A stretch of 64,000 bases of DNA from Paenirhodobacter ferrireducens (lineage in GTDB: Bacteria > Pseudomonadota > Alphaproteobacteria > Rhodobacterales > Rhodobacteraceae), in the NCBI RefSeq assembly GCF_004022265.1, contig NZ_SAVB01000016.1:62001-126000 (forward strand). Reading direction: 5' to 3'. The notes beneath the pieces were generated by a model. The model did no database searches. It saw only the letters and a list, made by a program, of their open reading frames with translations, and was not told the origin of the DNA. Positions 1 through 64,000 of the stretch are shown piece after piece (the first letter of the stretch is position 1; every line of letters begins with the position of its first letter). Position numbers and translations under genes: made by a program.

Positions 1-168
1 CGGCTGGCCCTTGCCCTGCTTGCGGCGCAGCATGTCGATCAGCGGCCGGCCGAAGAGAAAGCCGAAGATCAGCGCGGTGAAGAAGGCACCGCCCGCGCGG
101 AAAGTGATGTAGCGAAACAGGTTGAACAGATCGCCCCCGCTCGACAGGTGGGCAAGCCAATACAGCAT
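1..168 (-). CDS. mraY: MraY, phospho-N-acetylmuramoyl-pentapeptide transferase (N-terminal part)
   Basis: Only the first 56 codons lie in the window; the gene continues past position 1. MraY transfers phospho-MurNAc-pentapeptide from UDP to undecaprenyl phosphate at the inner membrane, making lipid I. The visible start ([10 protein letters not shown]) leads into the first transmembrane helix around [12 protein letters not shown] and then a basic stretch (MLRRKQGKG), as expected for the MraY N-terminus. The start codon shares one base with the murF stop (TAATG), so the two are translationally coupled. Identity rests on this short stretch plus the conserved order murE-murF-mraY. Confidence 0.9.
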
Positions 169-1619
169 TATTCTTTTCCCTTGAACGCCTCGGCCGCGCC
201 GGGCTGGCCGAGTTTCTTCAGCGCCCCGACGACGAGGCTGACCTTCGATCCCTTCGAGCCCTTCACCAGCACCACGTCGCCCGCGTCGACGAGATGCGGC
301 GCGCGGTCGGCCAAGGCCGCCGCGGTCTCGAGCCATTCGCCGCGCTTCGCCTGCGGCAGCGCCTGCCACAGCGCGCGCATCCGCACGCCCGCGCAATGCA
401 CGATGTCGACCGCGGCCATCGCCGGCAGCCGGGCGATGGCGGCATGGAGCTTCAGCTCGTCCGGGCCAAGCTCCAGCATGTCACCGAGGATCGCCACCCG
501 GCGCCCGTGCGCCACCCGGCCAATGCCGTCGCGCGGCGCGGTCGCCGCCAGCACATCGAGCGCCGCCGCCATCGAGGCGGGGTTGGCGTTGAAGGCATCA
601 TCGAACAGATCGAAGCTCTGCGCCTCGTCGGTGATGTCGAGATAGACCCGCTCGCGGGTACCGCGCCCGGTGGGCGGGCTCCAGGTGCCGAGATCGAGCG
701 CGGCAACGGCGGGGTCTGCCCCCACGGCCTCGGCCAGCGCCAGCACGCCAAGTGCATTCGCGGCGAAATGCGCGCCCGGGGTCATCACCTTGAAGAGCAG
801 CGGATGGCCCTTCGCCTCGGCCTGCACGATCGTCGCGTCGCCCGCGATGCGGGCATCGAGCAGGCGATAGTCCGACCCCGCGGCGGGGCCGAAGGTGACG
901 ATCTGCGCGGCATGGGCCTTTGCGGCCGCCAGCAGGATCGGCGTCACCGGCAGCCCCGTCGGCACCACCGCGGTGCCGCCCGGCTCCAGCCCCTCGAAAA
1001 TCGCGGCCTTTTCATGGGCGATGCCCTCGACCGACTCGAAGGCCTCGAGATGGGCCGGGGCGACAGTGGTGATCATCGCCGCATGCGGGCGCGCCATGTG
1101 CGCGAGCGGCGCGATCTCGCCCGGGTGGTTCATGCCGATCTCGATCACCGCGAAATCGGCCTCGGCCGGCATCCGGGCCAAGGTGATCGGCACGCCCCAG
1201 TGGTTGTTGAAGCTCGCCTCGGCGGCATGGACGCGGCCCTGCGCGCTCAGCACGGCGCGCAGCATCTCCTTCGACGAGGTCTTGCCGACGGATCCCGTGA
1301 CCGCAATCACCCGCGCCCGGGTGCGGGCACGCCCGGCGCGGCCGAGCGCCTCGAGAGCGGTGAGCACATCCTCGACCAGAAGCAGCGGATCGCTGTCGCT
1401 GCAGCCGTCCGGGATACGGCTGACCAGCGCCGCGGCGGCGCCGCGGGCGAGCGCGTCGCGCACGAAGTCATGGCCGTCGCGCACGTCCTTCAGCGCGACG
1501 AACAGCTCGCCCGGGCGGATCGTGCGGGTGTCGATCGAGAGGCCGGTGACGGCGAAGGGGCGCGTCGCGCGCCCGTCCGTCGCGGCGGCGGCATCGGCAG
1601 AGGTCCACAGAACAGCCAT
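168..1619 (-). CDS. murF: MurF, UDP-MurNAc-tripeptide--D-alanyl-D-alanine ligase
   Basis: Cytoplasmic ATP-dependent ligase that adds D-Ala-D-Ala to UDP-MurNAc-tripeptide. The 483-residue protein has the Mur ligase layout: an N-terminal substrate domain, a central ATPase domain with the P-loop [12 protein letters not shown] near residue 105 and the conserved NNHWGVP and [11 protein letters not shown] segments, and a C-terminal domain with [11 protein letters not shown]. The chosen start ([10 protein letters not shown]) lies one base after the murE stop; the upstream extension of the frame runs inside murE and is not needed. Part of the dcw cluster. Confidence 0.96.
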
Positions 1620-1620
1620 G

Positions 1621-3108
1621 TCAGATCTTTCCATCGAGCGCCGCGACCGCGATCGAGGCCTGCTCGGCATCGTCGAAGGGGAAGATATCGGTGCCGATCA
1701 CCTGGCCCCGCTCGTGCCCCTTGCCCATGATGAGAAGCGCGTCGCCCGGGCCAAGCGCATCGACCCCGCGCAAGATCGCCTCGGCGCGGTCTCCGACCTC
1801 CTGCGCCTCGGGCCCCGCCCCCTCCATCACCGCGGCGCGGATCGCGGCCGGGTCCTCGGTGCGGGGGTTGTCGTCGGTGACGATGACATGATCGGCAAAG
1901 GCGGTGGCCGCGCGGCCCATCAGCGGCCGCTTCGTGCGGTCACGGTCGCCGCCCGCCCCGACGATCGCCACCAGCCGGCCCAGCACATGCGGGCGCAGCG
2001 CCTTCAGCGCGGTCTCGACCGCGTCGGGGGTATGGGCGTAATCGACGAAGACGGTGGCGCCGTTCGCCCGCGTCGCGGCAAGCTGCATCCGCCCGCGCAC
2101 GGTGGTGAGCTTCGGCAGCGCGGCGAAGACCTCGGCCGGCTCCGCCCCGCAGGCGATGACCAGCGCGGCGGCGGTGAGCGCGTTCATCGCCTGAAACCCG
2201 CCGATCAGCGGTAGACGGACGAGCTGCGGCGCGTCTTCCCAGATGAAGCGCACGTCCTGCCCCGCGGCGTCGAAACGTTGCCCGCCAAGGCGCATCTCGC
2301 AGCTGGAATCGTGGCCGACGCGGATCACCCGCTGCCCGCGCGCCACGGCAAAATCGAAAAGCTCCAGCCCCTTCGGGTCGTCGGTGTTCAGCACCGCGAC
2401 GCCATCCTCGGGCAGCACCCGGGTGAACAGCCCCGCCTTCGCGGCGAAATACTCCTCGAAGGTGGCGTGATAATCGAGGTGATCCTGGGTGAAATTGGTG
2501 AAGGCCGCGGCGGACAGCTGCACCCCGTCGAGGCGGCGCTGCGCGAGCCCGTGGGAGGACGCCTCCATCGCCGCATGGGTGACGCCGGCCTCGGCCATCT
2601 CGGCCAGCAGCCGGTGCAGGGTGATCGGCTCGGGCGTGGTATGGGCGGAGGGCGCGGTGAAGCTGCCCTCGACGCCGGTGGTGCCGATATTCGCCGCCTC
2701 GAGCCCGAGCGCCTGCCAGATCTGCCGGGTGAAGGTGGCGACCGAGGTCTTGCCGTTGGTGCCGGTCACTGCGACCACCGTCGCGGGCTGCGCGCCGAAC
2801 CACAGCGCGGCAGCATAGGCCAGGCTTTGCCGCGGATCCTCGACCACCACCAGCGCGACCGAGGAGCCTGCAAGCAGCGGCCGCGCGATCTCTTCGCCGG
2901 CGCGGTCGGTCAGCACCGCCACCGCGCCGCGTTCGAGCGCCGCGGGCAGGAAGGTCGCGCCATGCGCCTTCACTCCGGGCAGCGCCGCGAAGAGATGGCC
3001 GGGCCTGACCTGGCGGCTGTCGACGGACAGGCCGGTGACGGCGACATCCTCGCCGTGCCGGGCGGTCAGGCCGAGATCGCTCAGGGCTTTCGTGACTGCT
3101 TCGCCCAT
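1621..3108 (-). CDS. murE: MurE, UDP-MurNAc-L-Ala-D-Glu:meso-diaminopimelate ligase
   Basis: Adds the third residue of the peptidoglycan stem peptide. The 495-residue protein shows the P-loop VTGTNGKTSVATF near residue 115, the HTTPEP substrate loop, and the signature DNPRTEDP near residue 405, which specifies meso-diaminopimelate rather than lysine. The C-terminal domain carries GKGHERGQ. A Shine-Dalgarno-like AAGGGG sits eight bases before the ATG. It is separated from ftsI by 125 bp containing a hairpin and is followed by murF with a one-base gap. Confidence 0.97.
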   Translation of the reverse strand: MGEAVTKALSDLGLTARHGEDVAVTGLSVDSRQVRPGHLFAALPGVKAHGATFLPAALERGAVAVLTDRAGEEIARPLLAGSSVALVVVEDPRQSLAYAAALWFGAQPATVVAVTGTNGKTSVATFTRQIWQALGLEAANIGTTGVEGSFTAPSAHTTPEPITLHRLLAEMAEAGVTHAAMEASSHGLAQRRLDGVQLSAAAFTNFTQDHLDYHATFEEYFAAKAGLFTRVLPEDGVAVLNTDDPKGLELFDFAVARGQRVIRVGHDSSCEMRLGGQRFDAAGQDVRFIWEDAPQLVRLPLIGGFQAMNALTAAALVIACGAEPAEVFAALPKLTTVRGRMQLAATRANGATVFVDYAHTPDAVETALKALRPHVLGRLVAIVGAGGDRDRTKRPLMGRAATAFADHVIVTDDNPRTEDPAAIRAAVMEGAGPEAQEVGDRAEAILRGVDALGPGDALLIMGKGHERGQVIGTDIFPFDDAEQASIAVAALDGKI

Positions 3109-3169
3109 ATCCTGTGCCCCTTCAAAATTGCCTGCCCATTTACCGGAGAGTGCCGCGAAGCGTCAACGC

Positions 3170-3197
3170 GCCCTTTCCCGGCCAAGCGGAAAAGGGC
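3170..3197. other. Intergenic hairpin between ftsI and murE
   Basis: Arms GCCCTTT (3170-3176) and AAAGGGC (3191-3197) flank a 14-base loop. It lies in the only sizeable gap (3109-3233) inside the otherwise overlapping dcw genes. There is no U-tract on the minus strand, so it is more likely an mRNA-processing or pause element than a full terminator. The rest of the gap shows no open frame and could also hold a secondary promoter for murE. Confidence 0.4.
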
Positions 3198-3233
3198 AGA
3201 CGCGGGCGGCGGCGCGCCCGTGCGGCCCCAAGG

Positions 3234-5033
3234 TCAGTGGCTGCCGGCCTTCGCCACGACCAGCTGGATACCGTCGAGCACGTCGGGGGTGTTACCCTCG
3301 GGGCGCAGCCCCAGCAGCGGCGCGACGCGGCGGATCACCTCGGCGGCGACCGGCACCGCGGTCCAGCCGGCGGTGCGGCGGTTCTCACCGGCGACGAAGG
3401 TCGAGGCCTCGTCGAGGCTGAGGATCAGGACGTATTTCGGATCGGTCACCGGGAAGGTGCCGGCGAAGGTCGCCATCACCTTGTCCTTGTAATAGCCGCC
3501 GGTCGGCTTGACCTTGTCGGCGGAGCCGGTCTTGCCGGCGACCTGATAGCCGCGCACATCGCCGAAGGAGGCGGTGCCGCGCGTCACCACGGCGCGCATC
3601 ATCGCCAGCGCGCGCTTCGCCGTCGCCTCGCTCAGCACCCGCTCGCCTTCCTGATGGCGCGGGTCGTGGACAAGCGTCGGTTCGACCCGGCGCCCGCCGT
3701 TGGCGATCGTCGAATAGGCGGCGGCCAGATGCAGCGGCGAGGCCGAGAGGCCATGGCCGTAGCCGATCGTCATCGACGAGATCTCGGACCATTTCGCCGG
3801 CAGGATCGGCCGGCCGGTCGGCGCCTCGCTCAGCTCGACCGAGGTCGGGGCGAGGAAGCCCATCTTCCCGAGGAAGTCCTTCTGCCGCTCCGGCCCGATC
3901 ATCTGCACGATCCGCGCAGTGCCGACGTTCGAGGATTCGACGATCACGTCGGTGACCGAGAGCTGCGGGCCGTAATTGTGGAAATCGTGGATGCGGAAAC
4001 GGCCAAAGATCATCGGCGACTGCGACGGGATCATCGTCGTGGGGTTGACGAGGCCAAGCTCCAGCGCCTGTGCCACCGCGAAGATCTTGAAGGTCGAGCC
4101 GAGTTCGTAGACGCCCTGCACCGCGCGGTTGAACAGCGGGCTGTCCGAGGCATCGCCCTTGGTCAGCGGCGCTGGCCGGTCGTTCGGGTCGAAATCGGGC
4201 AGCGAGGCCATCGCCACGATTTCGCCGGTATGTACATCCATCAGCACCGCCGAGGCGCCCTTGGCATCCATCAGCTTCATGCCGCCGTCGAGCACTTCCT
4301 CGAGCGCCGCCTGCACCGTCAGGTCGATCGAAAGCTGCAGCGGCGCGCCCTTGTTCGCCGGATCGCGCAGCCAGCCGTCAAAGGCCTTCTCGACGCCGGC
4401 GACGCCGACGATCTCTGCCGAGTTCACTCCCTCGGCGCCGAAGCGCGCCCCGCCCAGCACATGCGCCGCGACCGAGCCGTTCGGGTAAAGCCGCATCTCT
4501 CGCGGGCCGAACAGCAGGCCCGGATCGCCGATGTCATGCACTGCCTGCAACTGCTCGGGCGAGATCTTCTTCTTGATCCAGACGAATTTGCGGGCGCCGG
4601 TGAAGTCCTTCACCAGACGGTCGTGATTGAGATCGGGGAAGATCTTGACCAGCTTGTCGGCGGTGCCGACCGGATCGACCAGCATCGGCGGCTGCGCATA
4701 GAGCGCGTGGGTGACGAGGTTCGTCGCCAGCACCCGGCCCTCGCGGTCGGTGATATCGGCGCGCTGCGCGAGGATCGCGGGGGCGGAATCGCCCAGCTGC
4801 GGCTCCTCGGGGGTGGAGGCGGCAAGCGTGCCCATCCGCAGCCCGACGGTAACGAAGGCCGCCAGGAACAGCACGCCCATCATCAGCAACCGCCCCTCGG
4901 CGGTGGTGCGGGCACGCTCGCGCAGCGCCTCGCCGCGCAGCCGGATGTTCTCGCGCTCGATCGCGTCGGGATTCTCGCCGCGGGCGCGGGCGTCAAGGAT
5001 GCGGGCCAGCGGGCGAAGCGGCGTGCGGATCAT
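3234..5033 (-). CDS. ftsI: FtsI/PBP3, septal peptidoglycan D,D-transpeptidase
   Basis: Inner-membrane penicillin-binding protein that cross-links septal peptidoglycan as part of the divisome with FtsW. The 599-residue protein has one membrane helix near residues 49-68, a dimerisation/pedestal domain, and a transpeptidase domain with all three penicillin-binding motifs: STFK (nucleophile Ser313), SSN (367-369) and KTG (501-503). The start at 5033 gives a four-base ATGA overlap with the ftsL stop; the longer upstream frame runs antiparallel to rsmH reading and is not real. The C-terminus (LDGIQLVVAKAGSH) is short, without PASTA repeats. Confidence 0.96.
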   Translation of the reverse strand: MIRTPLRPLARILDARARGENPDAIERENIRLRGEALRERARTTAEGRLLMMGVLFLAAFVTVGLRMGTLAASTPEEPQLGDSAPAILAQRADITDREGRVLATNLVTHALYAQPPMLVDPVGTADKLVKIFPDLNHDRLVKDFTGARKFVWIKKKISPEQLQAVHDIGDPGLLFGPREMRLYPNGSVAAHVLGGARFGAEGVNSAEIVGVAGVEKAFDGWLRDPANKGAPLQLSIDLTVQAALEEVLDGGMKLMDAKGASAVLMDVHTGEIVAMASLPDFDPNDRPAPLTKGDASDSPLFNRAVQGVYELGSTFKIFAVAQALELGLVNPTTMIPSQSPMIFGRFRIHDFHNYGPQLSVTDVIVESSNVGTARIVQMIGPERQKDFLGKMGFLAPTSVELSEAPTGRPILPAKWSEISSMTIGYGHGLSASPLHLAAAYSTIANGGRRVEPTLVHDPRHQEGERVLSEATAKRALAMMRAVVTRGTASFGDVRGYQVAGKTGSADKVKPTGGYYKDKVMATFAGTFPVTDPKYVLILSLDEASTFVAGENRRTAGWTAVPVAAEVIRRVAPLLGLRPEGNTPDVLDGIQLVVAKAGSH

Positions 5034-5413
5034 TGTCCTTCCTCCAGCAGGGCGTCGGGCGCGTTGACGACATCGATGGGTTTCATCCCCGACAGCGCCG
5101 ACAGCGCGCCGGCGGCGGGCGCATCCGGGGTCGGATAGGCGACCTGACCGACCGCGCCGAACTGCTCGGGCGCGAGCGGCAGCAGTTGCAGCTCGGTGAA
5201 GTTCATGTTGACGAGTTCGCGCAGCCGGTCGGGACGGTTCTGATAGGCCCATTCGGCGCGCAGCACGCTCAGCCCCTCCTGCAGCGAGGCGATCTCGTTC
5301 TTCAGCGCGCGCAGCTCTCCCTGCCGGTCCTGCGTGGCATAGTTCACGTGATAGGCCCAGAAGGCGAGGCCCATGACACAAAGCGCGGTGGCAAGATAGA
5401 GCAGCGTCCTCAT
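5030..5413 (-). CDS. ftsL: FtsL, divisome subunit
   Basis: Small bitopic protein of 127 residues. One transmembrane helix spans about residues 4-22, followed by a heptad-like coiled coil (about residues 28-65) with leucines in [16 protein letters not shown]. The sequence is divergent, as usual for FtsL, so identity rests on size, topology and position between rsmH and ftsI. FtsL joins FtsB and FtsQ to activate FtsWI at the septum. It overlaps both neighbours by four bases (ATGA), which implies coupled translation. Confidence 0.88.
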
Positions 5414-6426
5414 CTGTGGCGTCCTGTGGCAGCGGGAAGGGCGGGAAGGCCGAGCGCGGCCCGGTCGGCGCGGCCGGCCGGGGCCTCGGTGCGGATCGCG
5501 ACACGCAAGAGCGCCGAGCGCGACCGCGGGTTCTCGGCAAGCTCCTGCTCGTCGGGGCCGATCGGCTTCTTCGTCACCGGGGTGAAGGCCGCGACCTCGA
5601 CCGCCTGCACCGGCGCATAGCGCGAGCCTGCGGGCGTGCGGCCGGAGCGCGCCTGGAAGAAGCGCTTGACCACCCGGTCCTCGAGGGAATGGAAGGTGAC
5701 AACGGCAAGCTTGCCGCCGGGTTTCAGCGCACGCTCCGCGGCCTCGAGACCCGCCGCGAGCTGGCCGAATTCATCGTTCACCGCGATGCGTAGCGCCTGG
5801 AAGGCGCGCGTGGCGGGATGGCTCTGCCCGGGTTTCGGCCGCGGCAGGCAACGCTCAATCACCGCAACAAGCGCGCGCGTCGTCGCGAAGGGGGCGGTGG
5901 CGCGGGCCGCGACAATCGCGCGGGCGATGCGGCGCGAGGCGCGTTCCTCGCCGTAATGATAGAGGATGTCGGCCAGCACGCCCTCGTCGGCCTCGTTGAC
6001 GATGTCGGCGGCCGAAGGACCGGACTGCGACATACGCATGTCGAGCGGGCCGTCCTTCATGAAGGAAAAGCCGCGCTCGGCCTGATCGAGCTGCATCGAG
6101 GACACACCGAGGTCGAGCACCACGCCGTCAAGCCCCCCGGGCGCGATCTCGGCGGCATAGCGGTCGAGTTCGGAGAAGGTGCCCTCGACCAGCACCAGCC
6201 GGTCGCCATAGGGGCCACGCCAGGCCTCGGCCATCTCGAACACCGCCGGATCGCGATCGACGCCGATCACCCGCTCGGCGCCCGCCGCCAGCAGGCCGCG
6301 GCTGTAGCCGCCCGCGCCGAAGGTGCCGTCCAGCCAGACGCCCGAAACAGGCGCGACCGCCTTCAGGAGCGGTCGCAGCAGGACGGGAACATGCGGGGCA
6401 TCGTCTTGGGTTTCGGGTCCGCTCAT
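5410..6426 (-). CDS. rsmH: RsmH, 16S rRNA (cytosine(1402)-N(4))-methyltransferase
   Basis: S-adenosylmethionine-dependent methyltransferase that modifies C1402 in the ribosomal P site (formerly MraW). The 338-residue protein opens with APHVPVLL, then the SAM-binding motif [14 protein letters not shown] near residue 34. It keeps the family signatures [19 protein letters not shown] near residue 105 and [17 protein letters not shown] near 205. It starts three bases after the mraZ stop and overlaps ftsL by ATGA. Length and order are typical of the dcw cluster. Confidence 0.97.
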
Positions 6427-6429
6427 CCC

Positions 6430-6918
6430 TCAGCCCTCCCCGCCAAGCAGGCTGAGCGGATCGAAGTCCTCGCCCATCTCGGCCAGAAGCTTCTCCATCC
6501 GCGCGGCATCGACCACAGCGAAGGTCTCGGGTTTCCAGATCTCGAAGGTCTCGCCCATGCCGGCGAAATAGGCCTCGCCCTCGAGCGTGAGCCGGCCGCG
6601 CAACGTCGCGGGCAGGACAAGGCGGCCGTCGGGGTCGATCTCGGTCGGGTGGGCCTTGTTCAGCACGAGACGCTGCAGGATCGCGCGGCGCGGGTCGGTG
6701 TAGGGGCGGGCGTTGATCTCGGCGGCAAGCTTCTGGAAGCCGTCGTAGGAATAGACCTGCAACATCTTCTGGGTGTCGGCGCCGTAGACGATGACCATGC
6801 GGGGGCGGCCGGTGGCCTTGGCTTCGGGGTCACCCTCTTCGAGCTCACGACGAAACAGCGCGGGGATCGACACGCGACCCTTGCTGTCCACCTTGAAGGT
6901 GTATTCGCCGATGAACAT
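6430..6918 (-). CDS. mraZ: MraZ, dcw-cluster transcriptional regulator
   Basis: First gene of the dcw operon; a nucleoid-associated ring-forming regulator of its own cluster in E. coli. The 162-residue protein has two SpoVT/AbrB-like half-domains marked by DSKGRVSIP near residue 11 and DPDGRLVLP near residue 100. The ATG at 6918 gives the family-typical MF-G start. However, the best Shine-Dalgarno (AGGAG) sits seven bases before an in-frame TTG at 6927, which would add three residues (MAG), so that start is a real alternative. A long leader RNA precedes it. Confidence 0.94.
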   Translation of the reverse strand: MFIGEYTFKVDSKGRVSIPALFRRELEEGDPEAKATGRPRMVIVYGADTQKMLQVYSYDGFQKLAAEINARPYTDPRRAILQRLVLNKAHPTEIDPDGRLVLPATLRGRLTLEGEAYFAGMGETFEIWKPETFAVVDAARMEKLLAEMGEDFDPLSLLGGEG

Positions 6919-6985
6919 GCCCGCCAAGGCCTGTCTCCTGTCCCCTTCCCCGCTGGTGGCTTCCGGAACCGGGGTCCCGGTAAGG

Positions 6986-7024
6986 AAAACGGCGGATCGG
7001 ACTGCTGCCACTGTCCGATCCGCC
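6986..7024 (-). terminator. Intrinsic terminator/attenuator in the mraZ leader (UpsM 3' end)
   Basis: Perfect 12-bp inverted repeat GGCGGATCGGAC (6991-7002) and GTCCGATCCGCC (7013-7024) with a 10-base loop. On the minus strand it is followed by GTTTTCC. Placed between the predicted leader start and mraZ, it acts either to end UpsM or, when read through, to allow dcw expression. Confidence 0.85.
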
Positions 7025-7188
7025 GCCCTCGTTCCCATCACTGGGCTGTCCGACTGCGCGCGCCACCTGGGGGATGCTGCTCGCTCGCGCGCCGGATCTC
7101 TTCTTCTCGTGAAGCGGGTGCCTGTATGAAATCTGCTCTTTTCGCCGTGAGGTCTTGTTGCCTCGTTCCCGTCTTCTCGATGAGCAAG
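6986..7188 (-). ncRNA. upsM: UpsM-like sRNA, the prematurely terminated dcw/mraZ 5' leader
   Basis: In Rhodobacter sphaeroides the dcw operon has a 268-nt 5' leader. A Rho-independent terminator within it releases an sRNA of about 200 nt called UpsM, reported as confined to Rhodobacteraceae. Here a near-perfect terminator lies 68 bases before the mraZ start. Counting 268 bases back from the ATG puts the transcript start near 7186, so the terminated RNA would be about 200 nt, matching the known size. The 5' boundary is inferred; a candidate promoter is TTGCCA (7217-7212), a 17-base spacer, then GCATCC. Confidence 0.75.
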
Positions 7189-7233
7189 GGATGCCATGGC
7201 CAGGGGTGGGATGGCAAGGGAAAAGACGGGAAC
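7165..7233. promoter_or_regulatory. Inverted repeat spanning the predicted dcw promoter
   Basis: Arms GTTCCCGTCTT (7165-7175) and AAGACGGGAAC (7223-7233) are a perfect 11-bp inverted repeat 47 bases apart. They bracket the predicted transcription start and the candidate -35/-10 of the UpsM-mraZ leader. The spacer has further short repeats (GCAAGGGA near 7184 and GGCAAGGGAA near 7213). It could be a looped operator for MraZ or another regulator; no known box matches exactly. Confidence 0.4.
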
Positions 7234-7247
7234 CAATTCAAACTAGC

Positions 7248-7297
7248 TGTGGATATATTGTGGATAACTCACTCGAGACTCAAGAGGTTGTGGAAAA
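7248..7297 (-). promoter_or_regulatory. Cluster of three same-orientation DnaA boxes upstream of the dcw operon
   Basis: Read on the minus strand: TTATCCACA at 7259-7267 (perfect consensus), ATATCCACA at 7248-7256 (one mismatch) and TTTTCCACA at 7289-7297 (fits TTWTNCACA). Two are spaced 11 bp apart and the third 30 bp away, all in an unusually AT-rich segment for this genome, just upstream of the predicted leader promoter. DnaA control of the dcw operon is an inference. Confidence 0.55.
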
Positions 7298-7330
7298 TTA
7301 ACGATGACTGATGGCACAAATCGTTTTCAG

Positions 7331-7358
7331 AAAAAAACCGGACACCAAATCTGGTGTC
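7331..7358 (-). terminator. Orphan intrinsic terminator upstream of the dcw promoter
   Basis: Stem GACACCA/TGGTGTC (7341-7347 with 7352-7358), a four-base loop, then on the minus strand CGG and seven Ts (7331-7337). It is the best textbook terminator in the region, yet no gene ends just upstream. The mrp stop is 300 bp away and already has its own terminator at 7606-7635. It may end read-through or an unannotated small RNA from 7360-7600. No open frame of note lies in that stretch. Confidence 0.75.
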
Positions 7359-7605
7359 TTCGACTCTTTCCCGAAAAACTCCCACGAATTCCCGCCATCC
7401 GCGGCAATCGTGGCGAATATCCCACAGGCAAGAACTGATTCCCGATGGATCACGCCCGATCACGGCACGGTGATTCGGCGTGAATCGGCAACTCTGCCCG
7501 GAAGGTGCCATAAAATCCCATGGACGGAAGCTCCGATCGCGCCGCTCCCGTGAAATCCCGGCGCCACCCAGCCCCCACCCGCGGCATGACACCGGCGCAC
7601 CATGC

Positions 7606-7635
7606 GAAAGGGGCGCCCCGAAGGACGCCCCTTTC
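7606..7635 (-). terminator. Terminator hairpin downstream of mrp
   Basis: Perfect 10-bp stem GAAAGGGGCG / CGCCCCTTTC with a 10-base loop, 27 bases after the mrp stop. The U-tract is short (TTTC), as is common in this GC-rich family. A 15-bp direct repeat (CCCGTGAAATCCCGG) sits on either side, at 7547-7561 and 7635-7649. Confidence 0.7.
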
Positions 7636-7661
7636 CCGTGAAATCCCGGATCGGTGCCGGT

Positions 7662-8726
7662 TCAGACCGCGCCCGAGGCGATCAGCGCTTGCGCGATCGC
7701 CGCATAGGCGCGAGCCGGCGCCCCCTCCCCCGCCGCCGCGGGCGTGCCCGAGTCGCCCGCAAGCCGCACCTCGAGATCGAGCGGCAGCGCACCGAGGAAC
7801 GGCAGCCCGAGTCGCGCCGCCTCGGTCTCGACCCCGCCATGGCCGAAGAGATGCGCCTCGTGGCCGCAATTCGGACAGACATAGGTCGACATGTTCTCGA
7901 TCAGCCCCAGCACCGGGGTGTTCAGCCGGCGGAACATGTCGATTGCCTTCTTTGCGTCGAGCATGGCGATGTCCTGCGGCGTCGAGACGACAATCGCCCC
8001 GTCGAGCTCGGTCTTCTGACACAGGCTCAGCTGGATGTCGCCGGTGCCGGGCGGCAGGTCGATGATCAGCACATCAAGCGGGCCATAGGCGTCCCATTGC
8101 ACCTGACCGAGCATCTGCTGCAGCGCGCCCATCAGCATCGGGCCGCGCCAGATCACCGCCTCGTCCTCCTTCAGCATCAGCCCGATCGACATCAGGGTGA
8201 CGCCATGCGCCTGCAACGGCACGATGGTCTTGCCATCGGGCGAGGAGGGGCGCTTCGACACCCCCATCATCCGCGGCTGGCTCGGCCCGTAGATGTCGGC
8301 ATCGAGCAGCCCGACCCGCTTGCCGGCCCGGGCAAGCGCCACGGCGAGATTGGCCGAGACCGTCGACTTGCCGACGCCGCCCTTGCCCGAGCCCACCGCG
8401 ATCACGTGGCGCACGCCGGCAACCGGCAGCGGCCCCGCCTGCGGAGTCGGGTGACCGCCGATCTTCGGCCCGCCCCCAAGCCCGCGTGGCGGCCCGGCGG
8501 GCACCACCACGGTGACGCTCTCGACCCCGGGCAGCGCCCGCACCGCCGCCTCGAGCGCCGGCCGCAGCGCCTCGAGCGCCGGGCCCGGCGCCCCCTCGAG
8601 AACGAAGCGCACAACGCCCGCCTCGACCGCCAGCGCATGCACGAATCCCTGCGTGACAGGGTCGCCGCCGCCCGGAAGCGCGACTCGCCTCAGCGCCTCA
8701 AGCACCGTTTCCTTGCTCAGAGCCAT
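7662..8726 (-). CDS. mrp: Mrp/ApbC-type iron-sulfur cluster carrier ATPase
   Basis: P-loop NTPase of the Mrp/NBP35 family that carries and delivers Fe-S clusters in the cytoplasm. The 354-residue protein has an N-terminal MIP18/DUF59 domain (about residues 1-75), a linker rich in Gly and Pro, and the deviant Walker A motif GSGKGGVGKST near residue 110. Further on are the DADIYGPSQPRM segment and a C-terminal CPNCG pair expected to bind the bridging cluster. The start MALSKETVLEALRR matches the domain boundary; the longer upstream frame is unsupported. Confidence 0.93.
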   Translation of the reverse strand: MALSKETVLEALRRVALPGGGDPVTQGFVHALAVEAGVVRFVLEGAPGPALEALRPALEAAVRALPGVESVTVVVPAGPPRGLGGGPKIGGHPTPQAGPLPVAGVRHVIAVGSGKGGVGKSTVSANLAVALARAGKRVGLLDADIYGPSQPRMMGVSKRPSSPDGKTIVPLQAHGVTLMSIGLMLKEDEAVIWRGPMLMGALQQMLGQVQWDAYGPLDVLIIDLPPGTGDIQLSLCQKTELDGAIVVSTPQDIAMLDAKKAIDMFRRLNTPVLGLIENMSTYVCPNCGHEAHLFGHGGVETEAARLGLPFLGALPLDLEVRLAGDSGTPAAAGEGAPARAYAAIAQALIASGAV

Positions 8727-9016
8727 GATCTTCTCCGCCGATTTTTGCGGGAACTGTGGCGTTTTGGCCGCGGAGTTCAAGGGCGCAAAACCGGCCTGCC
8801 GCCGAAATCGGGGCAAAATACACACCCCAGGAATATAAAATGTCCCGTGACGCCGGGTGAAATGACCGAAAATTAGGTCAGCACATATTATGCATTTTCT
8901 GCATGGCAGCATTGCAGCCCAGAGCTATTGTGCAGTTGCAGCATTGGCGCCATGTTTGCGTCAACAGCGATGGCAGAGAGGCCACCGCGACGAGATGAAG
9001 ACCAAAGGTTGAGACG
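8727..9016. other. Divergent intergenic region between mrp and the DUF1127/CcsR locus
   Basis: 290 bp without a convincing frame. It must hold promoters for both directions. It is AT-richer around 8800-8900 and contains a short direct repeat GCAGCATTG near 8906 and 8936. A possible heat-shock-type promoter for the rightward unit is listed separately. Confidence 0.6.
8928..8956 (+). promoter_or_regulatory. Candidate RpoH-type promoter for the DUF1127-CcsR unit
   Basis: TTGTGC (8928-8933), a 16-base spacer, then CCATGTT (8950-8956), resembling the CTTGAA/CCCATNT pattern of RpoH sigma factors. In R. sphaeroides the homologous DUF1127-CcsR unit is transcribed from an RpoHI/RpoHII-dependent promoter. 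The match here is weak and predicted only. Confidence 0.35.
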
Positions 9017-9220
9017 ATGGCTCTGGTTACCGACATCCGCACCGCCGACTTCGGCCTGGCGCAGCTGGTTGCCAGCTTCCGGGAAGGGATGGCGCGGCGC
9101 AAGGTGTTCCGCCAGACCCTGCGCGAGCTCAAGTCGCTTTCGGGCGCCGAGCTCGAAGACCTCGGGATCCATCGGTCGATGATCACCCGCGTGGCCCTCG
9201 AGGCTGCCTACGGCAAATGA
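9017..9220 (+). CDS. Small DUF1127 protein (CcaF1-like)
   Basis: 67 residues, basic, no signal or membrane segment. The C-terminal half carries the DUF1127 pattern: FRQTLRELKSLSGAELEDLG, followed by IHRSMITRVALEAAYG. DUF1127 proteins of about 45-70 residues are common in alphaproteobacteria. In R. sphaeroides the one encoded upstream of the CcsR RNAs (CcaF1) is reported to bind RNA and affect their maturation and C1/oxidative-stress responses. The immediate downstream CCTCCTCCC hairpin array makes this the likely counterpart. A short AAAGG precedes the ATG. The gene and RNAs are probably one transcript. Confidence 0.9.
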   Translation: MALVTDIRTADFGLAQLVASFREGMARRKVFRQTLRELKSLSGAELEDLGIHRSMITRVALEAAYGK

Positions 9221-9232
9221 GTTTCCCTTCCT

Positions 9233-9300
9233 GAGGCCCCTCCTCCTCCCTGGGCCTCGGAAATCGGCGGTGTCCTCCTCCTCCTCCCTGAGGGCACCGC
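9233..9300 (+). ncRNA. CcsR-like (cuckoo) RNA, copy 1
   Basis: Two adjacent stem-loops: stem GAGGCCC/GGGCCTC (9233-9239, 9252-9258) and an 11-bp stem (9267-9277 with 9290-9300, one G-U). Each displays the same 12-base loop CTCCTCCTCCCT. The loop contains the CCUCCUCCC anti-Shine-Dalgarno motif that defines the R. sphaeroides CcsR family. Begins 12 bases after the DUF1127 stop. Confidence 0.85.
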
Positions 9301-9350
9301 CACCCTATACCGGCCCCAGCCGCAAGGCACTGCCGGAAAGCCGATGCGAT

Positions 9351-9419
9351 GGCCCCCTCCTCCTCCCTGGGGTCTCGTAAAGAAGGCGGTGCCCTCCTCC
9401 TCCTCCCTGAGGGCACCGC
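9351..9419 (+). ncRNA. CcsR-like (cuckoo) RNA, copy 2
   Basis: Stem GGCCCC/GGGGTC (9351-9356, 9369-9374) and a perfect 11-bp stem GCGGTGCCCTC/GAGGGCACCGC (9386-9396, 9409-9419). Both loops are CTCCTCCTCCCT. The second hairpin closely matches that of copy 1, suggesting duplication; the interval before it (9301-9350) is the longest in the array. Confidence 0.85.
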
Positions 9420-9447
9420 GCTTTCTTCTCGGCGCGAGACTTGCGAA

Positions 9448-9510
9448 GGGCCATCCTCCTCCCGGCCCGTCGTGACAGGCGGCGACCCCCTCCTCCTCCC
9501 TGGGGTCGCC
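9448..9510 (+). ncRNA. CcsR-like (cuckoo) RNA, copy 3
   Basis: First hairpin is degenerate: 5-bp stem GGGCC/GGCCC (9448-9452, 9464-9468) with loop ATCCTCCTCCC. Second is strong: GGCGACCCC/GGGGTCGCC (9481-9489, 9502-9510) with loop CTCCTCCTCCCT. The CCUCCUCCC core is intact in both. Confidence 0.8.
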
Positions 9511-9525
9511 GTTCGACATACCGAA

Positions 9526-9588
9526 GGCCCCTCCTCCTCCCTGGGCCGACGGCTACGGTGCCGCTCACTCCTCCTCCCGAGCGGTGCC
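9526..9588 (+). ncRNA. CcsR-like (cuckoo) RNA, copy 4
   Basis: First hairpin GGCCC/GGGCC (9526-9530, 9543-9547) with loop CTCCTCCTCCCT. Second hairpin pairs 9557-9566 with 9579-9588 (10 bp including two G-U pairs) around the loop ACTCCTCCTCCC. Stem sequence is unrelated to copies 1-3 while the loop core is kept. Confidence 0.8.
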
Positions 9589-9599
9589 ACCCATACCAA

Positions 9600-9666
9600 G
9601 GCCCCCTCCTCCTCCCTGGGGTCATGGTTCGGACGGCGGCCCCCTCCTCCTCCCTGGGGCCGCCGT
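9600..9666 (+). ncRNA. CcsR-like (cuckoo) RNA, copy 5
   Basis: First hairpin GGCCCC/GGGGTC (9600-9605, 9618-9623). Second hairpin ACGGCGGCCCC/GGGGCCGCCGT (9633-9643, 9656-9666) is a perfect 11-bp stem followed by TTTCC, so it may also serve as the terminator of the whole array. Both loops are CTCCTCCTCCCT. Confidence 0.85.
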
Positions 9667-9760
9667 TTCCATTTCTGCCCCTCCCCATCTTCGCAAACCT
9701 GCATGCCCGCCCTTGCGGAGCGCATCGTGCGACGGCATTGAGGGGTGAACGGAGGAAGCC

Positions 9761-10558
9761 ATGCTGTCCTATCAACACATCTACCACGCCGGAAACTTGG
9801 CCGACGTGCACAAGCACGCCCTGCTTGCGGTGATGCTCGACTACATGACCCGCAAGGAAAAGCCGCTGAGCTATCTCGAGACCCATTCGGGCCGCGGGCT
9901 CTATGCGCTCGATGCGGCCGAAGCAGTGAAGACCGGCGAGGCCGCGGCCGGGATCGGGCGAGTGGAGAAGCTGGGCTGGTTCCCACCCGCCCATCCCTAT
10001 GCAAGGGCACTTGCCGCGGTGCGCACCGCGCATGGCGGGCGCGCCTATCCGGGCTCGCCCCTCATCGCGGCGAACCTGCTGCGCCCGATCGACTCGATCC
10101 AGCTATGCGAGCTGCACCCGCGCGAGTTCGAGGCCCTGCGCGCCGCGATGGCCCCTTTCGGTGGCGTGCTGCACCACAAGGACGGGCTCGAGATGGTGCA
10201 TGCGCTCACGCCGCCGACGCCGCGGCGCGGGCTTTTGCTGATCGACCCGAGCTGGGAAGTGAAAAGCGATTACGAGACGATCCCGAAGGTGCTGGGCCAG
10301 GTGGCACGCAAGTGGAACGTCGGCGTGATCGCGCTGTGGTATCCGGTGCTTGCCCCCACGGTCGCGGTGGCGCCGGCGCAGGCAGCGATGGTGCGCGCCC
10401 TGATGGCCGCGCATCCGGAGGCATTGCTGAGCGAAGTGCGCTTCCCGCCCGCCCGCGAGGGGCACGGGATGATCGGCTCGGGCATGTTCGTGCTGAACCC
10501 GCCCTGGGGGCTCGGCGACGAGGCCAATCGTCTGGCCAAGCTGTTCCGCAGCCTCTGA
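9761..10558 (+). CDS. rlmJ: RlmJ, 23S rRNA (adenine(2030)-N(6))-methyltransferase
   Basis: SAM-dependent enzyme that methylates A2030 of 23S rRNA. The 265-residue protein opens with the family signature MLSYQHIYHAGNLADVHKH and continues with the SAM-binding region LETHSGRGLYAL near residue 40. The catalytic N-DPPY-type motif reads LLLIDPSWE near residue 160, so the second proline and the tyrosine are replaced by Ser and Trp while the Asp is kept. A strong GGAGG lies before the ATG. It converges with the small secreted-protein gene on the other strand. Confidence 0.93.
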   Translation: MLSYQHIYHAGNLADVHKHALLAVMLDYMTRKEKPLSYLETHSGRGLYALDAAEAVKTGEAAAGIGRVEKLGWFPPAHPYARALAAVRTAHGGRAYPGSPLIAANLLRPIDSIQLCELHPREFEALRAAMAPFGGVLHHKDGLEMVHALTPPTPRRGLLLIDPSWEVKSDYETIPKVLGQVARKWNVGVIALWYPVLAPTVAVAPAQAAMVRALMAAHPEALLSEVRFPPAREGHGMIGSGMFVLNPPWGLGDEANRLAKLFRSL

Positions 10559-10633
10559 GGCCCCGATCGCGACGGATGGGCCGCCACACCGGGTCCTTCG
10601 GAGGGGCGGCAGGGGCTGCCCGGTGCCGGCCGC

Positions 10634-10915
10634 TCAGCGGCGATAGCACTTCGACTTCGAGCCGAAGCCCGAGGGCGAGCAGATCCAGCTGCCGTTGCCG
10701 GGCGGCGTGACATAGGCCACGCGTTCGGCGACGACGGGCGTGGTCTGGCGCAGCCAGTCGAACCGGGCGGAGCCGTGGCCAGCCGCGGTCTTCACCACCA
10801 CGCTGTGGGTGGGGAGAATGTCGATGGTTGCGGTTTCGGCATGGACGGGCGCGATCGCGATCAAGGTGACGGTCGCGGCCGCAGCCGTGCGGGAAATCAA
10901 GTCGAACATGGTCAT
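10634..10915 (-). CDS. Small secreted protein, unknown function
   Basis: 93 residues. An N-terminal signal peptide is clear (hydrophobic AAAATVTLIAIAPVHA, cleavage probably after VHA near residue 26). The mature part of about 67 residues is small and basic at its end, with two cysteines in the last 15 residues (ICSPSGFGSKSKCYRR) that could form one disulfide. No family was recognised. A candidate promoter with TTGACG lies at 11010-11005, and a 9-bp inverted repeat CCTGTGATC/GATCACAGG (10945-10953, 10983-10991) sits in the leader or promoter. Confidence 0.65.
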   Translation of the reverse strand: MTMFDLISRTAAAATVTLIAIAPVHAETATIDILPTHSVVVKTAAGHGSARFDWLRQTTPVVAERVAYVTPPGNGSWICSPSGFGSKSKCYRR

Positions 10916-11059
10916 ACCTGCCTCGTGCTGTGACGCGTTGAACCCCTGTGATCCTTGGGGCCCCGCGTTCTCGGTCCCTATCGATCACAGGAAAAACACG
11001 TACACGTCAAGCCAAGCGCGAGCGGGGCGAAATTGTGGCACCGATGCGGCATGCGCAAC

Positions 11060-11094
11060 GAAAACGCGGGGGAAGTGATTTCCCCCGCGTTTTC
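11060..11094. terminator. Strong bidirectional terminator after the exopolysaccharide operon
   Basis: Perfect 15-bp stem GAAAACGCGGGGGAA / TTCCCCCGCGTTTTC with a five-base loop and a built-in A/T tract on each side, so it can work in both directions. It lies 52 bases after the stop of the GH26-like gene. Confidence 0.9.
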
Positions 11095-11145
11095 ATGTCA
11101 TTGTCCTCAGGGCACCGGATCGGCGAATTTTCGCCGTCAGAAACC

Positions 11146-12042
11146 CTATTGCAGGATCTGGTTCTTCATGCGCCAGTCGGGCGTGCCGAAATTCTCCGGC
11201 CAGGGATAAACCTCGTGCTGGTTGAAGTAGACCACGCCGACGAGACTCGGATAGTCCTTCTTCTCGACCCGCACGCTGTCCTTCCACATCTGGACATATT
11301 TGGCATCGCCGACATAGCCGAGCTCGGCGACGACGACCGGCTTGCCGAACTTCGCAGCCCGTTCGTAGCGCGGCGCGAAGATCTCGTCGAAGGTGCGGTC
11401 ATGGCCGTATTTCGCCTCGTCCCACGCCTGCAGCCCGAAGATCGAGAGCCCGACCAGATCGACGTAATCGTCGCCCGGGTAGTACTCGGCCATGTTCGGC
11501 TCGCCAAGCGGCGACCACATCACGGTGATGTTGGGCGCATGCGCACGGCACAGGTCGATCATGTGGCGATAGGCAGAGATGTAGTCCTTGGGATTCCAGC
11601 CCGCCCAGATGAACTGGCCCGAGGTGTCGTCCATCTCATGGGCGAAACGCAGTGTGACCGGGCTTTTCAGCGTGGCCAGCACATCGCAGATGGCGGCCAT
11701 GTTCGGGTCGTATTCGCCGCGTGCGATGCCCCGGCGCAGGTATTGCGCGGTATTGCGCTCGCTGCGCGACCAGGTCCAGGGCTCGACCGTGACCAGAAGC
11801 GCCCGGTGCCGTTCCAGCGCATACTGGTCGGCATCGTTCAGCGACGGCAGGTAGACGTCCTCCCACGGCAGGAACAGATGCTCGATCACCACCGGATTCT
11901 TGTCGGTGAAATCGCCGTCCGGGTCATAGACCCCGAACGGGACGTCTCCCGGTGGCACCTCGACGGGAGCGGCCAGGGCCGGCCCCGCCAGACAGAACAC
12001 CGCGGCGCATGCGGCAATACCCTTCAAGAAAGAATACTTCAT
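11146..12042 (-). CDS. Secreted GH26-like glycoside hydrolase of the exopolysaccharide operon
   Basis: 298 residues with a signal peptide (MKYSFLKG then AACAAVFCLAGPALA), so periplasmic or secreted. The body resembles the (beta/alpha)8 GH26 beta-mannanase group: a likely acid/base Glu in RFAHEMDD near residue 165, a Trp-rich segment (FIWAGWNPKDY), MWSPLGEPN, and a likely nucleophile Glu in VVVAELGY. Hydrolases of this kind in synthase operons usually trim or release the polymer; the substrate is unknown. It follows the GT2 synthase with an ATGA overlap and is led by a strong GGGAGGGAG, making it the last gene of the operon. Confidence 0.75.
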   Translation of the reverse strand: MKYSFLKGIAACAAVFCLAGPALAAPVEVPPGDVPFGVYDPDGDFTDKNPVVIEHLFLPWEDVYLPSLNDADQYALERHRALLVTVEPWTWSRSERNTAQYLRRGIARGEYDPNMAAICDVLATLKSPVTLRFAHEMDDTSGQFIWAGWNPKDYISAYRHMIDLCRAHAPNITVMWSPLGEPNMAEYYPGDDYVDLVGLSIFGLQAWDEAKYGHDRTFDEIFAPRYERAAKFGKPVVVAELGYVGDAKYVQMWKDSVRVEKKDYPSLVGVVYFNQHEVYPWPENFGTPDWRMKNQILQ

Positions 12043-13886
12043 TTTTCTCCCTCCCCATTCTCCTTCGAGAACCAAATGGCCAGATCGGGTGCGAAACGAA
12101 CGTGCACGTCTCCGCTCTGCCCCTTGCCAGCCCCCGAGACGATGTATTCGACTCGGGTCAGTTTCAACGGCACAAGGCCAACGGCGAGCGCACGCAGGCT
12201 CGCATCGCCCCGAAGTATAATGCCCCCCAGGCAGAGCGCCATGACAAGGGTCAAACCGAAGACATATCGTGCGAATTCCGCACCGTCGCGCAGCGCTTGG
12301 CCCTTCGCCCGCGCCTCGCTGCGGTGATGCCACAAGATGACCACGAGCAGCGTCACGTAGAGCAGCGCATTGATGATCGACAGCAGGTAGAAGCCTCGCG
12401 CCTCGGTCACCGACGAGACTGTCAGCACCGGCACGATCGCCCCCGCCGCAAGCAGCAGATAGAGCCAGAAGATCCGTGGCGGCAGCACCGCGGCGGCGGC
12501 CTCGCCCTTGGGGGTGATGCGGAAGTCGACGAAGCGCCCGGTCACCCGGTCCCAGACCGCCATCAGGCAGCCCCAGAGCACCCAGGGCCATTGCAGGATG
12601 ACGAACAGCGCCTTCTCCCAGGCGATCACCTTGGCATCGCGCGGCCGGAACAGCCCGTCGTGGCGCATCATGTAGGCAAAGGCGATCATCACCGCGACCG
12701 AGGGCAGCGAATGGCCAAGGAAGGCCGGATAGGTGACGTCGGCAAAGCGGATGTCGAAGCACACCGCCAGGATCGGCAGCACATACATCGAGGCCATGGT
12801 GACCGCGAAGAACGCATACCAGCTCTGGCACAGCAGGAAGAGCAGCTTGAGCCGCAGCGGCAGCCTGCCGAGATAGGACGGCGTGTAGCGCAGCAACAGA
12901 CTCATCAGCGAGCGCGACCACTGGAATTCCTGCGTCACCAGATCGGGCAGCGTCGCGGGCCCGTCGCCCACCGCGATCGCGTCGATCGCATGCACGCCGC
13001 GCCAGCCCGCGGCAGCGACCAGCATGGTTGTGGAATGGTCCTCGGCGAGTTCCGGCCCAAGCCCGCCCGCCTGTTGCAGCGCCACGGTGCGCACCGCGTA
13101 ATGCGAGCCGATGCACATCGGCGTCAGCACCCCGGTATAGCCCGCCTGGAACACGCCATGAAACGCCGCCTCGGCGTAAAGCCGCGTCCGCGCCGCCCAG
13201 CTTTCGGCGGCATTGGCAGCGCAGATCGAGGGCGCGCTGACATAGCCCACCTCCGGATCGGCGAAGGGGCGCAGCATCTCGCGCAGATAGCCCGGCTGCG
13301 GCACATGATCGGCATCGAGCTGGCTGACGATGTCGTAATCGCGATAGCCCCAGGTGTCGTAGAAATACGCGAGGTTGCCTTCCTTGCAGCGGGTGCGGCG
13401 CGGCCATTCGGCGCGGTGATACTCCGCGAGCCCCTTGCGGGTGGAAATCATCACCCGATGCGCCGCACACCAGGCGCGAGTCTCCTCGGACGGATCCTCG
13501 TCGGCAAGCCAGGTGTCATGCGGATAGTCCTGCGCCAGCATCGCCTCGAGCGTCTTGCGCACCACGGCGAAGGGCTCCGACGGGGTCTTGGTCGTCACCA
13601 TCGCGACGCGCCAGCGCCCCGGCACCGGATCGGGCGCGACCGAGTGCCGGGCAAAGAGGAAGATCAGCACGAAATAGAGCTGCATCCCCCAGATCCAGAT
13701 CATCGCCGCGGTCACCAGCCAGTAGCGCCAGGGGCCGATGACATGTGCAGGCTGCAGCCACCACGCCCAGAACCAGCCCGCCACCACGAGCCAGAGCGCA
13801 ATCACCAGCCGATAGCGCAGCGCCTTCGCCCCCGTCACCACCGGCGCAAGCATCGGACGCGGCTCCAGTGCGGGATGACGGCTCAT
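12039..13886 (-). CDS. Processive GT2 polysaccharide synthase (cellulose-synthase-like)
   Basis: 615-residue inner-membrane glycosyltransferase. Two N-terminal helices (about 25-45 and 52-75) precede the catalytic GT2 domain with VTTKTPSEP, ADEDPSEE, QLDADHVP (the DxD) and ELAEDHST (the TED-like base). The processivity motif reads QEFQWSRS instead of QxxRW, so Arg is replaced by Gln. Several helices follow. There is no PilZ domain, so no direct cyclic-di-GMP control is visible. It probably polymerises UDP-sugars supplied by the two upstream epimerase/decarboxylase genes and exports the chain. ATGA overlaps join it to galE and to the hydrolase. Confidence 0.85.
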   Translation of the reverse strand: MSRHPALEPRPMLAPVVTGAKALRYRLVIALWLVVAGWFWAWWLQPAHVIGPWRYWLVTAAMIWIWGMQLYFVLIFLFARHSVAPDPVPGRWRVAMVTTKTPSEPFAVVRKTLEAMLAQDYPHDTWLADEDPSEETRAWCAAHRVMISTRKGLAEYHRAEWPRRTRCKEGNLAYFYDTWGYRDYDIVSQLDADHVPQPGYLREMLRPFADPEVGYVSAPSICAANAAESWAARTRLYAEAAFHGVFQAGYTGVLTPMCIGSHYAVRTVALQQAGGLGPELAEDHSTTMLVAAAGWRGVHAIDAIAVGDGPATLPDLVTQEFQWSRSLMSLLLRYTPSYLGRLPLRLKLLFLLCQSWYAFFAVTMASMYVLPILAVCFDIRFADVTYPAFLGHSLPSVAVMIAFAYMMRHDGLFRPRDAKVIAWEKALFVILQWPWVLWGCLMAVWDRVTGRFVDFRITPKGEAAAAVLPPRIFWLYLLLAAGAIVPVLTVSSVTEARGFYLLSIINALLYVTLLVVILWHHRSEARAKGQALRDGAEFARYVFGLTLVMALCLGGIILRGDASLRALAVGLVPLKLTRVEYIVSGAGKGQSGDVHVRFAPDLAIWFSKENGEGEK

Positions 13887-14878
13887 GGCCCGGCCTTGAT
13901 ATCCCCATGGCCGAACCAGGGCGCGGCATCGGCGACGATCCGCTCGAGCCCGAACTCGGGCCGGAAGCCGAGCACCGCCCCGGCACGGGCGATCTCGGCG
14001 TAAAGCGCCGCCGGGTCGCCCGGACGGCGCGGTTCCTCGAGGACCGGAACGGCGCGTCCGGTCACCCGCTCGATCATCGCCACCACCTCCCGCACCGATG
14101 CCCCCTGCCCTGTCCCGAGGTTCAGGGCCACACTTTCGCCCGCCTCCGCGAGATAGGCAAGCGCCTGGACATGCGCCCGGGCGAGATCGGTGACATGGAT
14201 GTAGTCGCGGATGCAGGTGCCGTCGGGCGTCGGGTAATCGGTGCCGAAGATCCGCAGCGGCCCGCCCTTGCCCGATGCGGCGAGCAGCGCCAGCGGCAGC
14301 AGATGCGTCTCGGGGTCGTGCCGCTCGCCGGCCTCGCCCGCGGGATCGGCCCCCGCCGCGTTGAAGTAGCGCAGCGCGACATGGCGCAGCCCCCAGGCCA
14401 CGCCCGCATCGCGCAGCATCCATTCGCAGACGAGCTTGGTGCGGCCATAGGGGTTGATCGGCGCCTGCGGCATGTCTTCCGAGATCGGCAACCGGTCGGG
14501 CGTGCCGTAGGTGGCGCAGCTCGAGGAAAACACGATCTGCGTCAGCCCCGCCGCCTGCATCGCGCCCAGAAGACCGATCATGCCACCGAGGTTGTTGTCG
14601 TAATAGGCCTGCGGGTCGGTCACGCTCTCGCCGACATAGGCAAGGGCGGCGAAATGGATCACCGCCTCGGCCCGGTGCGCGCGCAGGGCGGCGAGAACCG
14701 CCGCCCTGTCACGCAGGTCGCCGCGTACCAGCGGCCCCCATTTCACCGCATCGGCATGGCCGCGCGAGAGGTTGTCGAAGGTGACCGGCGTACAGCCCGC
14801 CTCGGCCAGCGCCTTGCAGCAATGCGAGCCGATATAGCCCGCACCGCCGGTCACCAGCACTGTCTTCGGCAGGGTCAT
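13883..14878 (-). CDS. galE: GalE, UDP-glucose 4-epimerase
   Basis: Extended short-chain dehydrogenase of 331 residues that interconverts UDP-glucose and UDP-galactose. It has the NAD-binding GGAGYIGSH near residue 11, SSSCATYG, and the YGRTK (YxxxK) catalytic pair near residue 148. The conserved [15 protein letters not shown] lies near residue 220. Both ends overlap neighbours by ATGA, tying it to the xylose branch gene upstream and the synthase downstream, so it probably feeds a galactosyl donor to this polymer. Confidence 0.95.
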
Positions 14879-15924
14879 GCCACGCCACCCGCGGCAAGCC
14901 GCTGCTGCGCCTGCAGTTCCTGACGGAAATAGGCGATCGTCGGCACCAGCCCCTCGCGCAGCGCCACCTTCGGTTCCCAGCCAAGCAGGTCATGCGCCCG
15001 GGTGATGTCGGGGCGGCGCTGCAGCGGGTCGTCCTTCGGCAGCGGCATATGCACGAGCGGGCCGCGCGCGCCGGTCAGCTCGAGCACCATCCGCGCCAGC
15101 TCGAGCATGGTGAACTCGCCCGGATTGCCGAGGTTCACCGGGGCGAAGATCGAATGCTGCCCTTCTGGCGCCTCCATCAGCATCTGCAGCGCGTCGACCA
15201 TATCCGAGACGTAGCAGAAGGACCGCGTCTGCAGGCCATCGCCATAGACCGTCAGCGGCTCGCCACTGATCGCCTGCACGATGAAGTTCGACACCACGCG
15301 CCCATCCTCCGGGTCCATCCGCGGACCGTAGGTATTGAAAATCCGGGCGATACGGATGTCCACCCGCTTCGTGCGATGGGTTTCGTAGAACAGCGTTTCG
15401 GCAGCACGCTTGCCCTCGTCATAGCAGGAACGCGGCCCCACGGTGTTAACGTTGCCGCGGTAGCTCTCCGGCTGCGGGCTGCAGTCGGGATCGCCATAGA
15501 CCTCGGAGGTCGAGCTTTGCAGAATGCGCGCCCCCTTCTCCTCGGCGAGGTCGAGCAGGTTGAGCGCGCCGAGAACCGAGGTCTTGAACGTGTGCAGCGG
15601 ATCGGCCTGGTATTTCGGCGGCGAGGCCGGGCAGGCCAGGTTGTAGATCCGGTCGACCGGCCCGCTGACGGTGAACGGCACGATCACGTCATGCTGGACC
15701 CAGCAGAACCGCGGATGACTGATCAGCGTGCCGATGTTCTCAAACCGCCCGGTCGAGAGATTGTCGACACAGATCACCCTGTCCCCCTGATCGAGCAACC
15801 TTCGGATCAGGTTGGAACCGATAAAACCGGCCCCGCCCGCAACCAGAACTGTCCGTCCACTCCGCCCGGAGGGCTTGTCGCCCCGAGGGTCGAAGCGGAT
15901 CGGAAATGCCTTGCGCTTCGTCAT
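14875..15924 (-). CDS. UDP-glucuronate decarboxylase (UDP-xylose synthase)
   Basis: 349-residue SDR enzyme converting UDP-glucuronate to UDP-xylose. Shows [10 protein letters not shown] near residue 30, [10 protein letters not shown], the family-typical YDEGKRAAE catalytic segment, [10 protein letters not shown] and [10 protein letters not shown]. The start [10 protein letters not shown] is preceded by GGGGGG nine bases upstream; the longer upstream frame would read through the leader. It is the first gene of the exopolysaccharide operon. The related dTDP-glucose dehydratase is less likely because of the YDEGKR and FNTYGPRM signatures. Confidence 0.9.
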
Positions 15925-16120
15925 GATAATATCCCCCCTTTTGTCCCCAAAAAGCGTTTCCTTCGCGCCTTTTCGGGGGACTCCGGTGAACATCTGGTTA
16001 CCGGAGCTAGGGCCTATTATATACTTTTTAATCTTTCTATTGTTGAGCCATATCAACTTTTGCATGTGTAAAAATCGTGCACACACAAAACCTTAGGTTG
16101 CGTTTTTAGATATTGGCGCA
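15925..16120 (-). promoter_or_regulatory. AT-rich promoter/operator region of the exopolysaccharide operon
   Basis: A strongly AT-rich island in GC-rich surroundings. On the minus strand it has a near-ideal -10 (TATAAT, 16021-16016) but no good -35. In the -35 zone and upstream is a 16-bp palindrome GTTGA-N6-TCAAC (16042-16057), then TGTGT/ACACA half-sites near 16065-16086. The leader contains a hairpin CTCCGGT/ACCGGAG (15981-15987, 16000-16006). The pattern suggests an activator-dependent promoter. Confidence 0.5.
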
Positions 16121-16125
16121 CGCAA

Positions 16126-16146
16126 GGCGAGAGCACTCGCCTATTT
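16126..16146 (+). terminator. Hairpin at the 3' end of the sulfatase gene
   Basis: GGCGAG-AGCA-CTCGCC (16126-16141) followed on the plus strand by TATTTTT. It abuts the sulfatase stop codon. For the leftward sulfatase transcript the U-tract is poor; for rightward transcription it would be a good terminator, blocking antisense entry into the sulfatase gene. Confidence 0.5.
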
Positions 16147-18501
16147 TTCCGACAATGCTGCGTTAACACATTCAGCCGGCAGGTCAAGGTCGATCGCGAC
16201 GCCGCCCTTGCGCCAGAGTCGGAAGTCCTCACCGTCCATCTTGCCGGCATTCGCGGTCAGCAGACGGAATCGGTTGGCGAAGTAGGTGGTCGCCCCGACC
16301 GTCACCTTGCGGATCACCAGATCGGTGTCACCGGTCTTGCCTGCCCCCGCCCAGTCGTCGTTCAGGAACCAGATGTCGAGGCGGCGCGCACAGGCGCCGG
16401 CGGCCAGCGGCAGCCGCACCTCGGTCATCGCCGCCGAGATCGCGGCAGCACTTGCGACGGCGTGGGTGGTATCGGCCGCCGCCGGAACCTCGAAGCCGCC
16501 AACGTCCTTACCGTCCAGCATCACCCAGCCCTTCGGCGGAGCGTCGAAGCGCGTGCCGGAGACGGTCAGCACCACCTCGGTCGGCAGCGCGGCGGGCGCT
16601 GCCGGCTTCTTCCCGGACAGCACCGCGGCAAGATGGGCGTCATGGGCCGAGACGGCGGCCGCCAGCGTCGCCTGCGCAGCCCCGGCCGCCTCGGGATCCT
16701 CGCCCGCCCTGTCCGCCGCCTCGAGCGGATCGGCAGACAGATCGAAGAGCCGCTTCTCGCCGGTGCTGGCGTTGTATATGTACTTGCGCGCACCCTCGCG
16801 GAAACCGAGCTGGAACCCGTTCCAGGGCGCGAAGAACATCACCCCGTCGGGGCGCTCGGGCGCAAAGACCGAATGCCCCTCCCATTGCCAGGGGCGCGGC
16901 AGGCCGAGCAGGTCCGCCACCGTCGGCGCGACATCGGTGATGCCGACGATCAGGTCGCTGCGGCTGCCGGAGAAAAGCTGCGGGTTGATGAAGGCGAAGG
17001 GGATGTGGACGTTCTCCTCGAACAGACCCGAGGCGTGCACATAGGTGCCATGCTCGCCGAAAGCCTCGCCGTGATCGCCGAGCACCACGACCAGCGTCTC
17101 GTCGGCAAGCCCCGTCTCGCGCAGGTGGTCCATCAGCCGCCCGAAGGCACTGTCGCCCACCCGCAGCGCGTTCAGATAGCGATTCAGGTCCGGATCGTCG
17201 GAATAGGGCTGCAGATCCGGGCCGGGGAAATAGGGATGATGCGTCATCCCGGTGCGGAAGGTGACGAAGAAAGGCTGCTCCGGTGCGGTGTCGATCCATG
17301 CGTTGATCCGGTCGGCGGTGCACAGATCCGACGAGGTGTTCAGGAAGCGGTCGGTGACGCTTTGCACCTCGAACACGCCCTGATCGCAGGTCCAGTCGCG
17401 ATAATCCACGACATGCTCGAAGCCCATCTCGGTGACGAAACCGCCGGTGTTCTGGAACCGGTTGTCCGAGGAGTTGAAGAAGGCGGCGCGGGCGCCCGCC
17501 TTCTGCATCTCGCGCGCGAGGCTCGGAAAGCCCGCCAGCACCCCGGTCTCGGTCATCGAGGTGCTCGAAAGCTCGGGGATCAGCCCGGCAAGCGCGGAGA
17601 CGAGGAAATAATTCGAGGCCGGCACATGCGCATAGGCCCTGTCGAAGGCCAGCGCATGCGCCAGCTCGGCCTTGAGGTGCGGGGTGACGGGCACTGTGCC
17701 TTCCCAGCCCTCGGCCCGGCGCGCGGGCGTCGATTCATAGGCGTAAAGCAAGACGTTGCGGATCCGCTTCGACGGATCAGCCGGACGCGGCAGGCCGGGC
17801 ACGGTGGCAAAAGCGCTGCGCGCGTCGCCGGGCCCGAGTGCGGCAACCGCGGCGTCGCCATCGCTGCCGCCGATCGAGCGCAGGAAGGCCCAGGCCGGGT
17901 TCACCAGCCGCGCCCGTGCGACGCCGGTGGGCGCGGTGTCAAGCGCCGCGCCCGAGACGATGCCGAGCCCGAAGAGGCCGAGCAGCAGCGCCGCCCCCGG
18001 CGCCCGCCAGCCGGCGAGCCCCCGCGCCCCCAGCACCAGCGCCGCGACCAGCGCCGCCACCCCGAAGAAGGCGAGCGGCGAGACCAGATGCCAGATGCTG
18101 TCGAAGATCACGTCGGTATGGGCAATGTCGGAATAGGCGACCCAGTCCATCGTCACCGGCGCGCCCAGCATGTCGAGGGCGACGAGATTGCCGATCCCCC
18201 ACAGCATCAGGAGGCTCGCGAGCACGCCATAGAGCGCCGCGGCGGCACGCCCCGCCCGCGTCCCCTCGCCGCGCAGCACGGTGATCGTGGCATAGGTCAG
18301 CGCCAGCAGGATGAGCCAGTCCTGCCACATGCCGCGCAACACCAACTCGGCCCCGGCCCCGGCCGAAAGCCCCGCGAGGTCGCCGCGCAAGGCCACGATC
18401 CGCACCCCCAGAAGCACCAGCCCGAGCAGCGCCCCGGTCCACAGCACGCGCGCCGAGCGAACCTCGTTCGGAACGCGCGCGCCCAGCGGTTTCTCGTCCA
18501 A
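16141..18501 (-). CDS. Membrane-anchored sulfatase/phosphoglycerol-transferase-like protein
   Basis: 786 residues. About five transmembrane helices fill the first 185 residues; a periplasmic alkaline-phosphatase-superfamily domain follows, with LYAYESTPA (first metal site), NYFLVSALAG (nucleophile region) and VVLGDHGEAFGEHG (second metal site). This layout matches LtaS/MdoB/EptA-type enzymes that move phospho-head groups onto glycans or lipids. A C-terminal region of about 170 residues is extra and unassigned. Translation appears to start at TTG with GGGGGAGG six bases upstream. It lies 20 bases after the Sel1 gene and is probably co-transcribed with it. Confidence 0.8.
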   Translation of the reverse strand: MDEKPLGARVPNEVRSARVLWTGALLGLVLLGVRIVALRGDLAGLSAGAGAELVLRGMWQDWLILLALTYATITVLRGEGTRAGRAAAALYGVLASLLMLWGIGNLVALDMLGAPVTMDWVAYSDIAHTDVIFDSIWHLVSPLAFFGVAALVAALVLGARGLAGWRAPGAALLLGLFGLGIVSGAALDTAPTGVARARLVNPAWAFLRSIGGSDGDAAVAALGPGDARSAFATVPGLPRPADPSKRIRNVLLYAYESTPARRAEGWEGTVPVTPHLKAELAHALAFDRAYAHVPASNYFLVSALAGLIPELSSTSMTETGVLAGFPSLAREMQKAGARAAFFNSSDNRFQNTGGFVTEMGFEHVVDYRDWTCDQGVFEVQSVTDRFLNTSSDLCTADRINAWIDTAPEQPFFVTFRTGMTHHPYFPGPDLQPYSDDPDLNRYLNALRVGDSAFGRLMDHLRETGLADETLVVVLGDHGEAFGEHGTYVHASGLFEENVHIPFAFINPQLFSGSRSDLIVGITDVAPTVADLLGLPRPWQWEGHSVFAPERPDGVMFFAPWNGFQLGFREGARKYIYNASTGEKRLFDLSADPLEAADRAGEDPEAAGAAQATLAAAVSAHDAHLAAVLSGKKPAAPAALPTEVVLTVSGTRFDAPPKGWVMLDGKDVGGFEVPAAADTTHAVASAAAISAAMTEVRLPLAAGACARRLDIWFLNDDWAGAGKTGDTDLVIRKVTVGATTYFANRFRLLTANAGKMDGEDFRLWRKGGVAIDLDLPAECVNAALSEK

Positions 18502-18521
18502 GATGGGCCTCCCCCTTCGCC

Positions 18522-19979
18522 CTACCGGGCCGCGAAAACAGCCCCGAGCACATCGGGACGCATCACGCTGTCATTGCAGGGCGGATCGTCCGGCAACCGG
18601 CTGCAGGCCCGATACAACGCCCTGAGTGTCTGCCGCCCGGCAATGCCGTCAAGGGCACCGCGATAGAGCCCCTCGCCCGCAAGCTTCTTTTGCAGCAGAT
18701 AGATGGTCGCGTTCGGATTGGCCTTGTAGAGGTCGCGGCCGAAATCTTTCGTCGCAAGCTCGGGCCGGCTCGCCACCTGCGTAGCCAGCTTCGCCCAGGC
18801 CGCGGGCGCGCGGGCGCGCGCCGCCGCGATCGTCTCGCCAAGCCGCCAGCTGTCGTCGGGCCCGATCGTTGCGCCATATTTTGCCAGCGCCGCATCGGCA
18901 TTGTCGAGATGGCGGTGCACGTTCATCCGGTTGCCGTCGCGCAGCAGCCCCACGAGGAAGCGCGCCGCCGTGCCATTGCCGGCATCCGCCGCCGTCTGCA
19001 ACCGTTCGATCGTCTTCGGCCCGCTCGCGATCATCGAGATGCCCCACATCTGCCGCGTAGCGTCGAGCACCTCGATCCGCTCGTTGCCCGCCGCCCGCGC
19101 CCGCTCGGCAAAGCCCGCGAATTTTGCGCGCGAGACGGAGCCGCCACCGAGATAGCCATACATCGCCCCCTCGGCGAGAACCGCCCAGGCCTCGCCATCG
19201 CCCATCTCGCCGGCGCGGCGCAGAAGCGCCTCGGCGCCCGCGGCATCGCGCTGGCTCCACATCAGCATCTCGCCGACCTGACGCAGCGCCTTGGGCTTGC
19301 CCTGCGCCGCCGCAGCCTCGGCCAGATCGCGCGCCTTCGCGGCATCCTTTGGCAGGCCGATGCCGTACAGATAAAGGCCCGAGAGCGCGGTCTGCGCGCG
19401 TGCGTCGCCGGCGGTCACCCCCTCCTCAAGCAGCGCCTTGCCGGCGGCAACGTCGCGCGGCAGAATCCAGCCACCGACGAGTTGCTCGCCCAGAAGCGCG
19501 CGCGCCTCGCCGTCGCCCGCCGCGGCGGCCTTCGCAAGCAGCGCCTTCGCGCGCGCGGGATCGGCCGGGGCCGCCTTGCCCCATAGCAGCGCGCCACCAA
19601 GCGCCGTCATCGCCCGCGCATCGCCCGCCGTTGCTGCCGCCTCGAGCAGCGCCAGCCCACGCGCGGGATCGGCCTTGAGGTAATAGCCATCGACCAGCAT
19701 CCGGCCGAGCTCGGCCTGTGCCTTGACATCGCCCTTTGCCGCGGCCTGCCCCAAGAGCTCGGCGCCCGCCGGCACATCCGCCGCCGCCCCGTCGAGCCCG
19801 TAGATCAGGGCGAGCCCGCGATCGCGGATCGTCTGCGGCGAATCGCTCGCCGCCTGTGCCGGAACCTGCGGCGCAGGCTGCTGCTGAGCCACCGCAAACC
19901 CAGCAGGATAAGCAGATATTCCCAGAATTGCCGCAACCGACACCGTGGCGATTAACGGCGGCATATGAAGAACACGCAT
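18522..19979 (-). CDS. Secreted Sel1-repeat protein
   Basis: 485 residues with a signal peptide ending near AGFAVA. The mature protein is built of Sel1-like alpha-helical repeats with the pattern A...G...A...LG (for example GDVKAQAELGRMLVDGYYL and GDARAMTALGGALLWG). It ends in a region without clear repeats that has two cysteines (RACSRLPDDPPCND). Such proteins are scaffolds or regulators in periplasmic polymer systems (AlgK- or ExoR-like roles). The GGGGAGG before the ATG at 19979 sets the start. Placement just before the sulfatase and near the synthase operon suggests a role in the same surface polymer. Confidence 0.82.
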   Translation of the reverse strand: MRVLHMPPLIATVSVAAILGISAYPAGFAVAQQQPAPQVPAQAASDSPQTIRDRGLALIYGLDGAAADVPAGAELLGQAAAKGDVKAQAELGRMLVDGYYLKADPARGLALLEAAATAGDARAMTALGGALLWGKAAPADPARAKALLAKAAAAGDGEARALLGEQLVGGWILPRDVAAGKALLEEGVTAGDARAQTALSGLYLYGIGLPKDAAKARDLAEAAAAQGKPKALRQVGEMLMWSQRDAAGAEALLRRAGEMGDGEAWAVLAEGAMYGYLGGGSVSRAKFAGFAERARAAGNERIEVLDATRQMWGISMIASGPKTIERLQTAADAGNGTAARFLVGLLRDGNRMNVHRHLDNADAALAKYGATIGPDDSWRLGETIAAARARAPAAWAKLATQVASRPELATKDFGRDLYKANPNATIYLLQKKLAGEGLYRGALDGIAGRQTLRALYRACSRLPDDPPCNDSVMRPDVLGAVFAAR

Positions 19980-20077
19980 GAGATCCTCCCCCCACTTCGA
20001 GGTTAATAATCCCACTTTTCAGGGCACTTGTCTTTGATCTCGGCCAATGTCCCCGCATCCGGGGGCGCGGCGGCGGC

Positions 20078-22531
20078 TCAGAACGGAACGTCCCCCGCCG
20101 CGTCGGCCGCGGTCACGAAGCCCGCCTTGACATGCTTGGCGCCCGCCTTGTCGAACTCGATCACCAGTGTGTCGCCCTCGATCTCCATCACCTCGCCATA
20201 GCCGAACTTCTTGTGGAAGACGCGCGCGCCGATGCCGAAGGCGACATGATCGACGGTGGTGACGGTGGTCGGGCGCGGCGGCGGGGCGCCATGGCTTTGC
20301 AGCCGCTTCCAGCCCGGCGAATTGTAGACATCGGCACGGCTTGCCCGCTCCTCCATCCGCGAGCCGCCGCCAAAACCGCTGCCCGCCCCGCCAAAGGCGC
20401 CGGCCGCCCCGAACCCGCCACCATAGAGCCCGGGCGGGGTCAGCACCTCGACATGGGCGGCCGGCAGCTCGTCGATGAAGCGCGAGGGCAGCTGCGACTG
20501 CCACTGGCCATAGACCCGGCGGTTGCCGGCAAAGGAGATCGTGCACAGCTTCTCGGCCCGGGTGATGCCGACATAGGCCAGCCGGCGCTCCTCCTCGAGC
20601 CCCTTCTGCCCGGTCTCGTCCATCGCGCGCTGGCTCGGGAACAGCCCATCCTCCCAGCCCGGCAGGAAGACGACCGGAAATTCCAGCCCCTTCGCCGCGT
20701 GCAAGGTCATGATCGAGACCTTGTCCTCGCCCTCGGCACTGTCATTGTCCATGATCAGCGCGACGTGCTCGAGGAAGCCCTGCAGGTTCTCGAACTGCTC
20801 GAGCGCCTTGACCAGTTCCTTCAGGTTCTCGAGCCGGCCGGGCGCCTCGGGGGTTTTGTCGTTCTGCCACATCTCGACATAGCCCGACTCCTCGAGGATG
20901 CGCTCGACCAGCCGGATATGCGAATGATCGTTTGCCGGCGGCACCGCGCCCTCGTCGAGCTCGATCAGCGCATCGTCATCCTCGGCCGGGCTCGCCGCTG
21001 TGGCCGGCGAGGCGGCGCGGATCTCGGCGTTCCAGCGCGCGACATTCTCGACGAAAAGCCGCAGCTGCCCGCCCGCCTTGCCACCGATCTCGCCCGCCGC
21101 GACCAGCCGGCGCGCGGCATCGAACAGGCTCAGCCCCGCCTCGCGCGCCATCATCTGAATGCGCGCCTGCGCCTTCTCGCCCAGCCCGCGCTTCGGCGTG
21201 TTGATGACGCGCTCGAAGGCAAGATCGTCCTCGGGCGAGACGGCCAGGCGGAAATAGGCCATCGCGTCGCGGATCTCGAGCCGTTCATAGAACCGCGGCC
21301 CGCCGATCACCCGATAGGGCAGACCGATGGTCAGGAAACGGTCCTCGAAGGCGCGCATCTGGTGGCTGGCGCGCACGAGGATCGCCTGATCGGACAGCCG
21401 CACCGCCCCGACCGGACGCCGCCCCGCGGCGATCGCCTCGATCTCCTCGCCGATCCAGCGCGCCTCTTCCTCGCCGTCCCAATGGCCGATCAGGCGCACC
21501 TTCTCGCCGCCCTTCGCCTCGGTCCAGAGCGTCTTGCCAAGCCGTCCCTCGTTCGTCGCGATGAGCCGCGAGGCGGCGGCCAGGATATGCTCGGTCGAGC
21601 GGTAATTCTGTTCGAGCCGGATCACCACCGCGCCCGGGAAATCCTTCTCGAAGCGCAGGATGTTGCCGACCTCGGCGCCGCGCCAGCCATAGATCGACTG
21701 GTCGTCATCGCCGACGCAGCAGATGTTGCGATGGCCCTGCGCCAGCAGCCGCAGCCACAGATATTGCGCGACGTTGGTGTCCTGATATTCGTCGACGAGG
21801 ATATAGCGGAACCAGCGCTGATACTGCGCCAGCACATCCGCGTGGGTCTGGAAGATCGTCACCATATGGAGCAGCAGATCGCCGAAATCGACGGCGTTCA
21901 GCGTGCGCAGCCGGTCCTGATAGGCGGCATAAAGCTCGGAACCGCGGTTGTTGAAGGCCGCGGTCTCGGCGCCCTTCACCCGCTCGGGCGTCAGCGCGCG
22001 GTTCTTCCAGCCGTCGATGATGCCTGCAAGCTGCCGCGCCGGCCAGCGCTTCTCGTCCATGTTCGCGGCCAGGATCAGCTGCTTCAGCAACCGGATCTGG
22101 TCGTCGGTGTCGAGGATGGTGAAGTTCGACTTCAGCCCGACGAGTTCGGCATGCCGCCGCAACAGCTTGACGCAGACCGAGTGGAAGGTGCCAAGCCACG
22201 GCATCCCCTCGATCGCACCGCCCAGCAGCCGGCCCACGCGCTCCTTCATCTCGCGCGCGGCCTTGTTGGTGAATGTGACGGCCAGGATCTCGTTCGGGCG
22301 GCAGCGGCCCGAATGGATCAGATGCGCGATCCGCGTGGTCAGCGCCTTGGTCTTGCCGGTGCCCGCCCCCGCCAGCATCAGCACCGGCCCGTCGAGCGCC
22401 TCGACCGCAGCGCGCTGCGCCGGGTTCAGCCCCTCGAGATAGGGCACGGGGCCGCCCTGCATTCCCTGCAGCGCGCGCTGCGTGAGACTCAGCGCCCCCT
22501 CGAACGGATCATCGTCGTCATAACTGCTCAT
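20078..22531 (-). CDS. uvrD: UvrD/PcrA-type ATP-dependent DNA helicase
   Basis: Superfamily 1A 3'-5' helicase for nucleotide excision and mismatch repair. The 817-residue protein shows motif I AGAGTGKTKALT near residue 58, motif Ia AVTFTNKAAREMK, motif II VDEYQDTN, motif III GDDDQSIYGWRGA, motif IV VIRLEQNYRS, motif V TLHAAKGLEFPVVF and motif VI RRLAYVGITRA. A Gly-rich disordered linker near residue 715 leads to a C-terminal domain like the RNA-polymerase-binding module of PcrA. It stands alone with the PfpI gene divergent. Confidence 0.95.
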   Translation of the reverse strand: MSSYDDDDPFEGALSLTQRALQGMQGGPVPYLEGLNPAQRAAVEALDGPVLMLAGAGTGKTKALTTRIAHLIHSGRCRPNEILAVTFTNKAAREMKERVGRLLGGAIEGMPWLGTFHSVCVKLLRRHAELVGLKSNFTILDTDDQIRLLKQLILAANMDEKRWPARQLAGIIDGWKNRALTPERVKGAETAAFNNRGSELYAAYQDRLRTLNAVDFGDLLLHMVTIFQTHADVLAQYQRWFRYILVDEYQDTNVAQYLWLRLLAQGHRNICCVGDDDQSIYGWRGAEVGNILRFEKDFPGAVVIRLEQNYRSTEHILAAASRLIATNEGRLGKTLWTEAKGGEKVRLIGHWDGEEEARWIGEEIEAIAAGRRPVGAVRLSDQAILVRASHQMRAFEDRFLTIGLPYRVIGGPRFYERLEIRDAMAYFRLAVSPEDDLAFERVINTPKRGLGEKAQARIQMMAREAGLSLFDAARRLVAAGEIGGKAGGQLRLFVENVARWNAEIRAASPATAASPAEDDDALIELDEGAVPPANDHSHIRLVERILEESGYVEMWQNDKTPEAPGRLENLKELVKALEQFENLQGFLEHVALIMDNDSAEGEDKVSIMTLHAAKGLEFPVVFLPGWEDGLFPSQRAMDETGQKGLEEERRLAYVGITRAEKLCTISFAGNRRVYGQWQSQLPSRFIDELPAAHVEVLTPPGLYGGGFGAAGAFGGAGSGFGGGSRMEERASRADVYNSPGWKRLQSHGAPPPRPTTVTTVDHVAFGIGARVFHKKFGYGEVMEIEGDTLVIEFDKAGAKHVKAGFVTAADAAGDVPF

Positions 22532-22679
22532 GGCGGCAATCTAGCCGCCCGCGCCGGCAAGGCCAAGAGTTGTTCCGCATCCGTTCGCGCCCACGCCCCC
22601 GCCGGTAGTATTCCCGCACCACCCGCGCCCCTCCCCCCTCGCCTAGACTGGGCACGGAGGAGAGCCAAGGGAGGAAAAC

Positions 22680-23237
22680 ATGGCAAAGATCCTGATGATC
22701 ACCGGCGATTTCACCGAGGATTACGAGACGATGGTGCCGTTCCAGTGCCTGCTGACCTGCGGGCACACGGTGGATGCGGTCTGCCCGGGCAAGGCGGCGG
22801 GCGAAACGGTGAAGACCGCGATCCACGATTTCGAGGGCGACCAGACCTATTCCGAAAAGCCCGGCCACAATTTCGCGCTCAATGCCGATTTCGCGACGGT
22901 CGATCCGGCGGACTATGACGCGCTCGTCGTGCCGGGGGGCCGGGCGCCGGAATATCTGCGCCTCGATGCTCAGGTGCGGGCGATGGTGCGCCACTTTTTT
23001 GAGACCGACAAACCCGTCGCCGCGATCTGCCACGGCGCGCAACTTCTGGCTGCGGCGGGCGTGCTGTCAGGCCGAACCTGCTCCGCCTATCCCGCCTGTT
23101 CCTACGAGGTGACGGCGGCAGGCGGCACCTATGCCGATATTCCGGTGACAGAGGCGGTGACCGATGGCAATCTCGTCACCGCGCCCGCCTGGCCCGCGCA
23201 TCCGAGCTGGCTGCGGCAGTTCATGGCGCTGCTCTGA
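22680..23237 (+). CDS. DJ-1/PfpI family protein
   Basis: 185-residue cytoplasmic protein of the class I glutamine amidotransferase-like superfamily. The nucleophile elbow AICHGAQLL holds the catalytic Cys near residue 118 followed by His. The conserved [14 protein letters not shown] segment precedes it. Family members act as protease/chaperone or deglycase-type stress enzymes; the substrate here is not known. A strong AGGGAGGAAAAC lies before the ATG. It is followed 24 bp later by the ribbon-helix-helix gene, probably in one transcript. Confidence 0.88.
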
Positions 23238-23261
23238 CATCAACGGGAGGGAGGCCCCGCG

Positions 23262-23636
23262 ATGTGCGAACTCTTCATCAAGGCCGATGCCGGCCAATGG
23301 CAAAGCCGCACGCACAGCCTGCGCATCGACGGGGTCGCCACCTCGATCCGGATCGAGGACGCCTTCTGGGCGACACTCGGGGAGATCGGCGCGCGCGACG
23401 GGATGAGCGTGGCGCAGCTGATCACCCGGCTCTGGCACGAGGCGATAGATGCCGATCATGACCTCGGCAATTTCACCTCGTTCCTCCGGGTCTGCTGCGC
23501 GCGCTACCACGCGCTGATCGCGGCGGGCGAGATCTCGGCCGACCTCGGCGTGCCGATTGCCGCCCACCCGGCCCGCGCGATCCTCGCGCGCGAGGCGGCG
23601 CGGCGGGCGGAACGGGAAACGGCGCGGATGAACTGA
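23262..23636 (+). CDS. Ribbon-helix-helix domain protein
   Basis: 124 residues. The N-terminal part (HSLRIDGVATSIRIEDAFWATLGEIGARDGMSVAQLITRLW, written here in pieces: strand HSLRIDGVATSIRIED, helix FWATLGEIGARDG, helix SVAQLITRLW) fits the RHH_4 domain found widely in alphaproteobacteria. The C-terminal part is helical and basic. Likely a small DNA-binding regulator; targets unknown. Led by GGGAGGGAGG. It converges with folE2 across an inverted-repeat element. Confidence 0.78.
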   Translation: MCELFIKADAGQWQSRTHSLRIDGVATSIRIEDAFWATLGEIGARDGMSVAQLITRLWHEAIDADHDLGNFTSFLRVCCARYHALIAAGEISADLGVPIAAHPARAILAREAARRAERETARMN

Positions 23637-23645
23637 ACCGGGGAA

Positions 23646-23766
23646 GGGGGCGCTGCCCCCTCTGGCCTGCGGCCGTTCACCCCCGGAGTATTTGCACCAG
23701 GAAACGCGGCTTTCGCCTTGCCCCAAATACCTCGGGGGAGTCCGAAGGACGGGGGGCAGCGCCCCC
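23646..23766. repeat. Inverted pair of a dispersed GC-rich intergenic element between convergent genes
   Basis: Outer arms GGGGGCGCTGCCCCC (23646-23660) and GGGGGCAGCGCCCCC (23752-23766). Inner arms CCCCCGGAGTATTTG (23680-23694) and CAAATACCTCGGGGG (23724-23738). Related copies occur at 34962-34998 and, with the GAGTATTT core, at 31960-32055. It most likely folds as a large hairpin that ends both transcripts. Confidence 0.65.
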
Positions 23767-23776
23767 CTGCCCGGTC

Positions 23777-24886
<1,110 letters not shown>

Positions 24887-24952
24887 CTGTCCCTCCGGTC
24901 GGTCGCGGCCCCGGACCATATGGGACCCGGGCCGCGAAAGTCCAAGGGAAAC

Positions 24953-26131
24953 TCAGGCCGCGTCCAACGCGCCGCGGATGTCCGCGACCAGATCGGCGGT
25001 GTCCTCGATCCCCATCGAAATCCGCACCAGCCCTTCGGTGATGCCGATCGTGGCGCGGTCTTCCGCGCTCAGGTTCTTGTGCGTCGTCGTCGCCGGATGG
25101 GTCGCGATCGACTTCGCATCGCCGAGGTTGTTCGAGATCGAGACGATCTTCATCGCGTCGAGGAAGCGGAAGGCCGCCGCCTTGCCGCCGGCCAGATCGA
25201 GGCACAGCAGCGTGCCGCCTGCCCCCATCTGCGCCATCGCCAGCGCGTGCTGCGGATGGTCGGCGAGCCCGGGATAGATGGTGCGGGCAAGTTTCGCGTG
25301 CCCCACCACCGCCGCGGCCACCGCCGCCGCATTCGCCGCCTGCGCCCGCACCCGCAAATCGAGCGTCTGCAGGCCCGAAAGCAGGATCCAGGCGTGGAAC
25401 GGGCTCATCGCGCCGCCGGTATGCTTGACATAGGTCTCGAGCGGGCCACGGATGAACTCGCGCGTGCCCAGCACGATACCGCCCAGCACCCGGCCGCCGC
25501 CGTCGATGTGCTTGGTCGCGGAATAGACGATGACATCGGCCCCAAGCGCCACCGCGCGCGAGAAGATCGGCGAGGCGAAGGCGTTGTCGACCACCACCAC
25601 GGCACCGACGGCATGGGCGATCCCGGCCACGCCCTTGATGTCGATCACCTCGAGCCCGGGGTTCGACACGCTCTCGAAGAAGCACACCTTGGTCTCGGGC
25701 CGCACCGCCGCGCGCCAGTTCGCCAGATCGGCGCCGTCGATCAGCGTCACTTCGACGCCGAAGGTCGCGAGAACCTTGAGCACATGCAGGCACGAGCCGA
25801 ACATCTGCCGCGCGGCGACGACATGATCGCCCGGCTTCACCAGCGCCATCAGCGCGCCGTTGATCGCGGCCATCCCCGAGGCGCAGGCGAAACCGTCCTC
25901 GGTGCCCTCAATCGCCGCCATCCGGTCCTCGAACATCCGCGTCGTCGGGTTGCCGTAGCGGGCATAGATGAACTCGTCCGGGCCCGAGGAGATGAAGCGT
26001 GCCTCGGCGACCTCGGCCGAGGGATAGACGAAGCCCTGCGTCAGGAACAGCGCCTCGGCCATCTCGCCGTATTGCGAGCGGCGGATGCCGTCATGCACGA
26101 GTTTCGTCCGGGTGTTCCAGTCTTTCGTCAT
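24953..26131 (-). CDS. metZ: O-succinylhomoserine sulfhydrylase
   Basis: PLP enzyme of the Cys/Met metabolism family that makes homocysteine from O-succinylhomoserine and sulfide. The 392-residue protein has RYGNPTTRMFEDRMAAIEG near residue 55, the PLP-phosphate loop CASGMAAI, and the PLP lysine in YSATKHIDGGGRVLGG near residue 205. The start MTKDWNTRTKLVH follows AGGAGAGGGCCC. A candidate sigma-70 promoter lies directly upstream. No SAM riboswitch could be recognised in the short leader. Confidence 0.92.
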   Translation of the reverse strand: MTKDWNTRTKLVHDGIRRSQYGEMAEALFLTQGFVYPSAEVAEARFISSGPDEFIYARYGNPTTRMFEDRMAAIEGTEDGFACASGMAAINGALMALVKPGDHVVAARQMFGSCLHVLKVLATFGVEVTLIDGADLANWRAAVRPETKVCFFESVSNPGLEVIDIKGVAGIAHAVGAVVVVDNAFASPIFSRAVALGADVIVYSATKHIDGGGRVLGGIVLGTREFIRGPLETYVKHTGGAMSPFHAWILLSGLQTLDLRVRAQAANAAAVAAAVVGHAKLARTIYPGLADHPQHALAMAQMGAGGTLLCLDLAGGKAAAFRFLDAMKIVSISNNLGDAKSIATHPATTTHKNLSAEDRATIGITEGLVRISMGIEDTADLVADIRGALDAA

Positions 26132-26157
26132 GGGCCCTCTCCTGAAAAGGTGACACG

Positions 26158-26185
26158 GCCTAACGCCGCGGGCCCGGCGCGTCAA
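26158..26185 (-). promoter_or_regulatory. Predicted sigma-70 promoter of metZ
   Basis: On the minus strand TTGACG (26185-26180), 16 bases, then TTAGGC (26163-26158), leaving a leader of about 20 bases before the ATG. The -35 is excellent and the -10 weak, a usual pattern in Rhodobacteraceae. Confidence 0.55.
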
Positions 26186-26257
26186 CCTGCCGCAGCCGCC
26201 GAGGTCTGCAATTCGGCCTTGTATTCAAGGGTTTGAATAAGGACGACGCAGGCGAGA

Positions 26258-26890
26258 TCAGCCCTCGCCGCTCTCCCCGGTGCCATCTTCGTCCGGCTTT
26301 TCAACGGCGTAGCGGGAGAAGAGCTTCCCCTGCCCGATGAAGAAGCCGAACATGAGCAGCGTCAGGCCGAAGGTCTTGAAGTTGACCCAGGCGGCGTCGG
26401 ACATCGTGCGCCAGATCACCTCGTTCGCGACGGCAAGGCCGAGGAACAGGATCACCAGCCGCTTCGTCAGGATCATCCAGCCCTCGTGCCGCATCGGGAT
26501 CGCGTCTTCCATCACCAGCTGCAGCCAGGGCTTGCCGCGCGCCAGCCCGAAGCCCAGCAGCGCCGCGAAGAGCAGATAGATCAGCGTCGGCTTCATCTTG
26601 AAGAAATGCGGGTCGTTGAACCACACCGAGAGCCCGCCGAAGACCACGACCAGCACCAGCGTCGCCACCTGCATCGGCGAGAGCCGGCCGGTGAGGCGCC
26701 ACAGGATCAGCGTCGAGACGACCAGCAGCGGCACGAAGATCGCCGTGGCCAGCACGAAGCCCGAATAGCTCTGCCCGCCGAAGGCGACATGGGCGTCCTT
26801 GAGCCGGTTGAAGGCGATGAAGAAGACCAGCAGCGGCCCGAAATCGAGCGCGGCCTTCAGCCAGGGATTGATCTTGCGTTTGCCGCTCAT
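26258..26890 (-). CDS. yciB: YciB/IspZ family inner-membrane septation protein
   Basis: 210 residues with five to six hydrophobic helices. Contains the family hallmarks FGPLLVFFIAFN near the start, SGFVLATAIFVP, FNDPHFFKMKPT in the centre, and NEVIWRTMSDAAWVNFKTFG near residue 160. YciB proteins affect cell-envelope synthesis and septation; the exact activity is not known. It follows the EamA-type gene by 14 bp on the same strand. Confidence 0.92.
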   Translation of the reverse strand: MSGKRKINPWLKAALDFGPLLVFFIAFNRLKDAHVAFGGQSYSGFVLATAIFVPLLVVSTLILWRLTGRLSPMQVATLVLVVVFGGLSVWFNDPHFFKMKPTLIYLLFAALLGFGLARGKPWLQLVMEDAIPMRHEGWMILTKRLVILFLGLAVANEVIWRTMSDAAWVNFKTFGLTLLMFGFFIGQGKLFSRYAVEKPDEDGTGESGEG

Positions 26891-26904
26891 GTCGTCATCC
26901 GTTC

Positions 26905-27810
26905 TCAGCGGTTGCCCGCGAATTCCACGATCACCGCGCCGGCGGCGATCAGTGCCATCAGCGCCGTGCGCCGCGATCCGACCTTCTCGCCCAGCACGAG
27001 CCAGCCGATCAGCGCCGCGAAGACCGTCGAGGTCTCGCGCAGCACCGCGGCCTCTCCCACCCGGTCGAGACGCGTCGCCAGCATGATCGCACCGAAGGAG
27101 AAATAGGCGACAAAGGCGCCAAGCACACCCCTTTTCAGCAAGGGCAGCAGTTCCGAGCCCGGAACGTGGCGCCAGCGCCGCAGGGTGAACAGCGGCATGA
27201 ACCAGCCGTCGAGGAAGAAGAACCAGGCGAGGAAGGTGAAGGGGTCGGCCGTGGCGCGGATGCCATAGGCGTCATAGGTGGTGTAAAGCGCAACGAAACC
27301 GCCGGTCAGCACCGCCAGCGCCAGCGCCGGCACCATCGTCTCGCGGCCCGTCGTGACGTGGCGCAGGTTGTAGAGCGCCAGCCCGTAGATCCCCGCGAGC
27401 AACACCCCGACCCCCGCCCATTGGCCCGCGGTGAAATGCTCGCCGAAGAGCAGCCCGGCCCCGATCACCGCAAAGAGCGGCGCCGTGCCGCGCACCACCG
27501 GATAGACCACGGTATAGGCGCCGCGGGCATAGGTCATCGCCTGCGCGAACTTGTAGGCGATGTGGATCACCACCACCGTGGCGAAGATCGGCCACATGTG
27601 CAGCTCGGGCCAGGGCACGACAAACAGTGCGAAAGGCGCGGCAATCAGGCCATAGGAGGCGTCGATCGCGGCGCGGCTGATCCACGGGTCATGCCGCCCC
27701 TTCTGCAGCGCACCGAAGAGCGCATGCAGGAAGGCCGCCATTAGCGCGAGCGCGAGCGCCGCGTGGTGCCCCGCTGGCGTGCCCTCGAGCGAGGCGATAA
27801 GGTCACTCAT
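26905..27810 (-). CDS. EamA/DMT superfamily transporter
   Basis: 301 residues with about ten hydrophobic helices in two EamA repeats, ending in a polar tail. The helix 3-4 region YARGAYTVVYPVVRGTAP near residue 95 and the late VLRETSTVFAALIGWLVLGEK segment are typical of drug/metabolite exporters. Substrate unknown. The start MSDLIASLEG is set by GGAGGGATGGC. It diverges from the MgtC-like gene with only 24 bp between the two start codons, and its promoter must lie inside that gene. Confidence 0.85.
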   Translation of the reverse strand: MSDLIASLEGTPAGHHAALALALMAAFLHALFGALQKGRHDPWISRAAIDASYGLIAAPFALFVVPWPELHMWPIFATVVVIHIAYKFAQAMTYARGAYTVVYPVVRGTAPLFAVIGAGLLFGEHFTAGQWAGVGVLLAGIYGLALYNLRHVTTGRETMVPALALAVLTGGFVALYTTYDAYGIRATADPFTFLAWFFFLDGWFMPLFTLRRWRHVPGSELLPLLKRGVLGAFVAYFSFGAIMLATRLDRVGEAAVLRETSTVFAALIGWLVLGEKVGSRRTALMALIAAGAVIVEFAGNR

Positions 27811-27834
27811 GCCATCCCTCCGCGGAGTTTCCCG

Positions 27835-28419
27835 ATGCAGATCCTGTCGCAGCTCTGGACCGACCTGTCCGAGTCCTTCACCGCCACGCCGCCCTCGGTC
27901 GCGACGATGCGGATGCTGGCCGCGCTCGCGCTTGGCGGCGCGATCGGCTTCGAGCGGGAATGGCACCACAAGCCCGCCGGGCTGCGCACCCACATGCTGA
28001 TCGCCGTCGCCGCATCGCTCTTTGCGCTGATCGCGCTCGAACTCGTCGACATCTCGCGCAGCGAGGGGGCGGCAAGCGGCGCGCGCTCGGACATCGTGCG
28101 ACTGATCGGCGCCGTCACCTCGGGCGTCGCCTTCCTTGCCGCCGGCACGATCATCACCTCGGGCGGCCGGGTGCGCGGGCTGACGACGGGGGCCAGCATG
28201 TGGCTTGCCGGCGCGGTGGGGCTTGCCTGCGGCACCGGGCGGATCGGGCTCGGCGCGCTCGCCACCGGCATCACCGTTACCGTGCTATGGGTGTTCCGCC
28301 GGCTCGAGGAACGGCTCGAAAGCCCCGCGGTGCGGGCGATGAACGAGGATGCCGATGTGCCGATGACGCCCGACGACGAGGCGCGGCACCGGCACACGCC
28401 CACCGATCCGATGGCCTGA
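27835..28419 (+). CDS. MgtC/SapB family membrane protein
   Basis: 194 residues with four to five transmembrane helices. The MgtC core is visible: LALGGAIGFEREWHHKPAGLR near residue 25, HMLIAVAASLF, and GLTTGASMWLAGAVGLACG near residue 115. MgtC proteins modulate the F1Fo ATPase and magnesium or acid stress in pathogens; role here unknown. Start MQILSQLW chosen because of CGGAG eight bases upstream and because the upstream in-frame extension lies inside the divergent gene. Confidence 0.88.
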   Translation: MQILSQLWTDLSESFTATPPSVATMRMLAALALGGAIGFEREWHHKPAGLRTHMLIAVAASLFALIALELVDISRSEGAASGARSDIVRLIGAVTSGVAFLAAGTIITSGGRVRGLTTGASMWLAGAVGLACGTGRIGLGALATGITVTVLWVFRRLEERLESPAVRAMNEDADVPMTPDDEARHRHTPTDPMA

Positions 28420-28437
28420 CCCGGGGTCATCGCCGGT

Positions 28438-29499
28438 TCAGTCCTCCACCCCCACCAGCGCGCGGGCGAACTCCTCGGGGTCGAAGGGGGCAAGGTCGTC
28501 GATCTGCTCGCCCACGCCGATCGCATGGATCGGCAGGCCGAACTTGTCGGCGAGCGCAACGAGGACACCGCCTTTCGCCGTGCCGTCGAGCTTGGTCATC
28601 ACCAGCCCCGAGACATCGGCGATCTTCGAGAAGATCTCGACCTGGCTCAGCGCGTTCTGCCCGGTGGTGGCATCGAGCACCAAAAGCGTGTTGTGCGGCG
28701 CGTCGGGGGCCTTCTTGCGGATCACCCGGACGATCTTCGCCAGCTCCTCCATCAGGTCGGCGCGGTTCTGCAACCGCCCGGCGGTGTCGATCATCAGAAG
28801 ATCGGCGCCATCCTCCTGCGCCTTGGTCATCGCGTCGAAGGCGAGCGAGGCCGGGTCAGAGCCCTCGGGCGCGGTCAGCACCGGCACACCCGCGCGCTCG
28901 CCCCAGACCTTCAGCTGTTCGACGGCCGCGGCGCGGAAGGTGTCGCCCGCGGCGATCACCACCGTCTTGCCGGCGGCGCGGAACTGCGAGGCGAGCTTGC
29001 CGATCGTCGTGGTCTTGCCCGAGCCGTTCACGCCGACGACCAGAACCACCTGCGGGCGCTTGGCATAAAGCGGCATCGGCCGGGCGACGGGCTCCATGAT
29101 CCGGGCGATCTCCGCCGCCAGAAGCGCCTTGATCTCGGGCACGGAGAGCTTGCGCCCCATCCGCCCCTCGGCAAGGTTTGCGGTGACCCGCAGCGCGGTG
29201 TCCACCCCCATGTCCGAGGCGATCAGCAGCTCCTCGAGGCTTTCGAGCATCGCGTCGTCGAGAACGCGGCGCGGCGCCTCCTCGCCCGTGCGGCCCAGCA
29301 GCCGGCCGAGGAAACCGGGCTTGCGCGCCTCTTCCGCGGGCGCTTCGGGGGCCGGCGCTTCGGCAATGGGCGTCGGGGCCTCGGGGGCGACATCAGGCGT
29401 CCCGGTCTCGGCAGCCTCGGCGACGATCGCCTCGAGCCCCTCCTCAAGCCTCGAGGAGGACCGGGTCAGGCGCGACTTGAGCTTGGAAAAGAACGACAT
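28438..29499 (-). CDS. ftsY: FtsY, signal recognition particle receptor
   Basis: GTPase that docks SRP-ribosome complexes at the inner membrane. The 353-residue protein has an acidic, Pro/Ala-rich A domain (about residues 20-55), the helical N domain, and the NG GTPase domain: G1 GVNGSGKTTTIGKLA near residue 165, DTFRAAAVEQL, G3 DTAGRLQN, G4 TKLDGTAKGG and G5 GVGEQIDDLAPFD. Start MSFFSKLKSRL set by GGAGGTCCCCCG. It converges with the MgtC-like gene (18-bp gap). Confidence 0.96.
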   Translation of the reverse strand: MSFFSKLKSRLTRSSSRLEEGLEAIVAEAAETGTPDVAPEAPTPIAEAPAPEAPAEEARKPGFLGRLLGRTGEEAPRRVLDDAMLESLEELLIASDMGVDTALRVTANLAEGRMGRKLSVPEIKALLAAEIARIMEPVARPMPLYAKRPQVVLVVGVNGSGKTTTIGKLASQFRAAGKTVVIAAGDTFRAAAVEQLKVWGERAGVPVLTAPEGSDPASLAFDAMTKAQEDGADLLMIDTAGRLQNRADLMEELAKIVRVIRKKAPDAPHNTLLVLDATTGQNALSQVEIFSKIADVSGLVMTKLDGTAKGGVLVALADKFGLPIHAIGVGEQIDDLAPFDPEEFARALVGVED

Positions 29500-29553
29500 C
29501 GGGGGACCTCCGTTTCCTTTCACCTACTGGATGCGGGCGCGCGATGGAAGGGC

Positions 29554-30183
29554 TCAGGGCAGCAGCCCGCCCGCAAGGATCAAGACCTGAGCCGGCCAGT
29601 AGAGCGCCCAGACGAGATAGGCCGCCGCCTGCGCGCCGCGCCCGGGCGCCAGCACGAAGCGCTGCAGCGCCAGAACGAAGTCCGAGGCGACGAAGACGAG
29701 CGCGCCGAGGACGAGCCGCGGTGCGCCCGAAAGCCCGAGCGCCGCGAGCGCCATCGCTGCGATCACGACGATATAGCCGCGCACCGGCACGACCATCCCC
29801 TCGGCCCGCGGCGCGATCCACAGCACCGCGGCGGCGGCGCCGAGCAGCAGCGCCAGCGTCGGCAACAGCGGTGGCGCCCCGGCGCCCAGCACGAGGAACA
29901 GGGCGAGATAGGCCAGATGCCCTGCGGCAAACCCCGCCATGCCGGCAAGGAACATTCCCCGTCCCGGCCGCGACAGGCAGAAATCACCAAGCGCACCCAG
30001 CATCAGCCCGAGCGACAGCAGCACCGGCGCGCCCGCGCGCAGCGCAATGACGGCCAGCAACAGCACCGACAGCGTCTTGGTCACGGTCTTCGGCCAGCTC
30101 TCCATGGCCGCGGCAAAGCGCAGCAGATACAGCGCCGCCAGGGCGGCCGCGATCAGGAAAAGCGGATCGGTCAAAAGGCTCAT
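29554..30183 (-). CDS. YhhN/TMEM86 family membrane protein (lysoplasmalogenase-like)
   Basis: 209 residues, almost wholly hydrophobic with about eight helices. Contains LGDFCLS near residue 68 and the late VFVASDFVLALQRF, which match the two Asp-containing motifs of the YhhN/TMEM86 family, whose mammalian member hydrolyses lysoplasmalogen. Start taken at the ATG at 30183; a GTG two codons upstream is also possible and neither has a strong ribosome site. It lies 54 bases before ftsY on the same strand. Confidence 0.85.
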   Translation of the reverse strand: MSLLTDPLFLIAAALAALYLLRFAAAMESWPKTVTKTLSVLLLAVIALRAGAPVLLSLGLMLGALGDFCLSRPGRGMFLAGMAGFAAGHLAYLALFLVLGAGAPPLLPTLALLLGAAAAVLWIAPRAEGMVVPVRGYIVVIAAMALAALGLSGAPRLVLGALVFVASDFVLALQRFVLAPGRGAQAAAYLVWALYWPAQVLILAGGLLP

Positions 30184-30292
30184 GCCCACAGTCGTGCAGA
30201 AAATCCGCCCTGCGGCAAGCCTTCACCCTGACTTGGCCCGATTTTGCGCTAGACTGCCCCGAAACGCCAGAAGACGCGCCGAGAGCAGTGCC

Positions 30293-31435
30293 ATGTCAGA
30301 CCGTTCCGACCTTTCCGTCCGCCTTGCCCGACTCGCGCAGGGGCTGCGCACGATCGGGCATGCCGTGCCCGGGATCGACCTCTTTGCCGCCGCGACCTTC
30401 GCGCCGGTGCCGCTCATCGTGCTTGGCGCGTTCTTCGGCGGGATCTGGCCCTGGCTCGCCGTCGCCTGGATCGGCGGGGTGGTCTACGCCCTCGACCGGC
30501 TCATCGCCCATGCCGCCCCGGACGCCCCCGAGGGCCGCGAGTTTCCCGCCGCCGACCGGCTCTCGGTGGCGCTGGCGGTGGCGCATTTCGTCCTGCTTCT
30601 TCTGGGCGTCGCGGCGCTTTCCGGGGCGACGGGGCTGTCGATCCCGGCCCGCATCGCGCTCTTCTTCGCCTGCGGGCTGTTCTTCGGGCAGGTGTCGAAC
30701 TCGAACGCGCACGAGCTCATCCACCGCGCCGACAAGCGGCTCTTCGTGCTGGGCAAATGGGTCTATATCTCGCTGCTCTACGGCCATCACACTTCGGCGC
30801 ACCGGCTGGTGCATCACCGCTTCGTCGCCACTCGCGACGACCCGAATAGCGCGGTGCTGGGCGAAAGCTTCTGGGCCTTCGCGCCCCAGGCCTGGACCGG
30901 CGCCTTCATCGCCGGATGGGAGATGGAGGAGGCCCGGCGCAAGCGCCTTGCACCCGAGGGCTGGAAGGCCCGGCTTGCCGCGGTGAACCCCTATGTCAGC
31001 TATGTGCTGGGCGCGCTCTGGTGCCTGATCCTCGTCGGGCTGCTTTTCGGTCTCGCCGGGGTGGCCGCCTATCTCGCGCTGTGCCTTTACGCGCAGATGC
31101 AGATCCTGCTCGCAGATTACGTGCAGCACTACGGGCTCGAGCGCGCCCAGACCGGAAACGGACAATACGAGCCCGTCAGCGCCCGCCACAGCTGGGACGC
31201 GCCCGATCCGGTCTCCTCGCTGTGGATGCTGAACGCGCCGCGCCATTCGGACCACCACGCCCACCCGGCCCGGCCCTATCCTGAGCTGCGCCTTGGCGAG
31301 ACCACGGCCGAGGGGCGGCCGATGCTGCCGCGCTCACTGCCGGCGATGGCGACGCTCGCATTGATCCCGCCGCTGTGGCACCGGGTGATGGACCGCCGCG
31401 CCCGCGCCCTGCGCAAGCCCGCCCGCGGGGTCTGA
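30293..31435 (+). CDS. alkB: AlkB-type alkane 1-monooxygenase (membrane di-iron hydroxylase)
   Basis: 380-residue membrane protein with four or more helices and the histidine clusters of the AlkB family: HELIH near residue 142, GHHTSAHRLVHH near 165, the YVQHYGLER motif near 280 and NAPRHSDHHAHP near 310. These bind two irons for omega-hydroxylation of alkanes or fatty chains. The YVQHYGLER and RHSDHH signatures favour AlkB over ordinary fatty-acid desaturases. No rubredoxin or rubredoxin reductase gene is adjacent, so electron supply must come from elsewhere. The physiological substrate is unproven. Confidence 0.85.
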   Translation: MSDRSDLSVRLARLAQGLRTIGHAVPGIDLFAAATFAPVPLIVLGAFFGGIWPWLAVAWIGGVVYALDRLIAHAAPDAPEGREFPAADRLSVALAVAHFVLLLLGVAALSGATGLSIPARIALFFACGLFFGQVSNSNAHELIHRADKRLFVLGKWVYISLLYGHHTSAHRLVHHRFVATRDDPNSAVLGESFWAFAPQAWTGAFIAGWEMEEARRKRLAPEGWKARLAAVNPYVSYVLGALWCLILVGLLFGLAGVAAYLALCLYAQMQILLADYVQHYGLERAQTGNGQYEPVSARHSWDAPDPVSSLWMLNAPRHSDHHAHPARPYPELRLGETTAEGRPMLPRSLPAMATLALIPPLWHRVMDRRARALRKPARGV

Positions 31436-31511
31436 GCCCGCTCACGGTGCTTTGGCTTTTCCCGCCCGCCGATCCGGGGCAAGCTGGCGCGACCGAACCG
31501 GAGACCCCGCG

Positions 31512-31922
31512 ATGCGCGCCCGCCTGATCCTGCCCCTTCTCCTCGCCCTCGCGCCCCTGCCGCTTGCCGCGGCCGAGGTCGGTCCGCCGATGACTGCCGA
31601 GGAGTTCGACGCCCGGACGCTCGGCAAGACGATCACCTATTCCGCCGGCGGGCAGGTCTATGGCATCGAGGAATACCGCCCCGGCCACAAGGTCGTCTGG
31701 GCCTTTGCCGAGGGCGAGTGCCACGAGGGCGACTGGTTCCAGCAGGGCGACCAGATCTGCTTCGACTATCACGACGACACGCCGTTGCAGTGCTGGACCT
31801 TCCACGACAGCCCGGACGGGCTCGTCGCCCGCTTCGAGGGGCGCGACGACGGCGAGCCGCTGATCTCGCTCAAGGAGAGCACGACCTCGCTGAACTGCCC
31901 CGGGCCGGATCTTGGGGTCTGA
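31512..31922 (+). CDS. Small secreted protein, unknown function
   Basis: 136 residues. A clear signal peptide (ILPLLLALAPLPLAAA, cleavage near residue 20) precedes an acidic domain with four cysteines (EGECHEG, QICFDY, LQCWTF, SLNCPG), which could form two disulfides. It contains GKTITYSAGG and RPGHKVVWAF. It resembles small periplasmic proteins found across Rhodobacteraceae but no named family was recognised. It lies 76 bp after the AlkB gene, possibly co-transcribed, and ends at an inverted-repeat terminator element. Confidence 0.7.
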   Translation: MRARLILPLLLALAPLPLAAAEVGPPMTAEEFDARTLGKTITYSAGGQVYGIEEYRPGHKVVWAFAEGECHEGDWFQQGDQICFDYHDDTPLQCWTFHDSPDGLVARFEGRDDGEPLISLKESTTSLNCPGPDLGV

Positions 31923-31959
31923 TCCGCCCGGCCACGGCGCCCGGCGGCGCGGGCAGAGT

Positions 31960-32055
31960 GAGTATTTTTGCCAAGAAAAAGCCAGGGCGGCGCGCGCGAT
32001 GCCCCGCCCCGACCTTGAGAACAGCCCGTTGCGCTTTTTCTTGGTCCAAATACTC
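31960..32055. repeat. Inverted GAGTATTT element between convergent genes (bidirectional terminator)
   Basis: Left arm 31960-31982 begins GAGTATTTTTGCCAAG; right arm 32033-32055 ends CCAAATACTC; the arms match at 20 of 23 positions. The A/T-rich portions give a U-tract in either direction. Same core as the element at 23680-23738. Confidence 0.65.
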
Positions 32056-32084
32056 ATCCGACCGCCGTCACCGGCGCGGCGGGG

Positions 32085-33617
32085 TCAGAACAGGCTCCCC
32101 TGCTCCGGTGGCTCGTCCTTGCGCGCACGGCGCCGCGGTGTGGGGGCGACGGGGCCTGGCGCAGGGGCGCTGCCCTCGCCCGGATGGGCCGGCACACGGC
32201 CGTCGTGGAACTCGATCTCCAGCGTGGCCGCCGCGGCGGCCTCGGCCGCACGGGTGACGAGCGTCTCGCCCGTGCGCACCACCGCATAGCCGCGCTTCAA
32301 CGTCTCGCGATACCCCAGCGTCTGGCGCATCCGGTCGAGCCGGTCGAGCCGCTCGGCCAGTGCCGCAAGACGCGCCTGCGGGGCGCGCGCGAGCCGGTCG
32401 CTCAGCCCTTCGAGCGTCGCGCGGTTGCGGGTGTTCGCCCGCTCTGCCTCGAGCCGGGTGCGGGCGAGCGCAGGCGCCAGACGCGCCGCCAGGGTTTCGA
32501 GCCGCCGCCCCTCCTGCGCGAGGTAGCGGCGCAGGATCGCCGGCGCGATCCGCGCCTCGAGCGGCGCAAAGCCTGCGCGTTTGCGCACCGTCACCATCCG
32601 CAGCGCCGGGGCGAGCCGGTCCGACATCAGGTCGAAGCGCTGCCGCGCCGGCGCGATCAGCGTCTCGGGCCGGCCAAGGGCGCGGGAGAGATCGCGCAGC
32701 CGCTGGCCGTGCCCCTCGACCCGGCCGCGCGCCGCGCGCGCCATCCGCGCCTCGGTCTCGGCGAGCCAGGTGGCAAGGTCGGCGCGCACCGGCACCGCGA
32801 TCTCGGCCGCCGCGGTCGGGGTGGGTGCGCGGCGGTCGGCGGCGAAGTCGATCAGCGTGGTATCGGTCTCGTGCCCCACGGCCGAGATCAGCGGAATGCG
32901 GCTGGTGGCCGCCGCGCGCACCACCGCCTCTTCGTTGAAGCCCCACAGGTCTTCGAGCGAGCCGCCGCCACGGGCGACGATGATCAGGTCGGGGCGCGGG
33001 ATCGCACCGCCCTCGGGCAGGGCGTTGAAGCCGCGGATCGCCGCCGCCACCTCGGGCGCGCAGGCCTGCCCCTGCACCGCCACCGGCCAGATCAGCACCC
33101 GGCGCGGGAAGCGGTCGCGCAGCCGGTGCAGGATGTCGCGGATCACCGCGCCCGAGGGCGAGGTGACGACGCCGATCACGCCCGGCAACCACGGCAGCGG
33201 TTTCTTGCGGTGTTCATCAAACAGGCCCTCGGCGGCGAGCGCCCGGCGCCGCGCCTCGAGCATCGCCATCAGCGCCCCCGCCCCGGCGGGTTCGACGTCA
33301 TCGACGATGAGCTGGTATTTCGACTGGCCCGGGAAGGTGGTCATGCGGCCGGCGGCGATGACCTCCATCCCCTCCTCGGGGCGGATCTGCATCCGCGCGA
33401 CCTGCCCCTTCCAGCTCACCGCGGCGATCACCGCGCTGGCGTCCTTGAGGTCGAAATACATGTGACCCGAGGACGGGCGGCTGACGCGGCCCACCTCGCC
33501 GCGCACGCGCACGCGGCCGAACTCGCCCTCGATCACGCGCTTCACCGCGCCCGAGATCTCGGAAACCGTGTATTCATGGGCATTGCCGCTGCCCGGGCTG
33601 TCGTCGAGAAGGTCCAT
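32085..33617 (-). CDS. xseA: XseA, exodeoxyribonuclease VII large subunit
   Basis: 510 residues. An N-terminal OB fold ([17 protein letters not shown], then [20 protein letters not shown]) precedes the catalytic Exonuc_VII_L domain with [14 protein letters not shown] near residue 140, [15 protein letters not shown] near 195, and [23 protein letters not shown] split around residue 220. A long coiled-coil region follows. The start [11 protein letters not shown] gives the family N-terminus; the much longer upstream frame runs across purD. It diverges from purD. Confidence 0.95.
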
Positions 33618-33627
33618 CTGCGCCTTG

Positions 33628-33647
33628 CCTGATGTCAGGTCTGACCT
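33628..33647. promoter_or_regulatory. Overlapping palindromes in the xseA-purD divergent promoter
   Basis: CCTGATGTCAGG (33628-33639) overlaps GTCAGGTCTGAC (33634-33645) and AGGTCTGACCT (33637-33647). These occupy the middle of the 67-bp gap between divergent start codons and could bind a dimeric repressor. No specific regulator can be named. Confidence 0.35.
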
Positions 33648-33684
33648 TAGAAGGCCGGAAAGCGAAGGCCAAGGGGGTGCGCCG

Positions 33685-34947
33685 ATGAACATTCTGATCC
33701 TGGGCGGCGGCGGCCGCGAACATGCCCTTGCCTGGGCGGTGAAGCAGAACCCGAAATGCGACCGGCTGATCGTCGCGCCGGGCAATGCAGGCATCGGCGC
33801 GATTGCCGAACTGGCCGCGATCGAGCCGACCGATGCGGCGGCAGTGCTGGCCTGCGTCGAGGAAAACGCCATCGATTTCGTCATCGTCGGCCCCGAGGCG
33901 CCGCTGGCCGCGGGCGTGGCGGATGCGCTGCGCGCGGCGGGCATCCTGACCTTCGGCCCCTCGGCCGCGGCGGCGAAGCTCGAGGCGTCAAAAGCCTTCA
34001 CCAAGGAAGTCTGCGACGCCTGTGGCGCGCCGACCGCCGCCTGGGCGCGGTTCTCGGACGCGGCGGCCGCGAAGGACTATGTCCGCGCCCAGGGCGCGCC
34101 GATCGTGGTCAAGGCCGACGGGCTGGCCGCGGGCAAGGGCGTGATCGTGGCGATGACGCTCGACGAGGCGCTCGACGGCATCGACGAGATCTTCGGGGGC
34201 GCCTTCGGTGCGGCGGGTGCCGAGGTGGTGATCGAGGAATTCATGGCGGGCGAAGAGGCGAGCTTCTTCATCCTGTCAGACGGCACCGACGTGCTGCCCG
34301 TCGGCACCGCGCAGGATCACAAGCGCGTGGGCGATGGCGACACCGGGCCGAACACCGGCGGCATGGGCGCCTATTCCCCTGCCCCGGTGCTGACCACCGC
34401 GATCCAGGAACAGGTGCTGTCCGAGATCGTGCGCCCGACGATTGCCGAGATGGCAGCCCGCGGCACCCCGTTCCAGGGCGTGCTTTATGCCGGGCTGATG
34501 ATCGAGAACGGCCGCGCCCGGCTCGTGGAATACAACGTCCGCTTCGGCGATCCGGAATGCCAGGTGCTGATGCTGCGGCTTGGCGCGCAGGCGCTCGATC
34601 TGCTCCTCGCCTGCGCCGAGGGGCGTCTGGCCGAGGTCGAGGCGCAATGGGCCGACGACCATGCGCTGACCGTGGTGATGGCGGCGAAGGGCTATCCCGG
34701 CGCCTATGTGAAGGGCAGCGAGATCCGCGGCCTCGCCGATCTGCCCGAGGACAGCGCGCGGATGGTCTTCCATGCCGGCACCGCGCTGAAGGATGGCAAG
34801 GTGCTGGCCACTGGCGGGCGGGTGCTGAACGTCACCGCCCGCGGCGCGACGCTGAAGGAGGCGCAGGAGCGCGCCTATGCGATGGTCGACCGGATCGACT
34901 GGCCCGAAGGCTTCTGCCGGCGCGACATCGGCTGGCGCGCGCTCTGA
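33685..34947 (+). CDS. purD: PurD, phosphoribosylamine--glycine ligase
   Basis: ATP-grasp enzyme for the second step of de novo purine synthesis. The 420-residue protein has the N-terminal [14 protein letters not shown], the ATP-grasp region with [16 protein letters not shown] near residue 140, and the family signature [11 protein letters not shown] near residue 287. Length and motifs are standard. AAGGGGG sits ahead of the ATG. Confidence 0.97.
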
Positions 34948-34959
34948 ACCGAGACGCGA

Positions 34960-35000
34960 AGGGGGGCGCTGCCCCCCTGCCCCCCGGGATATTTGGGGCA
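34960..35000. repeat. Single copy of the dispersed GGGGCGCTGCCCCC intergenic element
   Basis: Contains GGGGGGCGCTGCCCCCCTG followed by CCCCCCGGGATATTTGG, the same building blocks as the inverted pair at 23646-23766. It lies between the converging purD and DsrE-like genes and probably helps terminate purD transcription. Confidence 0.55.
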
Positions 35001-35044
35001 ATTGGAAGATCAGGGGCGCGTGAGCCGCGACGGCGGGGGCGCGC

Positions 35045-35413
35045 TCAGGGCCGCAGATAGGCCCAGCCGGCGCGTTGCAGCTCAATGAGACGCACCACGC
35101 CCGAGGGCACGATCCGCGCTGCGGGCAGAAGCACGGGGGCGGTTCCCTCGTCGCGGCTGATCCCGCGCAGGGTGTTCGCGCAGGCAGAGAAGCGCACGCC
35201 CCCGGCGGCAAGTTCGGCCACCCGGTCGGCCAGCGGCGAGAGATCGGCGCGCAGCAGCGCGAGCCCCGGCCCGTTCGCCACCAGCTCGACCGCGACCGCC
35301 TGCCCCGCCTGCGCGTAATGGGCGCAGAGGTTCGCCATGTTGTTCAGCGCCATCCGCATCCGCGCGGGGTCGGCCTCGTCGAGGTGGACCGCCACCTGCA
35401 CCGTTTCGTCCAT
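35045..35413 (-). CDS. DsrE-like sulfur-relay family protein
   Basis: 122-residue soluble protein. The fold pattern (strand VQVAVHLDEAD, helix MRMALNNMANLCAHY, strand VAVELVANGPGLALL) and the single Cys in RFSACANTLRG near residue 78 fit the DsrE/YchN superfamily, whose members carry sulfur as a persulfide or act as small regulators. No DsrF or DsrH partner is adjacent. It follows tadA by 12 bp with GGAGGACGGA before the ATG, so the two are likely co-transcribed. Function not assignable further. Confidence 0.7.
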   Translation of the reverse strand: MDETVQVAVHLDEADPARMRMALNNMANLCAHYAQAGQAVAVELVANGPGLALLRADLSPLADRVAELAAGGVRFSACANTLRGISRDEGTAPVLLPAARIVPSGVVRLIELQRAGWAYLRP

Positions 35414-35425
35414 TCCGTCCTCCGG

Positions 35426-35875
35426 TCAGCGCCTTTCGGCGAAGAAGGCCTTGAGCAGGGCCTCGGCCGCACGCGCCCCGATGCCGTCATAGACCTCGGG
35501 GACATGGTGGCTTTGCGGATGCGCGAAGATCCGCGGACCCTGCGCGACGCCGCCCGATTTCGGATCGGCCGCGCCATAGTAGATCCGCGCGATCCGCGCC
35601 TGGCTCAGCGCCGAGGCGCACATCGGACAGGGTTCGAGCGTGACATAGAGGTCGTGGCCCGGCAGCCGCTCGGACCCCGCCGCGGCACAGGCCATGCGCA
35701 GCGCGAGGATTTCGGCATGCGCGGTCGGGTCGCTGAGTTCGCGGGTGCGGTTGCCGGCGCGGGCGACGACGCGCCCGCCCGGGGCGACGATCACCGCGCC
35801 CACCGGCACCTCGCCGCGGGCGGCGGCGGCGCGCGCCTCCTCGAGCGCGAGGTCCATGTAGGAGGTGAAGCTCAT
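35426..35875 (-). CDS. tadA: TadA, tRNA adenosine(34) deaminase
   Basis: Converts A34 to inosine in tRNA-Arg(ACG). 149 residues with the zinc-deaminase motifs THAEILA (His ligand and catalytic Glu near residue 54) and PCPMCASAL (two Cys ligands near residues 84 and 87), and the GAVIVAPGG strand typical of TadA. AAGGGG precedes the ATG. It diverges from rluB by 120 bp. Confidence 0.94.
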   Translation of the reverse strand: MSFTSYMDLALEEARAAAARGEVPVGAVIVAPGGRVVARAGNRTRELSDPTAHAEILALRMACAAAGSERLPGHDLYVTLEPCPMCASALSQARIARIYYGAADPKSGGVAQGPRIFAHPQSHHVPEVYDGIGARAAEALLKAFFAERR

Positions 35876-35995
35876 GCCCCTTCATCGCCGTGAAACCAGC
35901 CCCGCGCAAGATGCTTTGCAAGGGCCACGGAAAGGTGTAGAGCGCCGCCTTGGCCGCGGCTTCCGCGCCCCGTTTCCCGTTGAAGGACTGCTCCG

Positions 35996-37963
35996 ATGAC
36001 CGATACCCCCGAAACCCCCGCCGCGCCCCGCGGCGAAGCCGAACGCACCTCTTCCGAACGCATCGCCAAGGTGATCGCCCGTTCCGGCGTCGCCTCGCGC
36101 CGCGATGCCGAGAAGATGATCCTCGCCGGCCGCGTCACGGTGAACGGCAAGCCCGTCACCTCGCCCGCGCTTGATGTTGCCCCCACCGACAAGGTGGTCA
36201 TCGACGGCAAGCCGATCGACGCGCCGCAGGAAACCCGGCTGTGGCTCTATTACAAGCCGCTTGGCCTCGTCACCACCGAGAAGGACGAACAGGGCCGGCG
36301 CACGATCTTCGACGAGCTGCCCGAGGGCATGCCGCGGGTGCTCAACGTCGGCCGGCTCGACCTCAACTCGGAAGGGCTGCTGCTGCTGACCAATGACGGT
36401 GGGCTGAAGCGGCGGCTCGAGCTGCCCGAGACCGCCTGGCTGCGCAAGTATCGCGTCCGCGTCAACGGCCGGCCGATGAACGACACCTTCGACCCGCTGC
36501 GCCGCGGCATCACCATCGAGGGCGAGGAATTCCTGCCGATGGAAGTGACGCTCGACCGCCAGCAGGGCGCGAACGCCTGGCTGACCGTGGGCATCCGCGA
36601 GGGCCGCAACCGCGAGATCCGCCGCGCCATGACCGAGATCGGGCTGACGGTGAACCGGCTGATCCGGGTCAGCTATGGCCCGTTCCGGCTGAACGAGATG
36701 CAGCCCGGCGACGTGGTCGAGGTGAAGCGCAAGACGCTGCGCGACCAGCTCGGCGACCGGCTGTTCTCGGGGGCCGAGGATGGCCGCCCGCCGCGCGCCG
36801 AACTGGTCGAACGCGCCCAGGCCCGTGCCAAGCGTCGCGATCGCGGCGACGGTGACGGCGACGAGCGCCGCCCGTTCGGCCCGCGCCGCGAGGACGGCGC
36901 CGAGAAGAAGGGCTTCGGCAAGCAGAGGGACTTTGCCCAGGGCGGCGCCCCGCGTGGCCCGCGCCCCGAGGGCGACAAGCCGTTCCGTCCCCGCGACGGG
37001 GAACGCGAGGGCTTCCGTCCGCGGCGCGACGGCGACGACCGCGGCCCGCGCCCCGAGGGCGGCAAGCGCCCCTTCGGACCGCGCTCGGGGGAAGAAGGCC
37101 GTGGCTTCAAGCCGCGCGGCGAGGGCTTCCGCTCGCATCGCGACGAGGAGGGCAAGTTCGGCCGCGGCCCGCGCCCGGCCCGTGACGAGGGCGAGAAGCG
37201 CCCCTATGCCGCCCGCTCGGGCGACGAGGGCCGCGGCGGCAAGCCCGGCTTCGGGGGCAAACCGCGCTCTTTCGGCGACAAGCCGCGCTCGGGCGACCGG
37301 CCGTCCTATGGCGACAAACCGCGCTCTTTCGGCGACAAGCCCCGCTCGGGTGACCGGCCGTCCTATGGCGACAAGCCGCGCTCCTACGGTGACAAGCCGC
37401 GCTCGGGTGACCGGCCGTCCTATGGCGACAAGCCGCGCTCCTACGGCGACAAGCCGCGCTCGGGTGACCGGCCGTCCTATGGCGACAAGCCCCGCTCCTA
37501 CGGGGACAAGCCGCGCTCCGGCGACCGGCCGTCCTATGGCGACAAGCCGCGCTCCTTCGGCGACAAGCCGCGCTCGGATGACCGGCCGTCCTATGGCGAC
37601 AAGCCGCGCTCCTACGGCGACAAGCCGCGGTCGGGCGACCGGCCGTCCTATGGCGACAAGCCGCGCTCCTTCGGCGACAAGCCGCGCTCGGGTGACCGGC
37701 CGTCCTATGGCGACAAGCCGCGCTCCTACGGCGACAAGCCGCGCTCGGGTGACCGGCCGTCCTATGGCGACAAGCCCCGCTTTGGTGGCAAGCCCGGTTT
37801 CGGCAAGCGTCCCGAGGGCGGCGAGGGCAAATCCTCGGGCTTCAAGTCGCATGGCTTCAAGAGCCAGGGCGGCAAGGGCAAGCCGCGCGCCGAGGGCTTC
37901 AAGAGCCATCGCGACGGCGGTGCCGGCAAGCCCTTCGGCCGCCCCGGCCCGAAGCGCGGCTGA
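35996..37963 (+). CDS. rluB: RluB-type pseudouridine synthase with a very long repetitive C-terminal tail
   Basis: 655 residues. An S4 domain (RIAKVIARSGVASRRDAEKMI, residues about 21-70) and the RsuA/RluB catalytic domain (NVGRLDLNSEGLLLLTND with the catalytic Asp near residue 122, then REGRNREIRRAM) occupy the first 250 residues, matching the enzyme that makes pseudouridine 2605 in 23S rRNA. About 400 further residues are charged, low complexity and presumably disordered. They include nine 19-residue repeats (residues 427-596). The tail resembles basic RNA-binding tails of helicases and RluB orthologues but is unusually long and regular. Confidence 0.92.
   Translation: MTDTPETPAAPRGEAERTSSERIAKVIARSGVASRRDAEKMILAGRVTVNGKPVTSPALDVAPTDKVVIDGKPIDAPQETRLWLYYKPLGLVTTEKDEQGRRTIFDELPEGMPRVLNVGRLDLNSEGLLLLTNDGGLKRRLELPETAWLRKYRVRVNGRPMNDTFDPLRRGITIEGEEFLPMEVTLDRQQGANAWLTVGIREGRNREIRRAMTEIGLTVNRLIRVSYGPFRLNEMQPGDVVEVKRKTLRDQLGDRLFSGAEDGRPPRAELVERAQARAKRRDRGDGDGDERRPFGPRREDGAEKKGFGKQRDFAQGGAPRGPRPEGDKPFRPRDGEREGFRPRRDGDDRGPRPEGGKRPFGPRSGEEGRGFKPRGEGFRSHRDEEGKFGRGPRPARDEGEKRPYAARSGDEGRGGKPGFGGKPRSFGDKPRSGDRPSYGDKPRSFGDKPRSGDRPSYGDKPRSYGDKPRSGDRPSYGDKPRSYGDKPRSGDRPSYGDKPRSYGDKPRSGDRPSYGDKPRSFGDKPRSDDRPSYGDKPRSYGDKPRSGDRPSYGDKPRSFGDKPRSGDRPSYGDKPRSYGDKPRSGDRPSYGDKPRFGGKPGFGKRPEGGEGKSSGFKSHGFKSQGGKGKPRAEGFKSHRDGGAGKPFGRPGPKRG
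37274..37783 (+). repeat. 57-bp tandem repeat encoding a 19-residue unit in RluB
   Basis: Nine head-to-tail units of GDKPRSGDRPSYGDKPRS plus F or Y (the last truncated), in frame. Units differ mainly by synonymous changes, the F/Y choice, and one G-to-D change in unit 6. High identity implies recent expansion by slippage or recombination, and copy number is likely to vary among strains. Confidence 0.95.
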
Positions 37964-38114
37964 GCGCGCAGGCACCATACCGATCAAAATGGGGGAAAGC
38001 CCGCGCGGCTTTTCCCCACCCCTGCCCTGCCGCTTGGCACTGGAAGCGGGGCGCGCGAATGCCTAATCTCTGACCGGGCGGGACCTTTCCCGCCGCCAAG
38101 ACCCCGGGGGTTCC

Positions 38115-38198
38115 ATGTCGCGCAAGACCGTGCAAACCATCGCCTTCTGGCTGCTCGTCGTGCTGACCTTCCTGGTCGCGCTGAAAGGGACGGTCTGA
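38115..38198 (+). CDS. 27-residue single-TM microprotein ahead of xpaC
   Basis: The frame MSRKTVQTIAF then WLLVVLTFLVALKGTV codes for a short basic N-terminus and one transmembrane helix. Its stop is separated by a single base from the ATG of the XpaC gene (TGAGATG), the spacing of coupled translation, and a GGGGG lies five bases before its ATG. This may be a real subunit or a leader peptide controlling xpaC translation. Too short for homology reasoning; the case rests on coupling and composition. Confidence 0.5.
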   Translation: MSRKTVQTIAFWLLVVLTFLVALKGTV

Positions 38199-38199
38199 G

Positions 38200-39117
38200 A
38201 TGGCGCAGCGTTTCGGCGGCAAGTACAGCCCGCAGCCAAAGACCGACGAAGGCTATCCGGGCGTCGCGCCCGACCGCGTGCCGCAGGCCCCTTCCGCCCC
38301 CCGTCATCCGCTGCTGCGTCGCCCGGTCTGGCTGATCGTCGCCGCCGCGCCACTGCTGCCGCGCGCCTTCGGCGACGGGCCCGAAGTTCTGGCCCGCAAC
38401 CTTGCCGCCTTCGCGCTGATCGCCGGCGGCGCCTGGCTGATCCGCGAGGGCCTGCGCGCCGAGGCCGCCTGGCAGGCGCGCCGCGTTGCCCCCCGCCCCG
38501 CCCTGCCGCGCAAGGCGCTTGGCGCCGTCGTCGGCGGCATCGGTCTGGCACTGGCCGCCCTGGCCGCGGGAATCGCAGGCGCCGCGGTGATCGGCGTGAT
38601 CGGCGCCGGGCTGGCGCTTCTGGCCTTCGGCCCCGACCCGATGCGCGACAAGGGCATGGAGGGCATCGACCCGTTCCAGCAGGACCGCGTCGCCCGTGTC
38701 GTCGCGGAGGGCGAAAAGCACCTCGCCGCGATGCGCGAGGCGATCGTGCGGGCACAGGACGCCCTGCTCAGCGCCCGGGTCGAGCGCTTTGCCGCCACCG
38801 CGCGCGAGCTGTTCCGCGCCGTCGAGGAGGACCCGGGCGATCTGGGCGCCGCGCGCCGCTACATGGGCATCTACCTTGAGGGGGCGCGCGACGCGACGGT
38901 CAAATTCGCCGACCTCTGGGCCGCCACCCGCGACGCGCAGGCGCGCCGCGACTACGAGGCGTTGCTCGGCGATCTCGAGGCGAATTTCACCGCCCGCACC
39001 CGCAGCCTGATCGCCGGCGGGCGCGAGGGGCTCGACATCGAGATCGAGGTGCTGCGCGAACGGCTGGCGCGCGAGGGGGTGACGGGCCCGTCGGTCACCG
39101 GGACCGCGAAGGACTGA
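38200..39117 (+). CDS. XpaC-family membrane protein (5-bromo-4-chloroindolyl phosphate hydrolysis family)
   Basis: 305 residues. After a polar N-terminus come about four hydrophobic helices between residues 40 and 145, then a cytoplasmic helical domain (FQQDRVARVVAEGEKHLAAM and ARRYMGIYLEGARDATVKFADLW) with the pattern of the XpaC family, which pairs with TelA in many bacteria. The family name comes from a chromogenic phenotype; a true enzymatic role is not shown and no phosphatase motif is visible. It opens a seven-gene plus-strand run with the microprotein and TelA. Confidence 0.78.
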   Translation: MAQRFGGKYSPQPKTDEGYPGVAPDRVPQAPSAPRHPLLRRPVWLIVAAAPLLPRAFGDGPEVLARNLAAFALIAGGAWLIREGLRAEAAWQARRVAPRPALPRKALGAVVGGIGLALAALAAGIAGAAVIGVIGAGLALLAFGPDPMRDKGMEGIDPFQQDRVARVVAEGEKHLAAMREAIVRAQDALLSARVERFAATARELFRAVEEDPGDLGAARRYMGIYLEGARDATVKFADLWAATRDAQARRDYEALLGDLEANFTARTRSLIAGGREGLDIEIEVLRERLAREGVTGPSVTGTAKD

Positions 39118-39242
39118 CCCCGAATCGGAAACGCAGCGTTTCGCCGACGCCGGGGGATTTCCACGCGCGGTCACGACCGGGTCACAAATCCGCCCCGCTT
39201 CGCCGCAATCCTGAGGCCTCTCAGACGGCCGAGGTCCCACCG

Positions 39243-39944
39243 ATGCGCATGTTCCGCCCGATTTTTTTGTTGCGTACCGCGGCCCTTTTTTGCGCTGTTT
39301 TCCTGCTCACCCATGTCACCTCCGCGGCCGAGACGGTTTCCTTCGCCGATGCCGCGCAGTCTTTCCTGAAGACCGGGCTGTTCTTCATCGCCCTGCCCGC
39401 CGCCCTCGTCGCGATCGCGCTGCACCAGCCCACGCGCCGCGCGATCGTGCGCCTTGCCCCCCTTGCCGGGGAAGAGTTCGACCGGCTCGCGCGCTATCTG
39501 CGCACCCGGCTGCCGCGGCGCCGAGCGGCGCCGCAACCGGCGCCCGAGGACCCCGCCGAGCAGCTACCGATGCTGTTTGCGGCCACCAAGCATCGCCTCG
39601 ACGCGCTGCACCGCTTCCTGCGCGACAGCGCCCCCGAACTGCTGCCGGCCTTCGCCGAATACGGCGCCGCGATGAACCGGCTGCAATCCGAGCTGGCCGC
39701 CCGCCCCGAGGCCCACGCGCTGGCCCGCCCGCATCTCACCCGCGGTCTCGACACGCTGGAAACCGCCACCGGGAAACTTTCGGTTGTCCTTGCCGGCGCG
39801 CCGGATGAATATGCGCTCGGCAGCTATTGCGATACGCTCGAACGACTGACGGGCGAGGCGCTGGCTTGCGTGTACGGGATTCGCACGGCCTGGCGTTCGG
39901 GCGAATCCGGGGTGTCACTGGCGGGCGAGTTGGGGCACAGCTGA
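39243..39944 (+). CDS. Two-TM helical protein of the XpaC-TelA operon, unknown family
   Basis: 233 residues. An N-terminal hydrophobic segment (PIFLLRTAALFCAVFLLTHV; signal anchor or signal peptide) and a second helix (FFIALPAALVAIAL) are followed by about 165 residues of predicted helix, rich in Ala, Leu and Glu (LPMLFAATKHRLDALHRFL and later RGLDTLETATGKLSVVL). No family was recognised. Placement between XpaC and TelA and the XpaC-like topology suggest a partner subunit. Preceded by a 125-bp gap that may hold a promoter. Confidence 0.6.
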   Translation: MRMFRPIFLLRTAALFCAVFLLTHVTSAAETVSFADAAQSFLKTGLFFIALPAALVAIALHQPTRRAIVRLAPLAGEEFDRLARYLRTRLPRRRAAPQPAPEDPAEQLPMLFAATKHRLDALHRFLRDSAPELLPAFAEYGAAMNRLQSELAARPEAHALARPHLTRGLDTLETATGKLSVVLAGAPDEYALGSYCDTLERLTGEALACVYGIRTAWRSGESGVSLAGELGHS

Positions 39945-39971
39945 CCCCGCCCCCGCAAACCGGGGGTGTGT

Positions 39972-41138
39972 ATGACCGAGACCGTGCGTGAGAAGGCCGC
40001 TCTGGCCGTGGCCGAAATCGAGACCGTGGCGCAGGCCGTGCTCGCCGATCCCGGCAAGGAGATGGTGGCGCTTGCTGCGGCCCCGGCCCCGGTGGCCGAG
40101 GAGATCCGCGCCCGCATGGCCGAGATCAACCTCGGCGACAGCAGCTCGATCATGTATTTCGGATCGCGGGCCCAGAACGACCTTCAGGCAGTCAGCCAGG
40201 AGATGCTGGCCGATGTGAAGAACAAGGACGTCGGCCCTGCAGGCGACAGCCTGAGCGCGATCGTCACCACCATCCGCGGCTTCTCCGTCTCTGAACTCGA
40301 CGTGCGGCGCAAGCAGAGCTGGTGGGAGCGGCTGACCGGCCGCGCCGCGCCCTTCGCGCAGTTCCTGGCGCGCTACGAGGCAGTGCAGACCCAGATCGAC
40401 CGGATCACCGACGAGCTCCTCAGCCACGAGACGAAGCTGCTCAAGGACGTGAAGGCGCTCGACCTGCTCTATGCGAAGACGCTCGGCTTCTATGACGAGC
40501 TCGCGCTTTTCATCGCCGCGGGCGAGGAGAAGCTGCGCGAGGTCGACGCGACGGTGATCCCGGCGAAGGAGGCCGAGGTCGCCGCCGCCCCCGAGGAGCA
40601 GAAGGTGCTGCGCGCGCAGGAGCTGCGCGACCTGCGCGCCGCGCGTGACGATCTTGAACGCCGCGTGCATGACCTGAAGCTGACGCGACAGGTGACGATG
40701 CAGTCGCTGCCCTCGATCCGGCTTGTGCAGGAAAACGACAAGTCGCTGGTGACGAAGATCAATTCGACCCTCGTCAACACCGTGCCGCTGTGGGAAACGC
40801 AGCTTGCCCAGGCGGTGACGATCCAGCGCTCGGCCGAGGCGGCGCGGGCGGTCAGGCAGGCCTCTGACCTGACCAACGAGCTGCTCACCGCGAATGCGAA
40901 GAACCTGCGTGAAGCGAATGCGGCCGTGCGCACCGAGATGGAGCGCGGCATCTTCGACATCGAGGCGGTGAAAGCGGCGAATGGCGAGCTGATCGCCACC
41001 ATCGAGGACAGCCTGCGGATCGCCGACGAGGGCAAGCGCAAGCGTGCCGCGGCCGAGAAGGACCTCGGGGAAATGGAAACGCAGCTGCGCGAGACACTGT
41101 CCTCGGCGCGGGCGAAACCGACGGCGGACAAGAGCTGA
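39972..41138 (+). CDS. telA: TelA-family toxic anion resistance protein
   Basis: 388-residue soluble, mostly coiled-coil protein of the TelA family. Recognisable segments include the RRKQSWWERLTGR region near residue 100, the ARYEAVQTQIDRITDELLSH helix, a central heptad stretch, and QSLPSIRLVQENDKSLVTKI near residue 240. Members are linked to tellurite, colicin and cell-wall-antibiotic tolerance by an unknown mechanism. Start at MTETVREKAA; an upstream in-frame GTG adds only two residues. It is followed by the lipoprotein gene with a one-base gap. Confidence 0.88.
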   Translation: MTETVREKAALAVAEIETVAQAVLADPGKEMVALAAAPAPVAEEIRARMAEINLGDSSSIMYFGSRAQNDLQAVSQEMLADVKNKDVGPAGDSLSAIVTTIRGFSVSELDVRRKQSWWERLTGRAAPFAQFLARYEAVQTQIDRITDELLSHETKLLKDVKALDLLYAKTLGFYDELALFIAAGEEKLREVDATVIPAKEAEVAAAPEEQKVLRAQELRDLRAARDDLERRVHDLKLTRQVTMQSLPSIRLVQENDKSLVTKINSTLVNTVPLWETQLAQAVTIQRSAEAARAVRQASDLTNELLTANAKNLREANAAVRTEMERGIFDIEAVKAANGELIATIEDSLRIADEGKRKRAAAEKDLGEMETQLRETLSSARAKPTADKS

Positions 41139-41139
41139 G

Positions 41140-42129
41140 ATGCGTCACCCCGAGGCCTGGACACTGCGCGCCGGCGGCGCGATGGCACTGTGCGCGGCAC
41201 TCGCAGGCTGCCTGAACAGCCCTGCGCCCGCCGCGCGGCCGCCGGTGCTGGCCCCCGAAAGCACGCCCGCGCCCCAGCCTGCTCCCGGCCGCTGGGGCGA
41301 AGGCACGGTGGTGACACCGCAGTCCGACGAGAGCCGGGCGATGCACGCCTATTACGTCAAGGTCGAGAAGACGCTGAAAAGTCGCGGGCTGATGCGTCAG
41401 GACGTCGCCCCGCGCGATGCCCCCTTCGGCGCGCGCCGGCTGGTCGACGACTTCATCCACATCGCGCTTTACGACGAATACTCGCGGCGCGGCGGCGCCT
41501 TCGTCGCCAGCCAGGCGGAAAGCCGGCTGCGCCGCTGGGAAGAGCCGGTGCGGATGTCGGTCGAATACGGCGCCTCGGTGCCTCTCGCGCAACGCATCAC
41601 CGATGACGCCTGGATCTCGGCCTATGCCGGTCAGCTCGCCCGGGCCAGCCACCACCCGGTGGGGGTGGTCCCCGCGGGCGGCAACTTCTCGGTGCTGGTG
41701 GTGAACGAGGACGAGCGCCGCGCCCTGGCGCCGCGGCTGCGCGCGCTGGTGCCCGGCATCGACGCGGCCTCGGTCTCGGCGATCACCGACCTCTCGCCCG
41801 CGACCTTCTGCGTGGTCTTCGCCTTCTCGGAAGGGGCGGCGCCGAACTATTCGCGCGCGGTGGCGGTGATCCGCGCCGAGCATCCGCGCGACCTGCGGCT
41901 CTCGTGCATCCACGAGGAGCTGTCGCAGGGCCTCGGCCTCGCCAATGACTATCCGCGCGCGCGGCCCTCGATCTTCAACGACGACGAGGAATTCGCGTTG
42001 CTCACCCGCCATGACGAGCTGCTGTTGCAGATCCTCTATGACCCGCGCCTGCGCCCCGGCATGACCGAGGCCGAGGCGCGGCCGATCGTCGAAATCATCG
42101 CATCCGAGCTGATGGGACCGGACGCCTGA
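41140..42129 (+). CDS. DUF2927 lipoprotein
   Basis: 329 residues. The N-terminal signal ends in a lipobox (ALAGC, lipidated Cys near residue 24), then a Pro/Ala-rich linker and a DUF2927-like domain. That domain is marked by RLVDDFIHIALYDEY, the LSPATFCVVFAFSEG stretch, and LSCIHEELSQGLGLANDYP, whose HEE-like motif hints at a metallopeptidase fold. It was placed by reading these motifs, not by search. As an outer- or inner-membrane-anchored periplasmic partner it would face away from the cytosolic TelA. Coupled to telA by a one-base gap. Confidence 0.72.
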   Translation: MRHPEAWTLRAGGAMALCAALAGCLNSPAPAARPPVLAPESTPAPQPAPGRWGEGTVVTPQSDESRAMHAYYVKVEKTLKSRGLMRQDVAPRDAPFGARRLVDDFIHIALYDEYSRRGGAFVASQAESRLRRWEEPVRMSVEYGASVPLAQRITDDAWISAYAGQLARASHHPVGVVPAGGNFSVLVVNEDERRALAPRLRALVPGIDAASVSAITDLSPATFCVVFAFSEGAAPNYSRAVAVIRAEHPRDLRLSCIHEELSQGLGLANDYPRARPSIFNDDEEFALLTRHDELLLQILYDPRLRPGMTEAEARPIVEIIASELMGPDA

Positions 42130-42143
42130 CCAAGGAGGGCCAG

Positions 42144-43301
42144 ATGGGCATTCTCGACTTTCTCACCGGCGAATTCATCGACGTCATCGCCTGGACCGAC
42201 GACACCCGCGACACCATGGTGTGGCGGTTCGAGCGCTATGACCACGCGATCAAGTATGGCGCCAAGCTGACCGTGCGCGAGGGCCAGGCCGCGGTCTTCG
42301 TGCACGAGGGCCAGATCGCCGATGTCTTCGCCCCCGGGCTCTATCAGCTCGAGACCAACAACATGCCGGTGCTGACCACGCTGCAGCACTGGGACCACGG
42401 CTTCAGCTCGCCGTTCAAGTCCGAGATCTATTTCGTCAACACCACCCGCTTCAACGACCTGAAATGGGGCACGAAGAACCCGGTGATCTGCCGCGATCCG
42501 GAATTCGGCCCGGTGCGGCTGCGCGCCTTCGGCACCTATTCGATGCGCGTCACCGACCCGGCGAAATTCATGGCCGAGATCGTCGGCACGGATGGCGAGT
42601 TCACCTCGGACGAGATCTCGTTCCAGATCCGCAACGTGATCGTGCAGGAATTCTCGCGCGCGGTGGCTGCCTCGTCGATCCCGGTGCTCGACATGGCGGC
42701 GAACACCGCCGATCTGGGCAAGCTGGTGGTGAAGGCGATCGAGCCGGTGGTGGCGAATTACGGCCTCTCGACGCCCGAGTTCTACATCGAGAACATCTCG
42801 CTGCCCGAGGCGGTCGAGGCGGCGCTCGACAAGCGCACCTCGATGGGGATCGTCGGCGATCTGAACAGGTACATGCAGTTCAACGCCGCCGAGGCGATGG
42901 CACAGCCGGGCTCAGGTGCGGCGGCCGGCATGGGCGCGGCCATCGGCGCGGGTCTCGGCGCCGGCATGGGCATGGCGATGGGGCAGACGATGGCGGGACA
43001 GACGATGGCGGGCCCCTGGGGCACGGTGCCCGCGGCGGCGCAGCCGATGGCCCAGCCCGCCGCGATGGCGCCGCCCCCGCCCCCGCCGGTCGAGAAGGTC
43101 TGGCACCTTGCGGTGAACGGCCAGACCCAGGGCCCCTACGGCCGCGGCCATCTGGGCCGGATGGTGAGCGAGGGCAGCTTCAGCCGTGACACGCTGGTCT
43201 GGACCCCCGGGCAGGACGGCTGGAAACCCGCGGGCGAGATCACCGAGCTTGCGCAGCTCTTCACCATCGCGCCGCCCCCGCCCCCGCCACCGGCACAGTG
43301 A
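42144..43301 (+). CDS. SPFH/YdjI-like protein with C-terminal GYF_2 domain
   Basis: 385 residues. The N-terminal SPFH-type domain closely follows Bacillus YdjI (COG4260): MVWRFERYDHAIKYGAKLTV, REGQAAVFVHEGQ, YFVNTTRFNDLKWGTKNPV and GDLNRYMQFNAAEAMA. A Gly/Ala/Met-rich linker and polyproline stretch lead to a GYF_2 domain (WHLAVNGQTQGPYGRGHLG and LVWTPGQDGWKPAGEI, residues about 320-372), a protein-interaction module. YdjI marks membrane microdomains and recruits PspA in Bacillus; here there is no PspA gene nearby, but TelA and XpaC are. Spaced 14 bp after the lipoprotein gene, with AAGGAGGG. Confidence 0.85.
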   Translation: MGILDFLTGEFIDVIAWTDDTRDTMVWRFERYDHAIKYGAKLTVREGQAAVFVHEGQIADVFAPGLYQLETNNMPVLTTLQHWDHGFSSPFKSEIYFVNTTRFNDLKWGTKNPVICRDPEFGPVRLRAFGTYSMRVTDPAKFMAEIVGTDGEFTSDEISFQIRNVIVQEFSRAVAASSIPVLDMAANTADLGKLVVKAIEPVVANYGLSTPEFYIENISLPEAVEAALDKRTSMGIVGDLNRYMQFNAAEAMAQPGSGAAAGMGAAIGAGLGAGMGMAMGQTMAGQTMAGPWGTVPAAAQPMAQPAAMAPPPPPPVEKVWHLAVNGQTQGPYGRGHLGRMVSEGSFSRDTLVWTPGQDGWKPAGEITELAQLFTIAPPPPPPPAQ

Positions 43302-43308
43302 GGCGTCG

Positions 43309-44433
43309 ATGACCGCCCCGTTGCGGCAAGCGCAGGCCGAGCAGCACTTCCCCTGCGAGGCTTGCGGCGCGGACCTGCGCTTCGCCCCCGGGCAGGAACG
43401 GCTGGTGTGCGACCATTGCGGCCATGTCCAGGACATCCCCCGCGCCACCGGCCGCGGCGCCTCGGCGCTGCACGAGCTGCCGCTCGAGGCCGGGCTGCGC
43501 GCCGATCTGCCGATCGAGGAGCTCGAGGAGCACCGCACCCTTTCGTGCCCGAACTGCGGCGCCTCGATCGAGCTGACGGGCCCAGAACACGCCACGCAAT
43601 GCCCGTTCTGCGCGACCCCGGTCGTCACCGACAGCGGCAGCAAGCGGCTGATCCGGCCGCAAGGGCTGATCCCGTTCCGCCTGACCGAGGCAGAGGCGCG
43701 CGCCGCCCTTGGTCGCTGGCTGGGCAGCCTGTGGTTCGCGCCCTCGGGCCTGGCGCAATACGCGCGGCGCGGGCGCAAGATGACCGGCATCTATGCGCCC
43801 TTCTGGACCTTCGACGCCGCCACCCGCACCCGCTACACCGGCGCGCGCGGCGATGCCTGGTATGAAACGCGGCAGGTCACGGTGATGGTCGACGGCCGCC
43901 CCGAGACCCGGACCGAGCAGATCCGCCACATCCGCTGGACCCCGGTCGCAGGCCAGGTCGCGCGCGATTTCGACGATGTGCTGATCTATGCCGCCCGCTC
44001 GCTGCCCGCGGGCCATGTCGACGGGCTCAGCCCCTGGGATCTGACCGGGCTCGTGCCCTACAGCCCCGACTACCTCGCCGGGCTCTCGGCCGAGGGCTAT
44101 ACCGTCGAGCTGATCGAGGGCCACCACCTCGCCCAGGCGGAGATGCTGCGGGTGATCCAGTCCGACGTGCGCCGCGACATCGGCGGCGACGAGCAGCGCA
44201 TCGCCAGCCTCGACCCCAGCTTCTCGGCCGAGACCTTCAAGCATATCCTGCTGCCGGTCTGGACCGCAGCTTACAAGTTCCAGGGCCGGTCGTTCCGCTT
44301 CGTCGTCAACGCCCAGACCGGCGCGGTGCGCGGCGACCGGCCGTGGTCGGTGTGGAAGATCGCGATTGCGGTCGTTTTCGGGCTGATCGTGGCGGCGGGG
44401 CTGGCCTATCTCTATCAGAAGCAGAACGGCTGA
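43309..44433 (+). CDS. YdjG-like zinc-ribbon membrane protein
   Basis: 374 residues. Two zinc ribbons at the start (CEACGADLRF with CDHCGHVQ, then CPNCGASIEL with CPFCATPV), a central domain (MTGIYAPFWTFDAATRTRYTG and later HILLPVWTAAYKFQGRSF) and one C-terminal transmembrane helix near residues 348-368. This matches the TFIIB-type zinc-ribbon family often mis-annotated as primosomal protein N', and the YdjG/YdjI pairing in Bacillus, where YdjG helps anchor the SPFH partner. Eight bp after the SPFH gene, so a two-subunit unit is likely. Confidence 0.82.
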   Translation: MTAPLRQAQAEQHFPCEACGADLRFAPGQERLVCDHCGHVQDIPRATGRGASALHELPLEAGLRADLPIEELEEHRTLSCPNCGASIELTGPEHATQCPFCATPVVTDSGSKRLIRPQGLIPFRLTEAEARAALGRWLGSLWFAPSGLAQYARRGRKMTGIYAPFWTFDAATRTRYTGARGDAWYETRQVTVMVDGRPETRTEQIRHIRWTPVAGQVARDFDDVLIYAARSLPAGHVDGLSPWDLTGLVPYSPDYLAGLSAEGYTVELIEGHHLAQAEMLRVIQSDVRRDIGGDEQRIASLDPSFSAETFKHILLPVWTAAYKFQGRSFRFVVNAQTGAVRGDRPWSVWKIAIAVVFGLIVAAGLAYLYQKQNG

Positions 44434-44448
44434 CGGGGAAGGCGCAAG

Positions 44449-45372
44449 ATGATCCTGTGTTGCGGCGAGGCGCTGATCGACATGCTGCCGCGCGAAAGCA
44501 CGCGCGGCGAACCCGCCTTCGCCCCCGCCCCGGGCGGTGCGGTCTTCAACACCGCGCTGGCGCTTGGCCGGCTGGGCGTGAAGACCGGCTTCTTCTCGGG
44601 GCTTTCGACCGATCTCTTCGGGCAGATGCTGAGTGAGGCGCTGACCGCCTCGGGCGTCGACACCGCGCTTGCGGCGCGTTCGGACCGGCCCACGACGCTC
44701 GCTTTCGTGACGCTGGTGGACGGGCAGGCGCGCTATGCCTTCTATGACGAGGGCACGGCGGGGCGGATGCTGTCGCCCGCAGACCTGCCTGCCCTGCCCC
44801 CTGCCCTGCGTGCGCTCTTCTTCGGCGGCATCTCGCTCGCCGTCGAGCCCTGCGCCGCGGCCTACGAGGCGCTGATGGTGCGCGCCGCCCCCGGCCATCT
44901 GACCATGCTCGACCCGAACATCCGCCCGGGCTTCATCCGCGACGAGGCGGCCTATCGCGCCCGCATCGGGCGGATGATCGCCGCGGCCGACATCGTCAAG
45001 CTCTCGGACGAGGATCTGGACTGGCTCACCAGCCCCGGCGCGATCGAGCCGCGCGCCCGCGCGATCCTGGCCCGCGGCCCGAAGCTTGTCTTCATCACCG
45101 AGGGCGCGCGCGGCGCCCATGGCTTCAGCGCCACCGAGGCGATCTTCGTGCCGGCGCAGGAGGCAACCGTCGTCGACACCGTCGGCGCCGGCGACACATT
45201 CAACGCGGGCGTCCTTGCGGCGCTCGACCGCGCCGGGCTGCTGTCGAAACAGGCCGTCGCCGCGGCCGATGGCGCCGTGCTCGAGGCCTGTCTGCGCCTC
45301 GGCACCGCCGCCGCCGCCGTCACCGTCGCCCGCGCGGGCGCAAACCCGCCCTGGAAGGAGGAACTGGAATGA
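44449..45372 (+). CDS. PfkB-family carbohydrate kinase (fructokinase-like)
   Basis: 307-residue ribokinase-fold sugar kinase. It has the N-terminal GEALIDMLP, the substrate-binding [15 protein letters not shown] near residue 30, the LDPNIRPGF segment, and the C-terminal catalytic motif [12 protein letters not shown] near residue 243 with the base Asp. The pattern fits fructokinase or a related ketose/nucleoside kinase; the substrate cannot be fixed. Overlaps dtd by ATGA. It begins 15 bp after the zinc-ribbon gene and may be read through from that operon. Confidence 0.88.
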
Positions 45373-45818
45373 GAGCGCTGATCCAGCGTGTGCGCCACGC
45401 CAAGGTCGAGGTCGAGGGCCGGATCACCGGCGAGATCGGGCCGGGACTTCTGATCCTCGTCTGCGCGATGCAGGGCGATGGCGAGACCGAGGCCGAGAAA
45501 CTGGCCGCGCGCATCGCCAAGCTGCGGATCTTCCGCGACGAGGCCGACAAGATGAACCGCTCGGTCGCCGACATCGGTGGCGCCTGTCTGGTGGTCAGCC
45601 AGTTCACGCTGGCCGCCGACACCTCGCGCGGCAACCGCCCGGGCTTTTCCACCGCCGCCCCGCCCGAGATCGGCAACCGGCTTTACGAGCATTTCAGCGT
45701 CGCGCTGCGCGGCCTCGGCCTGCCGGTCGGGAATGGCGAGTTCGGCGCCGACATGGCCGTGAGCCTGCTCAACGACGGGCCGGTGACGATCTGGATGGAC
45801 ACCGCCGACCGCGCCTGA
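45369..45818 (+). CDS. dtd: D-aminoacyl-tRNA deacylase
   Basis: 149-residue enzyme that hydrolyses D-aminoacyl-tRNA and Gly-tRNA(Ala), keeping translation homochiral. Shows the two DTD motifs: SQFTLAAD near residue 77 (SQFTL core) and the cross-subunit Gly-Pro loop in [12 protein letters not shown] near residue 105 (NRPxF). Length is standard. ATGA overlap with the kinase gene. Confidence 0.95.
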
Positions 45819-46054
45819 GCGGTTTTTCTTGACTTTCCGCGCCGCAGCGCCCATCTGGCAAGCATCCGCAACCGCTGCCGCGTGAGCAGCCGCGCACCCC
45901 GGGCCCCGTGCCCGACCGGCGCAAGGGCGGACACCCGGCCTCACAATCACGCGGGGGGCCAGCGGACAGACCTGTCCGCGCCCGCCCGCCCGCCGGACCT
46001 CGCGTCCGGCCAGACCGATTTTTCGCACCCATTGGTGCCAGGAAAGACAGACTT
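45819..46054 (+). promoter_or_regulatory. Structured leader of the DEAD-box helicase gene with terminator-like hairpins
   Basis: A candidate promoter is TTGACT (45829-45834), 17 bases, then CATCTG. Two hairpins follow: GCGGACA/TGTCCGC (45962-45968, 45973-45979), and GCCGGAC/GTCCGGC (45992-45998, 46004-46010) with five Ts at 46019-46023. The second resembles an intrinsic terminator placed 32 bases before the start codon, so expression may be set by attenuation. Helicases of this type often control their own leader. Confidence 0.5.
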
Positions 46055-47371
46055 TTGGAAAGCTTCGAAAACCTCGGCCTTGCGCCGATCCTTCTGCAGA
46101 ACCTCGCGGGCCTCGGCCTGGTGAAACCGACGCCGATCCAGGAACAGGGCATTCCGCACATCGTGCGCGGCCGTGACCTGCTGGGTATCGCCCAGACCGG
46201 CACCGGCAAGACCGCCGCCTTCGGCCTGCCGATGCTCACCCGCATCATCGCCTATGGCAAGCGCCCCGCGCCGAAGACCGTGCGCGCCCTCGTGCTGGCG
46301 CCGACGCGCGAACTGGCGACGCAGATCCATGACAACCTCTCGGCCTTTGCCGCGGGCGCGCCGGTGCGCATCCAGCGCGTCGTCGGCGGTGCCTCGATCA
46401 ACGTGCAGTCGGAAAAGCTCGCCAAGGGCACCGACGTGCTGATCGCCACCCCCGGCCGTCTCCTCGACCTGCTCGAGCGCCGCGCGCTGGTGCTGTCGGA
46501 GACGAAATATCTCGTCCTCGACGAGGCCGACCAGATGCTCGACATCGGCTTCATCCACGCCCTGCGCCGCATCGCCAAGCTGATCCCCGCGGACCGGCAG
46601 ACGATGCTGTTCTCGGCCACCATGCCGAAGCTGATGGAAGAGCTGGCGCAGAGCTATCTGCAGGACCCGGTGCGGGTCGAGGTGGCGCCGCCCGGCAAGG
46701 CCGCCGAGAAGATCGACCAGGGCGTGCATTTCACCACCCAGGGCGAGAAGGCCGCGCTTCTGGCCGAATATGTCGCCAAGCACCCGGGCGAGCTGGCAGT
46801 GGTGTTCAACCGCACCAAGCACGGCTCGGATAAACTCGCGAAGCTGATGGACAACTGGGGCTTCTCGGTCGCCGCGATCCACGGCAACAAGTCGCAGAAC
46901 GCGCGCGAGCGGGCGCTGAGCGCCTTCCGCGCCGGCGAGGTGAAGCTGCTGATCGCGACCGATGTCGCCGCCCGCGGGCTCGACATTCCCGAGGTCGCGC
47001 ATGTCTACAACTACGACCTGCCGAACGTGCCCGAGAACTATGTCCACCGCATCGGCCGCACTGCGCGCGCCGGCCGCAACGGCCGTGCCGTCGCCTTCTG
47101 CGGACCGATGGAGATGGACGAGCTGCGCGCGATCGAGAAGGCCATGGGCGCGCGGATCCCGGTGATCGGCGGCGAGCCGCATACTCCGGTTGCCGCCGCA
47201 GCCCCCGCCCGCGCCGGCAAGAAGCCGCATCGCGGTCGTGGCCCGAAACCCGCGCAGGGCGGCGCACCGAAGGCGAACCCGGCCAAGGCGAACCCCGCGA
47301 AGGCCGCGGCGGGCGGCGCCGCCCGCCCGCGCCGGCGCGTTCCGGGGGGCAAAGGCGGCACCGCGGCCTGA
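46055..47371 (+). CDS. rhlE: DEAD-box ATP-dependent RNA helicase (RhlE-like)
   Basis: 438 residues. Contains the Q motif (PTPIQEQGIP), motif I AQTGTGKTAAF near residue 47, PTRELATQI, TPGRLLDLL, DEAD-box variant DEADQMLDIGF, SAT (LFSATMP), and the C-terminal helicase motifs ATDVAARGLDIP and HRIGRTARAGR. The tail is Lys/Ala/Gly rich with KANPAKANPAKA repeats, suited to RNA binding. Start taken at TTG (46055) with AGGA upstream, giving the usual ESFENLGL N-terminus; the frame is open further upstream through the structured leader. Confidence 0.9.
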   Translation: MESFENLGLAPILLQNLAGLGLVKPTPIQEQGIPHIVRGRDLLGIAQTGTGKTAAFGLPMLTRIIAYGKRPAPKTVRALVLAPTRELATQIHDNLSAFAAGAPVRIQRVVGGASINVQSEKLAKGTDVLIATPGRLLDLLERRALVLSETKYLVLDEADQMLDIGFIHALRRIAKLIPADRQTMLFSATMPKLMEELAQSYLQDPVRVEVAPPGKAAEKIDQGVHFTTQGEKAALLAEYVAKHPGELAVVFNRTKHGSDKLAKLMDNWGFSVAAIHGNKSQNARERALSAFRAGEVKLLIATDVAARGLDIPEVAHVYNYDLPNVPENYVHRIGRTARAGRNGRAVAFCGPMEMDELRAIEKAMGARIPVIGGEPHTPVAAAAPARAGKKPHRGRGPKPAQGGAPKANPAKANPAKAAAGGAARPRRRVPGGKGGTAA

Positions 47372-47411
47372 GCCGCACCGCCCTCTCCGCAAGCTCCCGG
47401 ACGGGACCGTG

Positions 47412-47873
47412 TCAGCGCACGGTCTCGTCCTCGAGATGCAGCTTCATCTCGATCAGCACCTTCTGCAGCGCCTGGGTCTCGGCCAGCAGCCGCCGCGCCT
47501 CGGTCGCGGTGATCTTCCCGTCCATGATCGAGGCGTGATATTCCGCCATCAGCATCGCGAAGCGCTGGCTCAGCACCACCACATCCGAACTCACCCCGCC
47601 TTCCGACAGGTTCCGCCGGCGCTCGTCGAAGGACAGTTCGAGACCGCCGAGCTCGGCCAGCGCCTGGGTCACATGCGGGAATTTCGCCACCGCCTCGATC
47701 CGGGCGACCACGTCGATCGGCATGAAGCGGTCGCTATGGTCGGGATCGGTGGAATAATACCGCCCCAGCGTCGCCTTCGACTTGCCGCTGACCTGGGTCG
47801 CGGCCTCGATGCCGATGTCCTTCACCAGCGCCTCGGTGTGTTTTTTCAGATAGCTTTCAATCTTCTCGGTCAT
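47412..47873 (-). CDS. CII-like helix-turn-helix regulator
   Basis: 153 residues. The N-terminal half (KIESYLKKHTEALVKDIGIEAATQVSG in pieces: YLKKHTEALVKDIG, EAATQVSGKSKATLGRYY) has the helix-turn-helix pattern and the SKATLGRYYS segment seen in phage CII-like regulators; the C-terminal half is a long helix suited to oligomerisation. There are no phage genes nearby, so it is probably a domesticated cellular protein, and the family call rests on pattern only. The start lacks a good ribosome site, so the start codon is uncertain by a few residues. Converges with the helicase gene. Confidence 0.6.
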   Translation of the reverse strand: MTEKIESYLKKHTEALVKDIGIEAATQVSGKSKATLGRYYSTDPDHSDRFMPIDVVARIEAVAKFPHVTQALAELGGLELSFDERRRNLSEGGVSSDVVVLSQRFAMLMAEYHASIMDGKITATEARRLLAETQALQKVLIEMKLHLEDETVR

Positions 47874-47935
47874 CACAATCGGGCCAGAACCGCCCATCCC
47901 TCTCTACGCTGAATGCCTGGGGGGGAACCCCGGCT

Positions 47936-47986
47936 GGTGCTTTCCCCCTTACCCGGAGGGCGAGGATTTGTCACACCGAAAGCACC
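47936..47986. promoter_or_regulatory. Inverted repeat upstream of the CII-like gene
   Basis: GGTGCTTTC (47936-47944) and GAAAGCACC (47978-47986), a perfect 9-bp inverted repeat with a 33-base spacer, next to a GC hairpin CCCGCCACGGCGGG (47985-47998). This gap (47874-48120) has no convincing frame and contains the divergent promoters of the CII-like gene and tdk. Confidence 0.4.
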
Positions 47987-48120
47987 CGCCACGGCGGGCG
48001 TATGAGTGCTGACATCGTGACGTCAGAAACGGTGAGAGACCCTCGCGACGGTGCGCAAGAGCGGACCGGGCGCGGGGGTCTTCGTCTTGCCCGGGCCCGT
48101 CCGGCGCGCTATGGGGCACC

Positions 48121-48720
48121 ATGGCCAAGCTCTACTTCCATTACTCGACGATGAACGCCGGCAAGAGCACGATCCTGCTGCAGGCGTCCTACAACTATAT
48201 CGAGCGCGGCATGCAGACCTTCCTCGTCACCGCCCGGCTCGACCGGCGCGCGGGCGAGGGCCGGATCGCAAGCCGCATCGGCATCGGCGCCGGGGCCGAG
48301 ACCTTCACCCCCGAGACCGACATGGCGGCACTGATCGCGGCGCGCCTTGCCGAAGGCCCCTGCGCCTGCATCTTCGTCGACGAGGCGCAGTTCCTGACCC
48401 CCGAGCAGGTCTGGCAGCTGGCCCGCGTGGTCGACGATCTGGGCGTGCCGGTGATGTGCTACGGGCTGCGCGTCGACTTCCGCGGCGCGCTGTTCCCGGG
48501 CTCGGCCACGCTGCTCGCCCTTGCCGACGAGATGCGCGAGGTGCGCACGATCTGCCATTGCGGCAAGAAGGCGACGATGGTGGTGCGCATGGGGCCCGAC
48601 GGGCGCGCGCTGCGCGAGGGCGCACAGGTGCAGATCGGCGGCAACGAGACCTATGTCAGCCTGTGCCGCCGGCATTGGCGCGAGGCGATGGAGGACGCGC
48701 CCGCCCCCACGGAAGAGTGA
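48121..48720 (+). CDS. tdk: Thymidine kinase (type II)
   Basis: Phosphorylates thymidine to dTMP for salvage. The 199-residue protein has the P-loop YSTMNAGKSTIL near residue 10, the catalytic FVDEAQFL near residue 85, the YGLRVDFRG segment, the zinc-site cysteines in CHCGKK near residue 144 and CRRH near residue 184, and the lasso-like GGNETYVSLC. Standard length. It converges with the KAS III-like gene across a strong shared terminator. Confidence 0.95.
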   Translation: MAKLYFHYSTMNAGKSTILLQASYNYIERGMQTFLVTARLDRRAGEGRIASRIGIGAGAETFTPETDMAALIAARLAEGPCACIFVDEAQFLTPEQVWQLARVVDDLGVPVMCYGLRVDFRGALFPGSATLLALADEMREVRTICHCGKKATMVVRMGPDGRALREGAQVQIGGNETYVSLCRRHWREAMEDAPAPTEE

Positions 48721-48765
48721 CTATCCGGGACAAGGAAAAAGAGTGACTATCCGGGACAAGGAAAA
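48715..48765 (+). repeat. 26-bp tandem duplication covering the tdk stop codon
   Basis: Copy 1 (48715-48740) and copy 2 (48741-48765) share GAGTGACTATCCGGGACAAG and the next GAAAA. The duplicated segment includes GAGTGA, the end of tdk, and the outer part of the left arm of the terminator that follows, so a slip-duplication of the gene end is likely. Confidence 0.9.
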
Positions 48766-48801
48766 GCCGGGGAGCGGTGTCCGATCCCCGGCTTTTCCTT
48801 G
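48757..48801. terminator. Perfect 17-bp bidirectional terminator between tdk and the KAS III-like gene
   Basis: Arms CAAGGAAAAGCCGGGGA (48757-48773) and TCCCCGGCTTTTCCTTG (48785-48801) with an 11-base loop. A-rich/T-rich flanks on both sides make it usable in both directions for these convergent genes. Confidence 0.9.
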
Positions 48802-48849
48802 TGTAAAGACTCCCGTCGGAGGCGTCCTTCGCCCCCGGCCGCGCCGATC

Positions 48850-49971
48850 TCAGAACTTCTCGACGATCACCGAGCCCACGGAATAGCCCGCCCCGAAGGA
48901 GCAGATAAGCCCGATCTCGCCCGGCGCGAAATCGCCCGAGAAACGGTCGAAGGCGATGATCGAGCCGGCCGAGGAGGTGTTCGCGTATTCCTGCAAAATG
49001 TTCGGCTGCTCGCCCGGCGCCGGATCGCGGCCGAGCACCTTGCGACCGATGAAATCGTTCATCGTCTTGTTCGCCTGATGCAGCCAGAGCCGGCGCAGCG
49101 CCGCGGGCGCGAGCCCCGCCTCTGCCAGATGGCCGAGGATATGGGCGCAGACCATCGGCAGCACTTCCTTGAAGACCTTGCGGCCTTCCTGCATGAACTG
49201 CATGTCGCGCCGGTCGGCCAGCCCGTCGGGCCGGGTGCGGCGCAAAAAGCCATTGTTGTTGCGGATGTTGTTCGAGAACTCGGTGGCGCAGCGGGTCGAG
49301 CGGATCTCGAAACCGCCGGCCTTCGCCTCCTCGCGCCGCTCGATCAGTGTTGCCGTGCAGACATCGCCGAAGATGAAATGGCAGTCGCGGTCACGCCATT
49401 CGAGGTGGCCCGAGGTGATCTCGGGGTTCACCACCAGCGCGCACCGCACCGAGCCGGTACGGATCATGTCGGCCGCGGCCTGGATGCCGAAGGTGGCCGA
49501 GGAGCAGGCCACATTCATGTCAAAGGCAAAGCCCGAGGCGCCCAGAAGCTTCTGGATCTCGATCGCCACCGCCGGATAGGCGCGCTCCATGTTCGAGGCG
49601 GCGCAGATCACCAGATCGACCTCGCTGCCCTCGCGCCCGGCGGCCGCAAGGGCCTTCGCGCAGGCCTCAAGCGCGATCTCGGCCATGATCCCGGGCTCAT
49701 CGTCGCTGCGCTGGCGCAGCTGCGGATACATCCGCGCGGGGTCGAGGACGCCGGTCTTGTCCATCACATAGCGGCTCTCGATGCCCGAGGCCTTGAAGAT
49801 GAACTCGGACGAGGAATGGTCCTTGGCCGCAAGCGTGCCCGCCGCGATCTCGGCCGCATGCTCGGCGTTGTAGCGGTCGGCATAGGCGTTGAAGGCGGCG
49901 ACCAGCTCGTCGTTGGTGATGGTCTCTGGCGGGGTGAAGACCCCGGTTCCGGTGATCGCAGGGGTGAACAT
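48850..49971 (-). CDS. Beta-ketoacyl-ACP synthase III (FabH-like)
   Basis: 373-residue thiolase-fold condensing enzyme. The KAS III triad is visible: Cys in NVACSSATFG near residue 152, His in LWLHQANK near 295, and Asn in YANTSSAGS near 330. The N-terminal ITGTGVFTPPETITNDEL and the FGAGYSVGSVIVEKF end are typical. The protein is longer than classic FabH (about 320), with an insert around residues 35-75. It may initiate fatty acid synthesis or extend special acyl primers. Alone in its transcription unit. Confidence 0.88.
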   Translation of the reverse strand: MFTPAITGTGVFTPPETITNDELVAAFNAYADRYNAEHAAEIAAGTLAAKDHSSSEFIFKASGIESRYVMDKTGVLDPARMYPQLRQRSDDEPGIMAEIALEACAKALAAAGREGSEVDLVICAASNMERAYPAVAIEIQKLLGASGFAFDMNVACSSATFGIQAAADMIRTGSVRCALVVNPEITSGHLEWRDRDCHFIFGDVCTATLIERREEAKAGGFEIRSTRCATEFSNNIRNNNGFLRRTRPDGLADRRDMQFMQEGRKVFKEVLPMVCAHILGHLAEAGLAPAALRRLWLHQANKTMNDFIGRKVLGRDPAPGEQPNILQEYANTSSAGSIIAFDRFSGDFAPGEIGLICSFGAGYSVGSVIVEKF

Positions 49972-50026
49972 CTGGTCCTCTCGAAAGTCGCGGCACAGTC
50001 TTGCGAACCGCGCCGGGGGTCAAGGG

Positions 50027-50974
50027 TCAGACCGCGTTCGGCGGCACCTTGCCGTCACGGAAGGCGGTCAGATTGGCGAGCGCCATGAAGCCCATGGCAT
50101 CGCGCACCTCGAGCGCCGCGGTGCCGAGATGCGGCAGCAGCGTGACGCAGTCGAGCGCGCGCAGCGCCTCAGGCACGAAAGGCTCGCGCTCGAAGACATC
50201 AAGCCCCGCCCCGGCGATCTGGTCGGCCTGAAGCGCCGCGATCAGCGCCGCCTCGTCGACGATGTCGCCGCGCGCGATGTTGATCAGATGCGCATGGAGC
50301 TGCATCCGCGCGAGTTCCGCCGCCCCGATCAGGTGATGCGTCTGCGGCGTCGCCGGCACCGCGATCACCACGAAATCGGAGATCGCCAGCAGCTCGTGAA
50401 GCGGCACCTGCCGCGCCGGCAGCCCCGGCTCGGTCACCGTCGAGCGGTTGTGGAACACCACCTCCATGCCGAAGCCGTAATGGCAGCGCCGCGCGATCGC
50501 GGTGCCGATCCGACCGAGCCCGACGATGCCGACGCGCTTGCCGCTGACATGATGACCGAGGAACTGGGTGGGCGTCCAGCCGGTCCAGGCGCCCGAACGC
50601 ACGAAGCGCTCCCCTGCCCCGGCGCGGCGCGCGCTCATCAGGAGCAGCGTCAGCGCGATGTCGGCGGTGGCGTCGGTGACGGCGCCCGGGGTGTTGGTCA
50701 CGGTGATCCCGTGCGCCTTTGCCGCGGCCGCGTCGATATGGTTATAGCCGACGCCGAAATTCGCCACGATCTTCGCGCGCAGGGGGCCCGCGAAGGCCGC
50801 GCCGCGGACCTGATCGCCCAGCGTCACCAGAAGCGCGTCATAGCTGGCCAGCGCCGCGGCCGCCTCGGCCTCGGTCATCGGCGCGGCGCCGTTGCGGAAG
50901 GTCGCGTCGGGAAACTCCGCGCACACCCGGGCCTCGACCGCAGGAGTCAGCGCCCGCGTCACCATCAGCTTCAT
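50027..50974 (-). CDS. D-2-hydroxyacid dehydrogenase (glyoxylate/hydroxypyruvate reductase type)
   Basis: 315-residue NAD(P)-dependent dehydrogenase. NAD-binding GLGRIGTAIARR near residue 158 is followed by the catalytic Arg (NIARGDIVDE), Glu (LDVFEREP) and His (LPHLGTAALE) in the standard order, and by GVGYNHID in the substrate domain. Closest to D-glycerate dehydrogenase/hydroxypyruvate reductase, so a role in C2 or serine-cycle metabolism is plausible. The ATG overlaps the csaA stop by one base (TGATG). Confidence 0.87.
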   Translation of the reverse strand: MKLMVTRALTPAVEARVCAEFPDATFRNGAAPMTEAEAAAALASYDALLVTLGDQVRGAAFAGPLRAKIVANFGVGYNHIDAAAAKAHGITVTNTPGAVTDATADIALTLLLMSARRAGAGERFVRSGAWTGWTPTQFLGHHVSGKRVGIVGLGRIGTAIARRCHYGFGMEVVFHNRSTVTEPGLPARQVPLHELLAISDFVVIAVPATPQTHHLIGAAELARMQLHAHLINIARGDIVDEAALIAALQADQIAGAGLDVFEREPFVPEALRALDCVTLLPHLGTAALEVRDAMGFMALANLTAFRDGKVPPNAV

Positions 50975-51309
50975 CAGAAGAGCCTTCCGCCGATGGGCAC
51001 GTCCTGACCGGGGCCGATCAGCACCACCTCGCCACTCTCGTCGGGCACGCCAAGCGTCAGCACCTCGGACATGAAGGGGCCGATCTGGCGCGGCGGGAAG
51101 TTCACCACCGCCATCACCTGCCGGCCGATCAGTTCCTCGGGCGTATAGTGTCTGGTGATCTGCGCCGAGGAGCGTTTGGTGCCGATCTCGGGGCCGAAGT
51201 CGATGGTCAGCTTGTAGGCGGGCTTGCGCGCCTGCGGGAAGGTCTCGGCAGCGGTGATGCGACCGACGCGGATGTCGACCTTGAGAAACTCGTCGAAACT
51301 GATCGTCAC
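50974..51309 (-). CDS. csaA: CsaA/YgjH-type tRNA-binding protein
   Basis: 111 residues, a single OB-fold tRNA-binding domain. It shows FLKVDIRVGRITAAE near residue 8, the RKPAYKLTIDFG strand pair, and GTKRSSAQIT near residue 48. CsaA proteins bind tRNA and have been described as chaperone-like in secretion. It starts at GTG overlapping the proC stop (GTGA), and its stop overlaps the next ATG, so proC-csaA-dehydrogenase form one tightly packed operon. Confidence 0.9.
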   Translation of the reverse strand: MTISFDEFLKVDIRVGRITAAETFPQARKPAYKLTIDFGPEIGTKRSSAQITRHYTPEELIGRQVMAVVNFPPRQIGPFMSEVLTLGVPDESGEVVLIGPGQDVPIGGRLF

Positions 51310-52118
51310 TTGCCAAGCTCCCGTCCACGGTCGGCGGCGGCCTTGACCGCGCATTTCAGAAGCGCCGGGAAGCCGGTCTCGGCATCCATCAGCACGGCGA
51401 GCGCGGCGGCGGTGGTGCCGCCCGGGCTTGTCACGTTGACGCGCAGCTGCGCCGGGCTTTCGGCCGCGTCCTCGGCCAGTTGCCCGGCGCCGCCGACGGT
51501 GGCTTTCGCCAGCCGCATCGACAGCTCGGGCGACAGCCCCTCGGCCTCGGCCGCGGCGGCGAGCGCCTCGATCAGGTGGAAGACATAGGCCGGGCCAGAG
51601 CCCGAGACCGCCGTCACCGCGTCGATCTGGCTTTCGGCATCGAGCCGCACCACCTGACCGACGGCCGACAACAGCCCCTCGGCCATGTCGAGATCGGCGG
51701 CACTGGCCTGAGTGTTGCCGACGATCGCGGTGATGCCCCGGCCGATCGCGGCCGGCGTGTTCGGCATCGCCCGCACCAGCCGGGTACCGGCGCCCAGAAC
51801 CCCCTCGAAGGTGGCGATCGTCGTGCCCGCGGCGATCGAGACGAAGAGCGTGCGCCCGCCGCCCATGGCGGTCAGCTGCGGCAGCGCCGCGCCCATCATC
51901 TGCGGCTTGACCGCGACCAGCACCACCGCCGGCGCCTCGGGCAGCGGCCCGTTCACCGCCACGCCCGTGCCCATCAGCCAGTCGGACGGGTGCGGATCGA
52001 TCACATGCACCGCGCTCGGGCTCAGCCCGCCGCGCAGCCAGCCGGCGAGCAGCGCCGAGCCCATCTTGCCGCAGCCCAGAAGAACCAGACCGCGTGCCTC
52101 AATCGTCGAAAAGTCCAT
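51306..52118 (-). CDS. proC: ProC, pyrroline-5-carboxylate reductase
   Basis: Last step of proline synthesis. The 270-residue protein has the Rossmann motif LGCGKMGSALLAG near residue 13, VAVKPQMM, the MPNTPAAIGRG segment, and the C-terminal signatures GSGPAYVFHLIEA near residue 172 and SPGGTTAAAL near 230. Start MDFSTIEARG with AAGGGG upstream. It lies 26 bp after ybjN on the same strand. Confidence 0.95.
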   Translation of the reverse strand: MDFSTIEARGLVLLGCGKMGSALLAGWLRGGLSPSAVHVIDPHPSDWLMGTGVAVNGPLPEAPAVVLVAVKPQMMGAALPQLTAMGGGRTLFVSIAAGTTIATFEGVLGAGTRLVRAMPNTPAAIGRGITAIVGNTQASAADLDMAEGLLSAVGQVVRLDAESQIDAVTAVSGSGPAYVFHLIEALAAAAEAEGLSPELSMRLAKATVGGAGQLAEDAAESPAQLRVNVTSPGGTTAAALAVLMDAETGFPALLKCAVKAAADRGRELGK

Positions 52119-52144
52119 CGCATTTCCCCTTTGCGGGGGAGAGC

Positions 52145-52648
52145 TTAGGCGCGGCCGTAGGCCTCTGCAATGGCGACCTTCAGCGCCGCCTCGGGGGTCT
52201 CGTCGCCCCAGCAGGCAAGCTGCATCGCCGGGTAGAAGCGTTCCGAGACGCTGACCGCGGCGCCGATCATCCGGTCGATCTGCGCCGGCCCCGCGATCTG
52301 GCCGCCCGAGAGCACCAGGCCATAGCGCCACACCATCAGCTTCTGTTCGCGCCAGAAGGTGAAGGCGCCGGTCCAGCACTGGTCGTTGATGCGGTTGAGC
52401 AGGTCGTAAAGCGCGCCCTCGCGCGCCGCGGGCGGGTCGATCTCGAAGGTGCACAGCAGCCGCAGCACCTCGTCCTGCGCCGACCAGGCGAGGGTGAGCG
52501 AATAGCTGCGCCACTGCCCCTCGACCATCATCGCGATCTGGTCATCGGCGACGCGGTCGAAATCCCATTCATGCGCCTCTGCCAGCGTCTCCACCACATC
52601 GATCGGGTGGATGCCCTCGACGCCGAGATAGTCCTCGATCAGTGCCAT
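52145..52648 (-). CDS. YbjN domain protein
   Basis: 167-residue cytoplasmic protein of the YbjN family. The core pattern includes IMMVEGQWRSYSLTL written as MVEGQWRSYSLTLAW, a conserved LYDLLNRINDQCWTGAF helix and FTFWREQKLMVWRYG strand. YbjN members resemble type III secretion chaperones in fold and affect stress responses; the function is unknown. ATG at 52648 preferred because GGGGG lies seven bases upstream; an ATG two codons earlier is possible. Confidence 0.82.
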   Translation of the reverse strand: MALIEDYLGVEGIHPIDVVETLAEAHEWDFDRVADDQIAMMVEGQWRSYSLTLAWSAQDEVLRLLCTFEIDPPAAREGALYDLLNRINDQCWTGAFTFWREQKLMVWRYGLVLSGGQIAGPAQIDRMIGAAVSVSERFYPAMQLACWGDETPEAALKVAIAEAYGRA

Positions 52649-52901
52649 GCCCATACCCCCACGCGTTTCGTGCAGACCCCGGGATGTTTCCCTAGGACTC
52701 GATCCATCCACAAGGATCGGCGTGGCAGCGCACGATCCCTACAAAATATCGTGCGGCGGGATCTGCCCCCTGTAAAGCAATTTGTCGTGGATAACTGCCC
52801 CTGCCGACACGATATCTGGGGACAACCGCCGGGAGAGGGGCAGAAATGCGAAACCGGCACCGGGAAGACCCGATGCCGGTCGGGGCGCGGAGCCGCAGTC
52901 G
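52649..52901 (-). other. Intergenic region fabI-ybjN with terminator and inverted repeat
   Basis: 253 bp without a supported gene. A fabI terminator is predicted at 52853-52880 (ACCGGCA/TGCCGGT stem). Upstream of ybjN, ATATCGTG near 52746 and CACGATAT near 52808 form an 8-bp inverted repeat about 55 bases apart, with a CGTGGATAA DnaA-box-like site between them. Possible promoter architecture for ybjN-proC. Confidence 0.5.
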
Positions 52902-53666
52902 TCAGGCGGTGATCGAATAGCCGCCGTCGATGTCGTGAATGCCGCCGGTGAGGTTCTTCGCCTCGGGCGCAGCCAGGAAGGCCGCCATCGCGCCGACGTC
53001 GTCGATCGTGGTCAGCACATGGGTCGGGGCGCGCTCGGTCGCCTCGGCGAGCAGGCTGTCGAACTGGTCGATCCCCGAGGCCGCGCGGGTGGCGAGCGGC
53101 CCGGGCGAGAGCGCATGCACGCGGATGCCCTTCTCGCCGAGTTCCGCCGCGGCATAGCGCACCGTGCTTTCGAGCGCGGCCTTCACCGGGCCCATGATGT
53201 TGTAGTGCTGCACGACGCGCGACGAGCCGAAGAACGACACCGACAGGCAGGTGCCGCCCCCGGGCATCAGCGGCTCGGCCAGACGGATCATCCGCAGGAA
53301 GGAATGGACCGAGATGTCCATCGCCTTGCCGAAGCCGTCAGAGGAGCAGTCGATCACGCGGCCATGCAGGTCGGCCTTCGGCGCGAAGGCGATCGAATGC
53401 AGGATCGTGTCGATCTTGCCCCAGCGTTTGCCGATTTCCTCGTAGACCGCTTCCAGCTCCCCCGGCACGGTCACGTCGAGCGGCATCATGATTTCGGCGC
53501 CGAGCGATTCGGCGAGCGGCCGGACATGCGGTTCGGCCTTGGCGTTGAGCCAGGTGACGGCAAGATCCGCCCCTTGCTCACGGAAGGCCCGGGCACAGCC
53601 ATAGGCGATGGAATGGTCGTTGGCGATGCCGACAACGAGAATCTTCTGTCCCTTGAGCGAGAACAT
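52902..53666 (-). CDS. fabI: Enoyl-ACP reductase FabI-like (NADH-dependent)
   Basis: 254-residue SDR enzyme for the last reduction in fatty acid elongation. N-terminal GQKILVVGIANDHSIAYG matches FabI, the active-site pair is in HYNIMGPVKAALE (Tyr then Lys seven residues later), and the end reads LTGGIHDIDGGYSI. It differs from many alphaproteobacterial FabI1 proteins in SFFGSSRVVQHY, so it could be a paralogue; another fabI may exist elsewhere. A single-gene unit. Confidence 0.9.
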   Translation of the reverse strand: MFSLKGQKILVVGIANDHSIAYGCARAFREQGADLAVTWLNAKAEPHVRPLAESLGAEIMMPLDVTVPGELEAVYEEIGKRWGKIDTILHSIAFAPKADLHGRVIDCSSDGFGKAMDISVHSFLRMIRLAEPLMPGGGTCLSVSFFGSSRVVQHYNIMGPVKAALESTVRYAAAELGEKGIRVHALSPGPLATRAASGIDQFDSLLAEATERAPTHVLTTIDDVGAMAAFLAAPEAKNLTGGIHDIDGGYSITA

Positions 53667-53777
53667 GGCGCCTCCATGAGTTCAGCTGCGCCAAAGTCAT
53701 AGCAGGATTTCGGCCGGCCCGCCCGAGCTTTTCTGCGCCGCAGAGAGGTTCTTTCTGCGGTTGCGAAAGAGCGTGGC

Positions 53778-53823
53778 AAAAACTCCACGGCCGGACAGCG
53801 GGGCCCCGCTGGGGGCCCGGCCC
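53778..53823 (-). terminator. Terminator of the tmm-dmm operon
   Basis: On the minus strand a GC-rich hairpin (outer GGCCGG with CCGGCC, inner palindrome AGCGGGGCCCCGCT at 53797-53810) is followed, after a short gap, by five Ts (53782-53778). It starts a few bases after the dmmC stop. Confidence 0.65.
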
Positions 53824-53827
53824 CGGA

Positions 53828-54868
53828 TCAGTCCGGGAAGATGCCCGGCGAGGTCGGCGCGCCATCGTCGAAGGGCGCGAGATAGTCGAGGATCACCGGG
53901 CGGTTCACCGCGAAGCCCTTGTATTCGGCCAGTTCGTCCGGCAGGTCGCGCAGCACCCGGTGCAGCCGGCGGCCCCATTTCGGCACCGTCACGAGATCCT
54001 CGAGCGAGCACAGATAGCAGCGGATCGGGAAGGCGATGGCGTTCGAGCGCGGCAGCCGCCAGAGCGTCTGCAGCTCGACCCGCAGGTATTGCTTGGCGCC
54101 GACGTTGCCCGGCGCGACGGTGCGCTTCTCCGGGCCCCATTTGTGGTAGTTCTCGGGGCTGGTGTCGAGCCGCGGGTTCACCGTCATCGTCCAGTTCAGC
54201 CGCCGCGAGGGCGCGCCCTGCTGCAGGTTCAGGAGGAACTTCAGCGCGCGCTGGAACACCCCCAGCTCATGCGCCTTCGGCACCGGCGCGTGCCACTCGA
54301 AGAAGTTCATGCCGATGTCGAAATCAAGCGACCAGTCGGCCTGGCTCGTCACCATGCCGGCATCCATCCACAGGTTGCCGTCGCGCTGGTCGAGAAGCGC
54401 ATGGTCGCCCTGGGTCTGGCGGGTGATGTATTCCATCGGCCCGCAGGGCAGCGTGGTGGCATCGAGGAAGGTGAAGCGCTGCTCGATGCCGAGCGGGCGG
54501 TTGATCCAGTGCCAGCGGTCGCCGTCACGGTTCAGCATGAAAAGCTCGGGGTAATCCTCGGATTTCGAGACCATCACGAGTTCGAGGAAATCCCAGCCCG
54601 CCAGCTCCATATGCGGCAGCGACTGGCAACGCAGCGGGTCCTCGGCCAGCGTGATCGCGCGGTCGCGCATCTCGGCGACGTAATGCTCGTCGACGTCGAA
54701 GCGCTTCTCGAAGGGCGATCCGGCCTTGCCGCCCGCGTGCGGCTCGAGGTTGACCGAATACATGTAGCTGTCCTGGTCGAAGGGGAACGGGAAGCGCCGG
54801 ATCCCCTCGGGCGAGTTGTGGAAGGTGTAGTCGTCGCGGAAGGTTTCGTCGTGGAACTGGATGGTCAT
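53828..54868 (-). CDS. dmmC: DUF3445 heme-dependent oxidative N-demethylase subunit (dimethylamine monooxygenase)
   Basis: 346-residue protein of the DUF3445 family, the catalytic-type subunit of dimethylamine monooxygenase (dimethylamine to methylamine plus formaldehyde). Recognisable segments are PFPFDQDSYMYSVNLEP near residue 25, FLELVMVSKSEDYPELFML near 95, the WHWINRPLGIEQRFTF stretch, and RVELQTLWRLPRSNAIAFPI near 265. Last gene of the run; nine bases after the reductase. The A/B/C letters follow gene order D-A-B-C and may differ between published schemes. Confidence 0.82.
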   Translation of the reverse strand: MTIQFHDETFRDDYTFHNSPEGIRRFPFPFDQDSYMYSVNLEPHAGGKAGSPFEKRFDVDEHYVAEMRDRAITLAEDPLRCQSLPHMELAGWDFLELVMVSKSEDYPELFMLNRDGDRWHWINRPLGIEQRFTFLDATTLPCGPMEYITRQTQGDHALLDQRDGNLWMDAGMVTSQADWSLDFDIGMNFFEWHAPVPKAHELGVFQRALKFLLNLQQGAPSRRLNWTMTVNPRLDTSPENYHKWGPEKRTVAPGNVGAKQYLRVELQTLWRLPRSNAIAFPIRCYLCSLEDLVTVPKWGRRLHRVLRDLPDELAEYKGFAVNRPVILDYLAPFDDGAPTSPGIFPD

Positions 54869-54877
54869 CCGTGCCTC

Positions 54878-55825
54878 CTAGAGGTCGAGAACGAGGGTTT
54901 CGCCGGTGAACCGCGAAACGCAGGGCATGATCTTCGTCTGACTCGCGCGCTCGTCGTCGCTCAGCCAGTGGTCGTGGTGCTCGATCGTGCCGTGACAGGC
55001 ATGCACCCCGGTCTCGCAGCGCCCGCAGGCACCACCGCGGCACATCCACTCGACCTCGACCTCGGCTTGTTCCAGCGCCTCGAGCAGGCTCTGATGCGGA
55101 CCGACGGTGACCACCTTGCCGGTCTTCGCCAGCGTCACGTCGAAGGGCGCGCCGGGCGGCGGCGCCATGAAGACCTCGGAATGCAGCACCGTCTTCGGCC
55201 AGCCGAGCCGCGCGCCGGTCTCGGCCACCGCCTCGATCAGGCCCTCGGGGCCGCAGGTATAGACATGGGTGCCGAGCGGCTGGCTGCCCAGAATGGCGCC
55301 CAGATCCATCCGGTTGCCCTCCTCCGAGACATGCACATGCACCTGCGGCGAGGCGGGCAGCAGGGCAAGACCCGCGGCCTCGGCGCGGCTCCGCGCGGCA
55401 TAATGCAGCTCGAACGGCATCTGCAGGCGCGCAAGCTGTTTCAGCTGCGCAAGGAAGGGCGTGATGCCGATCCCCCCCGCGATCATCACATGTTTCTTCG
55501 CCCGCAGATCGAGCGAGAACAGGTTCACCGGAGCGGAGATGCGCATCAGATCGCCCAAGGCAACCTTGGTGTGCATGAAGCGCGAGCCACCGCGGCCGCC
55601 ATCCTCGCGCCGCACGGCGATCTCATAGCCCGAACCATCCATCGGATCGGAGATCAGCGAGTAGGCGTTGCGACGCAGAACGCCCGCGTCTGGCATTTCG
55701 ACGACCACATGCGCGCCGCCGGAGAAGAGCGGCAGCAATGCGCCCTCCGGGTCCTCGAAGCGGAAGCGGGTGACGAGGGGCGAGAGTGTCTCGATCGCGC
55801 TCACGCGCAGCAGGCGGCTGGTCAT
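54878..55825 (-). CDS. dmmB: Ferredoxin-NAD(P) reductase subunit of dimethylamine monooxygenase
   Basis: 315-residue phthalate-dioxygenase-reductase-type protein. FMN/FAD-binding RRNAYSLISDP near residue 52, NAD-binding AGGIGITPFLAQL near residue 117, CGPEGLIEAV near 207, and a C-terminal plant-type [2Fe-2S] ferredoxin with CRGGACGRCETGVHAC near residue 268. It passes electrons to the oxygenase subunit. Overlaps dmmA by ATGA. A single missing ligand is not evident: a fourth Cys follows in IMPCVSRF. Confidence 0.88.
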   Translation of the reverse strand: MTSRLLRVSAIETLSPLVTRFRFEDPEGALLPLFSGGAHVVVEMPDAGVLRRNAYSLISDPMDGSGYEIAVRREDGGRGGSRFMHTKVALGDLMRISAPVNLFSLDLRAKKHVMIAGGIGITPFLAQLKQLARLQMPFELHYAARSRAEAAGLALLPASPQVHVHVSEEGNRMDLGAILGSQPLGTHVYTCGPEGLIEAVAETGARLGWPKTVLHSEVFMAPPPGAPFDVTLAKTGKVVTVGPHQSLLEALEQAEVEVEWMCRGGACGRCETGVHACHGTIEHHDHWLSDDERASQTKIMPCVSRFTGETLVLDL

Positions 55826-56424
55826 GGTTTGATCTCCTGCACTTCGGGCACGATGCCGGGGGTCTCGGCATCGACGCAGACGCCCTGGAAGGCGCCGAGG
55901 CGGCGCGAGAAATGGTCGCGCACGAAAAGGGTGAGGCCGCAATGGCTGCACAGGAAGGGGTCGATGGTGACATTCTCGGTCACGCCCTTGCAATGCACGC
56001 ATTGCATCCGCCGCGCGATCGTGCCGCGGTGCTCGGTCTGGATCGCCTCGGGCGGCAGGCCCGCGGCCAGCGCCTCGGCCACGGCCTGACCGATCATTCC
56101 CTCGGAGCCGGCGAGGTAAAGCGTCGTGCCCATCCGGGCATCGGCGAGTGCCTTGCGATAGCGCTCGAGCGCGGAGGCATAGCTCGGCGCCTCGCGATAC
56201 ATCTTCGCGCCAAGCGCGGCGAGGCGGAGCCCCGCGTCATGGCCCGCGGGGATATAGATCAGATGGGCGAGATCCATCACCGAGGCATCGAGCGCGGCGA
56301 GGTCGAGGATCGCCTCGGCGCCCGGCCCTTCGGCAAGCATGATCGCCGGGGTGGCGCCCTGCGGGGTGAGCCCGGGATAGACCGGACGCGAGGTGATCGA
56401 GGGGGAGAATTCGGTGCGCGGCAT
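55822..56424 (-). CDS. dmmA: Dimethylamine monooxygenase subunit DmmA-like (Cys-rich)
   Basis: 200 residues. The first 140 look like a small alpha/beta domain (ATPAIMLAEGPGAEAILDL and TLYLAGSEGMIGQAVAEAL). The last 60 hold a zinc- or rubredoxin-like pair CVHCKGVTE and CSHCGLTLFV. This matches the DmmA family found with the DUF3445 and reductase genes. Start MPRTEFSPSIT follows AGGAAGC. It overlaps dmmB (ATGA) and follows dmmD after 59 bp containing a GGGGCGG/CCGCCCC hairpin. Confidence 0.78.
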   Translation of the reverse strand: MPRTEFSPSITSRPVYPGLTPQGATPAIMLAEGPGAEAILDLAALDASVMDLAHLIYIPAGHDAGLRLAALGAKMYREAPSYASALERYRKALADARMGTTLYLAGSEGMIGQAVAEALAAGLPPEAIQTEHRGTIARRMQCVHCKGVTENVTIDPFLCSHCGLTLFVRDHFSRRLGAFQGVCVDAETPGIVPEVQEIKP

Positions 56425-56483
56425 GGCATGCTTCCTGTTGGGTCTGGGTGGGGCGGTCTGCCGCCGCCCCTGCCCGTTTCGCA

Positions 56484-57620
56484 TCAGCCCTTGGCGGTGC
56501 GGCGCGTCTTCTCGATGTCGAAGAAGGGCATCGGCGAGGTCACGGCGCCGATCGTGCCGGCCTCGGTGCTCTCGACGGTGAGGGGCATGCCCTCGACCGC
56601 GCAGTCGACCGGCAGGCGGGCGATGGCGACGGTCCAGTCGTTCAGCGGCGAATACATCGCCTGGGTCACGACGCCGACCGTCACCCCGTCCTTCAGCACC
56701 GGCGCGCCGTTCTCGGGCGGCACCTTGCCCTCGAGCTTGAGGCCCCAGATCTTGAAGCGCTCCTTGCCCTTCAGACGGTAATGCTCTTCCGCGCCGCGGA
56801 AGCCGGTCTTGCCGGGCGAGACGGTGAAATCGAGACCCAGCTCCCACAGCGTGTCGCCGCAGGGCTCGTTCTCGAACGGATACATCTCGGAGTTGTCGTA
56901 GGGGAAGAAGAGCAGATAGCTTTCGGTGCGCAAGAGGTCGAGCGTGGTGAAGCGGCACGGGATGATGCCCATCGCCGCGCCCTCCTCGACGATGCGGTCC
57001 CAGATCATCGGCGCATCCTGGCCGCGCACGAACAGCTCGTAGCCGCGCTCGCCGGTATAACCGGTGCGCGCGATCAGCGCCGGCACACCGAAAAGCGAGG
57101 TGGGCATGTGGCTGAAATAGTTCAGGCTGCGGATGCCCGGCACGTATTTCTCGAGGAAATCGACGGCGAGCGGGCCTTGCAGCGACAGGTCATGCAGGTT
57201 GTCGTCAAAGCGGATCGAGACATCGCGGCCGGTCGCGGCCATGGTCAGCTGCTCGAAGCCCTGGCCCGAGCCATGCACCACCATGAAGGCGTTCGGCGCG
57301 GTGCGGTAGATCACGCAGTCGTCGACGAACTTGCCCGCATCGTTCAGCATGCAGGCATAGACCGCGCGGCCCGGCATCAGCTTCTCTACATTGCGCGTGG
57401 TGGCACGGTCGATGACATGGCTTGCCGCCGGTCCGGTGATGTGGACCTTCTTCAGCCCCGAGACATCCATCAGCCCGGCCTTCGTCCGGATCGCCATGTA
57501 CTCGGCGAGCGGATCGCCGTCATAGGACCAGGCGGTGCCCATCCCGCTCCAGTCTTCCAGCGCGGAGCCGAGCGCGCGGTGCCGGTCGGCCAGCGTCGAA
57601 AATCTCCAAGATGCGGTCAT
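56484..57620 (-). CDS. dmmD: DmmD, GcvT-like folate-dependent aminomethyltransferase family protein
   Basis: 378-residue protein with the GcvT/DMGDH-C fold: AGLMDVSGLKKVHITGPAA near residue 48, FDDNLHDLSLQGPLA near 145, ARTGYTGERGYELFV near 180 and GLKLEGK in the C-terminal barrel. GcvT-like proteins bind tetrahydrofolate. In Ruegeria pomeroyi dmmD is needed for growth on methylated amines although DmmABC alone shows activity, so a role in capturing formaldehyde onto folate is likely. Paralogous to the C-terminal half of Tdm upstream. Confidence 0.83.
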   Translation of the reverse strand: MTASWRFSTLADRHRALGSALEDWSGMGTAWSYDGDPLAEYMAIRTKAGLMDVSGLKKVHITGPAASHVIDRATTRNVEKLMPGRAVYACMLNDAGKFVDDCVIYRTAPNAFMVVHGSGQGFEQLTMAATGRDVSIRFDDNLHDLSLQGPLAVDFLEKYVPGIRSLNYFSHMPTSLFGVPALIARTGYTGERGYELFVRGQDAPMIWDRIVEEGAAMGIIPCRFTTLDLLRTESYLLFFPYDNSEMYPFENEPCGDTLWELGLDFTVSPGKTGFRGAEEHYRLKGKERFKIWGLKLEGKVPPENGAPVLKDGVTVGVVTQAMYSPLNDWTVAIARLPVDCAVEGMPLTVESTEAGTIGAVTSPMPFFDIEKTRRTAKG

Positions 57621-57653
57621 GTTCGTTTCCTTGTCCTGTCAGTCGTTGGGAAA

Positions 57654-57678
57654 GCCGCGGGCGGGGACCGCCCGCGGC
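57654..57678 (-). terminator. Intercistronic hairpin between the microprotein and dmmD
   Basis: Perfect 11-bp stem GCCGCGGGCGG/CCGCCCGCGGC with a 3-base loop, followed on the minus strand by TTTCCC. Probably a partial terminator or a 3'-end stabiliser for the upstream tmm-tdm-amtB segment. Confidence 0.6.
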
Positions 57679-57686
57679 GGTCAGGC

Positions 57687-57866
57687 TCAGTGATGGCCGG
57701 TCTTCGCCGCCTCATAGGCGTGCTTCTCGTGGCGCCAGCCGAGGATCACGGCGACGAGCACGCAGAGGTAGCAAAGCGCGATCCAGAAGAATTCCGAATT
57801 GCCATAGCCCGCGTAGATCGCCCCGGTGATGCCGTCCCAGGTGTGGGTGGTGAAGGGTGCTTCCAT
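57687..57866 (-). CDS. 59-residue single-TM microprotein next to the Amt transporter
   Basis: Too short for routine ORF lists but well supported. It has a perfect AAGGAG eight bases before the ATG, lies 26 bp after the amtB stop and is bracketed by operon genes. Sequence: polar start (MEAPFTTHTWDGITGAIY), one transmembrane helix (FFWIALCYLCVLVAVILG) with two cysteines, and a charged His-rich tail (WRHEKHAYEAAKTGHH). No family recognised. It could be a small accessory subunit of the methylammonium channel or of the amine oxidation complex. Confidence 0.72.
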   Translation of the reverse strand: MEAPFTTHTWDGITGAIYAGYGNSEFFWIALCYLCVLVAVILGWRHEKHAYEAAKTGHH

Positions 57867-57892
57867 GGTGGTCTCCTTTTCGGATCAGAGGC

Positions 57893-59272
57893 TTATTCAG
57901 CCGGGGTGACGGTGGGATGCAGCGCTTCGGGATAGGCCGAGGCGGGAACCTTGGTCTTGTCGAGGCCGAGGATCTCGGCTTCGGCGGGCACGCGCAGTTG
58001 CCCCATCGCCTTCAGCACCCAGGACAGGCCGTAGCCGGGGAAGAAGCCGAGCGCGATCATCACCAGCGCGCCGACCAGCTGGCCGAGGAACGAGGTGTCG
58101 ATGGTGCTTTCGCCCGCCAGCGCCGGATAGCCCTGCGCTGCGATGCCGACGACGATCACGCCCCAGAAGCCGAGATACATGTGCACGGCGACCGCGCCGA
58201 CCGCGTCGTCGATCTTCAGCCGCTCGACGAAGGAGGAGACGAAGGGCATCGTCGCCGCCCCGAAGAAGCCGATCACGAAGGCCATCGGCGGATACCACAG
58301 ATCCAGCCCCGCCGCGCAGGAGATGATGCCGCCCAGCGCGCCCGACATCATCCAGAACGGATCGCGGGTGATCATCCACGCCCCGATGATGCCGCCGGCC
58401 ATGCCCATCAGCGTGTTGAAGGTCATCCCCGACAGCGTCATCGGCGTGCCGTAGATCGTGTTGAAGGACGAGGTCGACCACGACCAGGTCTCGCCCGGGA
58501 CGATCACGCAGCCCATGAGGAAGCCCCAGAAGCCGGCGATGATCAGCATCAGCCCCACAAGCGTCATCGGCATCGAGTGACCGGGGATCGCGTTCGCGGT
58601 GCCGTCGGCGTTGAACTTGCCGATGCGCGGCCCGAGGTTAATGACCACGCCCAGCGTGAAGGCGCCGGCGATCAGGTGCACGACGCCGGCGGCGCCGAAG
58701 TCATGATAGCCGAACTTGGTGACCAGCCAGCCATCCGCGTGCCAGCCCCAGGCGGCGGCGAGGATCCAGATGAAGCCGCCCAGCACCGTCGCCAGAACGA
58801 CGAAGCCGGTCAGGCGAATACGCTCGATCAGCGCGCCCGACAGGATCGAGGCGGTGGTGGCGGCGAACATCACGAAGGCCCCCCAGAACACGCCGTTCGA
58901 GCGGTCGTCGAGGTTCGGCCCCATGAATTCCGACCAGGGGGCAGCGACCGAATTCGCATAGTCGAGACCGGAGATGCCGGCCGGACCCGCGGACAGGTCG
59001 AAGCCCGTCGGGAAGGCCCAGTAGATCCACCATCCGACGAAGTAGAAGAACGGCACGATCATCGCGAAGGCGAGGATGTTCTTGATGCCGGAGGCCAGCG
59101 CGTTCTTCGAGCGCGACGCGCCCATCTCATAGGCGAGGAACCCGACATGGATCAGCACCATGAGCGGGATGGTCAGAAAGTAGAAGGTCTCGGAGAAGGT
59201 GGTGCCGGTGGCGGCCGCCTTCGCCTTCAGTTCGGCGACTGTCGCCGCCAGTGTTGCAAGGTCCTGTTCCAC
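57893..59272 (-). CDS. amtB: AmtB-family ammonium/methylammonium channel
   Basis: 459 residues with about eleven transmembrane helices. The first conserved pore His is in FGAAGVVHLIAG near residue 195 and the second in VGAVAVHMYLGFWG near residue 365; the WGWHADGW and PGHSMPM segments are present. A helical N-terminal extension (EQDLATLAATVAELKAKAAA) precedes helix 1, unlike classic AmtB, and no glnK gene is adjacent. Start at GTG (59272) with GGGAG seven bases upstream. Its position inside the methylated-amine operon suggests uptake of methylamines or retention of released ammonium. Confidence 0.88.
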   Translation of the reverse strand: MEQDLATLAATVAELKAKAAATGTTFSETFYFLTIPLMVLIHVGFLAYEMGASRSKNALASGIKNILAFAMIVPFFYFVGWWIYWAFPTGFDLSAGPAGISGLDYANSVAAPWSEFMGPNLDDRSNGVFWGAFVMFAATTASILSGALIERIRLTGFVVLATVLGGFIWILAAAWGWHADGWLVTKFGYHDFGAAGVVHLIAGAFTLGVVINLGPRIGKFNADGTANAIPGHSMPMTLVGLMLIIAGFWGFLMGCVIVPGETWSWSTSSFNTIYGTPMTLSGMTFNTLMGMAGGIIGAWMITRDPFWMMSGALGGIISCAAGLDLWYPPMAFVIGFFGAATMPFVSSFVERLKIDDAVGAVAVHMYLGFWGVIVVGIAAQGYPALAGESTIDTSFLGQLVGALVMIALGFFPGYGLSWVLKAMGQLRVPAEAEILGLDKTKVPASAYPEALHPTVTPAE

Positions 59273-59383
59273 GTCCAAACTCCCTGTTGAGTGGAAGGGG
59301 GCTGTTTTCGCCCCGTTTTCTTGCCTCCCCACCCGGTTTCCCGGGGTCTTCGGCCGGGTCTCCCCTCCCGGCCCGCCACCCCC

Positions 59384-61756
59384 TCACGAGCGCGGACGTT
59401 CCTTTTTCGGGTCGTAATGTGGGAAGGGCGCGACCCGCGCCGCGATCCGCTTCAGATGCCCGTCAAGCTTGCCGATCTCGACCGCGGTGCCGGGCCCGGC
59501 ATGGGCGACGTCGAGGCGCGCGAGCGCGATCCACTGGTTGGTGCGGGGGCTGTGCATGGCCGAGCAGATCTCGCCCACCTGCGCGCGGCCGATCCGCACG
59601 CAGTCGCCGTGAAAGACCGGATCCTGGCCCTCGATCTCGAGGCCGACGAACTTGCGCGCGGGCGTCTCCTTGCGCCGGATCAGCGCGTCGCGCCCGACGA
59701 AATCGGCGGTTTTCGATTTCAGCGGCACGGTGAAGCCGATGCCGGCCTCGAACGGGTCGGTCTGATCGGAAAAGTCATAGCCCGCGAAGACGAGCCCCGC
59801 CTCGATCCGGCACAGGTCAAGCCCCGCAAGCCCCATCGGCTTGATGCCGAACTTGGCACCCGCGCCGAAGACCGCCTCGAAGACCGCCTTGCCGTCCTTC
59901 GGGTGGCAGAAGATCTCGTAGCCCAGCTCCCCGGTATAGCCGGTGCGCGACACCACGACCGGCACCCCCTCGGCCCCGCCGATGCGCCCCACGGTGAAGC
60001 GGAACCAGCCCAGATCGGCCAAAGCGGGCTGATGCGGTGCGGTCCAGATGATCTCGCACATCAGCTCGCGCGAGCGCGGCCCCTGCACCGCGAGATTGTG
60101 CATCTGATCGGTCGAGGCACGGATCATCACGTTCAGGCCAAGCCGCGCCGCCTCCTCGCGCATCCAGACCCCGCCCTCGTCCGAGCCGCCGATCCAGCGG
60201 AAGTTCTGCGGCCCGAGACGGAACAGCGTGCCGTCGTCGATCATGCCGCCATGCGGATAGCACATGGCCGAATAGACGACCTGACCATGGCCCAGCTTCG
60301 TCACGTCGCGCGTCAGAACCCAGTTCATCAGCGCCTCGGCGTCGGGGCCGGTCACCTCGAACTTGCGCAGCGCGCTCAGGTCCATCGCGACCACGCCCTC
60401 GCGCGCCGCCCAGTAGCTTTCCACCGCATCACACTCGGGGAAGACATTCGGCAGCCAGAAGCCGCGATATTCGACGAAATCGCGGGTCAGGGCAGCAAAA
60501 CTGTCGTGGAAGGCGCTTTCACGCGTCATGATCGGCTCCGCGTCGGGGGTGGCGCGCCAGGCCGAAGCGCGCGAGAACCGCTCGCCCGCGCCATAGCTGC
60601 GCACATGAATGTCGGTGAGATCCCAGCCATTGGCCGAGGAGGTGTCGTCCGGGCAGGCCGAGGAGACGCAGACAAGATCGGTCAGCGCGCGCAGCAGCAC
60701 GTAATCGCCGGGCCGCGACCAGGGCTCGTCGGCGACCAGCACGCCATGCGCGTCGATCCCGGTGTTGAAGAAGAAGTTCGCCGCCATCCAGCCCGCGCGG
60801 GCGGGAACCCCATGGGCGGCCAGCGCGGTATTGAAATTGTCCGAGCAGTTCGCATGCCCCGGATAGCCGATGTCGTCGTAATATTTCGACGAGCAGGCCA
60901 TGGCGAAGGCGTCGTGGCGGCCACAGGTGTCCTGAATCACCTCGACCAGCGGGGTGAAATCCTGGTCATAGTATTTCGCGTGCAGCCCCGGGTTCGGATA
61001 GGCGTGCCCCATCAGCGTGCGGGTGGTGGTGACGTCGAGCGGATTGACGATGCCCCGGTCGAGCTTCCTCGCATCGAAGCACTGGAAATCGGTGCATTGC
61101 CGCCCGTCGACGTCGAGGATCTGGATGAACTCGCCCGCCTTCACCACATAGGCCTCGGCGGTCGCCGATGTCACCCGCAGATCAAGGAGCGGATCGGCCA
61201 GCGGGTCGGGCAGCGCGAAGCGGCCCGCGGCGCGCGGCGTGGCGCGGGTGATCTTCACCGTCAGCGGGGTCGCGGTGTCCTGGGCCTCGAAATCCATCAC
61301 CGGGCCCGGGGCGGCGACGATCGCGACGCCCGCGCCCTGTGCGGTGAAGCCCACGGCCTCGCCCGCCCGCGATCCGGCGCCGAAAAGCCCGATGGCGCGG
61401 GCGAGGCTCAGGTCGATGCCGCGGCGGTCAAGCGCGCGGCGCAGCCGGGCAAGCGAGGGCTCGCCCGAGGCGAGCAGCTCGCGCAGCCCCTCCGCCGCGC
61501 AATCGCCCGCCCAGCCCAGAAGGCCGCAGTCGACCCGCCCGTCGGGGTGCGCGGCCAGCAGCTCGCAGCGCTGCCCGCCCTCGTCGTTGATCACCTCGAT
61601 CCGGTCGCCCGCCCGGATCTCGAATACCAGCGCGCCACGACCGGGCACGGCATGCCGCTCCTCGGCCGGTCCGGTCCGATAGGCCTGCGGCCGCCGCGCA
61701 CGCGAGGGCGTGGGCGGTCCGGGGCGGAAAAGCGTGTCGGCGGGCAGAAGCACCAT
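59384..61756 (-). CDS. tdm: Tdm, trimethylamine N-oxide demethylase
   Basis: 790-residue bifunctional enzyme splitting TMAO to dimethylamine and formaldehyde. N-terminal DUF1989 region (about 170-400) carries three zinc cysteines at residues 288, 304 and 368 (in MACSSKYYDD, HANCSDN and SSACPDD). Their spacing of 16 and 64 equals that reported for the Methylocella enzyme. The C-terminal half (about 430-780) is a GcvT-like tetrahydrofolate domain (SRTGYTGELGYEIFC, FVGLEIEG) that captures the formaldehyde. The first about 40 residues are basic and Pro-rich. Follows tmm after a terminator-like hairpin. Confidence 0.93.
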   Translation of the reverse strand: MVLLPADTLFRPGPPTPSRARRPQAYRTGPAEERHAVPGRGALVFEIRAGDRIEVINDEGGQRCELLAAHPDGRVDCGLLGWAGDCAAEGLRELLASGEPSLARLRRALDRRGIDLSLARAIGLFGAGSRAGEAVGFTAQGAGVAIVAAPGPVMDFEAQDTATPLTVKITRATPRAAGRFALPDPLADPLLDLRVTSATAEAYVVKAGEFIQILDVDGRQCTDFQCFDARKLDRGIVNPLDVTTTRTLMGHAYPNPGLHAKYYDQDFTPLVEVIQDTCGRHDAFAMACSSKYYDDIGYPGHANCSDNFNTALAAHGVPARAGWMAANFFFNTGIDAHGVLVADEPWSRPGDYVLLRALTDLVCVSSACPDDTSSANGWDLTDIHVRSYGAGERFSRASAWRATPDAEPIMTRESAFHDSFAALTRDFVEYRGFWLPNVFPECDAVESYWAAREGVVAMDLSALRKFEVTGPDAEALMNWVLTRDVTKLGHGQVVYSAMCYPHGGMIDDGTLFRLGPQNFRWIGGSDEGGVWMREEAARLGLNVMIRASTDQMHNLAVQGPRSRELMCEIIWTAPHQPALADLGWFRFTVGRIGGAEGVPVVVSRTGYTGELGYEIFCHPKDGKAVFEAVFGAGAKFGIKPMGLAGLDLCRIEAGLVFAGYDFSDQTDPFEAGIGFTVPLKSKTADFVGRDALIRRKETPARKFVGLEIEGQDPVFHGDCVRIGRAQVGEICSAMHSPRTNQWIALARLDVAHAGPGTAVEIGKLDGHLKRIAARVAPFPHYDPKKERPRS

Positions 61757-61795
61757 GGTCTGTCCTTGCAGTGAGGGAAAAAGGCTGGGCCGTCA

Positions 61796-61830
61796 GGGAA
61801 AAGAAGGCGGGAGGCCCGAGGCCCCCCGCC
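61796..61830 (-). terminator. Terminator-like hairpin between tmm and tdm
   Basis: On the minus strand GGCGGGGGGCC-TCG-GGCCTCCCGCC (61830-61806; 11-bp stem with one G-U) followed by TTCTTTT. It lies 16 bases after the tmm stop. It may lower tdm expression relative to tmm or protect the tmm 3' end. Confidence 0.65.
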
Positions 61831-61845
61831 CAGGGGGGACACAGC

Positions 61846-63189
61846 TCAGTTCGCCAGATAGGCTTCCATCGAATCGTCGAGGGCGTCCTTCCACGGCGTG
61901 TGGTGGGTGGGCGCCATCGTGCCGGTGATGACCGACTTGTAGGCGTGGTTGCGGAAGGTCATGATGTTTTCCGCCTTGTGGTGCTTCCACTCGAAGAAGG
62001 CCTCGCAGGCGCCATCGACGTCGAAGGACGGATAATCCGTCTCGGCGATCAGTTCCTTGACGTAGTCGCCCTGATACTTGATCGCGTATTTGACGTCGTC
62101 CGAGGCCTCTTCGCGTTCCTCGCGCTCGGCCACGTCGGCGATCAGCGTCTGCTTGTCGGCGGGCACCTCGATCCGGCCCATGATGATGTCGCGGACATAC
62201 CAGGCCTGGGCGTCGAACATGTTGAAGGTGAACCACTGGTCCTGCATGCCGAGGTAGAACATCTTCGGATTGTGGACATAGACCACGCCCTTGTAGAGGT
62301 CGGCGGTCGCCAGCCGGTTCGCCGTCTTCAGCCGCAGGCTGTCGGGCAGGAACGGGAAGTAGTGCTTGTAGCCGGTGCACAGGATGATCGCGTCGATATG
62401 CTTCGACGAGCCGTCCTTGAAGAAGGCGGTCTTGCCCTCGACGCGCACGAGGCCCTGCTTCTCTTCCCAGTTCGCCGGCCATTTGAAGCCCATCGGCGCG
62501 GTGCGATAGCAGGAGGTGACGCTTTTCGCGCCGTATTTCCAGCACTGCGAGCCGATGTCCTCGGCCGAATAGGAGGAGCCGACGATCAGCACGTCCTGCC
62601 CCTCGAATTCGCGCGCGTCGCGGAAATCATGGGCGTGGACGATGCGGCCGTAGAACTGGTCGAAGCCCGGATATTCCGGCACGTTCGGCGAGGAGAAGTG
62701 GCCCGAGGCGACGATCACGTGATCGAAGCGCTCCTTGTAGACGTGGTCGCGTTCCATGTCGTGCGCGGTGACGGTGAAATCCCCGGCCTCCTCGTCGAAC
62801 TCGATCCAGCGCACGACCGAGTTGAAGCGGATCCAGCCGCGCACGCCAGCCTTGTTCACCCGGCCCTCGATGTAATCGACCATCACGGCGCGCGGCGGAT
62901 AGGAGGCGATCTGCTTGCCGAAATGTTCCTCGAAGGAATAGTCGGCGAATTCGAGCCCCTCCTTCGGACCGTTGGTCCAGAGGTAGCGATACATCGAACC
63001 GTGGATCGGCTCGCCGTTCTTGTCGGTGCCGGTGCGCCAGCTGTAGTTCCACAGCCCCCCCCAGGTCTCCTGCTTCTCGAAGCAGACGATCTCGGGAATC
63101 TCGGCCCCCTTCTGCGCGGCGGACTGGAAGGCCCGGAGCTGGGCAAGGCCCGAAGGGCCGGCACCGATGATGGCAACGCGTTTGGTCAT
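61846..63189 (-). CDS. tmm: Tmm, trimethylamine monooxygenase
   Basis: 447-residue flavin-containing monooxygenase that oxidises trimethylamine to the N-oxide with NADPH and oxygen. FAD-binding [10 protein letters not shown] near residue 9, the FMO signature [13 protein letters not shown] near residue 188, and NADP-binding [11 protein letters not shown] near residue 208. Conserved aromatic-rich C-terminal half ([19 protein letters not shown]) is typical of bacterial Tmm. AGGGAGACTACC precedes the ATG. First gene of the operon. Confidence 0.95.
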
Positions 63190-63361
63190 GGTAGTCTCCC
63201 TGTTCGATCCGGTATGGACCAGATTTCAAAACTGGTTCCTTCGGCATGAACCAATGAGGTGAGCCAAAATCCTTCAGGTCAACAAATTTTCCTGTGTGGA
63301 ATATTGCTTCACCGCCTTTTTCGGCATTCCAGCCTGCCGGAAAAGGGCTATAGATCAAATT
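63190..63361. promoter_or_regulatory. Divergent promoter region tmm / PBP-like gene
   Basis: 172 bp, AT-rich. Near the tmm side, ACCAG (63218-63222) and CTGGT (63232-63236) form an inverted repeat with a 9-base spacer, embedded in GGACCAG...CTGGTTCC, with another GAACC half-site at 63248. This suggests an operator for a GntR- or similar dimeric regulator between the two transcription units. No open frame is present. Confidence 0.5.
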
Positions 63362-64000
63362 ATGAGCAGCCCGACACTCGCGCAGCGCCTTCTGGTAACT
63401 GGTTCCCTGCCCCGACTCGGCGTGAAGACCCGCGCGCCGGTGCGGATCGGTTTCCTCACGCCGCTCTCCGGGCCCGAGGAATCCTGGGGTCGGCCGGGGC
63501 TCGACGGCTGCCGGCTCTGGGCCGAGGGGCTGAATGCGCGCGGCGGGCTGATGGTGGGCGGGCGCCGGCACCCGATCGAGATCGTGGCACGCGACAGTGC
63601 GACCGGGGCCGCCGCGACCCGCGCCGCCGCGCACGAGCTTGTCGAACGGCTCGGCTGCCGGCTGATCCTGACCCTTGGCGGCGACAGCTTCGCCCCCGCC
63701 CTGCCCTGGCTGATGAAGACCCGCGCGCTGGTCGCGACGCTGCTGCCCTCCGACCTCTCGCCTGACACGCCCTATCTGATCGCGCCGGCCGAGGTGCATC
63801 CGCTGTTCAACGTGACCGGGGTCGAGTGGCTGGCGAAGAGCCGTCCCGCGGCGCGGCGTGTCGCCCTGTGCAGCCAGACCGACAGCCTCGGCCTGCCCTC
63901 GCTTGCCGTCTATCGCGCCGCCTTCGAGGCTGCGGGCCATGCCCGGGTGAAGGAGCTGCGCTATGCCCCCGCCGAGACCGACGCGGAAGGCATCGTGCGC
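63362..64000 (+). CDS. Type 1 periplasmic-binding-protein homologue without signal peptide (partial)
   Basis: Open from the ATG at 63362 to the window end (213 codons). VRIGFLTPLSGPEESWGRPG near residue 28, GLDGCRLWAEGLNARGG and the later VALCSQTDSLGLPSLAVYRAAFEAAG match branched-chain amino-acid/amide-type ABC substrate-binding proteins (UrtA/AmiC group). The N-terminus (MSSPTLAQRLLVTGSLPRLG) has no hydrophobic signal core, so this copy is probably cytoplasmic, like AmiC, which senses amides. Divergent placement beside tmm supports a sensor role in amine metabolism. The rest of the gene is outside the window. Confidence 0.75.
   Translation, partial: MSSPTLAQRLLVTGSLPRLGVKTRAPVRIGFLTPLSGPEESWGRPGLDGCRLWAEGLNARGGLMVGGRRHPIEIVARDSATGAAATRAAAHELVERLGCRLILTLGGDSFAPALPWLMKTRALVATLLPSDLSPDTPYLIAPAEVHPLFNVTGVEWLAKSRPAARRVALCSQTDSLGLPSLAVYRAAFEAAGHARVKELRYAPAETDAEGIVR

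Follow-up and report, generated by a model that had tools for sequence, protein, structure and literature searches.

We identify, in the 64-kb stretch of DNA analyzed here (the window), an array of ten hairpins located immediately downstream of a short gene of the DUF1127 family. This locus is a ccaF1-CcsR (cuckoo RNA, CIN1) arrangement, that is, a locus of an already known kind, and its ten motif copies are normal for the group. The best explanation for the array, to which we assign a probability of about 0.87, is that it gives rise to processed RNAs that would block the translation of metabolic mRNAs. Membership in the CcsR/cuckoo RNA family, as put forward in the original prediction made from the same DNA, is borne out by the presence of CCUCCUCCC in all ten loops, covariation in the stems, the order of the array and the DUF1127 gene, and the promoter sequence.

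The motif CCTCCTCCC occurs ten times in the window, each time on the plus strand and within positions 9242-9654 (first bases at 9242, 9280, 9359, 9399, 9455, 9492, 9533, 9570, 9608, and 9646), with a chance expectation of 0.84 copies per window (mean of 100 shuffles; maximum, 5). When the array is read as a series of hairpins, all ten copies lie in the loops; eight of the ten loops are identical (CTCCTCCTCCCT), and the remaining two are ATCCTCCTCCC (hairpin 9448-9468) and ACTCCTCCTCCC (hairpin 9557-9588). The motif-bearing hairpins span 438 bp (9231-9668), in agreement with the predicted ten stem-loops in about 430 bp, eight of them with the same loop. Folded as a single RNA, the region 9221-9690 reaches -223.5 kcal/mol, compared with -177.8 kcal/mol (sd 6.4) for 100 shuffles (z -7.1), and all ten motif loops remain unpaired in this fold.

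Consecutive motifs are separated by 38, 79, 40, 56, 37, 41, 37, 38, and 38 bases. The predicted division of the array into five two-hairpin units (Table 1) holds: the first pairs are evident from the plain motif spacing, and the last two pairs are assigned by stem type, with a short first and a long second stem, and by the covariance-model matches described below. The first hairpin of a pair has an inner stem of 5-9 bp, often extended past a mismatch, and the second has a stem of 10-13 bp. Hairpin 9448-9468, previously taken for a decaying copy, folds as a mismatched two-part stem (5-bp inner stem, 1x1 mismatch, 6-bp outer stem), and the entire unit 3 to which it belongs shows no differences from the corresponding sequence of Sinirhodobacter hankyongi, which argues against decay. 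The last hairpin of the array (9631-9668), which is followed by a T-rich stretch, may be a terminator; a terminator scan limited to loops of 3-8 found none. A coding reading of the array was considered as well, given that several open reading frames cross it on both strands, but the compensatory changes in the stems speak for RNA.

Table 1. Features of the array locus, with positions in the window, and genes preceded by GGGAGGA sites
Feature	Position	Strand	Details
Upstream element ATGCA-N5-TGCAT-GGCAGCATTG	8890-8914	+	Partly conserved, just upstream of the promoter
Predicted RpoH-type promoter	8928-8956	+	TTG at 8928-8930 (-36 to -34), A-12 at 8952, T-9 at 8955, start near 8964
ccaF1-like DUF1127 gene, 67 aa	9017-9220	+	PF06568, E 1e-10
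CcsR-like unit 1	9231-9301	+	Hairpins 9231-9260 and 9266-9301; model match 9225-9308, 81.6 bits
CcsR-like unit 2	9351-9419	+	Hairpins 9351-9374 and 9386-9419; model match 9342-9427, 80.6 bits
CcsR-like unit 3	9441-9513	+	Hairpins 9448-9468 (outer stem to 9441-9475) and 9478-9513; model match 9439-9520, 67 bits
CcsR-like unit 4	9526-9588	+	Hairpins 9526-9547 and 9557-9588; model match 9516-9595, 54.5 bits, lowest of the five
CcsR-like unit 5	9600-9668	+	Hairpins 9600-9623 and 9631-9668; model match 9591-9674, 87 bits
rlmJ-type gene	9761-10558		On the other side of the array
GGGAGGA site gene: PDH E1 alpha (pdhA)			TIGR03182, above cut-off
GGGAGGA site gene: PDH E2			Best match TIGR01349, fragment below cut-off
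GGGAGGA site gene: PQQ methanol/ethanol-family dehydrogenase			TIGR03075, fragment below cut-off
GGGAGGA site gene: ABC binding protein at the PQQ dehydrogenase locus			TIGR03863, fragment below cut-off
GGGAGGA site gene: formate dehydrogenase gamma (fdsG)			NF004638, above cut-off

Because no family in Rfam 15 matches the window at the gathering score, a covariance model was built from relatives. The training set consisted of 60 two-hairpin units from 31 named loci, excluding the window and S. hankyongi, and these units were selected on a motif spacing of 36-42 and stems of at least 5 and at least 10 bp. In the resulting alignment, 93.3% of the cells pair, two-sided compensatory changes are found at all 17 pairs, and none of five measures was matched by 500 shuffles or by sliding the partners, although these counts lean towards structure because the units were chosen for their stems. 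For a fairer test, without stem selection, we used 343 distinct stems that carry the exact loop, representing 439 hairpins from 75 loci, the window included; pairing exceeded that in all 500 shuffles at stem positions 2-12 and was not above the shuffles at stem position 1.

With the window excluded from training, the model gives each of the five window units a score of 54-87 bits, which agrees with their prediction as units of the CcsR type. In a search of the whole window, units 1, 2, 3, and 5 were listed, unit 4 was recovered only when searched alone with the filters off, and four extra matches elsewhere in the window were at chance level (E 0.62 to 6.3). The search of the complete genome of the window species, with scoring of 150 out of 3024 first-look candidates, yielded four matches at E 0.001, all within the array. 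Four more CTCCTCCTCCC sites are found in this genome, on contigs C5, C13, C25, and C57, none of them with a model match at E 0.001: the sites on C25 and C57 are stemless, the one on C13 has a possible 5-bp stem that is absent from the best fold, and the one on C5 has a stem of 5-7 bp. By model search, there is no array near the three other DUF1127 genes of this genome.

The DUF1127 gene, predicted as the partner of the array and identified as such by its PF06568 match, ends ten bases before the first hairpin on the same strand, and a Mrp-type gene lies upstream in the divergent orientation. At the level of the promoter sequence, the predicted RpoHI/RpoHII control appears plausible: the putative promoter fits the rules described for R. 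sphaeroides, where the TTG, A-12, and T-9 positions matter for RpoHI/RpoHII (PMC3441632), and the TTG and CATnTT columns are invariant in all 16 upstream sequences compared (the window and 15 relatives from several genera). In the same 16-sequence alignment, ATGCA and the GCA of the second half of the upstream element are invariant and the rest is variable; this element is unique in the window when 3 mismatches are allowed. A sigma-70 scan produced one weak promoter match, at 8862-8891. Separately, a family search with ten open reading frames of the window allowed one to be named, an RNA helicase; several of these frames are probably on the wrong strand.

Using a 15-protein alignment of DUF1127 orthologs, we obtained 80 named loci, the best 80 of 136, among which the nearest relative is S. 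hankyongi (91%). Of these 80 loci, 79 carry exact motifs 3' of the CcaF1 relative in the same orientation as the gene, and just one motif in the whole set lies on the opposite strand. The motif count in these loci is 8 in 21, 10 in 16, 7 in 12, 9 in 9, 11-16 in 6, and 0-6 in 16, numbers that are approximate because a few loci lie at contig ends, two loci are contigs of one species, and loops that deviate from the exact motif are missed. Within the genus of the window species, DUF1127 orthologs are present in 15 of 18 genomes, the window genome included, and are then accompanied by 7 to 10 motifs, with ten in 5 of the 15. With ten motifs in 16 and 11-16 motifs in 6 of the best 80 of 136 loci, and ten in one-third of the orthologs of the genus, five units are therefore ordinary, and the special expansion of the array proposed originally finds no support in the comparison of copy number across relatives. 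In a wider sample, at least one motif pair was detected in 71 of 147 genomes, a count to be read with the qualification that the backwards control also matches some genomes, partly inside arrays, and that chance may explain a few of the single pairs detected outside the family.

A very large array of 16 motifs is found in Pseudotabrizicola sediminis (L086), and 14 motifs are present in a Cereibacter-like genome (L021, G067:C4:691717-692334), the CcaF1 of which is 98.6% identical to that of C. johrii; in the latter array, five copies with an identical 48-nt stretch follow each other in 114-115-bp steps, a recent tandem amplification. One very large run (G023:C38:282135-282743) holds 14 of the 15 motif pairs listed for its genome. 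In G056, motif pairs are spread over contigs C16, C17, C62, and C63, perhaps representing dispersed cuckoo-type RNAs in addition to the C63 array.

The variation in copy number, from 0 to 16 among the best 80 of 136 loci, together with the tandem copies in G067, could suggest that such arrays are by-products of DNA repeat dynamics (tandem duplication), with a copy number of little functional consequence. We consider this the least probable of the explanations weighed here: compensatory changes maintain the stems, the motif spacing is the same in the window species and S. hankyongi (L065), and, in ungapped comparison between these two, 8 of 438 positions differ in the array (98.2% identity) and 19 of 204 in the DUF1127 gene (90.7% identity). 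That the array changes less than the adjacent coding sequence also counts in favor of the CcsR interpretation.

The association with the gene is not universal. In two close relatives, G003 and G016, the genomes of which are 99% and 100% complete, we found no CcaF1 match at E 0.001, so the protein is not always present. Both genomes keep the promoter and the array, with 8 and 9 motifs, respectively, adjoining the same Mrp-type gene (L367, G003:C7:51000-53000; L368, G016:C67:49500-51497), and no DUF1127 reading frame is located between the promoter and the array. In the pdhA tree, G003 and G016 branch successively outside the pair formed by the window species and S. hankyongi (support 0.93 and 0.77), so that, if this tree is right, two losses of ccaF1, or one loss and a regain, would be needed. 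Among 30 loci of the wider sample, a CcaF1-like gene is present at all 18 with at least four motifs (at L037 over 31 residues only) and at 3 of the 12 with two or three motifs, being absent at the other 9. The genomes that lack ccaF1 provide a natural test of the need for the RNA-binding protein in RNA maturation.

These genomes also bear on the alternative that the hairpins are only a structured 3'UTR, which would shield the DUF1127 mRNA from exonucleases and end transcription, with no role of the loops in trans. Such a function would explain why, in 79 of the best 80 of 136 loci, the motif lies 3' of the gene in the same orientation, and the last hairpin could terminate transcription, but it is at odds with the retention of the array without the gene in two genomes. 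Moreover, the stems vary around a fixed 9-nt loop core (the core was the search term, so that its fixity is partly selected), whereas a barrier needs no such loop, and for NfeR1 trans action of this loop has been reported (PMC10746234). We therefore regard a purely structural role as very improbable.

Under the ccaF1-CcsR interpretation, we infer the following course of events, from transcription and processing to pairing in the cell, dosage, and regulatory outcome. An RpoHI/RpoHII-type stress promoter at about 8928-8956 most likely drives a single transcript that would encode the DUF1127 protein and contain the five two-hairpin RNAs in its 3' part. RNase E would then probably process this transcript into small RNAs, a step in which the DUF1127 protein would take part. 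Every hairpin would expose in its loop an anti-Shine-Dalgarno sequence, mostly CUCCUCCUCCCU; the stems could drift provided that pairing stays, with the loop remaining fixed. The loops are predicted to pair with ribosome-binding sites of the GGGAGGA type and could thereby block the translation of a set of metabolic mRNAs, the best candidates being those of pdhA, PDH E2, the PQQ methanol/ethanol-family dehydrogenase locus, and fdsG, and the extra copies might contribute dosage and redundancy. For R. sphaeroides, CcsR1-4 have been reported to derive from the ccaF1 3'UTR, with RNase E and CcaF1 acting in their maturation, to be destabilized by PNPase, and to be induced by oxidative stress (PMC8625941, PMC7866481, PMC8307010, PMC10253847), as well as to modulate C1 metabolism and PDH (PMC8625941, PMC10253847).

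The many identical loops resemble those of sponge RNAs, and titration of a protein, as raised in the original prediction, could be the function of the array, with the DUF1127 protein itself, Hfq, or a CsrA-like protein as the target. Sponge RNAs of the CsrA/RsmA type are defined by GGA in hairpin loops; GGA is absent from all ten loops of the array, so a CsrA-type sponge does not fit and the titrator idea is not borne out. The other two potential targets draw some support from R. sphaeroides, where CcaF1 is described as RNA-binding and CcsR1-4 as Hfq-dependent (PMC10253847, PMC7866481), but NfeR1, which carries CCUCCUCCC loops, has been reported to silence ntrB at the ribosome-binding site, and a variant mutated in three loops no longer lowered the ntrB reporter (PMC10746234). 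A protein decoy is, in our assessment, improbable.

The complement of seven loop bases, GGGAGGA, is the Shine-Dalgarno sequence of pdhA and other genes, which is consistent with the predicted anti-Shine-Dalgarno nature of the loops. In the genome of the window species, GGGAGGA is located 4-11 bases before an ATG at 122 places, compared with 9 for the reversed pattern. Five of the sites fall within 10.5 kb at the PQQ dehydrogenase locus (P 0.034 for a cluster of this kind at any place in the genome, by simulation with the size of the counting interval set after the cluster had been seen), where the neighboring genes encode a LuxR-type response regulator, a FIST protein, and a hybrid histidine kinase. 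Across the genus, GGGAGG is present upstream of pdhA in all 18 genomes and GGGAGGA in 7 of them. GGGAGGA also precedes the PQQ dehydrogenase gene in all ten orthologs with a readable start, that of the window species among them; one further ortholog is cut, and 7 of the 18 genomes have no match to this enzyme at E 1e-60. The bases that flank the GGGAGG(A) sites differ across the genus. Calculated duplexes between the loop and these sites reach -14 to -18 kcal/mol, compared with -10 kcal/mol for an invented canonical site and -7 kcal/mol for the DUF1127 gene of the array itself.

These sites fit direct targeting and the published effects of CcsR on C1 metabolism and PDH; the PDH and C1 genes were picked out on viewing the site list, and the CcsR literature had named both pathways before. 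Alternatively, GGGAGGA could be kept simply as a strong ribosome-binding site, and the orthologs share ancestry. A more far-reaching version of the CcsR interpretation, which we offer only tentatively and consider rather doubtful, is that the loops act directly, rather than solely by way of a regulator, on the ribosome-binding sites of PDH and of the PQQ dehydrogenase locus, that the genus has kept GGGAGG(A) for this purpose, and that the array, not CcaF1, is the conserved core of the locus, the latter because two close relatives without the protein keep both promoter and array. A literature search for CcsR in connection with flhR/methanol dehydrogenase or with anti-Shine-Dalgarno copy number returned nothing on CcsR among the matches listed. 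The new elements of this work are the GGGAGGA sequences at pdhA, PDH E2, PQQ dehydrogenase, and fdsG, which make up a short, testable list of candidate direct targets, and the maintenance of the array and promoter without ccaF1 in two close relatives.

A bias of the sites towards transporter genes was considered but is unproven. At the 30 sites that head the list, 7 of 27 open reading frames were transporter parts, against 1 of 24 at the AAAGGA control site (3 of 30 target and 6 of 30 control loci were dropped, with open reading frames <60 aa). A second sample, with 52 target and 47 control open reading frames (8 of 60 and 13 of 60 loci dropped), did not confirm the bias; the families listed for it included DctQ in two members on the target side (25 of 51 listed) and solute-binding families in two, ABC_tran in two, and a permease in one on the control side (25 of 54 listed). 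Together, the samples covered 90 of the 122 target sites and 90 of the 193 control sites, following the order of the list; for the second sample, 60 sites of each kind were hand-picked from the listed remainder, excluding double listings and some contig-end sites.

A regulatory link to the methylated-amine C1 locus of the same genome had also been proposed. Such a locus is indeed present in the window at about 53.8-63.9 kb (53820-63940), with genes for dimethylamine monooxygenase, an ammonium transporter, and aminomethyltransferase, identified by their similarity to Falsirhodobacter, Paracoccus, and Thioclava plasmids, but the proposed link is weak: the locus contains no GGGAGGA 4-11 bases before an ATG. 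One gene of the locus, at 54868(-), has AGGAGG, which is complementary to the loop over 6 nt but equally a common ribosome-binding site. The only two window genes with GGGAGGA before the ATG encode a Sel1-repeat protein (19979(-)) and a DJ-1/PfpI protein (22680(+)). The genes for PQQ dehydrogenase, formate dehydrogenase, and PDH are better candidates for the connection to C1 metabolism than those of the methylated-amine locus.

Among known systems, NfeR1 of Sinorhizobium meliloti (alpha-r14 family) shares the redundant CCUCCUCCC loops with the window array (PMC10746234) but, unlike it, has three hairpins, is under the transcriptional control of LsrB and NtrC, and is described as Hfq-independent. 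The array also resembles the alphaproteobacterial cuckoo RNA family/CIN1, including SmelA075 and SmelA099, in its modular hairpins with a fixed CCUCCUCCC loop, variable stems, and variable number of modules (PMC3927594); SmelA075 and SmelA099, however, are separate RNAs with three or four hairpins, whereas in the window ten hairpins follow one gene. With CcsR1-4/ccaF1 of Rhodobacter (Cereibacter) sphaeroides it shares two-hairpin RNAs 3' of a short DUF1127 gene, a promoter of the RpoHI/RpoHII type, and a probable terminator hairpin (PMC10253847, PMC3927594). In contrast to the four units of R. sphaeroides, the window has five predicted units, and its DUF1127 protein has 67 aa, compared with 71 aa in R. 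sphaeroides, and is 54% identical to the C. johrii protein. In C. johrii, used as a stand-in for R. sphaeroides, the same method recovers eight hairpins, that is, four units (L107). Covariation and gene order support a distribution of CcsR-type arrays that extends far outside R. sphaeroides, the number of units varying between species.
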